Shown: positions 1-59,154 of the stretch, in pieces
Layout: the number at the start of each line of letters is the position of its first letter
How positions within the stretch are numbered: the first letter of the stretch is position 1
Virus record (IMG/VR): IMGVR_UViG_3300027749_000004
Span: 1 to 59,154 of that record
DNA length: 59,154 bases
From: a virus
Reading direction: 5' to 3' (one strand)
Translations under genes and position numbers: made by a program
The notes under the pieces: model-generated
What the model was told of the DNA's origin: nothing
Database searches by the model: none
The model's input: only the letters and a program-made list of their open reading frames with translations

Positions 1-65
1 CGCAGACGCCCTTGGTCGAGAAGATCACGTCTTCTGCCAGTGTGTGAATGGTAGAGCCGTTACGG
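1..65. repeat. Terminal direct repeat, copy 1 (contig overlap)
   Basis: The first 65 bases are identical to the last 65 (59090-59154). The tail-fibre reading frame passes from base 1 into base 59089 without a stop. This fits a circular assembly closed by an overlap rather than a biological terminal repeat, so the physical genome ends cannot be read from it. Confidence 0.95.
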
Positions 66-1669
66 GCAACGGTTAGGTTGTTAGTTGCAAAGCCATTGAC
101 GGTCTCCGTCGTGCCGCTATCGAAGATCACGATAGGCAAATCTCCAGCGACCGGAGAGGCTGGAAGCGTGACCGTGAAGGCCGCTGTGGTGATCGTGTTA
201 CAGGCCAAAATATCGCCAGCGACCGCTGTGTAGGCCGCTGTCTTGGTTAGGGCTGCGCTTGTACCTACAGCAGCGCGAACCGTAGCAGGTGTGGTGGACG
301 TGAAGCCTGTACCGTTCGACAGCACAAAGTTCCCCGAGGTGCCGGGGGTTGTAAGACCCGTGCCGCCGTTAGCGACTGCTAGGGTACCTGCGAGCGTTAT
401 AGTGCCAGCAGTGGCTGTGCTAGGTGTAAGGCCTGTGGTGCCGCCGCTGAAGGTCGTGACGCCGCCTGCTGGAGCAGCCGCTGAGTACCATGTCGTACCG
501 TTGGACGTAAGGATATTGCCGTTAGTGCCGGGGGCAACGAAGGTTGGCGAAGAGGTACCGTTGCCAAGCATCACGTTGTTGGCGGTTAGCGTAGCAAGCC
601 CTGTGCCGCCATTGGCGACATTAAGGGTACCACTTAGTGTGATGATCCCTACGGAGGCTGTGTTAGGCGTAAGTCCCGTCGTGCCACCACTAAAACTCAA
701 GACCGAGCCCGCACCCGGTGCAGGAGCCATGACGAAGCTGGTACCGTTAGAGGTAATGACGTAGCCGTTAGCGCCAACGGCGGTTAACCCTGTACCGCCC
801 TGTGCAGGGCTCAGAGCCGTGGTAAGACCCGAGAGCTGTGTGATGTCGCTGTTAGCGCCCGAGGCCGCTGCAGCCAGTGTTGTGCGCCCTGCTGCAGCAT
901 TAGCAGCAGTGAAGAGCGCTGTACCTACAGCCGTGCCACCTAGGTTCGTGAGGGCTGCGGCACCCGTTGTAGCCCCTGTACCGCCCTGCGCCACACTGAG
1001 CGCCGTGGTGAGGCCCGAGAGCTGCGTGATGTCACTGTTAGAGCCTGAGGCAGCGGCGCTGAGGTTCGTTCTGGCACCTGCAGCGGAGGTTGCGGCTGTA
1101 CCGCCCTGCGCCACACTCAAGGCGGTCGTGAGGCCCGAGAGTGAGGTAATGTCGCTGTTAGCGCCTAGCATAGCTGCGCTTAAGGATGCTCTAGCACCAG
1201 CAGGAGTTGTTGCACCTGTGCCACCCGAGGTGACAGCTAGTGCGGTTCCAAGGCTTAGACCAACAAGGTAGTTAATGGTGCTGACAACATCCGTGCCGTT
1301 GTTATAGACCCATAGGGTAGTGCTAGCAGGGACAGCGATACCCACGCCCGTGACGTTCTTAACTGTAATGGCGTCGGCGCAAGCATTGTTAACAATGTAA
1401 ACTTTTTGAATGGTGGGAACTATCAGGTTTCTAGCCACGCCACCTGTGGTGCCAATCAGGTTTAGTCGTGCGCGTCGAGCAGACTGAGAGGCATTCGTAT
1501 CGGTCAGGGTCAAAGTTACATCGGCACTGGCAAACGTAACGTCAGCGGTCTTAGTGATGGCTTCTTCAAGCGCAGTACCAAGATTGGTATTGGTAATGGT
1601 ACCCCACGTGGTGTTGTTCTCACCCGTGGTCTGCAGCTCGATCTTTAGCTGACTATATGTACTTGCCAT
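1..1669 (-). CDS. Tail fibre protein (5' part; gene crosses the contig join)
   Basis: The frame starts with ATG at 1669 behind TAAGGAACGGTT and stays open to base 1. It continues at 59089 to a TAA at 59045-59043, giving 571 aa in the circle. The N-terminus (MASTYSQLKIELQTTGENN, then TTWGTITN) is typical of phage tail-fibre/collar-binding starts. The middle holds repeated SVAQGGTGATT and SGLTTALS units and two FSGGTTGLTP units, as expected for a trimeric shaft. The C-terminus (AFEYISGTWRIRVG) resembles many phage fibre ends. It lies between the lysis genes and the propeller protein, so it is probably part of the receptor-binding apparatus. The host receptor cannot be inferred. Confidence 0.85.
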   Translation of the reverse strand, partial: MASTYSQLKIELQTTGENNTTWGTITNTNLGTALEEAITKTADVTFASADVTLTLTDTNASQSARRARLNLIGTTGGVARNLIVPTIQKVYIVNNACADAITVKNVTGVGIAVPASTTLWVYNNGTDVVSTINYLVGLSLGTALAVTSGGTGATTPAGARASLSAAMLGANSDITSLSGLTTALSVAQGGTAATSAAGARTNLSAAASGSNSDITQLSGLTTALSVAQGGTGATTGAAALTNLGGTAVGTALFTAANAAAGRTTLAAAASGANSDITQLSGLTTALSPAQGGTGLTAVGANGYVITSNGTSFVMAPAPGAGSVLSFSGGTTGLTPNTASVGIITLSGTLNVANGGTGLATLTANNVMLGNGTSSPTFVAPGTNGNILTSNGTTWYSAAAPAGGVTTFSGGTTGLTPSTATAGTITLAGTLAVANGGTGLTTPGTSGNFVLSNGTGFTSTTPATVRAAVGTSAALTKTAAYTAVAGDILACNTITTAAFTVTLPASPVAGDLPIVIFDSGTTETVNGFATNNLTVARNGSTIHTLAEDVIFSTKGVC

Positions 1670-1725
1670 AACCGTTCCTTAAGATGGGGTTAGTACCCAA
1701 GTCACTGCATCCACAACCTGAACCC

Positions 1726-1965
1726 CTAGGATGCGGGCTTTTTAGGCCACGCATCGACGGTCAACCTATGTCTCTTAGAGCAATCTTCGTACTTACTAAG
1801 TACCCCTATCTCCCACTCTAGTCTAGCAGGATCAATGGCTGGGGTTGGAGGCGGCAATAGGGATGGGCAATTCTGTGCCAAGTTCGCTGCTAGCTGCGGC
1901 ATTGGCGTCACGGACGGAGTTGACGAGCAGGCTGAACATAGGATTAGGCAGGGCGCAATTAGCAT
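1726..1965 (-). CDS. Rz1-like outer-membrane spanin lipoprotein (o-spanin)
   Basis: A 79-aa product starting at an ATG (1965) inside the upstream Rz gene, in another frame. It begins MLIAPCLILCSACSSTP: a short hydrophobic signal ending in a lipobox-like C-S-A-C, with the last Cys the likely lipidated residue. A Pro-rich stretch follows (LLPPPTPAIDP). Rz1 proteins link the outer membrane to Rz and complete lysis of Gram-negative hosts. An in-frame upstream ATG (2073) exists, but starting there would bury the signal peptide. The gene runs about 106 nt past the Rz stop, so it is overlapping rather than fully embedded. Confidence 0.8.
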   Translation of the reverse strand: MLIAPCLILCSACSSTPSVTPMPQLAANLAQNCPSLLPPPTPAIDPARLEWEIGVLSKYEDCSKRHRLTVDAWPKKPAS

Positions 1966-2227
1966 CCACCGTAGGCCCTTGCTTATAAAACTCCCGGATC
2001 GTGTTGGTCCGCTCGAAGAGGACCTTGGTAGCTCGCTCACGTTCTGCCTCATATTTTGCTGAGATAGCATCAACCTTCCCCTGTAGCTCTACCCGTTGGG
2101 CCTCTGCGGCCTTAAATGCCTTAGCGGCGGCGGACTTAGCTGCCCCATCACGGATAGCGTAGCCGTTAGCGCAGCCTAAAATGAAGACGGCCACAAGGGC
2201 TCCAAGCATGTATGGCAGCGGGATCAT
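1832..2227 (-). CDS. Rz-like inner-membrane spanin (i-spanin)
   Basis: A 131-aa protein with one N-terminal membrane segment (MLGALVAVFILGC) followed by a long charged helical region (AEAQRVELQGKVDAISAKY) likely to form a coiled coil in the periplasm. It starts with ATG overlapping the previous stop as ATGA, and contains the Rz1 start in another frame. Type II topology, length and an overlapping lipoprotein gene together identify the Rz subunit, which bridges inner and outer membrane with Rz1 at the end of lysis. Confidence 0.82.
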   Translation of the reverse strand: MIPLPYMLGALVAVFILGCANGYAIRDGAAKSAAAKAFKAAEAQRVELQGKVDAISAKYEAERERATKVLFERTNTIREFYKQGPTVDANCALPNPMFSLLVNSVRDANAAASSELGTELPIPIAASNPSH

Positions 2228-2481
2228 TTCTTTTCGTGCTCCAAGACGCTCACGCGCACTTTTAGTTCGTTGATCTGGTCGTACAGGTCTTCACGCATCC
2301 GCGCCCGTGCAGCCGCCGAAATAGGACTGTCGGTAGGCACGCCATCTGCCGTGAGCAGCACTGGCATCCCGCTTTCAATCTTGGTTAGGCGGCTCTCAAA
2401 GCCACTAACCTGACCAAGCAGCCACGCGATGCAGGCCACAAGAATGGGCACGGCCCCTTTGAGAATGTCGCCCATGTTCAT
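2224..2481 (-). CDS. Small membrane-anchored coiled-coil protein in the lysis cassette
   Basis: An 85-aa protein with one N-terminal transmembrane stretch (ILKGAVPILVACIAWLLGQV) and a heptad-rich C-terminus (DLYDQINELKVRVSVLEHE). Both ends overlap neighbours by ATGA junctions, so it is translationally coupled to the holin-like gene upstream and to Rz downstream. Position suggests a lysis accessory role (holin partner, antiholin or pinholin), but no family is recognised. Confidence 0.7.
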   Translation of the reverse strand: MNMGDILKGAVPILVACIAWLLGQVSGFESRLTKIESGMPVLLTADGVPTDSPISAAARARMREDLYDQINELKVRVSVLEHEKK

Positions 2482-2705
2482 TCGGTTGGCTCCGTCTTAG
2501 CCTTCAGTGCTAGACCGCCTGCGCCTGCGGCTAGCAACGCACCAGCACCTACGCCCCACATCTCATAGGAGATGACTTGGCCCTTGTAGATCGCAAAGAT
2601 CGTAGCGCCGCAGTAGACGAGGCACATCTTGGCCCACAGGATGCGGCCTAGATCGATTGTGCTGTTGTCTTTGCCCGTGAAAAGCTGAGTGAAGAACTGC
2701 TTCAT
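2478..2705 (-). CDS. Putative holin-like protein with two membrane segments
   Basis: A 75-aa product starting MKQFFTQLFTGK at 2705 behind a strong GGGGGAG. The ATG overlaps the endolysin stop as ATGA. Two hydrophobic segments are visible (ILWAKMCLVYCGATIFAIY and VGAGALLAAGAGGLAL) and the tail is charged. Small size, two membrane spans and position directly after the endolysin suggest a holin. A longer in-frame start at 2840 lies inside the endolysin gene and is rejected. Confidence 0.7.
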   Translation of the reverse strand: MKQFFTQLFTGKDNSTIDLGRILWAKMCLVYCGATIFAIYKGQVISYEMWGVGAGALLAAGAGGLALKAKTEPTE

Positions 2706-3121
2706 GGTACTCCCCCAGCCTTGAAGTAGGAGATTGGATGGCCGTTGGTGTACTGGAAGTGGGGGTACTCTTTGAACTTCTTCCAGTCCCCGGCCCACTC
2801 GAGCCCTTGAGCTTTGCCTAGCTCGCCAACCTTGGCCCATAGAACCCCATCCTCCCCAGTGGTACCCCAGACAGGCTTACCATGCCGTAGCGGCACCACA
2901 TCATAGGCGACATGGTAGTTGTGCAGGGACTCTCCGCCTTTGGCGTTAGTCACAATGCTACCGGGAGCCGTGCGCCCCTGCGCATAGAGCGCGTCCTGCT
3001 CAGCCAACGTGCGGTAGGTACAGGTTACGAGTAGGTCAATACCTACAGCTTTACAGGCATCGATATGAGCGTGAGCCTTGACGGCCACGGAATGATGAAG
3101 ATCAGCTAGATCGCGGCTCAT
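2702..3121 (-). CDS. Endolysin, M15-family peptidase
   Basis: A 139-aa zinc peptidase of the M15/VanY family, which cleaves peptidoglycan peptide cross-links. The zinc motif is SLHNYHVAYD (H67, D74) with the third ligand in PHF (H121). The usual Gly of the S-x-H-x-x-G-x-A-x-D motif is replaced by His here. A GLEWAGDW segment near the C-terminus carries the catalytic region. The start MSRDLADLHH (3121) was chosen because the longer frame to 3223 overlaps the upstream structural gene. There is no signal peptide, so release must go through the neighbouring holin candidates. Confidence 0.9.
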   Translation of the reverse strand: MSRDLADLHHSVAVKAHAHIDACKAVGIDLLVTCTYRTLAEQDALYAQGRTAPGSIVTNAKGGESLHNYHVAYDVVPLRHGKPVWGTTGEDGVLWAKVGELGKAQGLEWAGDWKKFKEYPHFQYTNGHPISYFKAGGVP

Positions 3122-3122
3122 G

Positions 3123-3596
3123 TTACGAAATCCGAATGATGGTGGTGGTGCTTGAGGGTGATGGGAACGTGACAGTAAAAATTCCTGCTGTAACGGTTTT
3201 ATCCGAACCAAAGTCCAGCACAATTACAGAGGGGTTAACCAGTGTGGTACCGTCGTTGGACAGGGCCGAAGGCGTCGTGTTGTAGATCAACGCTCCTCGG
3301 GCTGTGAGGGTTACGGCAGGGAAAATTAGGTCGCTGAAGGTTGCGTAGCCCGTACCCGAAGAGGTCGTATCCGTAGCCGTGGTCACGCCAATATTGGTTA
3401 GCACTTTGCCGCCCGCTGTGTAGCCCGTGCCCACAACCTCATTAGCGGTGGTATAGGCCGTCGTGTTGGCGTCGAGGCTAGCCAAGGAGGTATAGAGCGC
3501 CAGCTTAAACGTGTCGCCTCCAGAGGCCCGGAAGTCATGCACACCGAGCAGCACTTCAGCCTTAAAAGAAGTCGTCATGGACTGAGTGATAGCCAT
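3123..3596 (-). CDS. Putative virion structural protein
   Basis: A 157-aa protein rich in Thr, Ser and beta-branched residues (TFKLALYTSLASLDANTTAY, then VGTGYTAGGKVL), beginning MAITQSMTTSFKAEVL. This start and the GTGYTAGGK segment recur in unannotated phage structural proteins I have seen. It has an AAGGGG ribosome site and sits between the adaptor and lysis genes. Likely a minor head or tail component; no enzymatic motif. Confidence 0.6.
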   Translation of the reverse strand: MAITQSMTTSFKAEVLLGVHDFRASGGDTFKLALYTSLASLDANTTAYTTANEVVGTGYTAGGKVLTNIGVTTATDTTSSGTGYATFSDLIFPAVTLTARGALIYNTTPSALSNDGTTLVNPSVIVLDFGSDKTVTAGIFTVTFPSPSSTTTIIRIS

Positions 3597-3619
3597 TCAT
3601 TAGCCCCTTAGGTGTGTAG

Positions 3620-4282
3620 CTATCTTACTGGATAACGAGCTTGCGGAGTACGATACATATCTTGGCGGTTTTTGCCCTCTGCAAACATGATAAGCAGGGT
3701 TATCGCCTCTTCGTAGCGCTTCTGGTATCCAGCTAGGACGTCAGCCTCGCCCTTCATGAAGGTACCGGCTTCCAACAGCGAACCGTAAAGTAGGGCGGAG
3801 TCAAAGTTGTCCCCAAGCCATGAGGTACCTGCGGTCACGATGGACGGCGGATAATAGAAATAGTGCAGCTCGCCCGTGTAGGCTTGGTCAGGCGTAGGGC
3901 CTAGCAGAAATGAGGTAGCATCCGACATCGCATAGTGGGTCGGCTTCCCCGTGGCTGTAGGGATAGGAAACGCCTCACGGATGAAGTTCACATCCTTGTT
4001 AAGCAAGAAGTCATGCTGCCCTGTGGTGGGGTCGATGACGGCAAACTCAAAGGTAGCCAGCCAGTCTGCGGGTGTGGATAAGGCCTTGTTATTTGCCACC
4101 ATAGTGATGGTAGCACTCTTACGAAGGTTCAGGAGCTGAACGGCGCTATAGATGCGCTGCTCAGCTTCTTGGATGAACGTATTGATCTGCTGTGTAGACG
4201 TGAGCCCGCCAGTTCCCGGTGTAGTTGGGAAGTCGTTTTCGACGTAAGCCTGTATTGTCGAAACGAGCGTGGCGTAGTTCAT
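3620..4282 (-). CDS. Phage adaptor protein (SU10 adaptor-like)
   Basis: A 220-aa protein starting MNYATLVSTIQAYVEND, with the conserved pattern FIQEAEQRIYSAVQLLNLRK and a middle PTHYAM...LLGPTPDQAYT segment, then a helical C-terminus (GEADVLAGYQKRYEEAITLL). This layout matches head-to-tail adaptor proteins of SU10-like podoviruses, which form a ring beneath the portal and hold fibre or nozzle subunits. Its position near the other neck genes agrees. Confidence 0.7.
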   Translation of the reverse strand: MNYATLVSTIQAYVENDFPTTPGTGGLTSTQQINTFIQEAEQRIYSAVQLLNLRKSATITMVANNKALSTPADWLATFEFAVIDPTTGQHDFLLNKDVNFIREAFPIPTATGKPTHYAMSDATSFLLGPTPDQAYTGELHYFYYPPSIVTAGTSWLGDNFDSALLYGSLLEAGTFMKGEADVLAGYQKRYEEAITLLIMFAEGKNRQDMYRTPQARYPVR

Positions 4283-4285
4283 GTC

Positions 4286-4483
4286 TTAGGCCATCCGTGT
4301 GCTGGAATTGGTACCCTTAGTAGCCGCACCCGTCCCACGAGTTTTCATCGTTTGGGTGTTGGCAACCTTGGCTGGATAGCCGCCTACCTCTGGGATAGGC
4401 ACAGGAGAAGGCTGCTTGCGCCGTGAGGGCAGCGGGTTCTCGGTGATCGAGTTATACAGCTTGCTATAATCGAGATCAGACAT
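4286..4483 (-). CDS. Small Pro/Thr-rich protein of unknown function
   Basis: A 65-aa protein with a GAAGGGC ribosome site and no recognised domain. It is polar, basic and Pro-rich (LPSRRKQPSPVPIPEVGGYP), and probably disordered. It lies in a tight run of late genes with spacers of a few bases, so it is likely co-expressed with the virion proteins. Confidence 0.6.
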   Translation of the reverse strand: MSDLDYSKLYNSITENPLPSRRKQPSPVPIPEVGGYPAKVANTQTMKTRGTGAATKGTNSSTRMA

Positions 4484-4485
4484 GA

Positions 4486-4719
4486 CTAGCCCTTCATCTT
4501 CTGATTGGCGACCTTAGCAAGGCCACGGCCCATAGACAGCATGTTGGCGTTGGTCTTGCCACCCTTAGCCATCTTCTTGACCTTGCCACCCTTGGCAATA
4601 GTCGTCAGAGGCTTACCGGGATGATCCTTGCGCTCATGCTTGTGCATGGCATCATTAATCATCTTCTTGTCCTGTTTCATATCGACTTTCATGTCTTCTT
4701 TAGCATCGCTCTTAGCCAT
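4486..4719 (-). CDS. Small Lys/Gly-rich protein with AKGG motifs
   Basis: A 77-aa, strongly basic protein with an AGGAG ribosome site. The first half is a charged Lys/Asp/Met helix (KEDMKVDMKQDKKMINDAMH). The second half has IAKGGKVKKMAKGGKT, a motif shared with the products at 6163, 6483 and 7173. Function unknown; the charge suggests DNA contact or a virion-packaged peptide. Confidence 0.65.
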   Translation of the reverse strand: MAKSDAKEDMKVDMKQDKKMINDAMHKHERKDHPGKPLTTIAKGGKVKKMAKGGKTNANMLSMGRGLAKVANQKMKG

Positions 4720-4730
4720 TACACGGTCTC

Positions 4731-5168
4731 CTAGGTTATGTTCACGGTGACGGTGCCAACGGCACCTTCTCCTACTAGCGTATTTGGAAGATCAGGAAAA
4801 GCCAAAGGATTAAACAACCCCACAGGGTTCCAGCCCCACTGGATAATACGGCTACCATCTGAAGGGTATCCGTAGGCCAGCTTAGCATTGGGGTTTGGCG
4901 GACTATTCGTGAAGATTTGCAGACCTGTTGGTCCTGACTGGTAATAGCTAGTGTCCGCACGGGGGTCACGAATGGCTTGGGGGTCATTGACCGGGTACAT
5001 CCCTAGCTGCAGTTGCGGCTGATCTGGCTCCCAACAGGTTGGGCATACGAGGATATTTGTAACCTTGGTCTTGATGACCAATGAACGTAGACGCTTCAGC
5101 GGATAGCGGAAACCACAACGATCACACTCGGAGATCGCTTTCTTGCCAGAGGCAAACTTTGTTGGCAT
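4731..5168 (-). CDS. Zinc-ribbon virion-region protein
   Basis: A 145-aa protein with a four-Cys zinc ribbon near the N-terminus (ECDRCGFRYP and VCPTCWEPDQPQ). The Pro/Gly-rich C-terminal half contains YYQSGPTGLQIF and WGWNPVG and looks like a beta structure. A strong AGGAGGG site precedes the ATG. Proteins of this shape recur in the neck/structural blocks of marine podoviruses. Structural or assembly role inferred from context. Confidence 0.65.
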   Translation of the reverse strand: MPTKFASGKKAISECDRCGFRYPLKRLRSLVIKTKVTNILVCPTCWEPDQPQLQLGMYPVNDPQAIRDPRADTSYYQSGPTGLQIFTNSPPNPNAKLAYGYPSDGSRIIQWGWNPVGLFNPLAFPDLPNTLVGEGAVGTVTVNIT

Positions 5169-5177
5169 GCCACCCTC

Positions 5178-5891
5178 CTAGTACAAGGAGATGCGAGGGG
5201 CGATACGCAAAGATGCTTTATCGCGGTCCTCGTCAGCAGCCTGCTGCCACGCCTCGTCGTACATGGCCTTCAGCATCTGGGTGCGGTTCAGCCCATCAGG
5301 GAGCTTCAAGGACAGATAGTAGGCCAGTCCAGCGACCATGCACGGAAGGAAGCGGAAGGGTATGTCCTGCGTTGTCACACCCGTGCCAGCATCTTGGATG
5401 CGGCGCAGACGCCAGTAGACCAGCGTGTAATAGCTGCTCTGGTTCGGGGTAGGCCAGACCACCACGTTGGGGGAAGCCACACCCGTGGTCGGGTAGGTAG
5501 CGCCGCTCTGACGGTTGATCCAAATTTGGATAGGGCGACCCTGCGCCGTCTTGTTGGGGATCGACGAGTAGGTGTCGATGCTGATCCTACTGATATTGAT
5601 GTCAACTTGGCTGGTCGTGCCGGGGCTTGTACGTACGACGTGATCGATAAGGTCGATGGTGTCGATTGGCAGCGTGTAGGTAGCCTGCCCCTGCACCAAG
5701 GGGATCGACCCGGACTCGATGGTCCACAGGTTGACACCCCTGTTAGCCCATTCGATGGTCAGGAGGTTGAGGCTACGGCGAGCAGTCTTCAGGTCATAAC
5801 CAGTCCGGAGCTCGGCACCGCAACGCTCGAACGCTTCCTCAACAAGCTCGTTGAGGTTCAGATTGAACGTGCTAGTGCCACTCGTGGTCAC
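5178..5891 (-). CDS. Putative head-tail connector/neck structural protein
   Basis: A 237-aa protein with a GTG start overlapping the previous stop as GTGA. The N-terminus (LVEEAFERCGAELRTGYDLK, TARRSLNLLTIEWANRGVNL) is a widely conserved pattern in phage neck proteins. A beta-rich middle and a helical C-terminus (LYDEAW-type) follow. It is adjacent to the zinc-ribbon and adaptor genes. Probably a tail-tubular A-like or adaptor-type subunit in the head-tail interface; exact equivalent uncertain. Confidence 0.65.
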   Translation of the reverse strand: MTTSGTSTFNLNLNELVEEAFERCGAELRTGYDLKTARRSLNLLTIEWANRGVNLWTIESGSIPLVQGQATYTLPIDTIDLIDHVVRTSPGTTSQVDINISRISIDTYSSIPNKTAQGRPIQIWINRQSGATYPTTGVASPNVVVWPTPNQSSYYTLVYWRLRRIQDAGTGVTTQDIPFRFLPCMVAGLAYYLSLKLPDGLNRTQMLKAMYDEAWQQAADEDRDKASLRIAPRISLY

Positions 5892-6166
5892 TTCTTAAAG
5901 CCTTTCAGGACCTCAGCGAACCGTGCCCGCTGTCCTAGTTTACCCGGTTTCTTAGCTGCCGCTGCCAGTTTCTTAGCAGGGATAGGCTCGCCCTTCTTGG
6001 CACCAAGAGCAGACCGAAGAGCTCCGGGCTTCTTGATGGCACCCTTAATCCAGTTCCCACCTTTAGCAAAGCGAGTGCTATCGGTGGGATCAGGAGCCTG
6101 ACTAACAACCGTGTTCCGGGGCTTTTTCTTAGGGTTGATATTCCCCATTCCCCGAGAGGCTATCAT
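5888..6166 (-). CDS. Small basic protein with FAKGG motif
   Basis: A 92-aa, very basic protein. The ATG at 6166 overlaps the upstream stop as ATGA; an internal ATG at 6148 sits directly after CGGGGA and is less well placed. It carries FAKGGNWIKGAIKKPGALR and KLAAAAKKPGKLGQRARFAE, patterns I have seen in uncharacterised environmental phage proteins. It belongs to a run of Lys-rich small genes, with a DNA-binding or internal virion role possible but unproven. Confidence 0.65.
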   Translation of the reverse strand: MIASRGMGNINPKKKPRNTVVSQAPDPTDSTRFAKGGNWIKGAIKKPGALRSALGAKKGEPIPAKKLAAAAKKPGKLGQRARFAEVLKGFKK

Positions 6167-6483
6167 ACAAATCGCCCTTTAGTTTTGCCCTTGGTGCAGC
6201 AACCATCAGCACGGCTGGAGGCTGAAGAGACAGAGCCACCTTTGGCCATCTTCTTTACCCGCCCACCGCGCTTCATACCATCGGTGTCAAGTGTCTTGTC
6301 GCCAGCTTTGCTAAGGCTCGTGCTGCCGGTACCGGTAGGAGTGATGATGGGTTTCTTCTTCTTAGCGGGGTCCAAAAGCTCCGGAAGAGCCCCCATAAGC
6401 CCAGACTCGCTCTGGTGCATGATGGCTTGGGGGATGATACCCGCAAAAGGAGCTAACCCGCCTAGATCATCTTTGAGGGACAT
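6163..6483 (-). CDS. AKGG-motif protein with Cys/basic C-terminal tail (paralogue 1)
   Basis: A 106-aa protein starting MSLKDDLGGLAPFAGIIPQA. The ATG overlaps the upstream stop as TAATG. The C-terminal half carries MKRGGRVKKMAKGGSVSS followed by RADGCCTKGKTKGRFV. That tail is shared with the next two AKGG genes, so these are fused or duplicated modules with different N-termini. Unknown function; probably virion-associated. Confidence 0.65.
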   Translation of the reverse strand: MSLKDDLGGLAPFAGIIPQAIMHQSESGLMGALPELLDPAKKKKPIITPTGTGSTSLSKAGDKTLDTDGMKRGGRVKKMAKGGSVSSASSRADGCCTKGKTKGRFV

Positions 6484-6917
6484 TACACAAACTTTCCTTT
6501 GGTCTTGCCCTTGGCTTCGACACCGCCGCCACGAGCGTAGCATCCGGCTTTACCGCCCATAGCCATCTTTTTGGCGGAGCCACCGCGCTTCATACCGCTA
6601 GGCTTATCTTCTTGGCCTTTGTCGATACCCAGATGAGAGTTACCAGCAACGGCACGTGTTGGACCCTTACTATCGCGGCTACCGCCTGCGGGACCCATCA
6701 TCTTACCAGCGCCACCCTTCTTGAGGCCCATAGACCCCATATCTTTAGAAGAGGGCATTGTCTTGGTGGTGCCGCCCTTCTTCATGCCGCCCATAGCGCC
6801 CATAGGAGAGCCGCCCATAGGAGAGCCGCCCATAGCGTCAGAGGAGGGAGAAGACGCGGCCTTCCTAGCCATCATGGCCATCATGACCTTCTTAGGAGAA
6901 ATCTTAGGCTTTTTCAT
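6483..6917 (-). CDS. Met/Gly-rich AKGG-motif protein with basic C-terminal tail (paralogue 2)
   Basis: A 144-aa, low-complexity protein with repeated MGGSPMGGSPMG and MKKGG/LKKGG units, then MKRGGSAKKMAMGGKAGCYA and a GKTKGKFV end. The tail matches the products at 6163 and 7173. Internal nucleotide repeats (around 6800-6835) code for the MGGSP units. No enzymatic motif. The sequence looks disordered and strongly cationic. Confidence 0.65.
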   Translation of the reverse strand: MKKPKISPKKVMMAMMARKAASSPSSDAMGGSPMGGSPMGAMGGMKKGGTTKTMPSSKDMGSMGLKKGGAGKMMGPAGGSRDSKGPTRAVAGNSHLGIDKGQEDKPSGMKRGGSAKKMAMGGKAGCYARGGGVEAKGKTKGKFV

Positions 6918-6918
6918 C

Positions 6919-7173
6919 TTAGCAATCCCATGCTCTCAAAGACTTATTGATCCGGCTATTCGGATCATTAGCGGTCTTGGCACTCGTTAACTTCTTCTTC
7001 ATACCTGACATTCTGGCGCAGAAGGACTTCTTACGGGAGCCACCCTCAGGCTGTGGAGCCTTCAGCCCCGGCTTACCGGGGTTGGCCTTATTGTAAGAAG
7101 CTCGACCCTTGGCGTTCAAGCCGCCCTTAGGGTTCTTCCCTTCCTTGCGCGTCCAAGCAGGAGACTTGGCCAT
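6919..7173 (-). CDS. DUF6321-like protein
   Basis: An 84-aa protein that reads MAKSPAWTRKEGKNPKGGLN near the start and ends NDPNSRINKSLRAWDC. The layout closely fits what I know as DUF6321, a compact basic domain seen in phages. It contains KKSFCARMSGMKKK, which may be nucleic-acid-facing. The ATG overlaps the upstream stop as TAATG. The biochemical role is unknown. Confidence 0.75.
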   Translation of the reverse strand: MAKSPAWTRKEGKNPKGGLNAKGRASYNKANPGKPGLKAPQPEGGSRKKSFCARMSGMKKKLTSAKTANDPNSRINKSLRAWDC

Positions 7174-7637
7174 TAGACAATCTTAGCCTTCGTGCGACCC
7201 CGCTGGGCGCAACCATCACCACGGCTAGCTGCACTGGGCGAACCCTTGGCCTTAGGCAGTTTGATAGCCCGCTTAACAGTGGTCTTCATCGTCGTGCCCT
7301 TGGAGCCGCCAGCGGAGATAGCCCCACCCTTAGCGTACTTCTTGGCTTTGACTGGACCACCCTTGGCGCGGTTAGGACCGCGTACCATATCCTGCCTGCG
7401 CATCATTGCTGCCTGCTTCATTTGAGCGGGTGACGGGCCTGCAGGGCGAGCGGGTGCTGCGGCATCCTGTCCAGCACCCCGTCCAGCACCCTGCATCTGC
7501 GCCGCAGACTGCATAGCCGCAGCAATACGAGGGTCCATCGCACCTGCTGAAGGAACTGCTGCACGTTGCGCTGCAGTGACGGGTTGGGGCGCTATTTGCA
7601 CTTGCCGCCCATCGTTAGGCATCACTGGAGAGGTCAT
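7173..7637 (-). CDS. AKGG-motif protein with Cys/basic C-terminal tail (paralogue 3)
   Basis: A 154-aa protein whose start MTSPVMPNDGRQ follows GAAGGAAG with good spacing; the longer frame to 7700 overlaps the holin gene. The N-terminal half is Ala/Gln/Pro-rich (QPVTAAQRAAVPSAGA). The C-terminal half has AKGGPVKAKKYAKGGAIS and ends SRGDGCAQRGRTKAKIV, the same tail as the genes at 6163 and 6483. Likely virion-associated; function unknown. Confidence 0.65.
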   Translation of the reverse strand: MTSPVMPNDGRQVQIAPQPVTAAQRAAVPSAGAMDPRIAAAMQSAAQMQGAGRGAGQDAAAPARPAGPSPAQMKQAAMMRRQDMVRGPNRAKGGPVKAKKYAKGGAISAGGSKGTTMKTTVKRAIKLPKAKGSPSAASRGDGCAQRGRTKAKIV

Positions 7638-7638
7638 A

Positions 7639-7833
7639 TTAAACTTCCTTCTTGTTCGAGCGCCATTTATGAAGCCAGCCTTGCACGGTCTTGGTCTCAT
7701 AGATGCGGATTAACGACCACACGATACTGAAAGCTGCGGCTGTGGCAGGTAACATATTGGCAAGCGTCCCTACTACAGTGGCTACTGAGAACACATCTAG
7801 CATCGGCTTAAGAATGTCGGGATGCTGTTCCAT
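7639..7833 (-). CDS. Putative T7-type (class II) holin
   Basis: A 64-aa membrane protein with a hydrophobic segment (FSVATVVGTLANMLPATA) running into a second one (AAFSIVWSLIRIYE) and a strongly basic tail (WLHKWRSNKKEV). This resembles short holins of T7-like phages, which form lethal inner-membrane holes. It stands apart from the endolysin block at 2.7 kb, where a second holin-like gene lies, so either could be the true holin. Confidence 0.6.
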   Translation of the reverse strand: MEQHPDILKPMLDVFSVATVVGTLANMLPATAAAFSIVWSLIRIYETKTVQGWLHKWRSNKKEV

Positions 7834-7840
7834 GAGGCCC

Positions 7841-8128
7841 TTATCCGTAGAACATCGAGATGTAGCAGTTCGTCAATGTCGCATAGACGCCATTGGTAAA
7901 CAGTACACCCTCACCGGGGACGAGTGCGTTGTGGAACGCTGCTGTGGCTGGCACATCGATCTCAATCAGGATGGTCCCAGAGGAACCACCTGATTTTAAC
8001 TGTACCGTGCCCGCACCGCCGCCCGTGGAAGTGAGGATTAGCCCCTTCACACGGGTTCGCTGGTTGATCGGAAGCAGCTGCGCCGAAGCGTTCGCATGGA
8101 TATTCTTAACGTCAGTTTGCATAGCCAT
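7841..8128 (-). CDS. Putative head-associated virion protein
   Basis: A 95-aa beta-rich protein starting MAMQTDVKNIHANASAQLLP, with RTRVKGLILTSTGGGAGTVQ and repeated Gly/Ser turns. Small proteins with this start occur near capsid genes in other phages. AGGGG ribosome site. Likely a decoration or stabilisation protein; no motif confirms this. Confidence 0.55.
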   Translation of the reverse strand: MAMQTDVKNIHANASAQLLPINQRTRVKGLILTSTGGGAGTVQLKSGGSSGTILIEIDVPATAAFHNALVPGEGVLFTNGVYATLTNCYISMFYG

Positions 8129-8142
8129 CGCTGACCCCTAAC

Positions 8143-8649
8143 TTAGACGTTAAAGGTGGTTGGCGAAGATGCACCGTTAGGGAGACGCTGGATGTACTCG
8201 ATGGTTACAACAGCCGAACCCGCAGTTGGGTTACCCGTGACAGCCGTAAAGGTGCCGAAGACAGGCACATCGACCGTACCGATGTTGTTGGTAGCCGAAG
8301 ACACCAGAGCCGCGTCCAAGGTGGCGCGAGCAGTCTGAGCGGTCGTTAGGCCGATATCGAGCGTGGTCGAGTAAGCGTTGGCAGAGCCAGCCGTACCGAA
8401 CGTGGCGTTCACGGCGGAGACCGAGTTACCCGAGACAGCGGTCGTCTTCTCAACAGTGAAGCGAACGATCTTAGAGCCTGCTGGAAGCACAAAGAGGCGC
8501 TGGGCCACAGGGGAAGTTGTGATCATCACGCCGAAAGGCACGGTGGCAGTCTGGGTCAGGACGGGGAGACCCGTGTTCAAGCCAGAGGCAAGAGTGCCAA
8601 AACGGACGGTGCCAGAGCGTACTGGTCCGGAGAAGGTTGAAGTACCCAT
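8143..8649 (-). CDS. Putative head decoration or fibre-like structural protein
   Basis: A 168-aa protein rich in Thr, Ser, Val and Ala, beginning MGTSTFSGPVRSGTVRFG. Long beta-strand stretches (QRLFVLPAGSKIVRFTVEKT) and a VTIEYIQRLP end suggest a jelly-roll or immunoglobulin-like outer head protein. It is the first gene after the terminator that follows the capsid gene and has its own AGAGGA site. Confidence 0.6.
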   Translation of the reverse strand: MGTSTFSGPVRSGTVRFGTLASGLNTGLPVLTQTATVPFGVMITTSPVAQRLFVLPAGSKIVRFTVEKTTAVSGNSVSAVNATFGTAGSANAYSTTLDIGLTTAQTARATLDAALVSSATNNIGTVDVPVFGTFTAVTGNPTAGSAVVTIEYIQRLPNGASSPTTFNV

Positions 8650-8749
8650 AACATATCCTCTATCTGCACCCGCTGTCTTGAGGAAGTCTGCCTAGACAGT
8701 CAGCGGGTTGGTTTATCACTAGGTACGTAAGAGCTAGCACAGCACATAG

Positions 8750-8779
8750 AAAAGGGGAAGAGGTTTGCACCCCTTCCCC
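8750..8779 (-). terminator. Rho-independent terminator after the major capsid gene
   Basis: On the minus strand a ten-pair stem with one mismatch (8770-8779 against 8754-8763, loop TGCAAA) is followed by TTTTCT. It lies about 30 nt after the capsid stop. It probably lowers transcription of the genes beyond it relative to capsid; readthrough must occur or another promoter must exist in 8650-8750. Confidence 0.75.
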
Positions 8780-8808
8780 CTCTATTTCGTTAACCCTAGT
8801 GGATCGTA

Positions 8809-9720
8809 TTACGAACCGCCGGGAGAACCGAACATACCCAGAGGATCGGACCAGCCGAAGCTATAACGCTCACGGGCCTTATACCGAACATTTCCGGTGT
8901 CGAAGTCGCCGTCCATGCCAGTCGACAATGGAGTACGAACAAAGTGCTTCATACCATTAGGAACGTCCGTGGTCAGGTACCAAGAGTTGGTGTCGGTGAT
9001 GAAGTGGTTCACCGCATAACCCTCAGGGATCGACCCGTTGTTCTTCAGGGCGTTGATGTCGTTGTCCGTGGTACCAACGCGCAGGCTGGTTTCCAGCAAG
9101 CGGGTGGCGACAAACATCAGCGCGGGTGGGATGATGAGCTTCTTGGGCTTTGCAGCGATCAAGAGCGAACGCTCGTCAGTCCATGCTGCGATCTGGATCA
9201 CAGCGGCTTCCAGCGAAGTCTCGTTCAGGTCGGCCACAGTGGCTTGCGTGTTTGAGTTAACGTCGCCAGAGACCAGCGGGTGCGCGGTGCTGAAGAGTGC
9301 CTGACCGTCGCCGCCAACAAAAGTAGAGTTGAAGCCGTTGTTCAGAACTGCAGCAGCCTTGACCTGCTTGGTATAGGACATGGCACGAGCCAGCGCCTTG
9401 GTGTAGCGAGCCGAGAGAGAGTCATAGAGGTTGTCCTCGATGGCTTCTTCGGTCAGGCTGAAGCCTAGAGCGATGGTTTCGTGGTTGTATCGAGCGGTGA
9501 ATGCTTCTTGCCCGTTATCATAGGCAATAGCACCACCTTCGGTCTTGACCGGAGCAGCCGAGAAGCCCGACAGCTTGGTCTCTTCTTCGAAGGAACGCTC
9601 AGAGCTTTCGATGTCGAAAAGTTCTTTGTGTTCCTCGCCGTAGCGATTGTACTCCAGACCGAACAAAGCGTTCAGGCCGGGGAGCAGTTCCTTCAGAAGT
9701 TGTGCGCGTGAAATAGCCAT
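8809..9720 (-). CDS. Major capsid protein
   Basis: A 303-aa protein starting MAISRAQLLKELLPGLNALF, with EYNRYGEEHKELFDIESSER and GFSLTEEAIEDNLYDSLSAR. These are signatures of Mu gpT-like major head subunits with the HK97 fold. The length agrees with that family. It follows the scaffold gene and two head genes and is followed by a terminator, as expected for the most abundant late product. A GGGAG site lies about 10 nt upstream. Confidence 0.88.
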   Translation of the reverse strand: MAISRAQLLKELLPGLNALFGLEYNRYGEEHKELFDIESSERSFEEETKLSGFSAAPVKTEGGAIAYDNGQEAFTARYNHETIALGFSLTEEAIEDNLYDSLSARYTKALARAMSYTKQVKAAAVLNNGFNSTFVGGDGQALFSTAHPLVSGDVNSNTQATVADLNETSLEAAVIQIAAWTDERSLLIAAKPKKLIIPPALMFVATRLLETSLRVGTTDNDINALKNNGSIPEGYAVNHFITDTNSWYLTTDVPNGMKHFVRTPLSTGMDGDFDTGNVRYKARERYSFGWSDPLGMFGSPGGS

Positions 9721-9739
9721 TTCTTAATAACTCCCAGAG

Positions 9740-10579
9740 TTAGGCGTTGCCGGTGGCGGAATAGTACTGGTGTGCGCCGAACTGGAGCTTGACCAACACT
9801 TCTGGGTACTGGGTCAGCACGACAGTCGTACCGAAGTTACCAGAGCCGATAGTGAAGGTTGGGGCTTGGTTCAGAACAATCGAGGTAGCACCCGCCGCAG
9901 CGGCAGTGGCCACGAAGGAACCAGTACGGGCCAGAAGGCCGTTGGTGCCGAGGATGGCCACGTCCGTACCAACTGGAAGGGCGTTTGGAAGCGCACTGAC
10001 AGTCAGGGTGGAGGTACCCGCAGACCAAACAACCGTACCAAGCGAAACAGCGGTGTCCTTAACGACGTCGATGATGCGCAGTGGCAGAGTGGTGGTGACA
10101 GGAGTGGCAGTAGGGGCCAGAACAGCGTTCTTGGAGTCACCAGTGATCTGGGAGCCCGAGGCGTTGTCGATAGCCGAGACGTTTTGACCAATCATGGCGA
10201 ACGCACCCGAAGCGACGGTCGTGCCCGAAGAGCACACCACAGCCTTGAACACGGCGTCTGGATCGTCCGAAACGATAGCTACAATGTCACCCGCGAGGGT
10301 ACCAGCAGGGTAGAACTGCGTGAAGGTCTTCTGCTTGGTGACAGGGTTCGTGTACGAACAGCCAAGGAAGATACCAACAGTTAGGTTCAAACCGGTACCG
10401 GTCGAGACCGCTGCACGGTTAACGAAGCCACGCGACAGCTGCACGAAGTCACCATAGAAGATGTTCGTGTTGTAACCAAACTGGATGGGATATTCACGGG
10501 TGGAACCCGAAAATACCTGACCACCAAGCAGGTTCTGCGGAAGCAGGCCATATGGAGATGCGATATTAGGATATGCCAT
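9740..10579 (-). CDS. Putative head structural/decoration protein
   Basis: A 279-aa protein starting MAYPNIASPYGLLPQNLLGG, with REYPIQFGYNTNIFYGDFVQ and a Thr/Val/Ala-rich beta-sheet body. Proteins with the PYGL...GG...YGD pattern commonly lie next to capsid genes in environmental podoviruses. Strong AGGAG site; 20 bp before capsid. Likely an abundant head protein; exact role unknown. Confidence 0.65.
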   Translation of the reverse strand: MAYPNIASPYGLLPQNLLGGQVFSGSTREYPIQFGYNTNIFYGDFVQLSRGFVNRAAVSTGTGLNLTVGIFLGCSYTNPVTKQKTFTQFYPAGTLAGDIVAIVSDDPDAVFKAVVCSSGTTVASGAFAMIGQNVSAIDNASGSQITGDSKNAVLAPTATPVTTTLPLRIIDVVKDTAVSLGTVVWSAGTSTLTVSALPNALPVGTDVAILGTNGLLARTGSFVATAAAAGATSIVLNQAPTFTIGSGNFGTTVVLTQYPEVLVKLQFGAHQYYSATGNA

Positions 10580-10594
10580 CTATAAGCTCCTAGC

Positions 10595-11044
10595 TTATTT
10601 GCCTTTGCCGAACGAGGAGGTCGACTTCCGTTCCCTAAAGAGGGGCATACGGGGGTCGTTCTCTCGCATGAAATTATTGTCTACTGACTCGATCTGGCCT
10701 TGGGCTGCTTTATTGAAGTGGGCCGTACGTTGTTCCATGAACTCTGTAGGGACCTTACAAAGAAGCAAACCTGCGACTTCGATATTGTCTTTGAACCGGC
10801 TATTCGGATCGACCAGCATCTGAAACTTTGGCTGTTCCTCAACACGGACTGCTTCCCATCCTTCGCGGAGCTTGGACGAGAGGTTCGTCGGATCGGACTG
10901 TCCTAGGGACGAGACACGAACCCAACGGTACGCATAACCGGGTTGTTTATCCGGCTCTGGCAGTAGTGAAGCGGGTTGCCAAGATTTTGGACGCTCGAAC
11001 GTGGCCCGAGTGTCTAGTTCACGTGTGGTTCTGACTTCTGACAT
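10595..11044 (-). CDS. Conserved head-module protein of unknown function
   Basis: A 149-aa mixed-charge protein without known motifs. It contains AYRWVRVSSLGQSDPTNLSS and ends DNNFMRENDPRMPLFRERKS. It sits between scaffold and head-decoration genes and has an AAGGG site. Position suggests a capsid assembly or minor head role. Confidence 0.6.
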   Translation of the reverse strand: MSEVRTTRELDTRATFERPKSWQPASLLPEPDKQPGYAYRWVRVSSLGQSDPTNLSSKLREGWEAVRVEEQPKFQMLVDPNSRFKDNIEVAGLLLCKVPTEFMEQRTAHFNKAAQGQIESVDNNFMRENDPRMPLFRERKSTSSFGKGK

Positions 11045-11049
11045 GGTGA

Positions 11050-11958
11050 TTAACCCTTACTCTTTGCAAATTCCCGAGCATATTGTTCAGGAGTGATACC
11101 CAGCTTCTTGGCCAAATTGACCTGAGACTGACTAAGCACAATTTTTTTGGAAGATGTGCTGCGCGAAGCAGGTGCAACCACCGTGGCTGATTTACCAGCA
11201 CGAGGTGCTCTGGTTTCGGCCCCACCGAAATACTCGGGGAACCTGCGCCGCATCGTTGTGTCGATGGACGACCAATATTCGTCGGTACCGACATAGCCGT
11301 TACCGTGTTGCTGCTCGAGCTTTTGGTGAAGCCCAAGTGCCGAGGCAGTCATCTCCGGGTCTGAACCCCACCACGAATTGCGCTCTTGCCACGCCTTCGT
11401 TTTGTTGTCCAAAGTCGGTGCTACTACCGGCTGCTGAATATTCTGTACCGGTTGTTCTGCAGCTTGTAAAGTAGGCTTATACGATCTTAACTGAGAGATA
11501 CGCCGTTGGACATCTTGTAGATGCTCCTGCGCTGCTACCAGTTTATCAGCATCACCGCTCTCATAGGCTTCCTTAAACTCGCGTCGAGCCGTCTCTAGCT
11601 CGATACTTGTAGACTGCTGGAAGCTCTTGATGAGCGTACCCTCACCCCGCACCAAGGACTGGCGAAGCTGTTGGTTCTCTTGCATCATGCGCTGTGCGGC
11701 AGAGATAGCCTCGTTCTGCTCGCGCTGGGCAGCTTCACGGGCGCGACGCTCGTCGTGCCAGACCTTCTTCATCTGCTTAAGGCGGGTCTTCACCTTATCA
11801 GAATAGTCTTCCAGCTCGTCAGCCTCGAGCTCGTCCACGATCTCTTGGGGTAAAGGCTGCCGATTACGGTCTTCGGCGGGAGTGTCGTCCTCTACATCGA
11901 TGTCGATCTCGACACCTTCAACTTCGAATTCGAAGTCGTCGTCATTAACTTCGGCCAT
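11050..11958 (-). CDS. Capsid scaffolding protein
   Basis: A 302-aa protein with a highly acidic N-terminus (MAEVNDDDFEFEVEGVEIDI), a long helical coiled-coil middle (ARMMQENQQLRQSL-type, residues about 60-160) and a basic Lys-rich C-terminus (KKLGITPEQYAREFAKSKG). This charge layout is typical of scaffolding proteins, whose C-terminus binds capsid subunits. It lies just upstream of the head genes, and an AAAGGAGAG site precedes the ATG. Confidence 0.8.
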   Translation of the reverse strand: MAEVNDDDFEFEVEGVEIDIDVEDDTPAEDRNRQPLPQEIVDELEADELEDYSDKVKTRLKQMKKVWHDERRAREAAQREQNEAISAAQRMMQENQQLRQSLVRGEGTLIKSFQQSTSIELETARREFKEAYESGDADKLVAAQEHLQDVQRRISQLRSYKPTLQAAEQPVQNIQQPVVAPTLDNKTKAWQERNSWWGSDPEMTASALGLHQKLEQQHGNGYVGTDEYWSSIDTTMRRRFPEYFGGAETRAPRAGKSATVVAPASRSTSSKKIVLSQSQVNLAKKLGITPEQYAREFAKSKG

Positions 11959-11970
11959 GATCTCTCTCCT

Positions 11971-12381
11971 TTATGCGCGGCTAATGCCTCTTGGGTCTTC
12001 AACGACAGCCTCAACGCTATCGTCATTGATTAGACGGAACTCTCGCCCATGGATTTTTACCCGTGTGCCCGCGTGGGGTCGCGTCAGGATGAAGTCACCC
12101 TCTTTGCACCATGGTCCGCTGGGAAAGCGCTTCTCGTCCTTGAAGGCGTCAGGGCCGATCTTGACCACAAAGAGCACTGAGGTCAGAAGCTCTTCGTTGG
12201 AGACGGTGATATCCGCCTTCAGGATGCCCCCTTCGGTCTTACGTTCGATCTCGGGGATAGCGCATAGGATGCGATAGCCTGAGGGGTCTGGTAGCTGTTT
12301 TGCCTTCTGCTCATCAGAGGCGGGTAGTTCAGTCACGATACTTGGATCATCGGGGTTTGTGCCGAGGAACAGGTCAGTCAT
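11971..12381 (-). CDS. Phage GroES-like co-chaperonin
   Basis: A 136-aa protein with a Cpn10 layout. The first 30 residues are an acidic extension, then GYRILCAIPEIERKTEGGIL contains a typical mobile loop (about residues 46-60, GGIL at 51-54, the part that docks on GroEL). Beta strands VLFVVKIGP and EGDFILTRPHAGTRVKIHGR follow, and an EFRLINDDSVEAVVED end. Phage co-chaperonins such as T4 gp31 replace host GroES to enlarge the folding cage for capsid protein; the head-module position fits this. The start MTDLFLGTN (12381) overlaps the upstream gene by 8 nt. A start at 12408 would extend further into that gene. Confidence 0.85.
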   Translation of the reverse strand: MTDLFLGTNPDDPSIVTELPASDEQKAKQLPDPSGYRILCAIPEIERKTEGGILKADITVSNEELLTSVLFVVKIGPDAFKDEKRFPSGPWCKEGDFILTRPHAGTRVKIHGREFRLINDDSVEAVVEDPRGISRA

Positions 12382-12571
12382 CGCTATCGATCTCCATACG
12401 TTTTTCAAGTTCGAGCAACATGCTCAGGGTCTTGTTCAACCCTTGGACCGTGCCGCATGAGTATTTGTACTCGGCAAAGTCCTTTGCACCGCCGCGAGCG
12501 AGGCTTGTTTCGACTGCGGCAATTTCTTCGCGCACCTTCTTGAGGAGGTACGTTACAAGGTCGTGGCTCAT
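12374..12571 (-). CDS. Small conserved phage protein after the portal
   Basis: A 65-aa helical protein (LLKKVREEIAAVETSLARGG, CGTVQGLNKTLSMLLELEKR). Its ATG overlaps the portal stop and it has a strong GAGGAGGT site. Short proteins with the CGxxxGL...LL pattern are common between portal and capsid genes in T7-like phages. No function is known to me. Confidence 0.65.
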   Translation of the reverse strand: MSHDLVTYLLKKVREEIAAVETSLARGGAKDFAEYKYSCGTVQGLNKTLSMLLELEKRMEIDSDD

Positions 12572-15186
12572 TCAGGGACCTCCTCAGAGGGCTGAGCTTC
12601 AGGTGGGGCCTCTTGGGGCTGCTGAGCCTGCTGAGCCTCCTGCTGAACCTGCTGGATCATATGCTGCAGAACCGCGCTGTCCTTCTGGTGAGTATGGTCA
12701 GCGAACTTCTGCTTGGTCTGGTGTTCCTGCTGCTGCATGGTTTTGGCCACATCAACTCCAATACGTAGACCCTCGACCTGCTGCTGGGCAGAGTTGCGCA
12801 TCTTGTCCGCGCCAATCTTTGCCCCGATCTGCATGCCTGCGATGCGCTCTTGAGAGGCGATACGCTCACGCTCGATGTCCAACTGGTCCTGACGGGCCGT
12901 AGCATCGATAGCCAGCTTCTGCGCCTTGAGCTGAGACTCTTGTTGTTTAATTTGCAGTTCTGCCTGCTGCATCTGGACGATGGGGTCCTGAGCAGTCTGC
13001 TGGTTCTGTTGGTTCTGCACCTGCTGCTGGTTCTTTTGGAGAACTTGAACAGCTGCAGCGGCGGCAAGACGGGAGATTTCGGCCTCTGTCTCTTTGTCCA
13101 TCTGCTGGTCAGGGGCAGGGTAAGGAACGCCTGCGGCGTCCTCGATGCTCTTGCGGTATTTGAACGCAATATGCTCCATGATGTGAGCCTGCGCTGCACC
13201 CATAATCATAGGGGCCTTGGGGTTTTGACCCATAGCCTGCTGCAGAACGGGGTCCTGCATAGCCGATGTATGGACTGCTAGGTGGGCATCATGGTCTTGG
13301 AAGATGAACGCCTTGACAGGTTTGCTGTTCAATAGCGCCATGGTCTCCGACACGGGGTCCATAGGCTCCTCATCGTCGGTCGTTGGAACCAACTTTGCGG
13401 CGTCTTTGACCCCTAGGATGTCCAGCATCTGACGATGCAGGAACGGCAGATCGTAAATCTGCGGAGCTTGTTGAGCCATCTGCATGACGGCTTGGTACTG
13501 CACGACCTTCTGGGCCATCGTGGCCGAATTAGGGTCGCTGACAGGGATGACGTCCACAGTGTCGTAGTCGGCCTGCTTAACCTGCGGAGCGCCGTCCACA
13601 GGCTTATAGGAGTACTCATGTGGGGTGTAGTCGCGAATGATCACCTTCAGGAGCTTGAACTCCTGTTTCATTGCGTAGTGTATGCGAGCCTGAACGGCGC
13701 TCATCACCTTAAGCGACCGTTCAAGTATGGCTAGCGTCGTACCCACAGGGCTATTGGCTGACATATCGCTAACCTGCAGGTCAGCAGCCGAGGCGAACCG
13801 ACGCCCCTCCTCAATGATGCTCTGCAGCAGCGTGAAGAGGACTTGGCTTGGCTCCTTGTAGGGGAGCGGCATGATATTGTCGCGCATGGTCCCAGAGGCC
13901 ACGTCCACGTCGCGCCACTCAGCGGGGGCGATAGGCGTGTCATCACCCGTGACGCGGAGGCCCTTGGTCTTGAAGCCGCCGGGGAGGTTGCTCAAGGTAC
14001 CAGCATCGACTAGTTGGCGGATCAAGCTCGTGCCGGACTTGGCGAAAGCACCGATGAGGTGGATTAGGCCGAAGGCATAGAAGCCGAAGCCGGGGATGTA
14101 GGGGTAGTGGACGAAGTGGTTGCGCTTCTGCTTGAGGTCGTCGTCAGGGTCCCAGTTCCGGCGGATAGACAGGATGGTCCCAGAGGCCTTCTCCATTGTG
14201 ATGACGTAGGGTAGGGCAATACCAGTAGGCTCGCCGTCCTCATCCTCGTCCTCGAAGCCGGGTAGGTCGACGTCGACGTGCATCTCGAGCAGCTTGAAGC
14301 GGTCGTCAGAGGAGGCTTGGAAGCCCATCTTCTCCGCGATCTTCTTCTCTACCTCGTCGAAGATATCCGTAGGCTCACCGAGGTCCTCATCAAGGTAGAA
14401 GCCCTGTGCCTGCAGCTTCTTGACCTCGTTGGGGGTCTTGCGCATGACGTGGGTGACGCGCTCAGCCGTTTGCAGGCTCGACGCTCCATAGGGAACCACC
14501 ATGTCCTCAGCGGGCACGTACATCGACGTTTGACGCCCCAAAGAGGGGTCAAAATAGACCTTTTTGAAGGCATTTCCGGCCAAACCAAGGCCCCAGAGCA
14601 TGCGCTCGTGCTCAGGTCGGTACTCAACCATGCGCTCGGTCAGTTGGTAGTTCATATCTGCCTCAACGCGGGCAGCTGCCTTCTTGTTTTCGGGTGTTTC
14701 TTCCCCGATAATCTTGGTCCGCACCGGTCCAGCCGCTGGGAACGTCTCCATAATGGTCTCAGCTTGGAATTTCACCAACGCTTCGCTCAAAATCGGGTGG
14801 TAGACACCGCAAGCTCCCGGCCAAGGCTCCGTACGGTCCTCAACCTTCATGCCTAGAAGCTCTAAACCGTCAACATAGGTGTTGATCCAGTCCTTGCGGG
14901 ACGAAATATCCTCGTCAAAGTCACCCAATAGGTCACCCGAGAGGGTTTTCATGGCCGCTTCGTCCATGAACTCGGCCAAATTGGCATCAAAGTCGTCTGG
15001 ACCCTCGTCCTCATCGTCTTTACCGTCGAGGTCGATCTCCATACCATTGATCGAGACGCTCTCGGGGTCCTCAATCTCGATCTCCAAGGCTGGCGCATCG
15101 CCATCTGCGCCCATATCCAAGGGCTGCATGCCTGAAAGAGAGCCTAGACCGAGCGGGGCTTGGCTGAGTGATTTATCGACGGCCAT
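12568..15186 (-). CDS. Portal protein (large form)
   Basis: An 872-aa protein with an acidic N-terminus (residues about 35-90), then the portal core: DWINTYVDGLELLGMKVEDR, EPWPGACGVYHPILSEALVK, YVPAEDMVVPYGASSLQTAE and ADLQVSDMSANSPVGTTLAI. The last 200 residues form a Gln-rich helical barrel/coiled coil (QQQVQNQQNQQTAQDPIVQM). Portal proteins form the dodecameric DNA channel at one capsid vertex. This is larger than the typical 500-700 aa because of the terminal extensions. An AGGAG site precedes the ATG. Confidence 0.88.
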   Translation of the reverse strand: MAVDKSLSQAPLGLGSLSGMQPLDMGADGDAPALEIEIEDPESVSINGMEIDLDGKDDEDEGPDDFDANLAEFMDEAAMKTLSGDLLGDFDEDISSRKDWINTYVDGLELLGMKVEDRTEPWPGACGVYHPILSEALVKFQAETIMETFPAAGPVRTKIIGEETPENKKAAARVEADMNYQLTERMVEYRPEHERMLWGLGLAGNAFKKVYFDPSLGRQTSMYVPAEDMVVPYGASSLQTAERVTHVMRKTPNEVKKLQAQGFYLDEDLGEPTDIFDEVEKKIAEKMGFQASSDDRFKLLEMHVDVDLPGFEDEDEDGEPTGIALPYVITMEKASGTILSIRRNWDPDDDLKQKRNHFVHYPYIPGFGFYAFGLIHLIGAFAKSGTSLIRQLVDAGTLSNLPGGFKTKGLRVTGDDTPIAPAEWRDVDVASGTMRDNIMPLPYKEPSQVLFTLLQSIIEEGRRFASAADLQVSDMSANSPVGTTLAILERSLKVMSAVQARIHYAMKQEFKLLKVIIRDYTPHEYSYKPVDGAPQVKQADYDTVDVIPVSDPNSATMAQKVVQYQAVMQMAQQAPQIYDLPFLHRQMLDILGVKDAAKLVPTTDDEEPMDPVSETMALLNSKPVKAFIFQDHDAHLAVHTSAMQDPVLQQAMGQNPKAPMIMGAAQAHIMEHIAFKYRKSIEDAAGVPYPAPDQQMDKETEAEISRLAAAAAVQVLQKNQQQVQNQQNQQTAQDPIVQMQQAELQIKQQESQLKAQKLAIDATARQDQLDIERERIASQERIAGMQIGAKIGADKMRNSAQQQVEGLRIGVDVAKTMQQQEHQTKQKFADHTHQKDSAVLQHMIQQVQQEAQQAQQPQEAPPEAQPSEEVPE

Positions 15187-15195
15187 GTGTATCTC

Positions 15196-15459
15196 CTAGC
15201 GCTTCTTTAATTTAGCGGTATTTGTCTTAGGGTTATAAACAAAGGCACTGGGCTTCTTGTTAGAGGCTTTAGCCGCTCTGTCTTTTGCACGTTCTTCAGC
15301 AGTCATAGCATCACGAGCTTTACCCTCAGAAGTTAGAACTCCTTCAGGGGTCATCTGCCCGCGTTTAATAAGTATCGCACGAGCCATACCCTTACTACCG
15401 GTTTGAGCGGTTAGGCGTTGCAGCAGTTTATGTTTCCCCATAAATTTCTGCGTGGCCAT
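15196..15459 (-). CDS. Small basic protein between terminase and portal
   Basis: An 87-aa protein starting MATQKFMGKHKLLQRLTAQT. The ATG at 15459 overlaps the upstream stop as TGATG; a TTG at 15462 also opens the frame. It carries KGMARAILIKRGQMTPEG and AKDRAAKASNKKPSAFVYNP, an arrangement I have seen in many T7-like phages without a known role. A packaging or DNA-binding role is possible from position. Confidence 0.65.
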   Translation of the reverse strand: MATQKFMGKHKLLQRLTAQTGSKGMARAILIKRGQMTPEGVLTSEGKARDAMTAEERAKDRAAKASNKKPSAFVYNPKTNTAKLKKR

Positions 15460-16001
15460 CAATTATATCCCTGTTCCTTTAACCACTCGGCTACCCGAGC
15501 AATATCCTGTGCCCTATAGGCATTTTTGATCATATTAGCCTTCAAAGATATCACTACTACGTTACTCATTACATACCCTACAGAAGGGTCTAGCCTATCC
15601 AGCGATGCACTCTCGCTTCCCATCTTCTTATTCCCTGTAAACCTAAAGGGTGTGTAGAACACCGGGCATATATCAGGGGTTATCCCTAGTACCCCCCTAT
15701 AGGTAAGCGAGAACTCTAAGCCTTTCCTTGCGGCCCGAGCCTTAGCGGAACCCACCGACGATATTGCCCATGACCTCTTAGGGTTAGCGGCCTTCCATCT
15801 TGCTTTGTGCGCCCCATTTGCAAGTCTTGCGTGCCCACATTGAGAACAGTAGCCCGTCGTCGTGTAGCGGTATGCGGTGTGTCCGTGAAGACACGGCTTA
15901 CCCGTAAAATATCTGCGAGAGTTAGCCGCCATAGCAGCCTTACGGGTAGGGGGTAGGTCAGTAGTACCCCCTGTTTCGGTTGCTTCTGAACTCTCGGACA
16001 T
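15459..16001 (-). CDS. HNH-type endonuclease (homing-nuclease-like)
   Basis: A roughly 180-aa protein. The N-terminal part has a zinc-binding CLHGH...CSQCGH arrangement (YFTGKPCLHGHTAYRY). The C-terminal part has CPVFYTPFRF and SASLDRLDPSVGYVMSNVVV then SLKANMIKNAY, the core of the phage HNH family that includes free-standing homing endonucleases. The start is uncertain: 16013, 16004 and 16001 all overlap the terminase end, with GAGG favouring 16001; a non-overlapping ATG at 15932 is possible. Insertion between terminase and portal suggests a mobile nuclease. Confidence 0.75.
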   Translation of the reverse strand: MSESSEATETGGTTDLPPTRKAAMAANSRRYFTGKPCLHGHTAYRYTTTGYCSQCGHARLANGAHKARWKAANPKRSWAISSVGSAKARAARKGLEFSLTYRGVLGITPDICPVFYTPFRFTGNKKMGSESASLDRLDPSVGYVMSNVVVISLKANMIKNAYRAQDIARVAEWLKEQGYN

Positions 16002-17544
16002 CATCGACCTCATCCAACGCAGTGCCTATATAGCCTCCTTTTCGGAAACGCATAAGGGCTAGCGAAGTAGAGTCAACGTAGTCGTCGTGATCGCCGGACG
16101 GGAAGGATGCCACCTCATCAATGACTTCCTCGGCCCAGTGGGTGTTAGGAGCCCACACTCTACCACTCGCGAAGAGGTCGGACACTGCGTTGAGGCGGCT
16201 GATCTTGTCGTTCCCCCTCGATGGGGTGAACTCCTGCACGGGGATGCCCATGGCCCTCATCTCGTAGATCAGCGGCGCACCAGACGCCTTCTTCTCGATG
16301 ATCACGCTATCAGGCTGCCACTCCTTGTACTGGTCGATGGCCTCCTGCTTCAGCCGTGGGAACTCCATCCGCTCCCTGAACGCATTGAGCAGGATGATGT
16401 TGGCCTGCTCGATCCCATTGTCGTCAGGAGCATAGAACACACCCCACGTGGTCAGGGCTGAGTAGTCAGCTCGCTGCGTCTTCTCGAAGGCCGTGTCCCA
16501 CGCCATAAGCACGAACTCGCACTCTGGTGGCCGCTCAGGCTCCCACATCTTCCACCACTCGCGCTTGACTATGGCGCTCGTGTCGGACGTCGGGTTCTGC
16601 TGGTACTGCGCCATCCACTTGGAATTGGGCAGCTCTTCCTTAAGGACGCTCAGCTCTTCTAGCGGCCAGAACTCAGGCCACAGGGGGTTGCCAGATGGCA
16701 GCAGTGCAGGGAACTCAATGACCTCCCACTCATCACCGCCACGTTGGGCTGCAGCCTTTAGCACCTGCGCTGTAAGATCACGCTTGCTCCACCTCGTCAT
16801 GACTATGACAATAGCCCCACCGGGCTGCAGTCGCTGCCGGGGCCCTGAGGTGTACCACTCGTAGGTTTTGTCGTAGATGTCGGGGTTGGTCTCGGCTAGC
16901 GCAGCCTCTTGCTCAGAGTGCGGGTCATCGATGATCAGCAGGTCAGCACCCTTACCTGTCACCGCACCACCAACACCGATAGCGAAGTAGTCGCCGCCCT
17001 TGGACGTGTTCCATCGACCAGCAGCCTTAGAGTCTGACTGCAGCACGAGGTCCGGGAAGACGTTGTGGTAGTGCTCTGTGTCGACGAGGTTTCGCACCTT
17101 ACGACCAAAGCCTACAGCAAGCTCCGCCGTATGGCTTGTCTGAATAACCTTCTTACCGGGGAATTTACCCAAGAACCACGCCGGGAGGAGGTATGATGCA
17201 AACTCAGACTTAGTATGACGAGGAGGCATGTTGATAATAAGGCGTTTACAATCGCCTCTAGCCACCCTCTCAAACGCATCCGCCATCTTGGCATGGTGTC
17301 TTCCTGCAATGAAGCTCGGCCACATGGCCTCGACGAACTTAATGAACCGCTGCTGCGCGAGGCTCTTGTGCTTGAGCTTCTCGAGGTGGTCGAGCTGAGC
17401 GAGGAGCTGCTCTTGGTCGGCAGGAGACAGTGCTGGTAGGATGCGAGGTATATCCGCAAGGGATATATTAGCGAACGGGTTCGCAGGGGGCGAGCCCGGT
17501 TTAGGGGTGGGGGTCTTTACCGGGTGTATCCTTGGGCGTCCCAC
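15958..17544 (-). CDS. terL: Terminase large subunit
   Basis: A 528-aa packaging motor. The ATPase has a Walker A variant (PPRHTKSE, residues 107-114), Walker B (DLLIIDD, 201-207) and a coupling segment (IVIVMTRWSKRD). The RNase H-like nuclease has MAWDTAFEKT, DSVIIEKKASG and GDHDDYVDSTSLAL, giving the three acidic positions. It starts with GTG, which overlaps the small-subunit stop as TAGTG, so the two subunits are coupled. The 3' end overlaps the HNH gene. Confidence 0.95.
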   Translation of the reverse strand: MGRPRIHPVKTPTPKPGSPPANPFANISLADIPRILPALSPADQEQLLAQLDHLEKLKHKSLAQQRFIKFVEAMWPSFIAGRHHAKMADAFERVARGDCKRLIINMPPRHTKSEFASYLLPAWFLGKFPGKKVIQTSHTAELAVGFGRKVRNLVDTEHYHNVFPDLVLQSDSKAAGRWNTSKGGDYFAIGVGGAVTGKGADLLIIDDPHSEQEAALAETNPDIYDKTYEWYTSGPRQRLQPGGAIVIVMTRWSKRDLTAQVLKAAAQRGGDEWEVIEFPALLPSGNPLWPEFWPLEELSVLKEELPNSKWMAQYQQNPTSDTSAIVKREWWKMWEPERPPECEFVLMAWDTAFEKTQRADYSALTTWGVFYAPDDNGIEQANIILLNAFRERMEFPRLKQEAIDQYKEWQPDSVIIEKKASGAPLIYEMRAMGIPVQEFTPSRGNDKISRLNAVSDLFASGRVWAPNTHWAEEVIDEVASFPSGDHDDYVDSTSLALMRFRKGGYIGTALDEVDDVREFRSNRNRGYY

Positions 17545-18155
17545 TACTCTTCCAGCTCCGCTTCGTACTCTGAGGGTGGCTCAATCTTCTTCTCTGGCGG
17601 AGCCACACCGAACTCCTCGTCGAGGTCTTTGCCTAGCGGGGTAATGTCGATGAGGTCTGCATGCAGTAGGCGGCGTACCCGTTCCTTGATGGCATCCTCG
17701 AGAGCTTCAGGGCTCTTGTAGTTAATGGTGATCTCGCTACGCTCGGTGAACAGACCGATGTCAGAGTGCTTGCCTAAGAGTTCTAACGCCTTGAGCTCGA
17801 ACTTGGTCTCACCGCAGTTGGCTATCTCTAGCAGCTTATTGGTAATGGCCGACCGCGCAGAGGCAGCATCGAGCGCCATCGTGGACCCGTAGGTGCGGAG
17901 GAACGCAGCGGCGGCATAGGCCGTGTTGATCTGGGTTAGGGGGGTTTTACTCTTGTTCTTGATCACCGCCTCGAGCAGGCGCTGCTCGGCGGCGTAGTCT
18001 TCTTCTGAGACCTCTATGGGGGCCCCGAGGTCTACCTGTAGCTCTGCAGTTGCTGCGGCTACGGCTATCTCATCCTCAAAGGTCCCTGCCATTTCCTCGG
18101 TGAGGTCAAAGGGCATGGGGTTAGTCTTGTCTGGCGTTAGACGCACTGTAGGCAT
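17544..18155 (-). CDS. terS: Putative terminase small subunit
   Basis: A 203-aa protein directly upstream of terL with a one-base stop/start overlap. The body (KTPLTQINTAYAAAAFLRTY, AITNKLLEIANCG, LKALELLGKHSDIGLFTERS) is the pattern of phage small terminases, which recognise the packaging site as a ring. The termini are acidic. The ribosome site is weak (AGGG 14 nt away). It is the first gene of the late arm, so packaging recognition may involve the adjacent 18156-18597 region. Confidence 0.75.
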   Translation of the reverse strand: MPTVRLTPDKTNPMPFDLTEEMAGTFEDEIAVAAATAELQVDLGAPIEVSEEDYAAEQRLLEAVIKNKSKTPLTQINTAYAAAAFLRTYGSTMALDAASARSAITNKLLEIANCGETKFELKALELLGKHSDIGLFTERSEITINYKSPEALEDAIKERVRRLLHADLIDITPLGKDLDEEFGVAPPEKKIEPPSEYEAELEE

Positions 18156-18239
18156 GGGGTCGGGCTACCCTGATGTTTGTAAGGTCGCGAAGCGACACAG
18201 TACCCCTGCTTTAACAGGAGTTAGGTGAAAAACAACTTG

Positions 18240-18257
18240 AAAAAATATATACCCCCC
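18240..18257 (-). repeat. 18-bp box, copy 1 upstream of the late operon
   Basis: On the minus strand this reads GGGGGGTATATATTTTTT and is repeated exactly at 18295-18312, 55 bp away. Both face the terminase operon. The TATATA core could be a -10-like or activator-bound element; this is inference. Confidence 0.8.
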
Positions 18258-18294
18258 GGCTGCTGCGCAGCCTGAAAGGAGTGGGGGCCTCCCT

Positions 18295-18312
18295 AAAAAA
18301 TATATACCCCCC
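18295..18312 (-). repeat. 18-bp box, copy 2 upstream of the late operon
   Basis: Exact second copy of the box at 18240-18257. The spacing of 55 bp is close to five helical turns, so both copies would face the same side of the DNA. Confidence 0.8.
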
Positions 18313-18597
18313 TGGGGTAGCAAAATAGAAAAGGTGACGGGGGGGTTTCTGAGAGATGCTCATATAATGTGCAAAATAGTGTAATATAGAGCCGGGGCCC
18401 CAAATATCTGGTTTGGGGGGGTACCCGGCCCGTGGGGCCCCGATCATGGTCGTAAGATAGCCCTAGGGCTCTAAGCCATTGAAATCGTTGGGCTTTATAT
18501 TCCCTATTGCGTATGACACGGTTATTTCGTAAGTTTTTTGGGCGGCGGGACAACTCCCTCTGTACCTAGGCGATCATGCCTAATAGGAAACGACACT

Positions 18598-19461
18598 ATG
18601 TCTACTCAAGTAACCTCAAACGCGTCGGCCTTTGTGCTGGCGTCCACCTTCCTTGCTTCTGGCGAAGCATCTATCGAGCACGGGACTTCCCTTGTGACCT
18701 TTGGGCTCATGCAATGGTTGCGCGGCGATATGACTTTCCGCGCCGTTGTCACCTCTGGCAAGGGTGACAATCAGACCTCTCGGTCCAAGGTCTTCCGTCT
18801 TGCGGATTATCCCTTCCCTATCATGACTGAGAAAGGGAAGGTCGATGGACTAATGCGCAAGGCACAACTTGCGGCAATCGTGGACGCAATGGGCATTGAT
18901 ACCCCTGCAATGCGCGCTTGCTTCACTCGGTGCCTACCCGCCGCTTTGGTCTTGGCTGACACGGAAGCGCAATACAGCAAAGACGCAAAGGCTATCGTTA
19001 AAGTCCCGGCTCGTTACGCCTTGGACCTTTTCAAGAAAGACGGTTCATTCTCGGACCTTGGCAAGTCTATCCTTGAAGCTATCAAGGAAGCGGCAAGCCT
19101 CAATGGTAAAGACATTGATGACGCAGAAGCGGTTCGCCGCTTGGATAAGGCGACTGTGCCTCTCTCAGGCGCGGATAGCCGGACCTATGGCAAACTTCCT
19201 ACTGCCGCAGGTTTTAACCGTGACCTTGCCAAGCCTCTTGCGGCTTCCTTAGGTCTGATCCCTGCCCTCAAGGCAGGGACGCCAAAGGCGCCACAAGGCG
19301 CTAGCGTCGGGCTTGAGACTTCCTTGACCTTCCTGATCAAGACGATACGCGAACAGGTGGAAGGGGATGAGGCAGAGGAAGCGTTTACTAACGAGCGCGT
19401 CGCAGAGGTCCGCGAATTGGCGACCTTGATTGCCGCCTTCCTTGAAGCCGAGGAAGCCTAA
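18598..19461 (+). CDS. Unknown protein, first gene of the plus arm
   Basis: A 287-aa soluble protein starting MSTQVTSNASAFVLASTFLA, with AGGAAA 9 nt before the ATG. The frame extends upstream to 18538, but that stretch lies in the control region. I recognise no domain; the middle has KVPARYALDLFKKDGSFSDL and the C-terminus is acidic. It stands alone, bounded by the divergent control region and a strong hairpin, so it probably has its own promoter and high or immediate-early expression. A host-takeover or DNA-associated role is conceivable but unsupported. Confidence 0.75.
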   Translation: MSTQVTSNASAFVLASTFLASGEASIEHGTSLVTFGLMQWLRGDMTFRAVVTSGKGDNQTSRSKVFRLADYPFPIMTEKGKVDGLMRKAQLAAIVDAMGIDTPAMRACFTRCLPAALVLADTEAQYSKDAKAIVKVPARYALDLFKKDGSFSDLGKSILEAIKEAASLNGKDIDDAEAVRRLDKATVPLSGADSRTYGKLPTAAGFNRDLAKPLAASLGLIPALKAGTPKAPQGASVGLETSLTFLIKTIREQVEGDEAEEAFTNERVAEVRELATLIAAFLEAEEA

Positions 19462-19467
19462 CCCCTA

Positions 19468-19489
19468 GGGCCCCTCGCAAGAGGGGCCC
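19468..19489 (+). terminator. Stable hairpin with GCAA tetraloop after the first plus-strand gene
   Basis: A nine-pair stem GGGCCCCTC / GAGGGGCCC closed by a GNRA loop begins 7 nt after the stop codon. No T tract follows, so it may act as an RNA-stabilising 3' hairpin or processing site rather than a true terminator. The small membrane gene starts 20 nt later. Confidence 0.55.
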
Positions 19490-19509
19490 GCCCTTCGGGA
19501 GCTAATCGC

Positions 19510-19611
19510 ATGAACCCTCTCTACCGCATCTTTCGAGCCCTGCTCGAAATGGCTATCGTCCTAGGCGGACTGGCCAGCATCGTCGCCCTTCTGATCATCC
19601 TCGCATCCTAG
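19510..19611 (+). CDS. 33-aa single-span membrane peptide
   Basis: The sequence encodes MNPLYRIFRALLEMAIVLGG then a continuous hydrophobic stretch ending LLIILAS. A GGGAG site 8 nt upstream and a strong terminator 7 nt after the stop support expression. The basic N-terminus and single span suggest an inner-membrane micro-protein. Small early phage membrane peptides can block superinfection or disturb host membranes, but nothing here shows which. Confidence 0.6.
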   Translation: MNPLYRIFRALLEMAIVLGGLASIVALLIILAS

Positions 19612-19617
19612 CCCTAG

Positions 19618-19650
19618 CCCCGCAGCCGAAAGGCTGCGGGGTTTCTTTTT
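19618..19650 (+). terminator. Strong rho-independent terminator
   Basis: Ten-pair stem CCCCGCAGCC / GGCTGCGGGG with a GAAA tetraloop, then TTTCTTTTT. It insulates the first plus-strand gene pair from the repeat island and the main early operons. Confidence 0.92.
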
Positions 19651-19708
19651 ATCCTTTCAGGATAGTTCCAACGTGTGAGGCCATCATCGTGTTTTTCTTA
19701 CATCGCAT

Positions 19709-19728
19709 CTCGCAACCATGATCGCGAG
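19709..19728. promoter_or_regulatory. NcoI-centred palindrome, imperfect copy
   Basis: CTCGCAACCATGATCGCGAG, self-complementary at 16 of 20 positions. It follows TTTCTTACATCGCAT, a context repeated at 20311. Confidence 0.6.
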
Positions 19729-19774
19729 TTTCTTACATTAGTTTTCTTACATTAGGTTTTCTTACATTGCATCT

Positions 19775-19790
19775 CGCAACCATGGTTGCG
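19775..19790. promoter_or_regulatory. NcoI-centred palindrome, perfect 16-bp core
   Basis: CGCAACCATGGTTGCG, a perfect dyad preceded by TTTCTTACATTGCATCT. It has the same core as the leader site at 20556. Confidence 0.7.
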
Positions 19791-19800
19791 GGATTTCTTA

Positions 19801-19830
19801 ACATTGTAATGTTAAGTTTTTTTCTTACAT
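19801..19830 (+). repeat. 30-bp exact direct repeat, copy 1
   Basis: Identical to 20290-20319. It contains the dyad ACATTGTAATGT and ends TTTCTTACAT. In copy 1 the dyad is extended to CTTAACATTGTAATGTTAAG. Confidence 0.9.
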
Positions 19831-19867
19831 TATACCTTACGTTAACGTCAACATAGTACGTCATATA

Positions 19868-19896
19868 TAACGTAACAAAAATTTCCTAACCGCAGG
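19868..19896 (+). repeat. 29-bp inverted repeat, left arm
   Basis: It starts TAACGTAACAAAAATTTCCT and matches the reverse complement of 20239-20267 at 28 of 29 positions. Beyond the core, both arms continue with similar GTAAGAATGTAAGAAAA sequence, so the similarity extends imperfectly over about 80 bp. Confidence 0.9.
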
Positions 19897-20238
19897 TTGG
19901 TATTGTAAGAATGTAAGAAAACGGTTTGGGTAATGTAAAGAAAATTCCTCAATGAAATCAAGCAATGTTATAATGTTATATTGTAAGAACGGTTTTTGAG
20001 CTTTTCAGGAAACTGCGCTTCTATGCAAGTGCAGCTCTCTCCCGCATTCCAAAAAAACAAAAACCCCAAACTCGCCATTCTCTCTCTATTTCTTTTAACA
20101 ATATAACATTACCCTTACTTTCTACCTTCAAACCCTTATGCCATAAGGCGTTGCTAATGTAAGAAAACCATTTTCCGTTTCTTAACATTAGGCCCTTTTT
20201 TCTTACATTCTTACATTACCTTTTTTAACATTCCACAC

Positions 20239-20267
20239 CCTGCGGTTAGGATATTTTTGTTACGTTA
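20239..20267 (-). repeat. 29-bp inverted repeat, right arm
   Basis: Mirror arm of 19868-19896, about 340 bp away, with one mismatch. The pair frames the most repeat-dense part of the island. Confidence 0.9.
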
Positions 20268-20289
20268 GATAGGGTGTACTTTTTCTCTT

Positions 20290-20319
20290 ACATTGTAATG
20301 TTAAGTTTTTTTCTTACAT
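20290..20319 (+). repeat. 30-bp exact direct repeat, copy 2
   Basis: Second copy of 19801-19830. It leads directly into a palindrome-bearing segment (CATCGCATCTC...), the same context found at 19701. Confidence 0.9.
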
Positions 20320-20324
20320 CGCAT

Positions 20325-20344
20325 CTCACGACCATGGTTGTCAT
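20325..20344. promoter_or_regulatory. NcoI-centred palindrome, degenerate copy
   Basis: CTCACGACCATGGTTGTCAT. The central ACCATGGT is intact and the flanks are partly symmetrical. It follows the second 30-bp direct repeat. Confidence 0.55.
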
Positions 20345-20359
20345 TTTCTTACATTGTCT

Positions 20360-20456
20360 TTTTCTTACATTACCCCTGCCTGTTCGTTTTCTTACATTAC
20401 CCCTGCCTGTTCGTTTTCTTACATTACCCCTGCCTGTTCGTTTTCTTACATTACCC
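20360..20456 (+). repeat. 27-bp tandem repeats (three full copies plus a partial)
   Basis: Each unit is TTTTCTTACATTAC followed by CCCTGCCTGTTCG. Full copies lie at 20360, 20387 and 20414, with a 16-bp partial at 20441. The array ends 4 bp before the -35 of the 20461 promoter, where upstream activator or iteron-type binding sites would sit. Confidence 0.95.
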
Positions 20457-20460
20457 TAAT

Positions 20461-20489
20461 TTGACTTCACCCTTAAGATGTGCTACAAT
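20461..20489 (+). promoter_or_regulatory. Sigma70-type promoter for the first early operon
   Basis: TTGACT and TACAAT are separated by 17 bp. The -10 merges with the island repeat (TACAATGTAAG), so a repeat-binding protein could repress it. It shares AATTTGACTTCA with the 24667 promoter. The predicted transcript start is near 20496, about 100 nt before the first gene. Confidence 0.85.
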
Positions 20490-20555
20490 GTAAGCTCAAT
20501 CAGTAATTCCACTGGTTGGTTCCTCCGCCTCTGTCGCTGCCGCCCACTTCGATCT

Positions 20556-20571
20556 CGCAACCATGGTTGCG
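20556..20571. promoter_or_regulatory. Palindromic operator candidate in the leader of the first early operon
   Basis: CGCAACCATGGTTGCG, a perfect 16-bp dyad about 60 bp downstream of the predicted transcript start and 26 bp before the first ATG. The same element lies in the leader of the 24814 operon. It is probably bound as DNA, because the RNA hairpin would have only a five-pair stem. Confidence 0.7.
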
Positions 20572-20596
20572 GGTTGGGACCTGCGCAGAGGCGTTA

Positions 20597-20806
20597 ATGG
20601 AGACTACGACGATGCAAGAGATCACCCGCTACGCTGCTCCTATGCAGCTACCCACAGTGCTTCCAACCCTACCCTTCGCCAAGCCAGCCCCACGCTTCTT
20701 CACGTCAGCGATCACTGACGACGAGCTGGACACCTACCTGCTGCGCATGCCTGACCGTCTCATGCACGAGATGGCTACGCGCTTCGCTTTGGCCGGGGGA
20801 GAATGA
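20597..20806 (+). CDS. Small unknown early protein
   Basis: A 69-aa protein starting METTTMQEITRYAAPMQLPT, with AGAGG 5 nt before the ATG. An ATG five codons later is also possible. The C-terminus looks helical (DDELDTYLLRMPDRLMHEMA). No domain recognised. First gene of the operon under the 20461 promoter; its stop overlaps the next start as ATGA. Confidence 0.65.
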   Translation: METTTMQEITRYAAPMQLPTVLPTLPFAKPAPRFFTSAITDDELDTYLLRMPDRLMHEMATRFALAGGE

Positions 20807-21111
20807 CAACTATGGTTTACATCCCAAGAGACCCCTTCGCCCGCACACGTGCGCGACCCGTGCAGCTGCTCAATGCGACCATCAATGGTCGGAGCATTGC
20901 CTACTCCAACTACACCGAGTTCTACGTGCAGGCGAGCAAGGACGGCAGGTCCTACCAGACCCGCTACTGCTTCGTCGGTGACCTTGCTGCTGCCATCGCC
21001 CACTACGAGGCGATACATGCTTATCGGTGGAGCAAGCGCATCTATGCGCCTTCGATCAAACCCAACCCCACACTGGTCGAGAAGCCAGCAATCGTCACCG
21101 ATGGAGAGTGA
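20803..21111 (+). CDS. Unknown early protein
   Basis: A 102-aa basic protein (MTTMVYIPRDPFARTRARPV, then YVQASKDGRSYQTRYCFVGD). Short spacing from GGGGGAG suggests the ATG at 20812 may be the true start. No domain recognised; fold appears mixed alpha/beta. Confidence 0.6.
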   Translation: MTTMVYIPRDPFARTRARPVQLLNATINGRSIAYSNYTEFYVQASKDGRSYQTRYCFVGDLAAAIAHYEAIHAYRWSKRIYAPSIKPNPTLVEKPAIVTDGE

Positions 21112-21114
21112 GGC

Positions 21115-21336
21115 ATGAGCAAGATGATTTACATCGTCGAGGAGTGGGAAGCCGACGCAGGGGGTGAGTTCTTGGATATCTACTGCTTCGACACTAGGCC
21201 TGAGGCTGAGTGGTTCAAGACGCGCATGGAGGAGTTCTACGGACCGACCACCTCACAGTGGCTCATCAAGGACAAGCTCCTCTTCACGGATATGCACGAT
21301 GCCGTCAAGGTATGGGCAGGAGTGGACGATGAGTAA
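21115..21336 (+). CDS. Unknown early protein, tandem paralogue A
   Basis: A 73-aa acidic protein starting MSKMIYIVEEWEADAGGEFL. The next gene encodes a clear paralogue with the same MSKMIYIVEEW start, YCFD...EAE.FK.RME core and MHDA segment. Both resemble small ferredoxin-like alpha/beta domains, but no family is recognised. Confidence 0.7.
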   Translation: MSKMIYIVEEWEADAGGEFLDIYCFDTRPEAEWFKTRMEEFYGPTTSQWLIKDKLLFTDMHDAVKVWAGVDDE

Positions 21337-21580
21337 GATGATTTACATCGTCGAAGAGTGGGGCACCGTTGGCGGTGACCATGACGAGTGCAAGGCTAGC
21401 TACTGCTTCGACGCTAGGCACGAGGCTGAAGCGTTCAAGGAGCGCATGGAAAAGCTCTACGGAAACATCACGTCCGACTGGTTCATCGAGGACAAGCAGG
21501 TCTTCACCCACATGCACGACGCCTTGGTGGTAGCAACCGACAAGCAAGGCTTACCTTTACCACTACGCATCTACCCATAA
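21329..21580 (+). CDS. Unknown early protein, tandem paralogue B
   Basis: An 83-aa paralogue of the preceding gene, starting at ATG 21329 and overlapping it by 8 nt. Shared blocks are MSKMIYIVEEW, SYCFDARHEAEAFKERMEKLYG and FTHMHDALV; it has an extra C-terminal tail (KQGLPLPLRIYP). An upstream frame extension to 21164 is a shadow of paralogue A. Confidence 0.7.
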   Translation: MSKMIYIVEEWGTVGGDHDECKASYCFDARHEAEAFKERMEKLYGNITSDWFIEDKQVFTHMHDALVVATDKQGLPLPLRIYP

Positions 21581-21620
21581 CAAAATACACCAACAACTCC
21601 TCAACAAGGAAACACTTCCC

Positions 21621-22202
21621 ATGACGACCCCAACCAAGACCAACACCCCCAAGGTTCCCTCCATGCGCCTCACCGTCGAGCTCCGTGCTCAGATCGTTAG
21701 AGCCGTCATGGATGACATGCCAGCACTCAGTACCAACCTGCTTAGGAGCTACCGAGACACTATGGACAAGCGAGCGCGGGAGATCGCCCGTGAGCAGCTG
21801 CCCGAGAAGGTGAGGGCAATCTATGACGACGTGGACCTGCGCAGCTACATCAACTCCGAGTACGTCAACATCTGCTGTGCGGGTTACTCGCTGCCTACCC
21901 TTGCACGTGGGTGGGATGGTAGGCAGGTATTGATTGCAGCCATCACAATAGACCCCGCGTTTGATGCAGCTCACACTGCGTATGACAAGCTACGCGACGA
22001 TGCACAGCGCATCCAGCAACAACTAACCGTCAACGTCGCCATCCCTAGGACTGTGAAAGCGTTCGTCGAGATGTTCCCCGACCTTGCCAAGTACGCACCC
22101 CAAGAACCTACCCCTGCCACTGCTAACCTACCCGCTACAACGCAACTAATGGATAGCCTCAAAGCAGCGGGCCTGAAGGTGGGTGAGGAGAGCGAGGGAT
22201 GA
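21621..22202 (+). CDS. Nmad5-like protein (putative nucleotide-modification-associated)
   Basis: A 193-aa protein with MRLTVELRAQIVRAVMDDMP at the start, a Lys/Arg-rich helix, then VAIPRTVKAFVEMFPDLAKY and an ATTQLMDSLKAAGLK end. The R.T...R..IV start plus T.K..VE..P.....A end is what I recall for Nmad5, a domain named from association with phage base-modification genes. No other modification gene is visible here, so the link is weak. It has its own AAGGA site. Confidence 0.5.
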   Translation: MTTPTKTNTPKVPSMRLTVELRAQIVRAVMDDMPALSTNLLRSYRDTMDKRAREIAREQLPEKVRAIYDDVDLRSYINSEYVNICCAGYSLPTLARGWDGRQVLIAAITIDPAFDAAHTAYDKLRDDAQRIQQQLTVNVAIPRTVKAFVEMFPDLAKYAPQEPTPATANLPATTQLMDSLKAAGLKVGEESEG

Positions 22203-22378
22203 CACTGGAAGAAGCGCAAGCAGCGCTTACCGCTGCTCAGCTAGAGGAAGGGCTACGCTACCGCCTATGGAAGCGTCAGCCTAACCCTACGACCTACGAC
22301 CGCTACAAGAAAGCCAGCCATGCAACAGGCGATGCCATCACGGCATGGGCCGACCTCAAGGAGAAGACCGATGACTAA
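22199..22378 (+). CDS. Small unknown protein
   Basis: A 59-aa protein (MTLEEAQAALTAAQLEEGLR, then YDRYKKASHATGDAITAWAD). Its ATG overlaps the previous stop as ATGA and it overlaps the next gene by 8 nt. Helical and charged; function unknown. Confidence 0.65.
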   Translation: MTLEEAQAALTAAQLEEGLRYRLWKRQPNPTTYDRYKKASHATGDAITAWADLKEKTDD

Positions 22379-22742
22379 AAAGAAGGTGATCAAGTCCTGT
22401 AGCGACTGGGATGTAATGCTGAGCCACCTCGAGGTAGAGATGCGGCGCACCCTTGGCTACGAGCGTAACGAGACGCGGAGTTATGTCGTGGCCCTACGCA
22501 CGATGGAGCGGCTCGGTGCCAAGCGTAGCGACAACTTCACCGATAGGGGGACGAGTAAGAAGGCAGAGGCTCTGTTCAACGCGGAGTTCAATAAGTCTCG
22601 CGAGGAGTGGAGCGAGTACCTGCGGCTGAAGGATATATTCGCCCCTCACATCCACCGATACGAAGGCATCAAGTACCCGGACCCGTTAGAGGACTTCCAT
22701 GCTGCATGGGTCAAGGCAGGGGGGGAGAAGTTCTATGCGTAG
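22371..22742 (+). CDS. Unknown protein
   Basis: A 123-aa protein starting MTKKKVIKSCSDWDVMLSHL, coupled to the previous gene (ATGACTAA). Charged and helical throughout, with KREEWSEYLRLKDIFAPHIH-like segments. No family recognised. Confidence 0.65.
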   Translation: MTKKKVIKSCSDWDVMLSHLEVEMRRTLGYERNETRSYVVALRTMERLGAKRSDNFTDRGTSKKAEALFNAEFNKSREEWSEYLRLKDIFAPHIHRYEGIKYPDPLEDFHAAWVKAGGEKFYA

Positions 22743-30023: not shown

Positions 30024-30724
30024 ATATACAGCCCACAATGTTTCCCTTCGTGAAAGGGAAGTCCGACAAGTATGGCTTTACGCCTACCTATCGCAGAGCT
30101 GAATGCTCTAAATGCCCAGTGACCATAAGCTGGGTCGATACTACTAAGAACGGCGCTACAGATCACATCGTGGCCCTGAATTTACGTAAGCGTAAATGGC
30201 ATATCGACGAGGAAAACGAGCAACACATCTGCGCTAAATGCCAAGGTTTGCCTGTCGTTAAAGGCCGCCGATACTACTATATGAAAACCCCCAAAACAGA
30301 GGTCCCTGCAATGTTCTTTAAGTCCAAGCCCAAGCCAAATGTCGAAGAGACCCCCACGAGCGTTACCGTTACACCTACGCCAGTAGAGGCAGGGGTTTCC
30401 TCCATCGTGTATCCTACTCCTGCCGAGCTTCGTACGATCAGAAAGCTGCTTGACGACGTTTATGAGCTAAAGGGTCAATGCTACCGCGCAGACTACTCCG
30501 ATAGGGCAATAGCTCTTATCGCTAATGTAGCTGAGGAGTGGGTGACCATCGAGCGCGAGCTCGCCTACGGCCCTGCGGGTAGTCCTGAGACCGAGGCAGA
30601 GGCGCAGGTGCGCATACTCAACGAGCTGGTAGATCAGGCCAGACATCACGCAGAGGAAGCCGAAGCGGTGCTTCAGCTGGTTGAAGAGAAGGTCGCTGCC
30701 CTTAAGAAGAAGCTCGCCTCCTAA
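30020..30724 (+). CDS. Zinc-finger protein with C-terminal coiled coil
   Basis: A roughly 234-aa protein. The GTG at 30020 overlaps the previous stop as GTGA and has GGAG 7 nt upstream; an ATG at 30008 is the alternative. Residues about 25-80 hold two CxxC pairs (ECSKCPV and HICAKCQG) that can bind zinc. A Pro/Thr linker follows, then a long charged coiled coil (ARHHAEEAEAVLQLVEEKVA). DNA- or RNA-binding role plausible; no family recognised. Confidence 0.65.
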   Translation: MNIQPTMFPFVKGKSDKYGFTPTYRRAECSKCPVTISWVDTTKNGATDHIVALNLRKRKWHIDEENEQHICAKCQGLPVVKGRRYYYMKTPKTEVPAMFFKSKPKPNVEETPTSVTVTPTPVEAGVSSIVYPTPAELRTIRKLLDDVYELKGQCYRADYSDRAIALIANVAEEWVTIERELAYGPAGSPETEAEAQVRILNELVDQARHHAEEAEAVLQLVEEKVAALKKKLAS

Positions 30725-30726
30725 CC

Positions 30727-30972
30727 ATGGCCAACATCCCCCTCACCTCGAAGCAGATAGCGATGGAGGCAGCGGAGCTGTTGGTGCAGCACATTAACGG
30801 TTTGCAGCCTAGGTGGCTTGTCGATTTGAACGAGCCGCCTAAGGTGGTGAGGGCATCCCTTGGTATCGAACCCTCGCTTGAATACAAGGCGGCAAAAGGG
30901 ACGTACTTCATCCGTGCCCAAGACGAGCTCGAGGCCTTCATGAAAGCCCGCAAGATGGAAGCAGAGAAATGA
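30727..30972 (+). CDS. Small unknown protein
   Basis: An 81-aa protein (MANIPLTSKQIAMEAAELLV, then PPKVVRASLGIEPSLEYKAA). Helical; spaced 2 nt from the previous stop and overlapping the next start as ATGA. No family recognised. Confidence 0.6.
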   Translation: MANIPLTSKQIAMEAAELLVQHINGLQPRWLVDLNEPPKVVRASLGIEPSLEYKAAKGTYFIRAQDELEAFMKARKMEAEK

Positions 30973-31163
30973 AAACGTATTACACGACAAAAGACATTGT
31001 TATCCCTGCGGGGACAAGGTTACACGCGCCACCTACGCATAGTAGCCGTTGGAAGAATGACTATGACGCGCCAGTTGCTCTGGGTAAAGACCACTGCGGT
31101 TATTTCAGCGTGGATATCGCGGAGGGGATCAAAGCTGGTTTGGTTGAGGAACGCACTAAATGA
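30969..31163 (+). CDS. Small unknown protein upstream of the polymerase
   Basis: A 64-aa protein starting MKTYYTTKDIVIPAGTRLHA, with a beta-strand-like 'DIVIPAGT' turn and a GYFSVDI strand, like a small SH3 or cupin-type barrel. Overlaps polymerase by ATGA. Function unknown. Confidence 0.6.
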   Translation: MKTYYTTKDIVIPAGTRLHAPPTHSSRWKNDYDAPVALGKDHCGYFSVDIAEGIKAGLVEERTK

Positions 31164-32989
31164 ACATCATCACCCTCGACTTCGAAACGCTCTACGGCAC
31201 CAATTACAGCCTCTCGACTATGACTACTGAAGAATACATACGTGACCCTCGCTTCGAGGTGATCGGGGTGAGCGTGAAGGTCAATGACGAGGATGCTGTT
31301 TGGTTCAGTGGGACGAAGAAGAAGACCAGTGAATGGCTGGACCAATTCGAGCTGGATAAGCACCTCTGCATTGCTCACAATGCCGTCTTCGATATGTCAA
31401 TTTTGAACTGGCACTTCGGCATCCGCCCCAAACGGATCGTCGACACGCTCTCCATGGCGAGAGCCACTGTGGGTTCTATGACAGGGGTAAGCCTAGCCAA
31501 GCTGGTTCAGCACTTTGGCCTAGGCGAGAAGGGCACTGAGGTTGTCCAAGCGTTCAACATGAGGCGCAGGGACTTTGGGGCTGACCAACTCGCGGCCTAT
31601 GGGCGCTACTGCTGCAATGACACAGAGCTGACCCGTAAGCTGTTCGACGTGCTCGCCGTGGACTTCCCTCTCATGGAGCTGAAGCTGATCGACCTGACCA
31701 TCCGCATGTTCACCGAGCCTGTGTTGGAGCTGGACCACGAGCGGCTGGAGGAGCATCTCTCTAACGTGCTAGCCCGTAAGAAGACGCTCATGGACAGCAT
31801 GTCGCTAGAGATCGAGGACCTGATGTCCAACCCAAAGCTAGCCTCTGTGCTGGACTCCTTGGGTGTAACCCCGCCTATGAAGGTGAGCCCGACTACGCAG
31901 AAGCAGACCTATGCTTTCGCGAAGAACGACGAAGAGTTCACCGACCTGCTCAATCACCCCGACCCCACCGTGCAAGCCATCGTCGCTGCGCGGCTGGGCG
32001 TGAAGAGCACCCTCGAGGAGACCCGCACCGAGCGGTTCATTAGTATCTCAGGGCGAGGTTCACTCCCCGTACCCCTACGCTACTATGCGGCGCACACGGG
32101 ACGCTGGGGCGGCGACGACAAGATCAACCTCCAGAACCTGCAACGCTCCTCCCCACTCAAGAGCGCCATGATGGCCCCCGAAGGGTTCATGATGGTGGAC
32201 AGCGACAGCAGTCAGATCGAAGCCCGTACGTTGGCATGGCTAGCGCAGCAGGATGATCTGGTCGATGCGTTCGACCGCAAGGAAGACGTGTACCGGATCA
32301 TGGCCAGCAGCATCTATGGCAAAGACCCCAAGGACATTACGAAGGACGAGCGGTTCGTGGGTAAGACCACCATCCTCGGTGCAGGCTACGGCATGGGTCC
32401 GGCCAAGTTCAAGCTGGCCCTGAAGAACGCTACGCCTTCTGTGGACATTACGCTCGACGAGGCAGAGCGGATCATAAGCACCTACCGAGAAACCTACCCA
32501 CGGATACCCGAGCTCTGGAACGAGGGTAAGAAAGCTCTTGAGGCTATCCTTGGGGGTCGCACGACCGATCTTGGTAGACCGGGGGCACTGGTGGTTAACA
32601 TGATGGGCATCCGACTGCCAAACAATCTCTATGTCCGCTACCCCGGCTTACGCTGGGTGGAGCTCGAAGAGGGGGATAGGCCGCAGTTCGTCTACGACAC
32701 GCTCAAGGGCCGCACCGTTGTCCCTAACCGGATATACGGAGGCAAGGTCATCGAGAACGTCTGTCAGGCTCTCGCCCGCATTGTCATCGGGGAGCAGATG
32801 CTCTTGGTCGCTAAGCGCTACCGCCCCGTCATGACCGTCCACGACGCCATCGCTATCGTCGCACCCCAAGAGGAGATCGACGAGGCTCAGGCCTATGTCG
32901 AGCAGTGCATGCAAACCCGCCCCACGTGGGCACCAGAGCTACCCCTAGCCTGTGAGGCAGGGAACGGCTTCAGCTATGGAGAATGTTGA
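31160..32989 (+). CDS. Family A DNA polymerase with 3'-5' exonuclease domain
   Basis: A 609-aa replicative polymerase. The exonuclease domain has LDFETL (D7, E9), AHNAVFD and a CCNDTELT segment. The polymerase domain has motif A MVDSDSSQIEAR, motif B R398...K402...L406...Y410-G (ERFVGKTTILGAGYG) and motif C MTVHDAIAI. There is no 5' nuclease domain. The residue equivalent to E. coli Pol I Phe762 is Leu406 (codon 32375-32377). Coupled to neighbours at both ends (ATGA, TGATG). Confidence 0.95.
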   Translation: MNIITLDFETLYGTNYSLSTMTTEEYIRDPRFEVIGVSVKVNDEDAVWFSGTKKKTSEWLDQFELDKHLCIAHNAVFDMSILNWHFGIRPKRIVDTLSMARATVGSMTGVSLAKLVQHFGLGEKGTEVVQAFNMRRRDFGADQLAAYGRYCCNDTELTRKLFDVLAVDFPLMELKLIDLTIRMFTEPVLELDHERLEEHLSNVLARKKTLMDSMSLEIEDLMSNPKLASVLDSLGVTPPMKVSPTTQKQTYAFAKNDEEFTDLLNHPDPTVQAIVAARLGVKSTLEETRTERFISISGRGSLPVPLRYYAAHTGRWGGDDKINLQNLQRSSPLKSAMMAPEGFMMVDSDSSQIEARTLAWLAQQDDLVDAFDRKEDVYRIMASSIYGKDPKDITKDERFVGKTTILGAGYGMGPAKFKLALKNATPSVDITLDEAERIISTYRETYPRIPELWNEGKKALEAILGGRTTDLGRPGALVVNMMGIRLPNNLYVRYPGLRWVELEEGDRPQFVYDTLKGRTVVPNRIYGGKVIENVCQALARIVIGEQMLLVAKRYRPVMTVHDAIAIVAPQEEIDEAQAYVEQCMQTRPTWAPELPLACEAGNGFSYGEC

Positions 32990-33294
32990 TGAGCAAGCAA
33001 ACAGTAGAGCAGCTTCAGGCAGAGATCGCGTCTCAGGCGGCGCAGATCGACGAGCTAAAAAATCGGTTATCCGTTTTGGACGAGTTTCGGGTCGCGTCCC
33101 AAAACAAACTCATTGCCGCTCACGAGCAGCATTGCGAGCGGTTTCGGGCCGTTGGTATGAAGGCATATGCGGAAGGGTTTGACGATGCTTGGGCGTCGAA
33201 TTTTGGGGGCGGATGTATAGATTCAGAACGAGACGAATGCTGGGAACGCTCCGACGCCCGCGCCGCCCTACAGCCCAAGGAGGGGGAGCGATGA
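32989..33294 (+). CDS. Small coiled-coil unknown protein
   Basis: A 101-aa protein starting MSKQTVEQLQAEIASQAAQI, whose first 45 residues form a coiled coil. The C-terminal half (AYAEGFDDAW, CIDSERDECWERSDARAAL) resembles small phage accessory proteins. The ATG at 32989 overlaps the polymerase stop as TGATG; an ATG at 32983 is inside the polymerase gene. Confidence 0.6.
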   Translation: MSKQTVEQLQAEIASQAAQIDELKNRLSVLDEFRVASQNKLIAAHEQHCERFRAVGMKAYAEGFDDAWASNFGGGCIDSERDECWERSDARAALQPKEGER

Positions 33295-33479
33295 GTGACG
33301 TCATTAACCTCGCTGACCACCGCCAGCCTATCACCTATGAGATCACCATCACACACTACTGGGATGACCGGATCGAGATGTGGGTCAAAGGCGTAGAGGA
33401 TGATCCACGCTCGAGAGAGGTGGTGCGCGAGACACTACAGAGAATTGTAGATGGCTGGGAGGATGGAGAAGAAGCATGA
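33291..33479 (+). CDS. Small unknown protein
   Basis: A 62-aa protein starting MSDVINLADHRQPITYEITI, with GGGGGAG upstream and ATGA overlap. Beta-rich first half, helical second half. No family recognised. Confidence 0.6.
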   Translation: MSDVINLADHRQPITYEITITHYWDDRIEMWVKGVEDDPRSREVVRETLQRIVDGWEDGEEA

Positions 33480-33655
33480 CCCAACATCATAGTACCATCA
33501 CGCAAGATGAGTATGATGCCCTCAAGGTGGCTCTCGCTGCGCGGGATGCCGAGATCAAGCGGCTGCGCAATGGGCTTCAAGATATCTACCTAGGTGTAGC
33601 AATCCCCAAGGCCCATGCTTTGAAAATCCTCACCCATAAAGGACCCAACCTGTGA
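33476..33655 (+). CDS. Small unknown protein
   Basis: A 59-aa protein starting MTQHHSTITQDEYDALKVAL, with a short coiled coil (ALAARDAEIKRLRNGLQDIY). Overlaps the previous stop as ATGA and the next start as GTGA, which supports it as real. Confidence 0.6.
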   Translation: MTQHHSTITQDEYDALKVALAARDAEIKRLRNGLQDIYLGVAIPKAHALKILTHKGPNL

Positions 33656-34188
33656 GCGACGAGCCCGAAGAATTTCACCCCTATGTGCGGCTGCTGTTGG
33701 CCCGCATGAAGTCGAACCCTGATGAGTACCATCCAGAATATAAGAGCGAGGAGATGGACAGGGTGAAGATTTTCTTAACCGACGAGGAGCTGGCGGCAGT
33801 CCGTGCAGCAGAGCGCGAAATACTCCTAGGTCGCTATCACCAAAACCTCATGCAGACCATCCTGAAGTCCAACGAGCCGAAGGAGGCTGAAGACGAGAAG
33901 TACCGAGCCTCCAAGCTGTACGCACAGGGTGCTACCGCTGGCCAAATACTAGCAACCTCACAGAACGGCCACACGTGGACCAAGCTGGACCATGACGCCT
34001 ATCTGGCTCAGAGCCGCAACATGCAGAACTCACTTCAAGGGGCTCAGCAGAGCGCCCTTATGCAAAGCCAACTTGGAGGCTTGGCTCAGAGCCCGCAGGT
34101 CTACGGCGGCACGGGTGCCACAAGCTTCAGAGCTGAAACCGCATCCGAAGCATTAACGGGTGCCATCAACAAAATCCTAGGAAGGTAG
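33652..34188 (+). CDS. Unknown protein with Gln/Ser-rich C-terminus
   Basis: A 178-aa protein with a GTG start (GTGA junction). The first 80 residues are helical and charged (MDRVKIFLTDEELAAVRAAE). The last 60 are Gln/Ser/Ala-rich (SQLGGLAQSPQVYGGTGATS) and probably flexible. No family recognised. Confidence 0.6.
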   Translation: MSDEPEEFHPYVRLLLARMKSNPDEYHPEYKSEEMDRVKIFLTDEELAAVRAAEREILLGRYHQNLMQTILKSNEPKEAEDEKYRASKLYAQGATAGQILATSQNGHTWTKLDHDAYLAQSRNMQNSLQGAQQSALMQSQLGGLAQSPQVYGGTGATSFRAETASEALTGAINKILGR

Positions 34189-34192
34189 CTCT

Positions 34193-34444
34193 ATGTCTAC
34201 CCAAGAACCTAACGACCCCGTAAACCACCCATCGCACTACACGTCGAGTAAGGCATGCTGTTCCCACTGTGGGAAGCCTATCGAGTGCATCGATGTTACT
34301 AGGCACATGGGGTTTAACCTTGGGAACGCTACCAAATATATCTGGCGCTGCGACCTTAAGCACGACTCTATAGAAGACCTCGAGAAGACAATGTGGTACC
34401 TTCGTGACGAAATAGCGAAACGAAAACGAGAGGTTACGCCGTGA
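34193..34444 (+). CDS. DUF3310 (SaV-like) protein with CxxC insertion
   Basis: An 83-aa protein with the DUF3310 pattern: DPVNHPSHYT, IECIDVTRHMGFNLGNATKY and EDLEKTMWYLRDEI. Between them is an inserted CCSHCGKP that could bind zinc. DUF3310 proteins are small phage helical proteins of nucleotide-kinase or replication context whose function is not established. Confidence 0.82.
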   Translation: MSTQEPNDPVNHPSHYTSSKACCSHCGKPIECIDVTRHMGFNLGNATKYIWRCDLKHDSIEDLEKTMWYLRDEIAKRKREVTP

Positions 34445-35115
34445 CTACATGGTCCTACAGCAGCATCAAGACCTTTGATCAGTGCCCGAAGAAGTACTAC
34501 CACCTCAAGATCGCCAAGGACGTCAAGGACACGGCTGGCCCTGAGGCAAGCTATGGGCATGAGGCACACAGTGCTGCCGAGGAGTTCGTTAAGAACGGCA
34601 CTGCCGTACCCTCCAAGTTCACCTACATGCAGGGGCTCCTCGACAGCCTCGCGGCTATCCCCGGTGAGAAGCACACGGAGCTTAGGCTTGGCATCAAGCT
34701 AACAGAAGATGGGTATGCACCCTGTGGGTTCTTCGACAAAGACGTCTGGTGGCGCGGCATCGCGGACTTGGTGATCATCAACGGTACCAAGGCGAGGTCC
34801 ATTGACTATAAGACTGGCAAGAGCGCTCGCTACGCAGACCTGACCCAGCTGGATATGATTGCCGCTGCCCTGTTCCTGCACTTCCCCGAGCTGACCGAGA
34901 TCAAGTCGGCTTTGGCCTACGTTGTTAGTGGGGACTTCCTCCCCAAGAAGCACGAGATCGAGAAGCACAATACCTACCTACGCACGTTCGATACCTCGCT
35001 AGACCGGCTAGAGAAGGCCATCGAGAGCGGTGTGTGGAACGCCAACTCTTCAGCTTTATGCGGTTGGTGCCCTGTGGTATCGTGCGAGCACCATTATGTC
35101 CCTAGGAGACGATGA
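34441..35115 (+). CDS. RecB/Cas4-like PD-(D/E)XK exonuclease with Fe-S cysteines
   Basis: A 224-aa protein with a GTG start. The nuclease core shows YGHEAHSAAEEF (His/Glu), WRGIADLVIING (Asp) and SIDYKTGKSARYADLTQLDM (D-x-K then Gln-rich motif). Four cysteines (C15, C207, C210, C215) are placed as in Cas4/AddB Fe-S nucleases. Probably a 5'-3' exonuclease used in phage recombination or end processing, with the HNH and SNF2 genes downstream. No cas1/cas2 or CRISPR array is present. Confidence 0.85.
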   Translation: MTTWSYSSIKTFDQCPKKYYHLKIAKDVKDTAGPEASYGHEAHSAAEEFVKNGTAVPSKFTYMQGLLDSLAAIPGEKHTELRLGIKLTEDGYAPCGFFDKDVWWRGIADLVIINGTKARSIDYKTGKSARYADLTQLDMIAAALFLHFPELTEIKSALAYVVSGDFLPKKHEIEKHNTYLRTFDTSLDRLEKAIESGVWNANSSALCGWCPVVSCEHHYVPRRR

Positions 35116-35381
35116 TGCCCTACGTGAACAAGCCCCGCCCATACAAGAAAGAGTATGAGCAATATCATAGCAAGCCCGAGCAGATTAAGAAGCGCGATGA
35201 GCGCAACGCTGCCCGTGCCAAGCTGGCTAAGAAGGGCGTAGTTCACAAGGGTGACGGCAAGGACGTCGACCATAAGAAAGCCCTCTCCAAGGGCGGCTCC
35301 AACAAGCTATCAAACCTACGTGCGGTCAGTGTCCACAAGAACCGTTCGTTCGCACGGAACCCCGACAGATCAATGAAGTGA
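35115..35381 (+). CDS. Small HNH-type nuclease
   Basis: A roughly 88-aa basic protein starting MPYVNKPRPYKKEYEQYHSK. The C-terminal half has KDVDHKKALSKGGSNKLSNL followed by AVSVHKNRSF, the D-H...G..N..N pattern of small HNH domains, though the final His/Asn position is not obvious. AGGAG spacing favours ATG 35115 over 35112. Possibly a nicking or packaging nuclease. Confidence 0.65.
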   Translation: MPYVNKPRPYKKEYEQYHSKPEQIKKRDERNAARAKLAKKGVVHKGDGKDVDHKKALSKGGSNKLSNLRAVSVHKNRSFARNPDRSMK

Positions 35382-35385
35382 GCCC

Positions 35386-36771
35386 ATGTCCATACTGAGC
35401 AACTACCACTGGACGGGGAAGCTGACCCCGTACGCCCACCAGAAAGTTACAGCAGACTTCCTCGTCAACAATCCCAAGGCCTTTTGCTTCAACGAGCAAG
35501 GTACGGGTAAGACCGCATCTGTCATCTGGGCTGCTGACTACCTCATGAAGCAGGGGCTGGTGAAACGAGTGCTTGTGCTCTGCCCACTGTCCATCATGAA
35601 GGCCGCGTGGCAACAGGACCTGTTCAAGTTCGCCATGCACCGCAGTTGCTCCGTAGCCTATAGCTCTACGGCAGAAGGCAGAAAGAAGATCGTCCAGTCC
35701 GGGGCCGAGTTCGTAATCGTTAATTTCGACGGTGCAAACATCCTCAAGCAAGACCTGATCGACGGTGGCTTTGACCTGATCGTGGTGGACGAGGCGAACG
35801 CCTACAAGAACCCCGGCACTAAGCGGTGGAAGACCTTCAAAGATATATCCGCGAACGTCCCCCGCATCTGGATGCTTACGGGTACGCCAGCAGCACAATC
35901 ACCCCTCGATGCCTATGGCCTAGCCAAGATCATCAACCCTGCCAACACCCCCAAGTACTACGGTTCATACCGCGACATGGTGATGTATAAGGTGAGCCAG
36001 TTTCGCTGGATGCCTAAGCCGACAGCCAAGAGCGTCGTCCACAGTGTGCTCCAACCCGCCATCCGGTTCGAGAAGAAGGACTGTATCGACCTGCCCCCGG
36101 TGACCTACGTCGAGCGTGAGGCACCCATGACCCCTATGCAGCGGGCCTACTATAAGCTCCTACGCAGTGAGATGCTGTTCTCCGCAGGCGACGAGTCGGT
36201 TACCTCTGTCAACGCAGCCGTAAAGATGAGCAAGCTGCTCCAGATCGCCTCAGGCGCAGTCTACACGGATGCTGGAGAGGTGCTTGAGTTCGACGTGAGC
36301 AATCGCCTCAACGTCGTGCTGGAGGTCGTGGAGGAGTCATCGCACAAGGTCCTGATCTTCGTGCCCTTCACCCATACCATAGAGCTACTTCAGAACCTGC
36401 TAGAGAAGAACAACATCAGCTGCTCCGTGATCAACGGTGCTGTGCCGATGAATAAGCGGTCGCAGATCGTGCAGGACTTCCAAACCAAGCCTGAACCGCA
36501 CGTGCTGATCATCCAGCCCCAAGCAGCCTCTCACGGTCTCACCCTCACGGCGGCGAACACCATCATCTGGTACGCGCCTATCTCGAGCGTGGAGACCTAC
36601 CTGCAAGCCAATGCCCGCATCGACAGGCCGGGGCAGCAGAACAACATGACCATCTATAACATTACGGGTAGCGACGTAGAGACACGACTCTACAACATGC
36701 TTCAGACGAACGTGATGAACCACCAACAGATAATCGATCTTTATAAGCAGGTCATCGCTAACAACCCTTGA
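35386..36771 (+). CDS. SNF2-family DNA helicase/translocase
   Basis: A 461-aa superfamily 2 ATPase. Seen in order: Q-motif region (YAHQKVTADF), Walker A NEQGTGKT (36-43), Walker B IVVDEANAYKN, motif III MLTGTPAAQS, a second RecA domain with VLIFVPFTHTIELLQ, SHGLTLTAANTIIWY and motif VI QANARIDRPGQ. Phages often carry such SNF2 proteins next to nucleases, where they may act in recombination or fork remodelling. Confidence 0.92.
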   Translation: MSILSNYHWTGKLTPYAHQKVTADFLVNNPKAFCFNEQGTGKTASVIWAADYLMKQGLVKRVLVLCPLSIMKAAWQQDLFKFAMHRSCSVAYSSTAEGRKKIVQSGAEFVIVNFDGANILKQDLIDGGFDLIVVDEANAYKNPGTKRWKTFKDISANVPRIWMLTGTPAAQSPLDAYGLAKIINPANTPKYYGSYRDMVMYKVSQFRWMPKPTAKSVVHSVLQPAIRFEKKDCIDLPPVTYVEREAPMTPMQRAYYKLLRSEMLFSAGDESVTSVNAAVKMSKLLQIASGAVYTDAGEVLEFDVSNRLNVVLEVVEESSHKVLIFVPFTHTIELLQNLLEKNNISCSVINGAVPMNKRSQIVQDFQTKPEPHVLIIQPQAASHGLTLTAANTIIWYAPISSVETYLQANARIDRPGQQNNMTIYNITGSDVETRLYNMLQTNVMNHQQIIDLYKQVIANNP

Positions 36772-36795
36772 CACTGTATAATGTAAGATTATTGT
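36768..36795 (+). promoter_or_regulatory. Putative internal promoter with island repeat
   Basis: TTGACA and TATTGT are separated by 16 bp. Between them lies TATAATGTAAGA, the reverse of the TCTTACATTA island repeat, suggesting regulation by the same protein. The predicted start is about 20 nt before the next gene. Confidence 0.55.
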
Positions 36796-36821
36796 GGTCC
36801 CGTCCTAACTCGGAGCAACCC

Positions 36822-37220
36822 ATGTCTACCACCCTAGAAGATAAGATCAGGGCCTACGTTGCAGCGCGTGACGCTGTGCAAGCCCTCGAAGCCAAACACG
36901 AAGCTGAGCTCGGTGAGCTCAAGACCGAATTGGAGGAGATCAGCAATGACCTTCTCTCAGTCTGCAACGAGCAGAACGTTGACAGCCTGAAGACCCCTGC
37001 CGGGACGCTAAGCCGCCGCGTGAGCGAACGGTTCTGGACTACCGATTGGGGTGCAATGAACGAGTGCATCATTAAGCATGAGGCACCGTTTCTTCTGGAA
37101 CACCGTATCCATAACGGAAACATGCGGACGTTCCTCGAAGAGAACCCAGAGGCTCACCCTGCGGGCCTCCAACTCGACCGTAAATATGTAATCCAAGTCC
37201 GCCGTCCATCGGCTAAATAG
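36822..37220 (+). CDS. Conserved phage replication-region protein
   Basis: A 132-aa protein starting MSTTLEDKIRAYVAARDAVQ. The N-terminal coiled coil is followed by QNVDSLKTPAGTLSRRVSER, FWTTDWGAMNECIIKHEA and NMRTFLEENPEAHPAGLQLD. This arrangement is very common next to ssDNA-binding-like genes in phages; function not established. GGAG is 7 nt upstream. Confidence 0.7.
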   Translation: MSTTLEDKIRAYVAARDAVQALEAKHEAELGELKTELEEISNDLLSVCNEQNVDSLKTPAGTLSRRVSERFWTTDWGAMNECIIKHEAPFLLEHRIHNGNMRTFLEENPEAHPAGLQLDRKYVIQVRRPSAK

Positions 37221-37231
37221 GGGATATACCC

Positions 37232-37405
37232 ATGACTGAAGACGAACACTTTGACTTCACAATACGAACGCAGGCGTTAGGGAGCGCACTTAACTACGTA
37301 GCTATCCTAACTCCTGAAGACAAAATCACGGTAGGCCCGTCTCTTGTCACAGAGATTGCCGACCTCTTCTACAACTTCTTGCGGGGAGATACCCAAAATG
37401 ACTGA
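37232..37405 (+). CDS. Small unknown protein
   Basis: A 57-aa protein starting MTEDEHFDFTIRTQALGSAL, with GGGGAT upstream. It overlaps the next start by 8 nt. The SLVTEIADLFYNFLRGD end is helical. Function unknown. Confidence 0.6.
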   Translation: MTEDEHFDFTIRTQALGSALNYVAILTPEDKITVGPSLVTEIADLFYNFLRGDTQND

Positions 37406-38300
37406 GCTAAGCATCTTCAAAAGCGGCGCTATCGCCACCTCGGTAAAGCGCGAGCTTTCCGAACTCGGTAAGTCGCTATCTGCAAGCAGCACGACCCGTC
37501 GCATCCAGACGAACACCAACGGCACCTTCAAGCGCATCATCAATGGTGAGCAGGTCGGTAACGCGGTGCGCGGCGAGATCAACGTGATCATCGTGCATGC
37601 CCTGCCCGACGTCTCTCGCGTCTACTACAAGGGGAAGTATGACCCCAACGCTAAGCCCACCCTGCCCGACTGCTGGTCGAACCTAGGCAAGACCCCTGAA
37701 GCCGCTGCCTCTAACAAGCAAGGCTCAAGCTGCCAGTCCTGCCCGCAGAACGTCAAGGGCTCGGGTGACAACGGTGGCCGCGCATGTCGCTTCCAGCGTC
37801 GTCTGGCTGTCCTCGTAGCAGGGGATAGCACGGGTGAAATCTACCAGTTCAACGTCCCTGCCAAGTCTCTCTTCGGTAAGGGTACGGGGAACGTCCACCC
37901 CTTCGAGAGCTATGTGAAGTACCTGCTGGCCAATGGCGAGAGCCCTGACGCGGTAGTGACCAACATCAGCTACGACCTAAACGCGGATAGCATGCAGCTG
38001 CTGTTCACTCCTATGCGCAACATCAGCGATGAAGAGTACGCAGCGGTGAAGGAGGCACAGGCTAACCCCGAGGCCCAGTCCTACACCATGCTGACTGTGG
38101 CTCAAGCGGACGGCGTGACGGCGAAACCTGCTGCTATCGCTGCTCCTAAGCAGACAGTCACTCGCTCTGACGAGCCTGACGACGAAGACGAAGCCCCGGT
38201 CGAACCCGTGAAGCGGGCTTCGAAGAAGGTAGAAGCTGCTGTTCCTGCCGCTAAAGCTGACCTCGCATCGACCATCGATGCTTGGGGATTGGACGACTAA
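37398..38300 (+). CDS. Probable single-stranded DNA-binding protein with acidic tail
   Basis: A 300-aa protein starting MTELSIFKSGAIATSVKREL. The beta-rich core has INVIIVHALPDVSRVYYKGK, a CQSCPQNVKGSG...C zinc-like region and FNVPAKSLFGKGTGNVHPFE. The C-terminal 65 residues are Ala/Glu/Asp-rich and end TIDAWGLDD, like the acidic tails by which phage SSBs contact polymerase and helicase. The exact family name is not known to me; the role is inferred from tail and context. Confidence 0.65.
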   Translation: MTELSIFKSGAIATSVKRELSELGKSLSASSTTRRIQTNTNGTFKRIINGEQVGNAVRGEINVIIVHALPDVSRVYYKGKYDPNAKPTLPDCWSNLGKTPEAAASNKQGSSCQSCPQNVKGSGDNGGRACRFQRRLAVLVAGDSTGEIYQFNVPAKSLFGKGTGNVHPFESYVKYLLANGESPDAVVTNISYDLNADSMQLLFTPMRNISDEEYAAVKEAQANPEAQSYTMLTVAQADGVTAKPAAIAAPKQTVTRSDEPDDEDEAPVEPVKRASKKVEAAVPAAKADLASTIDAWGLDD

Positions 38301-38302
38301 TC

Positions 38303-38533
38303 ATGAGCTACGGCTACAGCGTAAGGCTGATCCAGCTAAACAACGAAGCCGACAACACCCTCATCGGTGTGCGTCTAGGGCGGGTGTGTATCGAGCACGA
38401 CATATCCGTCCTAGACGTAGCCAACGAGCTACGAGTTAGTAGGCAGACCATCTATCATTGGTTCTGCGGCACCTTCCTACCTAAGAAGGAAACGGTAGCT
38501 CGCATCCAGAAGTATCTGGACGCGCTAGCCTAA
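38303..38533 (+). CDS. Helix-turn-helix regulator (Cro/XRE-like)
   Basis: A 76-aa protein starting MSYGYSVRLIQLNNEADNTL. The C-terminal half has a helix-turn-helix: ISVLDVANELRVSRQTIYHW, with SRQTIYHW as the recognition helix, then LPKKETVARIQKYLDAL. Small phage repressors/Cro proteins look like this and bind palindromes as dimers. A candidate for the CCATGG-centred operators. Confidence 0.78.
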   Translation: MSYGYSVRLIQLNNEADNTLIGVRLGRVCIEHDISVLDVANELRVSRQTIYHWFCGTFLPKKETVARIQKYLDALA

Positions 38534-38576
38534 GCCCATCTAACGTGTCCGTTTTTGTCCCCCATGGTTGGTGAGC

Positions 38577-41459
38577 ATGTCCCCCTTTGACCTATTAAGC
38601 GCCGTCCAACCTGAGGACGGCTGGTTCGCTGTCGTCGGCATCAAGGATGATCCCAATCCTGCTGCACGGGTGCGCCAGCTCTTTGCCGAGACCCGTGAAG
38701 AGGTAGACGCCCTCGCGGCGAACCTCATGGCACAGAACCGTAACGTCTTTTTCGGTGTGGCCAAGTACGAGACCGACACCAACCGCACCAAGGATAACGT
38801 CAAGAGCCTTCAGTCCTTCTGGCTCGACATCGACTGTGGCCCTACTAAGGCAGAGGTAAACCCCAAGACAGGCAAGGCGGCAGGTTACATAGACCAAGCC
38901 ACGGGCCTCACTGATCTCATGCGGGTCTGCAAGGCGGTCGGCCTACCTCGCCCCATCATCGTCGACTCTGGTCGCGGCCTCCACATCTACTGGTCCTTAG
39001 ACCGCGCCGTCATGCGCTGGGAGTGGGAGCCTGTAGCCAACCGCCTACGTGAGGTCTGTGACGCGCATGGGCTGCTGGTGGACCCTGCTGTGTTCGAGGT
39101 GGCCCGCATCCTGCGCATCCCCGGCACGATGAATTTCAAGGACGAGACCCCTAAGCCAGTAACTATCCTGACAGGTGCACCGCCCGTAAATTTCGAGGAC
39201 TTCCGTGACCTCCTCGGCGTGGCCGAAGCCAAGCCCCCTGTATTATCTGCACCTAGGGTCAAACGCGAGCTCACCGAGCTGGGGAAGTCGCTTCAGGATA
39301 ACGAGATATCCGTATTCAAGAAGATCATGAAGCGCAGCTCCACTGGCACGGGATGCAAACAGCTGTACGACTGCTTCGTCAACCAAGCCACGCTACCCGA
39401 GCCGCGCTGGTTCGACGCCCTATCCATAGCTAAGTACTGTGAGGACGCAGACCTAGGCATCCATAAGATGTCTGAGGAGCACCCCGACTACGACCCCTCT
39501 ATGACCGAGAACAAAATTCGCCACATCGTGGGCCCCCACACCTGCGCGGTGTTTGAGCGCAACAACCCCGGCGGCTGCACCAAGTGCCCGCACAAGGGCA
39601 AGATCAAGTCTCCCATCATGTTAGGCCGCGACATCCGCGAGGCCTCTAGCTCAGACCACATCCTCCAAGACGCTGACGGCGACACCTACGTCATACCTAA
39701 GTACCCGAAGCCTTACTACCGTGGTGAGAACGGCGGCGTCTATATCCGGCTCGCTGACGAAGAGGCTGACCCACTCCTTGTCTATGAATATGACCTCTAC
39801 GTCGTTAAGCGGATGCTCGACCCTGAGGAAGGTATCGTGGCGATTATTCGGTTTCATGACCCGCAGTCTGGGGCAATCGAGTTTAGGCTCAACAACAAGC
39901 AGATCGCCTCCGTGGCAGACATCCGCGAGGTCCTAGCAAAAGCTGGGGTCCTTACCCATCCTAAAAGATACGACCTCCTTACTCGTTACATCGTCGATGC
40001 AGCATTCACCCTTCAGCACTCAAAAAAGGCAGCACCTATGCACTCCCAATTCGGCTGGGCCGACAACGACACCAAGTTCATCATCGGGGACCGTGAGATC
40101 ACGGTCGACGGCACCTTTCATAGTACACCTTCTGCTACCACAGCAGAGATCGCCAAGTACGTCGGCCCTGTTGGGTCTCTGGATAAGTGGAAAGAGGTAT
40201 GGGAGCTCTATACCCGCCCCGGCATGGAGCCCTTCGCCTTCGCGGCGCTCACGGGCTTCGCCTCGCCCCTGTTCAAGTTCTTTGGACAACGTGGGGCCAT
40301 GATCAACCTGATCCACCCGAAGTCGGGCTCGGGTAAGACCACCCTCCTGCACATGATCAACAGTGTATTCGGGTCACCTGACCGGATGTGCGCCACCAAG
40401 TCCGACACTAACCATGCGCGGATGATGCGCCTAGGTATCTATAACAATATCACCCTGTGCATAGATGAGATCACCAACATGAAGGCCGAGGAGTTCTCGG
40501 AGCTTGTCTACGGCACCACGCAGGGGCGGCACAGAGACCGTGTGAAGGGGTCCAGCAACGAGCTGCGGATCAACAACACGACGTGGTGTACGATGTCGGT
40601 GTTCAGCTCTAACGCCTCGTTCGTGGAGAAGCTCGAACAGCTTAAGTCAACCCCTGACGGGGAGCTCATGCGCCTAATTGAGTATAAGCTAGAGTACAGC
40701 AATGCCATCGACACCGACGTAGCCAAGCAGCTCTTTGACTTCGACCTACTTCAAAACTACGGGCATGCGGGTCCGATCTTTATCGACTACGTGATCAAGA
40801 ACATGGACGAGGTGCGCAAGCTCTGCGCGGCCATGCAGTCCAAGCTAGACCGTGAGCTTAACCTCACACAGCGTGAGCGGTTCTGGTCCGCACAAGCTGC
40901 CTCTATCTTGACAGCCGCCAAGATCACTACCCAGATCGGCTTGGTTATCTGGGACTTTAAGGCGCTCTACGAGTTTGTCTGCAACCTGATCCGCAGCCTT
41001 CGTGCGGAGGTCAGCCCGCCAGCCTTAGACGTCTCGGCCACGATTGGTGACTATATCAACCGCCACATGCAGAACGTCCTCGTCGTTAAGGATGGTGTGG
41101 ACCTTAGGTCTAACATGGCAGCCCTACCAAAGCTGGAGCCCCGAGGTGAGCTCTTGATCCGCTATGAGCCGGATACGCAGCTGCTGTTCCTATCAGCCAA
41201 GGCCTTTAAGAATGACTGCGTTGTCACTCAGGTGAACTATAGGGACACGATGAAGCAGCTGGAGGCTAGGGGCATCCTCAAGGCCAATGCGGTCAAGCGT
41301 CTCTCCAAGGGGATGAAGATCAGCTCTCCCGGCGTCTACTGTCTTGTGCTGGACTGCAAGGTCTCAGACTTCCTCGATATGAAGGACATTGTGGGGGCTG
41401 AAGACGAGGAAGAGTCCGAGGCTGAGGGCGAGGCTGAGGATGATAATCGAGCAGATTAG
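38577..41459 (+). CDS. Primase-helicase (AEP/PrimPol-type primase fused to SF3-like ATPase)
   Basis: A 960-aa protein. The N-terminal primase has FWLDIDCG (D84, D86) and SGRGLHIYW (H136), the metal and nucleotide-binding motifs of archaeo-eukaryotic primases. A linker with a Cys cluster (CTKCPHKGK) follows. The C-terminal ATPase has Walker A KSGSGKTT (582-589) and Walker B LCIDEITN (D630, E631), then VFSSNASF as a sensor. One protein thus primes and unwinds. The start is uncertain: ATG 38577, GTG 38571 and TTG 38568 are all open and SD signals are weak. Confidence 0.88.
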   Translation: MSPFDLLSAVQPEDGWFAVVGIKDDPNPAARVRQLFAETREEVDALAANLMAQNRNVFFGVAKYETDTNRTKDNVKSLQSFWLDIDCGPTKAEVNPKTGKAAGYIDQATGLTDLMRVCKAVGLPRPIIVDSGRGLHIYWSLDRAVMRWEWEPVANRLREVCDAHGLLVDPAVFEVARILRIPGTMNFKDETPKPVTILTGAPPVNFEDFRDLLGVAEAKPPVLSAPRVKRELTELGKSLQDNEISVFKKIMKRSSTGTGCKQLYDCFVNQATLPEPRWFDALSIAKYCEDADLGIHKMSEEHPDYDPSMTENKIRHIVGPHTCAVFERNNPGGCTKCPHKGKIKSPIMLGRDIREASSSDHILQDADGDTYVIPKYPKPYYRGENGGVYIRLADEEADPLLVYEYDLYVVKRMLDPEEGIVAIIRFHDPQSGAIEFRLNNKQIASVADIREVLAKAGVLTHPKRYDLLTRYIVDAAFTLQHSKKAAPMHSQFGWADNDTKFIIGDREITVDGTFHSTPSATTAEIAKYVGPVGSLDKWKEVWELYTRPGMEPFAFAALTGFASPLFKFFGQRGAMINLIHPKSGSGKTTLLHMINSVFGSPDRMCATKSDTNHARMMRLGIYNNITLCIDEITNMKAEEFSELVYGTTQGRHRDRVKGSSNELRINNTTWCTMSVFSSNASFVEKLEQLKSTPDGELMRLIEYKLEYSNAIDTDVAKQLFDFDLLQNYGHAGPIFIDYVIKNMDEVRKLCAAMQSKLDRELNLTQRERFWSAQAASILTAAKITTQIGLVIWDFKALYEFVCNLIRSLRAEVSPPALDVSATIGDYINRHMQNVLVVKDGVDLRSNMAALPKLEPRGELLIRYEPDTQLLFLSAKAFKNDCVVTQVNYRDTMKQLEARGILKANAVKRLSKGMKISSPGVYCLVLDCKVSDFLDMKDIVGAEDEEESEAEGEAEDDNRAD

Positions 41460-41634
41460 CTATGAGCTGGACTGGAAAGCCTTCAAGCGGGGTACGTCAT
41501 TCTTCGTACCCTGCCTCGACGGGCGCAAGGTAAAGCGAGAGACAAAGGCCTACTTCGCTAAGCACAACATCGCCACCGTGTCCAAAATAGTCATCGAAAA
41601 CGGCATCAAAGGTTTACGAGTTTGGCGGATGTAG
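41440..41634 (+). CDS. Small basic protein after the primase-helicase
   Basis: A 64-aa protein starting MIIEQISYELDWKAFKRGTS, then FFVPCLDGRKVKRETKAYFA and a beta-rich end. It overlaps the primase gene by 20 nt, with GAGG 6 nt upstream. Compact, basic; function unknown. Last gene of the plus arm. Confidence 0.65.
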   Translation: MIIEQISYELDWKAFKRGTSFFVPCLDGRKVKRETKAYFAKHNIATVSKIVIENGIKGLRVWRM

Positions 41635-41686
41635 GTAAATAGGTGTTGAGGGTGGTTGCTCCCCTTGAAATGGTTCACACCATTAA

Positions 41687-41719
41687 CCCCGCTCGTATGG
41701 GACTGCGAGCGGGGTTTTT
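41687..41719 (+). terminator. Terminator at the convergence of the two arms
   Basis: Nine-pair stem CCCCGCTCG / CGAGCGGGG with a ten-base loop followed by TTTTT, directly abutting the stop codon of the minus-strand 2244-aa gene. On the minus strand no T tract follows, so it stops the early operon only. A small AATGGT-TCAC-ACCATT hairpin lies just upstream (41669-41684). Confidence 0.9.
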
Positions 41720-44700
41720 CTATTCTTCTTCCTCGTAGTTGCCCGACACTGCAGGCATGAGGTAGGGCGCATTCTTGCGGGTCATGGCCACACCGTTAAC
41801 CGTGTTCATGTGCTTCTGGTAGTAGCTACGCTGTGATTGCATCAACGTATCAGCACTGATTTGGAACGCTGGGATCGGGTAGCGCTTATTGAACTCGAGC
41901 ATCTTTTGATAGGCCCTACGAGCTCTGGCGGGGTCTAGGTGATCCGCCATCAACGTATGCTTATTGTACTCGTCTAACAGCTTCCCCCGCTCTGCATCGA
42001 TGTGCTTCTTTTGGTTGGTAACCGCAGACGAGCGCTGCTGCTGCTCTGAGACATCCATAGGCTGGAAGCCCACAACCTGCCCAAGCAGAGGCACAAGACC
42101 GATATCCCCGGCCTTCACTACCTTATCGCCACCACGGGTCTCTGCGCCTTCCGTAGCGAGCCGGTAAGCCGTCAGAGGCTTAGAGACACCGGCAGGGAGC
42201 ATCTGCTCGAGACCACGCTGCACTTCTCCATTGGCCATATCCTCGATACCAGAGAGGAAGGTCGTACCGACACTTACCCCTGCGATGTTAGAGACAACAG
42301 CATTCATTGCTGTCTCCTCCCAGTTACGCCCTTCCTTAGGAGCACGGAACCACATGCCGTTGAAGGATGTGTGTGAGCCGAAGTTAAGGCCCGAACCCTC
42401 AGATAGAAGACCGTTAGCAAGCGCATCCGCATAGGAGTGCTCTTTGCCATCTGCGCCGGGGAAGGTCATCGCTCCAAAGTGCTGAGGCAGGAACTTGTTC
42501 CTGAAGATATAGTCTGCGTTGTACTTCATGACGTCTTGGTTCTGATCGTCATTCTGCGAGTTGGCTTTCAACCACGCACTAGCCCCGGCCATAGCAAGCC
42601 CATAGAGCGGCATGCCGCGTAGCCCGTGGAACAGACCGCCCATACCCAGCACACCGATAAGCTCACCCATAGCCCCTACATCACCCTTGGTCGCAGCGGC
42701 AAAATTCTCGATGAAGAACTGTGTCTGCTTAGCTGGGTACATCTTGAACTGGAACGCAGCGGTAACGAGGTCATTAGCCTTAGCGGCACGAGGTACTTCC
42801 CACTCGTTGTGTGTCCCTAGCGCATCTGCAGTGAGCCTAGAAGCAGCCTCAATGGACGCATTGAAGTCACCCGTCTTTTTGTAGTGCAGCTCGAACGCAG
42901 CCATGGCTGACATCTCGCGGCTGACATACTCAGACGCATTGAACATACCCGTTAGAGCATTGTAGGCAGTATCAAGCCCCTTGCGGAGACCCTTCTCCAC
43001 TGCTGTCTTAGGGGTAGCCTTAGGACCACTTCCCAAGATTTCCTTGGTTAGCGTACCGAACACGCCGCGAGCATCAAGCGCCGTATGGGCTCTCTTGAGC
43101 AGGGGGTTGTTCATGAGCTGAGAACCACCGACCGTAGGGAACTGAAACACCGTGTTGCCCTGACTATCGACCGTCTTCCACTTACCCACAGACTGAAGCA
43201 CGTTGGTGTACTTCCCCAGCGCTGCTACAGCAGCAGGGCCACCGTAGAACCGGGAGAGCCTTGGAAGCACTCGAATAGGGATACCTGTGTACTGGGTAGC
43301 AGCCGTGGCTCCGCTGGTGAGGTACATCATATAGGCACCACGCTTCAGGAAGTTGACGAGCGAGCTCGCCTTCTTGGGGTTCATCAACCCATCCACGCGC
43401 AGAGCCATCTCGTTATAGACAGCATCCATCTTCAGCTGCTCAGTAGGCGAGAACGGTAGCTCATTACCCTCTGGTGCTTGGTGGATAAGGTCCTTAGCCT
43501 CGCTCAGCTTGCCCTCGATTAGAGGCTTGAAGTGCATCTTGGAGATTTGATTATTGTACATATTCGAGGAGCTCTCGAACGTGCGTAGGCTATCCATGCT
43601 GAAGCCGCCGACCCCCTTGGCATGGATGAACTGCTTGCGTAGGGACTGCTCAGGCAGCGACGTAAGGAACACTTGATAGAACTGGTCCTTGAGCTCTTTG
43701 GCTTGCGCCGTTGACAGCCCCTTAGCCCCTTCCTCAACGTTGTTGTCCACCACCTCAAAGAACCGCGTCAGCATCGCTGAGGTCTCGTTTATACGCGGGT
43801 TTAGGTTATCAGCATTGACGCCCCAGTCGAACGCCTCCCGGCTCTCTGGGTTAAGGCCTAGGTCCCGAGCAGCAGCATTCTTTGCATTGAGTAGCTGTTC
43901 CAACGTATCGAAACGATGGAACTCACCGGCAAACTTCCCGGCTTCTGGCTTGATACGTAGGTAGTAGTCCCCATCCCGCTTAAAGGGTGAGTACATATCA
44001 GGCAGGAGGTCTGCAGGAATATGCTTAAAGGGGTTGCTCTCAGCCTTAGCCGTTTCCAGCGACACGCGGATTTCAGCCATGATGGCTTTGCGAGCCTTGT
44101 CACTCATCTGCTGTCGAGCGAGGTTGCCATTCAGCACAGCCCGCATGAGGTCATACTTGTCGCGGTGGTACTGGTTGATGTCCTTGAACAGAGCATGGCC
44201 GTCACGCTGCTCGCCCAGCTGCTCCCATAGATCATAGACCTCTTTGAACTGTTGGAGGCGTGTCTTTAGCTCTTCGCCAATCTCCTCACGGTCGGTGGAA
44301 CTTAGGTTCATGTCCGTGAGCTTGTCGCTCAGTACCCTCAAAGAGGCATCGTTACGGATAGCCTCGCGAAGGGTTGGGTAGGCCGTAGGGTCCACCTGAT
44401 GCAGACGTGCAAGAGCTTGGATTTTAGCCAACGTCTCCTGCCCGTACTTGTCGTTAAAATTCTTGAGCCGCTCTTTGATAGCCCCATCACGACGCTGGAA
44501 GCTATCGCGCTGCGCTAACCACTCCGACACCAGTTTGTCTACCGCTGCTATAGCAGGCACACGGTCCTTCAAATAGTTAACGATCATAGATGTCGGCAGC
44601 TTAGGCAGCCAGAACTGCAGCTGCTTAGTGCTGACCCGCGTAAAAAAGTCCGAAGGGATTAGCTTGCCGGGATCACGAGCCTTGATGGTACCAGATAGAC

Positions 44701-47700
44701 CTTCTGTAGCCGTATCTGTGCTTCTGGCGCTGTTGGCCATCTTAAGGCTACGCTCGACCGTCTTGAGAGCCTCTGAGCTCTCCTTGTCGGCAGTCTTCGC
44801 ACTAGCGATAGCCTCGCTAACCTCCTTGCTCGCCGTTGCACCGTCTTTGGTCTTGACGGTATGCTCAGTCCAAGTAGCGAGGTCCTTTTTCTTCATGGAC
44901 AGCAGCTCTTCCGAGACCCGTAGCAACTCAGATAAGGCAGTATCATCCTTCTTAGCTAGGCCTAGGAACTCGCCCATGGTGCGGACAAACTGCTTCCAGA
45001 CCGAAACAACACCCTTGTAAGGAATAGTATCCAACCACTCTTGCATTTTACGATCAGATAGACCCCAAGCAACGAGCTCATGGATATCTGCAAGGGCATT
45101 ATTGTTCCCCTCGATACCAAGCATTTGCTTTTCAAAAGGTGTGAGCTCCGCCCCACTGTCTCGGCGCTCCTTAATATGCGCTATAACCACATTCCCGAGT
45201 TTTGTTAGTTTGTCGTAAATCTTACCCGCTTGAGTATCTGCGTGCTTTACATATCGCCCAACATTAAGGGTTCCCTGCGTCACAGCATGGATGAATTCAT
45301 GTAGCACCCATGTATAGGAGGTGCCTGCATACCCTGTGACATCACTACCATTTATCCGGGTAGAGACTTTACGGTAGTCCTCTCTAGGTACGAGGTTATA
45401 CCCTCGTGATCTAGGAGCACGAGACTTATCCCCTATATGGTTGATCTTGAAGTCGAACTCGACACCCATTTCATTTAGGCTACGCATGAGCTTTGCTACC
45501 CTAGTAGCTACCTCTTTGCGGAACCCATCAGGGGCATTAGTCACAAGCCACCCAGCGACCTCAAGAGAGCTCTTACCCTCTAGGTCATGCTCAATTCGCT
45601 TAGACACTGCTTCGATAGGGTCTCCGTCTGGCGTTGTCTCCTCGGCATCCACAGGGCCCTTCTCAGCAGAAGCCTTAGCCTTCGCTTCCTCTGCGGCCTT
45701 CTTCTCGGCCTCAGCGGCCTCACGCGCTACCCGTAGAGCTTCTCTCTTCTCTGCAAGCTCTCGCTGCTGACGTTCATTCTCTTCGGCGGCACGAGCCGTA
45801 CGTTCGGCCCGCTCCCTGTCTAGGCTAGTCTGCCGCTCTACAGCCTTCAGCGCCTCATCTCCCTCTCGACGTACGGTCTTAATAAAGGCCTCTGGTTTGG
45901 TGAGTTTTAGGCGGTTTTCGAAAGTCTTAATCTTATCTTCAGGCACACCCTTAGCGCGGTAGTCATCGATTACCTTTTGCACATCGTCACGGGTGATTGC
46001 TGGGGGCTCGACAGGTACCTCTACAGGGGCCTCAGCCTTCTTGCCCTTCTTACCCTTTGGAGCGGTTACGATAGGCTCAGCAGCGACAGGTTCAGCAGCT
46101 ACAGGTTCAGCGGTAGGTGCAGTGATGGGGTCGGTGGTAGACCCCCGCTGTGCGTTCTCACCAAAAGAAGCATCCATGCCTTTGATAGCACGGGTTTGCA
46201 GCTCCTCGCGTGTCAGCGCGGGTTCGGTCTTCAGTAGAGCCTGATAGAATTTCTCTTTTGCGGGGTAGACGAACTGGCCCTTTTCAAGGGCGTAGGCTTT
46301 GTCGATGGGGGTGCCGTTAGGAGGGTTCCCCTCAGCAACGCTCTTTGCCTCCCGCTCCGCCTCCCGCTGCGCATAGAACGCTTCGCGCTCCTGCATGAAG
46401 GGGGAGTCCGCTATCACCTTCCCCTTAGGGTCAAGAATGCCCTGCTTCTTTAGGGTCGCAATCGCGGTCTTGTCGTTCTTGTCGAGAGCCTTATCAAGGA
46501 GGTTTTCTACTACCTTTATCCTATTAGCGTTTAGCCCAGTCTCTTCCACAGGAGCAGGGGTAGGAGCAGGAGGAGCAGGCTCAGCGGCAGGGTCGAGAGC
46601 AGCGACAGGCTCAGCGACAGGAGCAGGCTCAGGAGCACGAACAGGCTCAGCAACAGGAGCTGGTTCTGTCTTGATAGGCGGGAACTCAGCCTCCTTAGCG
46701 ACCTCTACAGGAGGAATGACTTCCTTAGGGATCGATACGGGCGAGATCGGTTCGGTGGTAGTCTCAGGTTCGACGATAGGCTCAGCCTTGAACGCCTCTG
46801 CACGAGCGTCTTGGAATGCCTTTCGTAGCGCTTCTGCGGGTGAGTATGTCAAAGGGTCGTTGACATGCAGGTCTGTTGCGGCTTCCCGAATATCGTTAGG
46901 TAGCGCTTTCTTCTTGAACCCAAACTCAGTTGCCAGCGGTGCAAAGACCTTAGGGTCAGCAAAGGCCGTCCGAACCCGCTGCCGTGCCGTAGTTACCTCT
47001 GCCTTAGTAGGTTCAACTTTTAATGGACTGTCGACCGGTCCCGCTCGTTCAGGAGCAGCCCCAAGGTCCCCGCCAACAGGTTCCACTCCTGCGTCTCTAG
47101 CCCCTCCAGTATCGGTGGCAGCTTCGGGTTCTCCTCCAAGCCCGCTATCACGCGGAACGCTAGGCTCAGTTCCTCGTAGGTGAGGTTCACCAATATCTGG
47201 GGCATTAGGGCCTGTCTCCTTGATGCGTTCTTCAGTCGGTATAGAGGCCTTAAACATTGCGTGGTCGCGAGCCAGCGAGGGAGCCATACCCTGCTTCTGG
47301 GCCTCCGCAAGCGTAGCGGCGTACACGATAGGGTCTACACCTGCAGGGATATCTTCCGCAATGCCGCTAAGAGGCTTTTGCTCGACCTCTGGCTCTGGCT
47401 TCGGTTCGGGTCCATGTCCACGACCGTGCATGACCCCAAAGCCTGCACCAAGAGCGCCACCCATAATACCTTGTTGTACAGCTTCCGACGCTACGCCTTC
47501 AAACGTAGGGGTATTGAACCCGGCTCGCTGCATAGCGATGTTCTCGGCCAACTTGGTCTGACCGGATAGACCACCCATGATGGCGGCATCTTTGGCGAAG
47601 CCTTTTGCGGCGCGAGCTACGGGTCCTGTTTCAGTTGTCAGCTTGGTGACGTTTCCAGCGATTTCTTTAGTAGCATTTTCAGCCGCAGCCTTGGCAGCAC

Positions 47701-48454
47701 CTTCCTCGATGACTTCACCGACGAGCTTACGCTCTAGTGCCTTAGCTGCAGAGGCTGGAAGGCCGACCTCACCCGCGATAGCCCCGAGCGCCCCGCTAAG
47801 AGCGATCTGATCTACGTTAGGACCAGCATAGCTTTGAGCCTTCTGGGCCTTCTCCTCAGCGACTTCTGGAGCCACCTTGGCATCCAGCAGGGCTTGTTTG
47901 ACCTTCTCGTAGATAGCGCCCTTGGTACCACCAATGCTCTGTGCGGCCATCACGCCAGCCATAGGAGCAGCTGCAGCGAGCCTCGCTGCTATAGTAGCCT
48001 CAGTAGCTGCGCCGCCCGTCAGGACACCAGCACCAATCGCAGGAGCAATACCGCCAACGAGCTCTGCAGCCTTACCCAGAGGGTCGTGTGCCACAGTGGA
48101 TAGGAAGGCCTTGGTCTCTGCGCCTAGACCCTTACCCTTAGCGGCAGCCGTGGTAGCTGCGTTCTGCTCCTCAAGTTGCTTCTGTCCCTTGGACGTCTTT
48201 TCACCGATCCCAGCCTCTAGGCCTGCTAGACCTTGCGAGACAGGGTTATTGGCACCGAAGACGTTAGAGATACCACGCACACTGCCAACCGCGCTCTGAG
48301 CGAGTTTCAGAGGGGCATCGGTAATTTTCGTCGGGTACTGCAGGAGCTTCTTGGTGTCTAAGCCTCCCCGCTGGAGGGTAGCTAGGATTTCATTTGGGTG
48401 CATGCCATCAGGAATGTTCGTGATGATCTGCCCATTAGGCATGCGCAGGTCCAT
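41720..48454 (-). CDS. Giant polyvalent virion/ejection protein with HEFIH motif
   Basis: A 2244-aa protein, last gene of the late arm. The N-terminal 350 residues are Ala/Gly-rich with glycine-zipper-like helices (GGIAPAIGAGVLTGGAATEA) that could insert in membranes. Residues about 350-720 are Pro/Glu/Val-rich and disordered, then a Lys/Glu/Ala coiled coil follows. A zincin motif HEFIH is at 1052-1056 (codons 45287-45301). The C-terminal third has long helices and SLRKQFIHAKGVGGFSMDSL, resembling the PLxRFG-type region of polyvalent phage proteins. Probably packaged and ejected with the DNA; no polymerase motifs found. Confidence 0.75.
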   Translation of the reverse strand: MDLRMPNGQIITNIPDGMHPNEILATLQRGGLDTKKLLQYPTKITDAPLKLAQSAVGSVRGISNVFGANNPVSQGLAGLEAGIGEKTSKGQKQLEEQNAATTAAAKGKGLGAETKAFLSTVAHDPLGKAAELVGGIAPAIGAGVLTGGAATEATIAARLAAAAPMAGVMAAQSIGGTKGAIYEKVKQALLDAKVAPEVAEEKAQKAQSYAGPNVDQIALSGALGAIAGEVGLPASAAKALERKLVGEVIEEGAAKAAAENATKEIAGNVTKLTTETGPVARAAKGFAKDAAIMGGLSGQTKLAENIAMQRAGFNTPTFEGVASEAVQQGIMGGALGAGFGVMHGRGHGPEPKPEPEVEQKPLSGIAEDIPAGVDPIVYAATLAEAQKQGMAPSLARDHAMFKASIPTEERIKETGPNAPDIGEPHLRGTEPSVPRDSGLGGEPEAATDTGGARDAGVEPVGGDLGAAPERAGPVDSPLKVEPTKAEVTTARQRVRTAFADPKVFAPLATEFGFKKKALPNDIREAATDLHVNDPLTYSPAEALRKAFQDARAEAFKAEPIVEPETTTEPISPVSIPKEVIPPVEVAKEAEFPPIKTEPAPVAEPVRAPEPAPVAEPVAALDPAAEPAPPAPTPAPVEETGLNANRIKVVENLLDKALDKNDKTAIATLKKQGILDPKGKVIADSPFMQEREAFYAQREAEREAKSVAEGNPPNGTPIDKAYALEKGQFVYPAKEKFYQALLKTEPALTREELQTRAIKGMDASFGENAQRGSTTDPITAPTAEPVAAEPVAAEPIVTAPKGKKGKKAEAPVEVPVEPPAITRDDVQKVIDDYRAKGVPEDKIKTFENRLKLTKPEAFIKTVRREGDEALKAVERQTSLDRERAERTARAAEENERQQRELAEKREALRVAREAAEAEKKAAEEAKAKASAEKGPVDAEETTPDGDPIEAVSKRIEHDLEGKSSLEVAGWLVTNAPDGFRKEVATRVAKLMRSLNEMGVEFDFKINHIGDKSRAPRSRGYNLVPREDYRKVSTRINGSDVTGYAGTSYTWVLHEFIHAVTQGTLNVGRYVKHADTQAGKIYDKLTKLGNVVIAHIKERRDSGAELTPFEKQMLGIEGNNNALADIHELVAWGLSDRKMQEWLDTIPYKGVVSVWKQFVRTMGEFLGLAKKDDTALSELLRVSEELLSMKKKDLATWTEHTVKTKDGATASKEVSEAIASAKTADKESSEALKTVERSLKMANSARSTDTATEGLSGTIKARDPGKLIPSDFFTRVSTKQLQFWLPKLPTSMIVNYLKDRVPAIAAVDKLVSEWLAQRDSFQRRDGAIKERLKNFNDKYGQETLAKIQALARLHQVDPTAYPTLREAIRNDASLRVLSDKLTDMNLSSTDREEIGEELKTRLQQFKEVYDLWEQLGEQRDGHALFKDINQYHRDKYDLMRAVLNGNLARQQMSDKARKAIMAEIRVSLETAKAESNPFKHIPADLLPDMYSPFKRDGDYYLRIKPEAGKFAGEFHRFDTLEQLLNAKNAAARDLGLNPESREAFDWGVNADNLNPRINETSAMLTRFFEVVDNNVEEGAKGLSTAQAKELKDQFYQVFLTSLPEQSLRKQFIHAKGVGGFSMDSLRTFESSSNMYNNQISKMHFKPLIEGKLSEAKDLIHQAPEGNELPFSPTEQLKMDAVYNEMALRVDGLMNPKKASSLVNFLKRGAYMMYLTSGATAATQYTGIPIRVLPRLSRFYGGPAAVAALGKYTNVLQSVGKWKTVDSQGNTVFQFPTVGGSQLMNNPLLKRAHTALDARGVFGTLTKEILGSGPKATPKTAVEKGLRKGLDTAYNALTGMFNASEYVSREMSAMAAFELHYKKTGDFNASIEAASRLTADALGTHNEWEVPRAAKANDLVTAAFQFKMYPAKQTQFFIENFAAATKGDVGAMGELIGVLGMGGLFHGLRGMPLYGLAMAGASAWLKANSQNDDQNQDVMKYNADYIFRNKFLPQHFGAMTFPGADGKEHSYADALANGLLSEGSGLNFGSHTSFNGMWFRAPKEGRNWEETAMNAVVSNIAGVSVGTTFLSGIEDMANGEVQRGLEQMLPAGVSKPLTAYRLATEGAETRGGDKVVKAGDIGLVPLLGQVVGFQPMDVSEQQQRSSAVTNQKKHIDAERGKLLDEYNKHTLMADHLDPARARRAYQKMLEFNKRYPIPAFQISADTLMQSQRSYYQKHMNTVNGVAMTRKNAPYLMPAVSGNYEEEE

Positions 48455-48457
48455 AAC

Positions 48458-50194
48458 CTAGCCCCCATTAAACCCACTAACGTATTGACTAAAGTCTATA
48501 GCACCGTTTCCGCCGCTCGGGCCACCCCCGCCGATAGGAACTAGGGGGTTGAAACCTTGTTGGTGAGCTAGACCCTGCGCTTTGTAGAAGCCTTGTAGTG
48601 CATCTAAGCGTCCAGCATTTGCAAGCCTGCGATAAGCGACCTGCACATCCTGCCGCTGCATGTAGTTCGGGTCATTGAACTTCGATGGGTCCAGATTATA
48701 GAGCCGCGCATGGTTAGGGTCCAACACATAAGCCTGTGTCATTTGCTCTACGTTATCGCGCATGACATCAGCTGCAGAAGGTTGTCTCTGGCTAGCACTA
48801 AAGCGCATGGCAGCTTGGTTACCTGCAGCGATCTTTTCTTCAGACCCCATCTTTGCAATACCGAGATCGCGCTCCATCTTCGCGATAGCCTTCTTTTGGT
48901 CAAGCTCTGCTTGGTTCTGAGCCACACCAATGCCTGAGGTAACCTCTGCACGGCGGGTCTCCATGCGCTGCTTAGCAAGATCGCTCTCAGCGGCGCGACG
49001 GTCGTGTAGGGCTTTCTCCACACCCGGCATGGCTGCAGCACCTGCTTCACCGATAGCACCGAGGAACCTTGGGTTCTTAGAGGCAGCCATACTAAAGCCG
49101 ATCTGAGCCAGTGTGCTCCAGACGTCTTCCTTCTTCTGCTTGGACAGACGCGACTCTTGGCCGTTCATGAACTTCTCGTACTCAGGGTCTTCATAGTACT
49201 TATGCACCTTGTCGATAGCAACCTGCATGGGGTCTGTTGGCGCTCCCTCTTTTGTAGGTTTGCCAGTAGCCTGATCGACAGCATTAGCGATCTGCTCAGT
49301 CTTCTTAGACCCCGCTTTTTGTGCAGAGAGAGCGGCGGGAGCAATCGCTGCAAGACCCTGCTTACCACCTTGCACAGCGGCTTTACCTGTTTCGTAGGTA
49401 GCCTGTAGGACTCGGGTAGGGGTGATGTCCCCCATCGGGTGGGGACCAGAATTTTGCGTAGGGTTGCTCTGTTGCTCATACAATTTTTGACGGCGGTTAG
49501 CCTCCCTAGCTGCTGGATTAGAAGCAATAAGCTCCCTACGCCGTGCTTGTGCAGCTTGGTCTGCGGTCGATATAGCGTTGGAAATACCCTTCCCGGCTAG
49601 GTCAAACGCACCGCCGGGGTAGTTGACTGGAATTTCATACCATGGGGTACCCTCAGAAACGACACGTGGCGCAATCGTAGAAGCATAGCGCGGTAGGTCA
49701 ATCCCATCATCTCCGCTATCATCTTCTACTGGGCCACCGGGACCAAACGCCACGAGACCGCCATTGGCGTAGCTACCATTAGCGGGCTCATCAAACATAG
49801 CATCAGGGATAGGGATAGACATGAGACCGCCATCAGCGGCCCGTACCGGTGGACCACCCATAGGAGCTGCCGAACTGGCGGGCGGCGCTCCTTGAGGCAT
49901 AGGCATAGGGGAAGGAGGCGGACCCCCTGCCATAGGTGCCATGGGTGGTCCGCCGGGGGGCGGCGCAGGAGGATTAAACCCCAAAACCTGCTGCGCAACA
50001 GTCTGCGGAGGAGCTTGCTCTTGAGTGGCCGCTGCCCGCATACGATCAATGAACATACCGGCTAGTGTACCAGCCGTAGCGTCGACGAGCCCGAGCTGGA
50101 CTGCCTGCGCAATCTTCTGCTTATTGCCCTCATACTGCTTTGCAATATGCTCAGGCGACTGCATGCTGAACGGTTTAACCCCAGTGGTCGACAT
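48458..50194 (-). CDS. Putative internal virion/ejection protein with Gly-Pro linker
   Basis: A 578-aa protein. Residues about 60-130 are Pro/Gly/Ala-rich (PAPPPGGPPMAPMAGGPPPS). Then comes ADGGLMSIPIPDAMFDEPAN and YANGGLVAFGPGGPVEDD, a pattern frequent in ejection proteins of aquatic podoviruses. The rest is helical, with a coiled coil (LAKQRMETRRAEVTSGIGVA). It lies between two other ejection-type genes. Confidence 0.65.
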   Translation of the reverse strand: MSTTGVKPFSMQSPEHIAKQYEGNKQKIAQAVQLGLVDATAGTLAGMFIDRMRAAATQEQAPPQTVAQQVLGFNPPAPPPGGPPMAPMAGGPPPSPMPMPQGAPPASSAAPMGGPPVRAADGGLMSIPIPDAMFDEPANGSYANGGLVAFGPGGPVEDDSGDDGIDLPRYASTIAPRVVSEGTPWYEIPVNYPGGAFDLAGKGISNAISTADQAAQARRRELIASNPAAREANRRQKLYEQQSNPTQNSGPHPMGDITPTRVLQATYETGKAAVQGGKQGLAAIAPAALSAQKAGSKKTEQIANAVDQATGKPTKEGAPTDPMQVAIDKVHKYYEDPEYEKFMNGQESRLSKQKKEDVWSTLAQIGFSMAASKNPRFLGAIGEAGAAAMPGVEKALHDRRAAESDLAKQRMETRRAEVTSGIGVAQNQAELDQKKAIAKMERDLGIAKMGSEEKIAAGNQAAMRFSASQRQPSAADVMRDNVEQMTQAYVLDPNHARLYNLDPSKFNDPNYMQRQDVQVAYRRLANAGRLDALQGFYKAQGLAHQQGFNPLVPIGGGGPSGGNGAIDFSQYVSGFNGG

Positions 50195-50197
50195 GGT

Positions 50198-51754
50198 TTA
50201 ACCCCCCATAAGTCTAGCAGTAGATGCCACGCCGAGACCCGCACCAGCCACCTGAGACAGTGCAGAGGGTGCTGGAGTAGAGACGTTCGTGTTCGTATTA
50301 GGTGTGATCGGTAGACCGCGTAGCATGTTGCTATAGTAGCCCAGCTGGGTCTGCTGCCAGTCACGCTGCGCCAAGAAGTTGTTGTAGGCTTGCGTGTCGT
50401 ACTGCTGCTGAAGCTGCTGCTGTTGACCGCCAACGGTGTTCTGAGCATTGAGGCGTGATAGGTCAGCCTGCTGCTGCTGAGTACCGAGGTTCCCGATATT
50501 GGCAGCGGCTTGGTTAGCCTGCGATAGACCCTGCAGCCCGAGGTTTGCCCCGAACTGGTTTGACTGCTCAGCCATCTGCTGCGCCTGTAGGGCGGACTGC
50601 TGGTTAGATAGTAGCCCCTGTATGCCTGTCTGAGCACCGAGCTGTTGGGTCTGCTGAGCCGCACCGAGGTTCGCTTGACCCGTGGCCATATTAGCCTGCT
50701 GGTTAGCGAGCTGGGCCTGCAGGTTCTGCTGTGCGTTCTGAGACTGGGTTTGCTGGTAGTTGTTAAGGTTCTGCTGGCTCGTGTTGAAGCCCATCTGCTG
50801 GTTTGCCATAGCGGCCTGCAAGGCCTGCTGCTGGTTTAAGCCTTGGGTCTGGAGCTTAGCTGCTAGGTTTTGTACGTTAGCCTGCTGCTCCGACGAGAGG
50901 TTCGCCAGCGCAGTCTGTTGACCTGTCTGGGTACCAAGTTGCTGCACACCAAGGCCAGCCTGCTGGTTAGCGAGCTGAGCTTGCATCTGAGAGGCGCGGT
51001 CCGCACCAAACTGCTGTTGAGCGTTGGCATAGGCGGACTGGAGGCCCGTGGCCTCGATCTGTCCAAGCTGGCTGCCGAGGTTGCGCTCGCGCTCTGTGGC
51101 CGCGAGGAGCTGTCTTGCCCCTCCATAGGTACCCTCACGAGCAGCACCAAGGTTTTGAGCGAGCTGCCCTTTCTGAGCGTCACGGATAGCAGAGCTCTTC
51201 TGAGCTTCCATGACGTTCTGGGTGTAGGGCGACATATACTGCTGCGCCTGCTCATTACCGAAGTTCTGAGGCGCGTTGATATTAAAGTTCTGTAGCTGTG
51301 GGTTATAGCCCGTCTGGGCCGCGTCCATCTGTGCGGCCACGCCTTGGCCACCCTGCACCTGCTGAGGTGCGCCCATCATCCCTGCGACTTGCTGGGTGGA
51401 CTGGACCTGCTGTGGCCCAGCCATGCTGTACTGTTGAAGCTGAGGACCACCGACCTGCTGGGTCTGGAACTGGTTGGGGTTGTACTGGCCCTGCGCTAGG
51501 GCTCCGAGACCTGCAGCACCTGCGAGCGTAGAAGCGGCACCAAATTGACCGGGGGTTTGTAGTTTTTGGGTTTCGCTTTGAACCTGCTGTTGAAGGGGGT
51601 TGAAACCTGCAACCTGTTCGCCGCCATAGGGGGTGTATTTCTGATTGGACAGGGCTTGCGACCTGTTCATCAAGTTCTCGAAATACGGCTGTGCGTAGGC
51701 GGGTAGGTTACTTGTTGTCGTTGTCTGTGTAACAGTCGAATTCGAACTGGACAT
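50198..51754 (-). CDS. Gln-rich helical internal virion protein
   Basis: A 518-aa protein with a structural-looking N-terminus (LPAYAQPYFENLMNRSQALS). The middle region (about 170-440) is a long run of Gln/Ala/Asn-rich helical repeats (QQALQAAMANQQMGFNTSQQ, NLQAQLANQQANMATGQAN). Such repeats form extended coiled-coil rods, suiting a protein that lines the ejection channel. AGGGG site 7 nt upstream. No enzyme motif. Confidence 0.65.
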   Translation of the reverse strand: MSSSNSTVTQTTTTSNLPAYAQPYFENLMNRSQALSNQKYTPYGGEQVAGFNPLQQQVQSETQKLQTPGQFGAASTLAGAAGLGALAQGQYNPNQFQTQQVGGPQLQQYSMAGPQQVQSTQQVAGMMGAPQQVQGGQGVAAQMDAAQTGYNPQLQNFNINAPQNFGNEQAQQYMSPYTQNVMEAQKSSAIRDAQKGQLAQNLGAAREGTYGGARQLLAATERERNLGSQLGQIEATGLQSAYANAQQQFGADRASQMQAQLANQQAGLGVQQLGTQTGQQTALANLSSEQQANVQNLAAKLQTQGLNQQQALQAAMANQQMGFNTSQQNLNNYQQTQSQNAQQNLQAQLANQQANMATGQANLGAAQQTQQLGAQTGIQGLLSNQQSALQAQQMAEQSNQFGANLGLQGLSQANQAAANIGNLGTQQQQADLSRLNAQNTVGGQQQQLQQQYDTQAYNNFLAQRDWQQTQLGYYSNMLRGLPITPNTNTNVSTPAPSALSQVAGAGLGVASTARLMGG

Positions 51755-51818
51755 ACGGAACCCCTATCCCCGCTCTAGTACGGGTAATGCCTACATTTGC
51801 CACAACGGCCTTCAACCG

Positions 51819-54944
<3,126 letters not shown>

Positions 54945-54968
54945 AGCGAACGATCCTTAGGGTGAGAA

Positions 54969-55271
54969 TTATACCGACGTTATAGTTTGCCAAGCACTAC
55001 CAGAATAGACACAAAGTTTGCCCAAAGTCGTGTCAAAAACCACCCAGCCTGCGGCGGGGGTTAGCGCGTTCTTCTGTGTGGTCGTGACGTTCTTGGTTGC
55101 GAGTATGCCGTTGAACGTGTCTGCAGTGTACTTCTGCGCATGATTAGGTGTGTTGGAGTCGAGCTGAGAGAAGTATCCCTCGATCACACGGATGAGCTGC
55201 CGCACATACTGGGGGTCATACTCCATCGGCGGGTTAGGTAGGGGCGAGGCTTTGAACCTATCAAGGGCCAT
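54969..55271 (-). CDS. Small tail/virion protein
   Basis: A 100-aa protein starting MALDRFKASPLPNPPMEYDP, continuing PQYVRQLIRVIEGYFSQLDS, then a fibre-end-like GWVVFDTTLGKLCVYSGSAW. The 'PMEYDPQYVRQLIR' segment is conserved in podovirus structural blocks. The ATG at 55271 follows the upstream stop by one base; the longer frame to 55373 overlaps the nozzle gene. Confidence 0.65.
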   Translation of the reverse strand: MALDRFKASPLPNPPMEYDPQYVRQLIRVIEGYFSQLDSNTPNHAQKYTADTFNGILATKNVTTTQKNALTPAAGWVVFDTTLGKLCVYSGSAWQTITSV

Positions 55272-55272
55272 C

Positions 55273-57201
55273 TCAACGCTTGCCGTCTTGTCTAACGTCA
55301 AGTCGCGGCGCACCAAGCTGCCACTGCGTCCCGAGGTTCTCGGACTGGATTTTAAAGGCCATCTGACGAGCACGGGTGCGCATAAAGACTTGGTTGGTAT
55401 ACTGGTTAATATCGGCAGAATTGCCAGCTACAGGCCCGGTCTGGGTCATATTTGAATTATAGTTCTGGCCGGGGAAGTTTCGTGGATAGACCGTGACCGT
55501 AGCAGTTGGGGTAGTACCTGCAGTGGAACCATCGAAGCCTACGTCAGGGACCAGACGGCTGGATAGCATGAAGCTGTCGCCGTCACCGATATCGAAGTCG
55601 TTGGACAGGATATAGGCAGATAGGGGCGCACCGTCAGCGTCCACACCCTGCTCATGAGAGTACATATATCCCTGCGCTGCACCTTGTAGGGTATCAGCAG
55701 CAATGGGGTAGTACTGCAGCGCGGAGTCCAGCCAAGCTGTGCGCTCCATATCGCCATAGTACCAGATGCGCTCAAGGTGGTTGTAGATGACGTACTTGTT
55801 GTTCCAGTTGGAGTCGGCGCTGGGGTAGAACCACCAAATCTCGTTCCACTGCTCGTTGGTGCCGCACACGATCTGAGCATATTGGTCACGGTTCAAGTTT
55901 TCGAACACGTAGTTACGCAGCGAGCAGGCGAGCGTCTCCACGCGGCCCGTATAGGCGTAGAACTTACCGTTACCCATCCAGTAGGTGATGTTGGCAGCTG
56001 TGATAACCGCCCGAGGTGAGATGATGGAGATGTTGTCAGCATACTCCTGCAGGCCGAACACGTCGGTCGTGCCGAGGAACTGCAGGGTGAAGAGGTGCGT
56101 GTCTGTGAAGACAAGAATTTCCTGACGTGTGGGCAGCGCCCTGACGATGCCAGAGCCGCGAGAGACCCGTAGGAAGCCTGCAGAGTTCGTTACAGTAGGC
56201 GTCCACTCTCCCGGCGAGCCTTGGCTGCACCAGCGGATAAGCAGGGGGTCAAAGTCAGCTGTAGAGGTACTGCCGTAGGGCACAGCGCCGAAGGCGATGA
56301 CATGACGATCCTGCTGCGAGACGAGCAGTTGGGTGACCTTCACAGGGACTGCAGCGCTTGGGTATCCAGCGCTCGTCGCATAGGCAGCGAGGGTAATGGC
56401 GCGGGTAGCCAAGGACGTAGCTGGGTCTACGTTCGTACCCCGAGCCCAATAGTAAGGCACGCCCTCACGGATGTTCATGATGAGGTCGTTGTCGAGGTTA
56501 TCAAAGAACCAATCCCGCTGCAGGGTCGCATACGGTGCAGGGGCACCAGACCCCCAAGTTCCACGTCCCCAATAGCTCACACCCCAGCCATAGCCTCGCA
56601 CAGAGGTCACGTTACCGGGGGCAATCTCGAAGTCGATGAAGATAGCCGTGCCGCCGCCAGCGGCCACATTGGACGAAGCGGCTGTAGCTACAACAAAGGA
56701 GATCGACGTACTGCCCACTGCTGTAACGATCTGGTTAGCGTTGATATCGCTATTAGGGATGCCACCCACCGTGCCAGTCACACCCCGCACAGTCACAAAG
56801 GACCCCACAACGCAGTTGGGGTCAGTAGCAGAGCCTAGGTTCAGGGTCACCGTGGTCGAGCCCGCAAAGGTCTGAACACAGTTGTTGGTGATCGTGGAGC
56901 TTAGGGTAGGGTTTACAGCTCGCAGCGGGGTGACGTCGTAGAACTGCCCACCCGCGTTGATGTAGAGCTTGTTGTTGGTCCCTAGGGCTATGAAGTTATC
57001 CGCATAGGTCGTCACCCAGTTCCAGAACTGGCGACACACGCCATAGAACGACGAGTAAGCAGCCTTAGCCCATCCACCGATCTTCTGGGGGTACCCAGAG
57101 CGAAACCGAATATTGTTGCCGTCCCACCAACTACCCTCGTTGGAGTAGTTGGTCTGGTCACGGTTCATACCCGGTTTGAACTGCAGCTTAATGAAAGCCA
57201 T
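55273..57201 (-). CDS. Putative tail nozzle protein (SU10 nozzle/tail tubular B-like)
   Basis: A 642-aa protein starting MAFIKLQFKPGMNRDQTNYS. Conserved pieces include WWDGNNIRFRSGYPQKIGGW, the FWNWVTTYADNFIALGTNNK strand pair, and IWWFYPSADSNWNNKYVIYN. Repeated beta-strands indicate a beta-propeller, as in T7 gp12/SU10 nozzle proteins that form the tip of the podovirus tail. It lies beside fibre genes, as expected. Confidence 0.78.
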   Translation of the reverse strand: MAFIKLQFKPGMNRDQTNYSNEGSWWDGNNIRFRSGYPQKIGGWAKAAYSSFYGVCRQFWNWVTTYADNFIALGTNNKLYINAGGQFYDVTPLRAVNPTLSSTITNNCVQTFAGSTTVTLNLGSATDPNCVVGSFVTVRGVTGTVGGIPNSDINANQIVTAVGSTSISFVVATAASSNVAAGGGTAIFIDFEIAPGNVTSVRGYGWGVSYWGRGTWGSGAPAPYATLQRDWFFDNLDNDLIMNIREGVPYYWARGTNVDPATSLATRAITLAAYATSAGYPSAAVPVKVTQLLVSQQDRHVIAFGAVPYGSTSTADFDPLLIRWCSQGSPGEWTPTVTNSAGFLRVSRGSGIVRALPTRQEILVFTDTHLFTLQFLGTTDVFGLQEYADNISIISPRAVITAANITYWMGNGKFYAYTGRVETLACSLRNYVFENLNRDQYAQIVCGTNEQWNEIWWFYPSADSNWNNKYVIYNHLERIWYYGDMERTAWLDSALQYYPIAADTLQGAAQGYMYSHEQGVDADGAPLSAYILSNDFDIGDGDSFMLSSRLVPDVGFDGSTAGTTPTATVTVYPRNFPGQNYNSNMTQTGPVAGNSADINQYTNQVFMRTRARQMAFKIQSENLGTQWQLGAPRLDVRQDGKR

Positions 57202-57213
57202 ACCAGCGGTACC

Positions 57214-57684
57214 TTACGGAGCAGTGGGTGCCGGATCACCAGCAAGGATTTGCGCAGCGCGTTCTGGCGTGATGACGCCCTCTGTGGCTAGCATGTTAAC
57301 CCCATTGATAACAGTCTGATCCGTCAGCTGCAAGGTGACCACCGCGTTGATCATATAGTTGTAGTAGGCCACCGACTCGTTAGTTAGCGCCGCGTTCTGG
57401 ACCGCGATGACCTCTTGTGGGGTGAAGAGAAACAGGAACTGCAGGCGGGTGTAGGTGGGCGCTGAGGGCGGGGGAGGCGGTGGTGGCGGCGGGGGAACCG
57501 GAACAGGCGGGCGCTCTGCAAGGATGACCCACTGGATACCCTGCCACTGAGCGACCTGTGTGCCCGTGGTGGCTGGCGGCGCGATGGGCGCAGCGTTGGT
57601 CGGCATTGGCCCATAGGGGTCAACCGAGATGGGCTGAGTGTAAATCCACTGGTCGTCAAAGGCGTAGTAGGTGAGGTTGGCCAT
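57214..57684 (-). CDS. Putative tail-fibre-associated protein with polyproline linker
   Basis: A 156-aa protein: N-terminal beta domain (AQWQGIQWVILAERP, resembling tail-fibre assembly proteins), a run of 10-plus prolines (near 57468-57500), then a helical C-terminus (FTPQEVIAVQNAALTNESVA, GVITPERAAQILAG). Located directly after the propeller gene, so a fibre chaperone or small tail part is plausible. AAGG upstream. Confidence 0.55.
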   Translation of the reverse strand: MANLTYYAFDDQWIYTQPISVDPYGPMPTNAAPIAPPATTGTQVAQWQGIQWVILAERPPVPVPPPPPPPPPPSAPTYTRLQFLFLFTPQEVIAVQNAALTNESVAYYNYMINAVVTLQLTDQTVINGVNMLATEGVITPERAAQILAGDPAPTAP

Positions 57685-57685
57685 G

Positions 57686-59050
57686 TTAGGTCGCCTTCAT
57701 GTAGGGGATTACGCCCCGCATTGCGGGGGGCATTGGAAGCGTAAAGGACGAGGCTGAGGCGGAGATGGAGACCAGCGTTGCCGTGGTTGATGACGCAAGA
57801 GAGCCCGTGCTGTCTTGATAGATGAACTTACCGTTTCCGCCCCCGACGATACCTCGAGTAATAGCTGCCGTGGCTGTCTGGAGCGTCCATGTTATACCAT
57901 CCGTGCTGGTGGCAATGGCGCTTGTGGTTGAGGTAAAGGAACCATTCTGCCCAACAGCCACAAAATAGCCGTTAGCAAATGCTACTGAAACCCACTGCAG
58001 CGAGGCGGGCATAGTCCTAGCAGTCCACGTCACCCCATCAGGCGATGTCGCAGCAGAGGTTGTGTTATAAGGGCTAGTTTGAGCCCCCCCAACCGCAACA
58101 AAAACGCCGTTTCCAAAAGCAACAGAATTCCAAGTTAAGGCCGTTGGAAGGCCCTGTTGGCTCCAGCTAGTAGGGCCGTTACCCACCCATACTATTTGAC
58201 CGTAAGATGAGCTAGTACTTTGATTTACAGCTACATACTTTCCATTACCAAAAGCCATAGTCGGGGCTGTAAAGTATCCAGCAGGGGTAACACCACTAGC
58301 ATTAAACTGAACAGGGGTTGACCAATCAACCCCGTCTGGAGAATAAGAATAATAAAATATATATGCTTGAGTGGAAACATCGGCGTTGTATCCATAGCCT
58401 ATGGCAACAAATACACCATTTCCAAACCCTATACTACGCCAGCCAATTTGTAATGTAGCGGTGTACGCGGGACTAGCACCAGATTGGGTATAAGTTAAGT
58501 TTGGGAGTGATCCCTGAACCCAAGTCACGCCATTATCATAGGACACAGCGGTGCCGCCGATAGAATTTGCCCACCCGTACGTTGATCCTGAAAAATTAAT
58601 GCCCGGAATTGCTGGACCAGCCCTAGCGGCAACGAACTTGCCGTTTCCATAGGTCATGGACATCCAGCTTTGATCGCCATTTGTAGCGTTGTTCATGCCA
58701 TAATACGTAGGGATAAAGTAGTTGGTGTTTATACCGCTGGACGTCCAAGTCGTGCAATCTGGCGACGTAATGATGTCACCTGTGGTGTTCCACCCCATGT
58801 AGGTGTTGTTGCCGAACAAGAAGTTAAAGGCCACTGAGGCTTTAGGGATCGTCTTAGCCGCAGCAGAATAGGCCACCGTCGTCGGCGCAAAGATCGCGCC
58901 AAGCGTGGGGTAGCTTGAGGTCAGGTAGGATGCTGTGTCGTTAGTTAGTGGCAAATAGGCAGGTGCAGTCAGCGGATAGGCCGAATAGGTCCAATCCCCG
59001 ACGTTCAACCCGCCAGTACCAAAATTCACAAGGTTTGCTGCATTAGCCAA
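57686..59050 (-). CDS. Sialidase-like beta-propeller tail protein
   Basis: A 454-aa protein with a TTG start preceded by GGAGAA at suitable spacing, overlapping the fibre stop by 8 nt. It has seven or so repeats of the form AFGNGVFVAVG followed by S-x-DGVTWT (for example TSPDGVTWTARTMPASLQWV), a BNR/Asp-box-like propeller as in sialidases and Ycf48-type proteins. No complete sialidase catalytic set is apparent. Probably a receptor-binding tail protein that recognises a surface glycan; binding rather than cleavage is more likely. Confidence 0.75.
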   Translation of the reverse strand: MANAANLVNFGTGGLNVGDWTYSAYPLTAPAYLPLTNDTASYLTSSYPTLGAIFAPTTVAYSAAAKTIPKASVAFNFLFGNNTYMGWNTTGDIITSPDCTTWTSSGINTNYFIPTYYGMNNATNGDQSWMSMTYGNGKFVAARAGPAIPGINFSGSTYGWANSIGGTAVSYDNGVTWVQGSLPNLTYTQSGASPAYTATLQIGWRSIGFGNGVFVAIGYGYNADVSTQAYIFYYSYSPDGVDWSTPVQFNASGVTPAGYFTAPTMAFGNGKYVAVNQSTSSSYGQIVWVGNGPTSWSQQGLPTALTWNSVAFGNGVFVAVGGAQTSPYNTTSAATSPDGVTWTARTMPASLQWVSVAFANGYFVAVGQNGSFTSTTSAIATSTDGITWTLQTATAAITRGIVGGGNGKFIYQDSTGSLASSTTATLVSISASASSFTLPMPPAMRGVIPYMKAT

Positions 59051-59154
59051 CGCGAATTCTCCATGTTCCTGAGATATATTCGAACGCCACGCAGACGCCC
59101 TTGGTCGAGAAGATCACGTCTTCTGCCAGTGTGTGAATGGTAGAGCCGTTACGG
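59043..59154 (-). CDS. Tail fibre protein (3' end, continuation of the gene at 1-1669)
   Basis: This is the C-terminal end of the fibre gene in the right-hand end of the contig. The last 15 codons before the join lead to a TAA at 59045-59043. The stop overlaps the TTG start of the next gene (59050) by 8 nt, which indicates coupled translation. The 59090-59154 part duplicates bases 1-65. Confidence 0.85.
   Translation of the reverse strand, partial: RNGSTIHTLAEDVIFSTKGVCVAFEYISGTWRIRVG
59090..59154. repeat. Terminal direct repeat, copy 2 (contig overlap)
   Basis: Exact second copy of bases 1-65. Removing one copy gives a circle of 59,089 bp. The length is more typical of an assembly overlap than of a packaged terminal redundancy, which is usually longer. 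Confidence 0.95.

Follow-up and report, generated by a model that had tools for sequence, protein, structure and literature searches.

The head-gene cluster of the window

The window, which is the whole stretch of 59,154 nucleotides analysed here (positions 1 to 59,154 of virus record IMGVR_UViG_3300027749_000004), carries on its minus strand a run of small genes between a major capsid gene and the second of two genes for SU10-type adaptors (Table 1). Three of their products, here called tail proteins A, B and C, have unrelated N-termini and end in a common tail, as a first-pass annotation made from the letters alone had noted; six columns of this tail are identical in all three proteins, which was reached by none of 100,000 per-sequence shuffles. 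The AKGG motif, which the same annotation had placed in five proteins, is present in exact form in four of them, with two copies each in tail protein A and the 4486..4719 product and one each in tail protein C and the 5888..6166 product (six copies, compared to a shuffle mean of 0.28, with none of 2000 shuffles reaching six); the fifth, tail protein B, contains only the variants MAMGG, MKRGG and MKKGG. AKGG is part of the same module as the tail.

The first-pass annotation did not mention the gene at 6919..7173, sited between tail genes, and the second conserved tail, at the end of the 4286..4483 gene, is likewise an addition to it. This second tail has the form RGTGAATKG...RMA in the window, the consensus of the type being KTSGIKIRGTGAATKGVMARGPMA. 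The basic protein at 5888..6166 lacks the GKTKG tail; its C-terminal segment recurs at the end of gp44 of phage HTVC027P. No separate prohead protease was found among ten head genes scanned.

Table 1. Head-cluster genes and C-terminal tails, in window coordinates
Feature	Position	Strand	Remarks
Major capsid protein, Mu gpT-like, phrog_371	8809..9720	-	Upstream boundary of tail slot
Tail protein A, 154 aa	7173..7637	-	pI 11.8; ends RGDGCAQRGRTKAKIV; two AKGG motifs
C-terminal tail SAASRGDGCAQRGRTKAKIV of tail protein A	7176-7235	-	
DUF6321 protein, 84 aa, ends LRAWDC	6919..7173	-	PF19846, E 3.2e-20
Tail protein B, 144 aa, Gly/Met/Lys-rich	6483..6917	-	pI 10.6; ends RGGGVEAKGKTKGKFV
C-terminal tail GGKAGCYARGGGVEAKGKTKGKFV of tail protein B	6486-6557	-	
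Tail protein C, 106 aa	6163..6483	-	pI 9.9; ends RADGCCTKGKTKGRFV
C-terminal tail KKMAKGGSVSSASSRADGCCTKGKTKGRFV of tail protein C	6166-6255	-	Canonical form
Basic protein, 92 aa	5888..6166	-	One AKGG; C-terminal KKPGKLGQRARFA..L...KK segment
SU10-type adaptor	5178..5891	-	PF24175, E 2.3e-12; downstream boundary of main tail slot
AKGG protein, 77 aa	4486..4719	-	HKHERKDHPGKPLTT segment; C-terminus GRGLAKVANQ-type
65-aa protein with second C-terminal tail type	4286..4483	-	Ends RGTGAATKGTNSSTRMA, encoded at about 4289-4339
Second SU10-type adaptor	3620..4282	-	PF24175, E 4.7e-25; downstream boundary of RGTGAATKG slot

Distribution and constraint of the two tails

A motif-only scan of IMG/VR found the GKTKG-type tail in at least 330 ORFs on at least 156 loci, and the matches listed belong almost exclusively to this phage lineage and, with few exceptions, sit in the interval bounded by the major capsid gene and a gene for an SU10-type adaptor. 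Nearly all tail matches in 16 fuller virus records fall within one short region, and 85,000 bacterial and archaeal genomes yielded 19 stretches with the motif, five of them with the same phage neighbourhood. The first-pass annotation had staked its reading on conservation of the tail in related phages, and all 31 relatives that were chosen by their capsid gene alone and extend to the adaptor do carry it. Each phage has one to five copies, the copy number and the identity of the proteins varying among close relatives, and among the matches listed 246 N-termini, which vary greatly and contain little Cys, Trp or His, form about 94 groups joined to one tail profile. The description of a modular set of cationic virion-region proteins is thus supported, with unrelated N-termini, a conserved tail and confinement to the head-gene cluster in relatives. 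The 308-aa protein of the Planktothrix phage Pag-Yong1 ends GRDGCAKRGRTKGRFI. Isolates of the lineage such as HTVC027P, CRP-901 and RW have neither tag in the head-cluster genes examined, and head assembly in general therefore does not depend on the tag.

The annotators knew of no named family for the tail; Pfam indeed has none, and we found no paper on it, nor any containing the motif strings among the PMC papers searched. Searches of the PDB with either tail returned no match, as did tblastn searches of the phage collection with the short tails or the tagged proteins, where matches were possibly filtered.

The consensus of the GKTKG tail is RADG[C/I]A.[RK]GKT[KR]G[KR].[V/C], in which G, G, D, G, G, K and T are invariant. 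Its register to the end of the protein is also constrained: among the matches listed, 182 of 286 GKTKG cores stop exactly 3 residues short of the stop codon, the others mostly lying 0 residues before it or 10–15 residues before it and ending in GG..C. Tails show 72–75% amino-acid identity but only 43–49% identical synonymous codons, which indicates selection at the protein level; recent gene conversion was rejected as the cause of their identity since the synonymous codons differ. The tail is predicted to be disordered (AF2 run of tail protein C, pLDDT 60, pTM 0.15).

The second tail, RGxGAAx[RK]G..F.GVF, was C-terminal in all 127 ORFs listed from a motif-only scan, of which 115 have the motif ending exactly 7 residues short of the stop, and 111 of the 112 loci listed are in the same head-gene lineage; the reversed motif, used as a control, occurs in 15 stretches of the whole collection compared to at least 120 for the motif itself. 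Genes with the RGxGAA tag adjoin portal, terminase and adaptor genes, often flanking the portal, and include those encoding gp32 and gp51 of the Pelagibacter phage HTVC023P. Tag types differ by clade: in a tree of the adaptors, carriers of GKTKG form one clade (support 0.92–0.98) and carriers of the RGxGAA slot are placed in its sister clade. One outlier without a GKTKG label sits within the GKTKG clade. The two tags occupy the same slot and have one N-terminal domain in common. Their profiles align only weakly (hhalign P 4.7e-4, probability 32%), so that a common descent of the tags is no more than a possibility.

Carrier domains of the tails

The 6919..7173 product is a full member of DUF6321 (PF19846), matching positions 1–72 of 72 with 73 bits against a gathering cut-off of 28.5, and nearly all relatives have its gene in this slot. 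The protein is distinct from the tail but accompanies it and sometimes carries it, being fused to the tail in some relatives (L021, L029, L037, L052, L118, L120 and L142). Its AF2 model is helical (pLDDT 73) and had no match in the PDB using Foldseek, and no paper on DUF6321 was found. The HKHER segment occurs without the tail in the window, in the 4486..4719 protein with its HKHERKDHPGKPLTT segment, and a similar segment bears the full GKTKG tail in relatives L006 and L025. As DUF6321 and HKHER each occur with or without the tail, there has been gain and loss of the module.

A third domain, KKQH, has no copy in the window but forms the N-terminal domain of many tail-bearing relatives, and is followed by the GKTKG tail in L096 and L107 and by the RGxGAA tail in L242 (E 2.7e-21). 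The same domain (phrog_16759, phrog_22033, phrog_25121) forms the N-terminus of PHIKZ165.1 and CBB_322, a group of jumbo-phage proteins matched via this domain only, and PHIKZ165.1 ends in neither tail. It begins a protein of phage CBB annotated as a virion structural protein, which probably corresponds to CBB_322; the latter appears, with 30 peptides and 43.6% coverage, among the proteins classed as structural in a mass-spectrometry table of the virion (PMC5259590). This evidence bears on the N-terminal domain, not the tail, and CBB is a distant jumbo phage.

Possible roles of the tails

The tail resembles an address tag of a kind not yet described, by which diverse cargo would be loaded into the phage head or docked on it. 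On balance we lean towards the reading that it is a C-terminal tag on disordered cargo, read by a component of head assembly and providing clade-specific docking or targeting. Small, mostly disordered proteins of the head operon would end in a Gly/Ser-rich linker, of which AKGG would be a part, followed by the short tail peptide; this would be bound by a head-assembly component of the same lineage, for which the portal, the capsid protein or a scaffold are candidates, and binding would deliver cargo proteins, which change quickly, to the prohead interior or place them on the head. The modularity, the C-terminal register, the restriction to head genes of one lineage, the clade-wise tag types and the occurrence of one N-terminal domain with two tag types are observed; we infer the receptor, the incorporation into virions and the cargo role. 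Packaging of the tail proteins in the capsid, raised by the first-pass annotation, is plausible, with indirect evidence from the KKQH domain, which carries the tail in some relatives and begins the protein that probably corresponds to CBB_322.

The tail would then have two functional analogues, the capsid-targeting sequence that marks T4 internal proteins and the encapsulin cargo-loading peptide. The T4 sequence is N-terminal and is cut off by the prohead protease, whereas here the tag is C-terminal with a register that includes the free C-terminus, and a separate protease is missing from the head genes scanned. The likeness lies in one short conserved sequence on otherwise diverse proteins, several per phage. 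T4 internal proteins are diverse cargo with only a short conserved sequence in common, which directs entry into the prohead core (PMC3012670). Encapsulin cargo-loading peptides are short and C-terminal, with cargo genes beside that of an HK97-fold shell and several cargoes per shell (PMC7355545); here too a short conserved C-terminal peptide follows a flexible linker, and the slot downstream of the capsid gene is adjacent to an HK97-fold shell gene. However, the shell gene here comes from a tailed phage, in which portal, terminase and adaptors are present, the cargo is mostly small and disordered rather than enzymatic, and binding of the tag to the capsid is putative. The proteins also resemble T7 gp6.7 and gp7.3, which are small, basic, low-complexity proteins of the morphogenesis region, but these were rejected as sequence relatives since searches with the two tail profiles gave no match to them (E 0.23 at best).

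The slot between the capsid or decoration gene and the adaptor genes, and the frequent position of RGxGAA genes on either side of the portal, would also suit a structural anchor, with small head-completion or decoration proteins held outside the head or at the neck by a C-terminal strand docked on capsid or connector; we consider this unlikely, as the variable N-termini do not appear to be folded decoration domains and copy number and identity shift between close relatives. It is less probable that the proteins are internal and condense DNA, the tail being a mere basic DNA-binding segment: the three tail proteins do have pI 9.9–11.8 and a net charge of +9 to +22, but the invariant residues, which include Gly, Asp and Thr, are not just basic, the tail stands at a fixed distance from the free C-terminus, and DNA binding would not need a clade-wise change of tag type. 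The DNA binding envisaged by the first-pass annotation thus gains no specific support.

We give still less credence to tandem paralogues, in which disordered N-termini have diverged beyond recognition and the tail is the slowest-changing part rather than a transferable module. Tails within one phage are slightly more alike than those of different phages (identity 0.751 vs 0.723, 0 of 500 permutations), but this excess is small, and N-terminal domains that can still be recognised are found both joined to the tail and free of it (DUF6321, HKHER) or joined to the other tail (KKQH). Conservation arising partly at the nucleotide level, from a ribosome-binding site for a translationally coupled next gene within the 3' end, is very improbable and largely refuted: many starts overlap the stop (TAATG or ATGA) and the last Gly codon is GGA or GGG in 45–54% of cases compared to 6–38% at other tag glycines, but this bias is confined to the last Gly, matches resembling Shine-Dalgarno sites in GKTKG ends are at the codon-usage expectation (0.59 vs 0.587; RGxGAA 0.72 vs 0.59), and the motif is conserved about 25 residues upstream with synonymous change free.

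The address-tag reading could be extended to a lineage-wide C-terminal sorting code, which we propose only tentatively, in which slots or clades with different words would load fast-changing small cargo, possibly counter-defence factors, into the prohead. The words of this code would be GKTKG..V, GKTKG plus GG..C, RGxGAAxRG..F.GVF, RGTGAATKG..ARGPMA and GR.LA..NQ. Proteins tagged in this way are now mostly labelled 'hypothetical proteins', and the aquatic lineage that bears them is widespread, with isolates including Pelagibacter phage HTVC023P. Should the tails indeed serve for head loading, proteins that this lineage may carry into its hosts could be found by a simple rule at the sequence level; the tails would also stand as a C-terminal equivalent of the T4 capsid-targeting sequence, and could be compared in evolutionary terms with the cargo peptides of encapsulins.

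Tail-bearing proteins in the head-gene cluster

The head genes of this 59,154-base virus record, all on the minus strand, begin with terminase and portal, followed by a match to a gene annotated GroES in isolates, a scaffold-like protein and two unknown genes; next come the major capsid protein, decoration-like proteins, a cluster of small proteins and two SU10-type adaptors. The proposal that three of the small proteins (7173, 6483 and 6163, named by lower coordinate) share a C-terminal tail, here the GKTKG tail, was borne out: 6 of 16 columns are identical in all three, which none of 100,000 shuffles equalled. The first-pass annotation also placed an AKGG-like motif in at least five proteins of the cluster; of the five it named, four hold exact AKGG (six copies, compared to 0.28 expected) and the fifth holds variants only. 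AKGG and the tail form one unit, in which a GG that is invariant in alignments is followed by a Ser-rich linker and then the core.

Head-cluster features of the window
Feature	Coordinates	Strand	Remark
Major capsid protein	8809-9720	-	phrog_371
Tail protein	7173-7637	-	C-terminal end RGDGCAQRGRTKAKIV
DUF6321 protein, full-length	6919-7173	-	between tail proteins 7173-7637 and 6483-6917
Tail protein	6483-6917	-	C-terminal end RGGGVEAKGKTKGKFV
Tail protein	6163-6483	-	C-terminal end RADGCCTKGKTKGRFV
SU10-type adaptor	5178-5891	-	
Second SU10-type adaptor	3620-4282	-	

DUF6321 is present in 540 phage records, mostly of cyanophages and pelagiphages, and one open-access library yielded no mention of it. 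The AF2 model of the window protein is helical and has no match in the PDB. The terminal Cys of DUF6321 is invariant in the alignment, and many tail variants likewise end in Cys. At the window's left end, repetitive, low-complexity plus-strand ORFs (243-764 and 819-1271) may lie antisense to a gene with repeats that extends beyond the window.

Conservation and modularity of the GKTKG tail

The tail is conserved in related phages: among 80 relatives retrieved with the capsid protein as the only criterion, all 31 that extend to the adaptor gene encode at least one tail-bearing ORF. A profile made from 57 tails recovered 330 tail ORFs on 156 loci among those listed from IMG/VR. A DNA-pattern scan of IMG/VR that ignored neighbours (DG[IC]A.[KR]GKT[KR]G) returned at least 120 stretches, those listed having, with few exceptions, a capsid/DUF6321/adaptor neighbourhood; 85,000 prokaryote genomes gave 19 stretches, five of them with this phage neighbourhood. 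Across 16 fuller virus records, nearly all tails fall within one short region. Recent DNA copying does not account for the tails: their amino-acid identity is 0.75 within genomes and 0.72 between them, while the share of identical synonymous codons is only 0.49 and 0.43, respectively.

Among the tail-bearing proteins, the 246 N-termini of at least 30 residues fall into 94 single-linkage groups, the largest of which may be swollen by low-complexity chaining. DUF6321, stand-alone in the window, is fused to the tail in other loci (including L021, L029, L037 and L052), and the HKHER segment of window protein 4486 carries the tail in L006 and L025. A large minority of GKTKG tails run on for about 10 residues and end GG..C; in this longer class (e.g. 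L030, L052, L128) the extension beyond GKT[KR]G may also end CGGGM.K. Protein 5888-6166 (minus strand) has a C-terminal KKPGKLGQRARFA..L...KK segment, found also at the end of HTVC027P gp44 and possibly a further shared C-terminal module. Protein 4486-4719 (minus strand) ends TNANMLSMGRGLAKVANQKMKG, with GKTNEEMLKLGRGLAKVANQKRG in relatives and GVTGASMRSMGRNLARARNQKPGSK in L130, a recurrent C-terminal segment of the same slot.

A second tail in the same head-gene lineage

Window protein 4286 ends in TRGTGAATKGTNSSTRMA, a form of a second tail, RGxGAA; the corresponding slot yields KTSGIKIRGTGAATKGVMARGPMA across about 60 relatives, while in Pelagibacter phage HTVC023P gp32 ends RGVGAAIRGHKFIGVK and gp51 RGGGAAVRGMGFKGVF. 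Scanning IMG/VR with RG.GAA.[RK]G..F.G returned at least 120 stretches, compared to 15 in the whole collection for the reversed motif. Among the matches listed, the motif lies 5-8 residues from the stop in 127/127 ORFs (exactly 7 in 115), the window's head-gene lineage is common to 111 of 112 loci, and the portal gene adjoins upstream in 36 of 75 cases and downstream in 18 of 75; terminase and adaptors are other neighbours.

Sister phages have RGxGAA proteins in the window's GKTKG slot, between the major capsid and adaptor genes. In the adaptor tree GKTKG phages form one clade (support 0.92-0.98), with RGxGAA slot carriers in the sister clade. One N-terminal domain, KKQH, bears the GKTKG tail in L096, L107 and others and the RGxGAA tail in L242 (E 2.7e-21). 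As the two tail profiles align weakly (probability 32%), we claim similar use for them, not common descent.

Proposed virion association and role

KKQH corresponds to the 58-residue PHIKZ165.1 of phiKZ and to the N-terminus of proteins annotated as virion structural in jumbo phages GAP32, CBB and PBECO4. The mass-spectrometry table of CBB virions lists CBB_322, which from its matching number we infer to be FDG95_gp322 of the CBB record, at 30 peptides and 43.57% coverage (PMC5259590). For one cargo domain this speaks in favour of incorporation into the virion, but it does not extend to the tail. A search of one open-access library found neither virion proteomics of a tagged phage nor a description of the tails. 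Elsewhere in the window, a 2244-aa minus-strand protein (41720-48454) matches phrog_10089 'DarB-like antirestriction' over its C-terminal half (E 2.8e-47). P1 DarB is packaged in the head, and by analogy this protein may also be virion cargo.

That the tail is an outer anchor is a possible though unlikely alternative; condensation of DNA by the tail proteins seems improbable, and mere paralogy more so, while conservation through ribosome-binding-site overlap is scarcely credible. Both tails are absent from the genes examined in the isolates HTVC027P, CRP-901 and RW, and the system is thus dispensable to the lineage. The fixed stop distance in both tail types, the invariant non-basic residues, the clade-specific versions and the confinement to head genes fit a peptide read at the C-terminus. 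T4 internal proteins are diverse and conserve only their capsid-targeting sequence (PMC3012670), which brings cargo to the shell, as do encapsulin cargo peptides (PMC7355545) and as we propose for the tail, although the T4 sequence acts from the N-terminus and the window tails are C-terminal. A head component particular to the lineage would recognise the tail through its free C-terminus; we infer this receptor, the location of the tagged proteins and their function as cargo.
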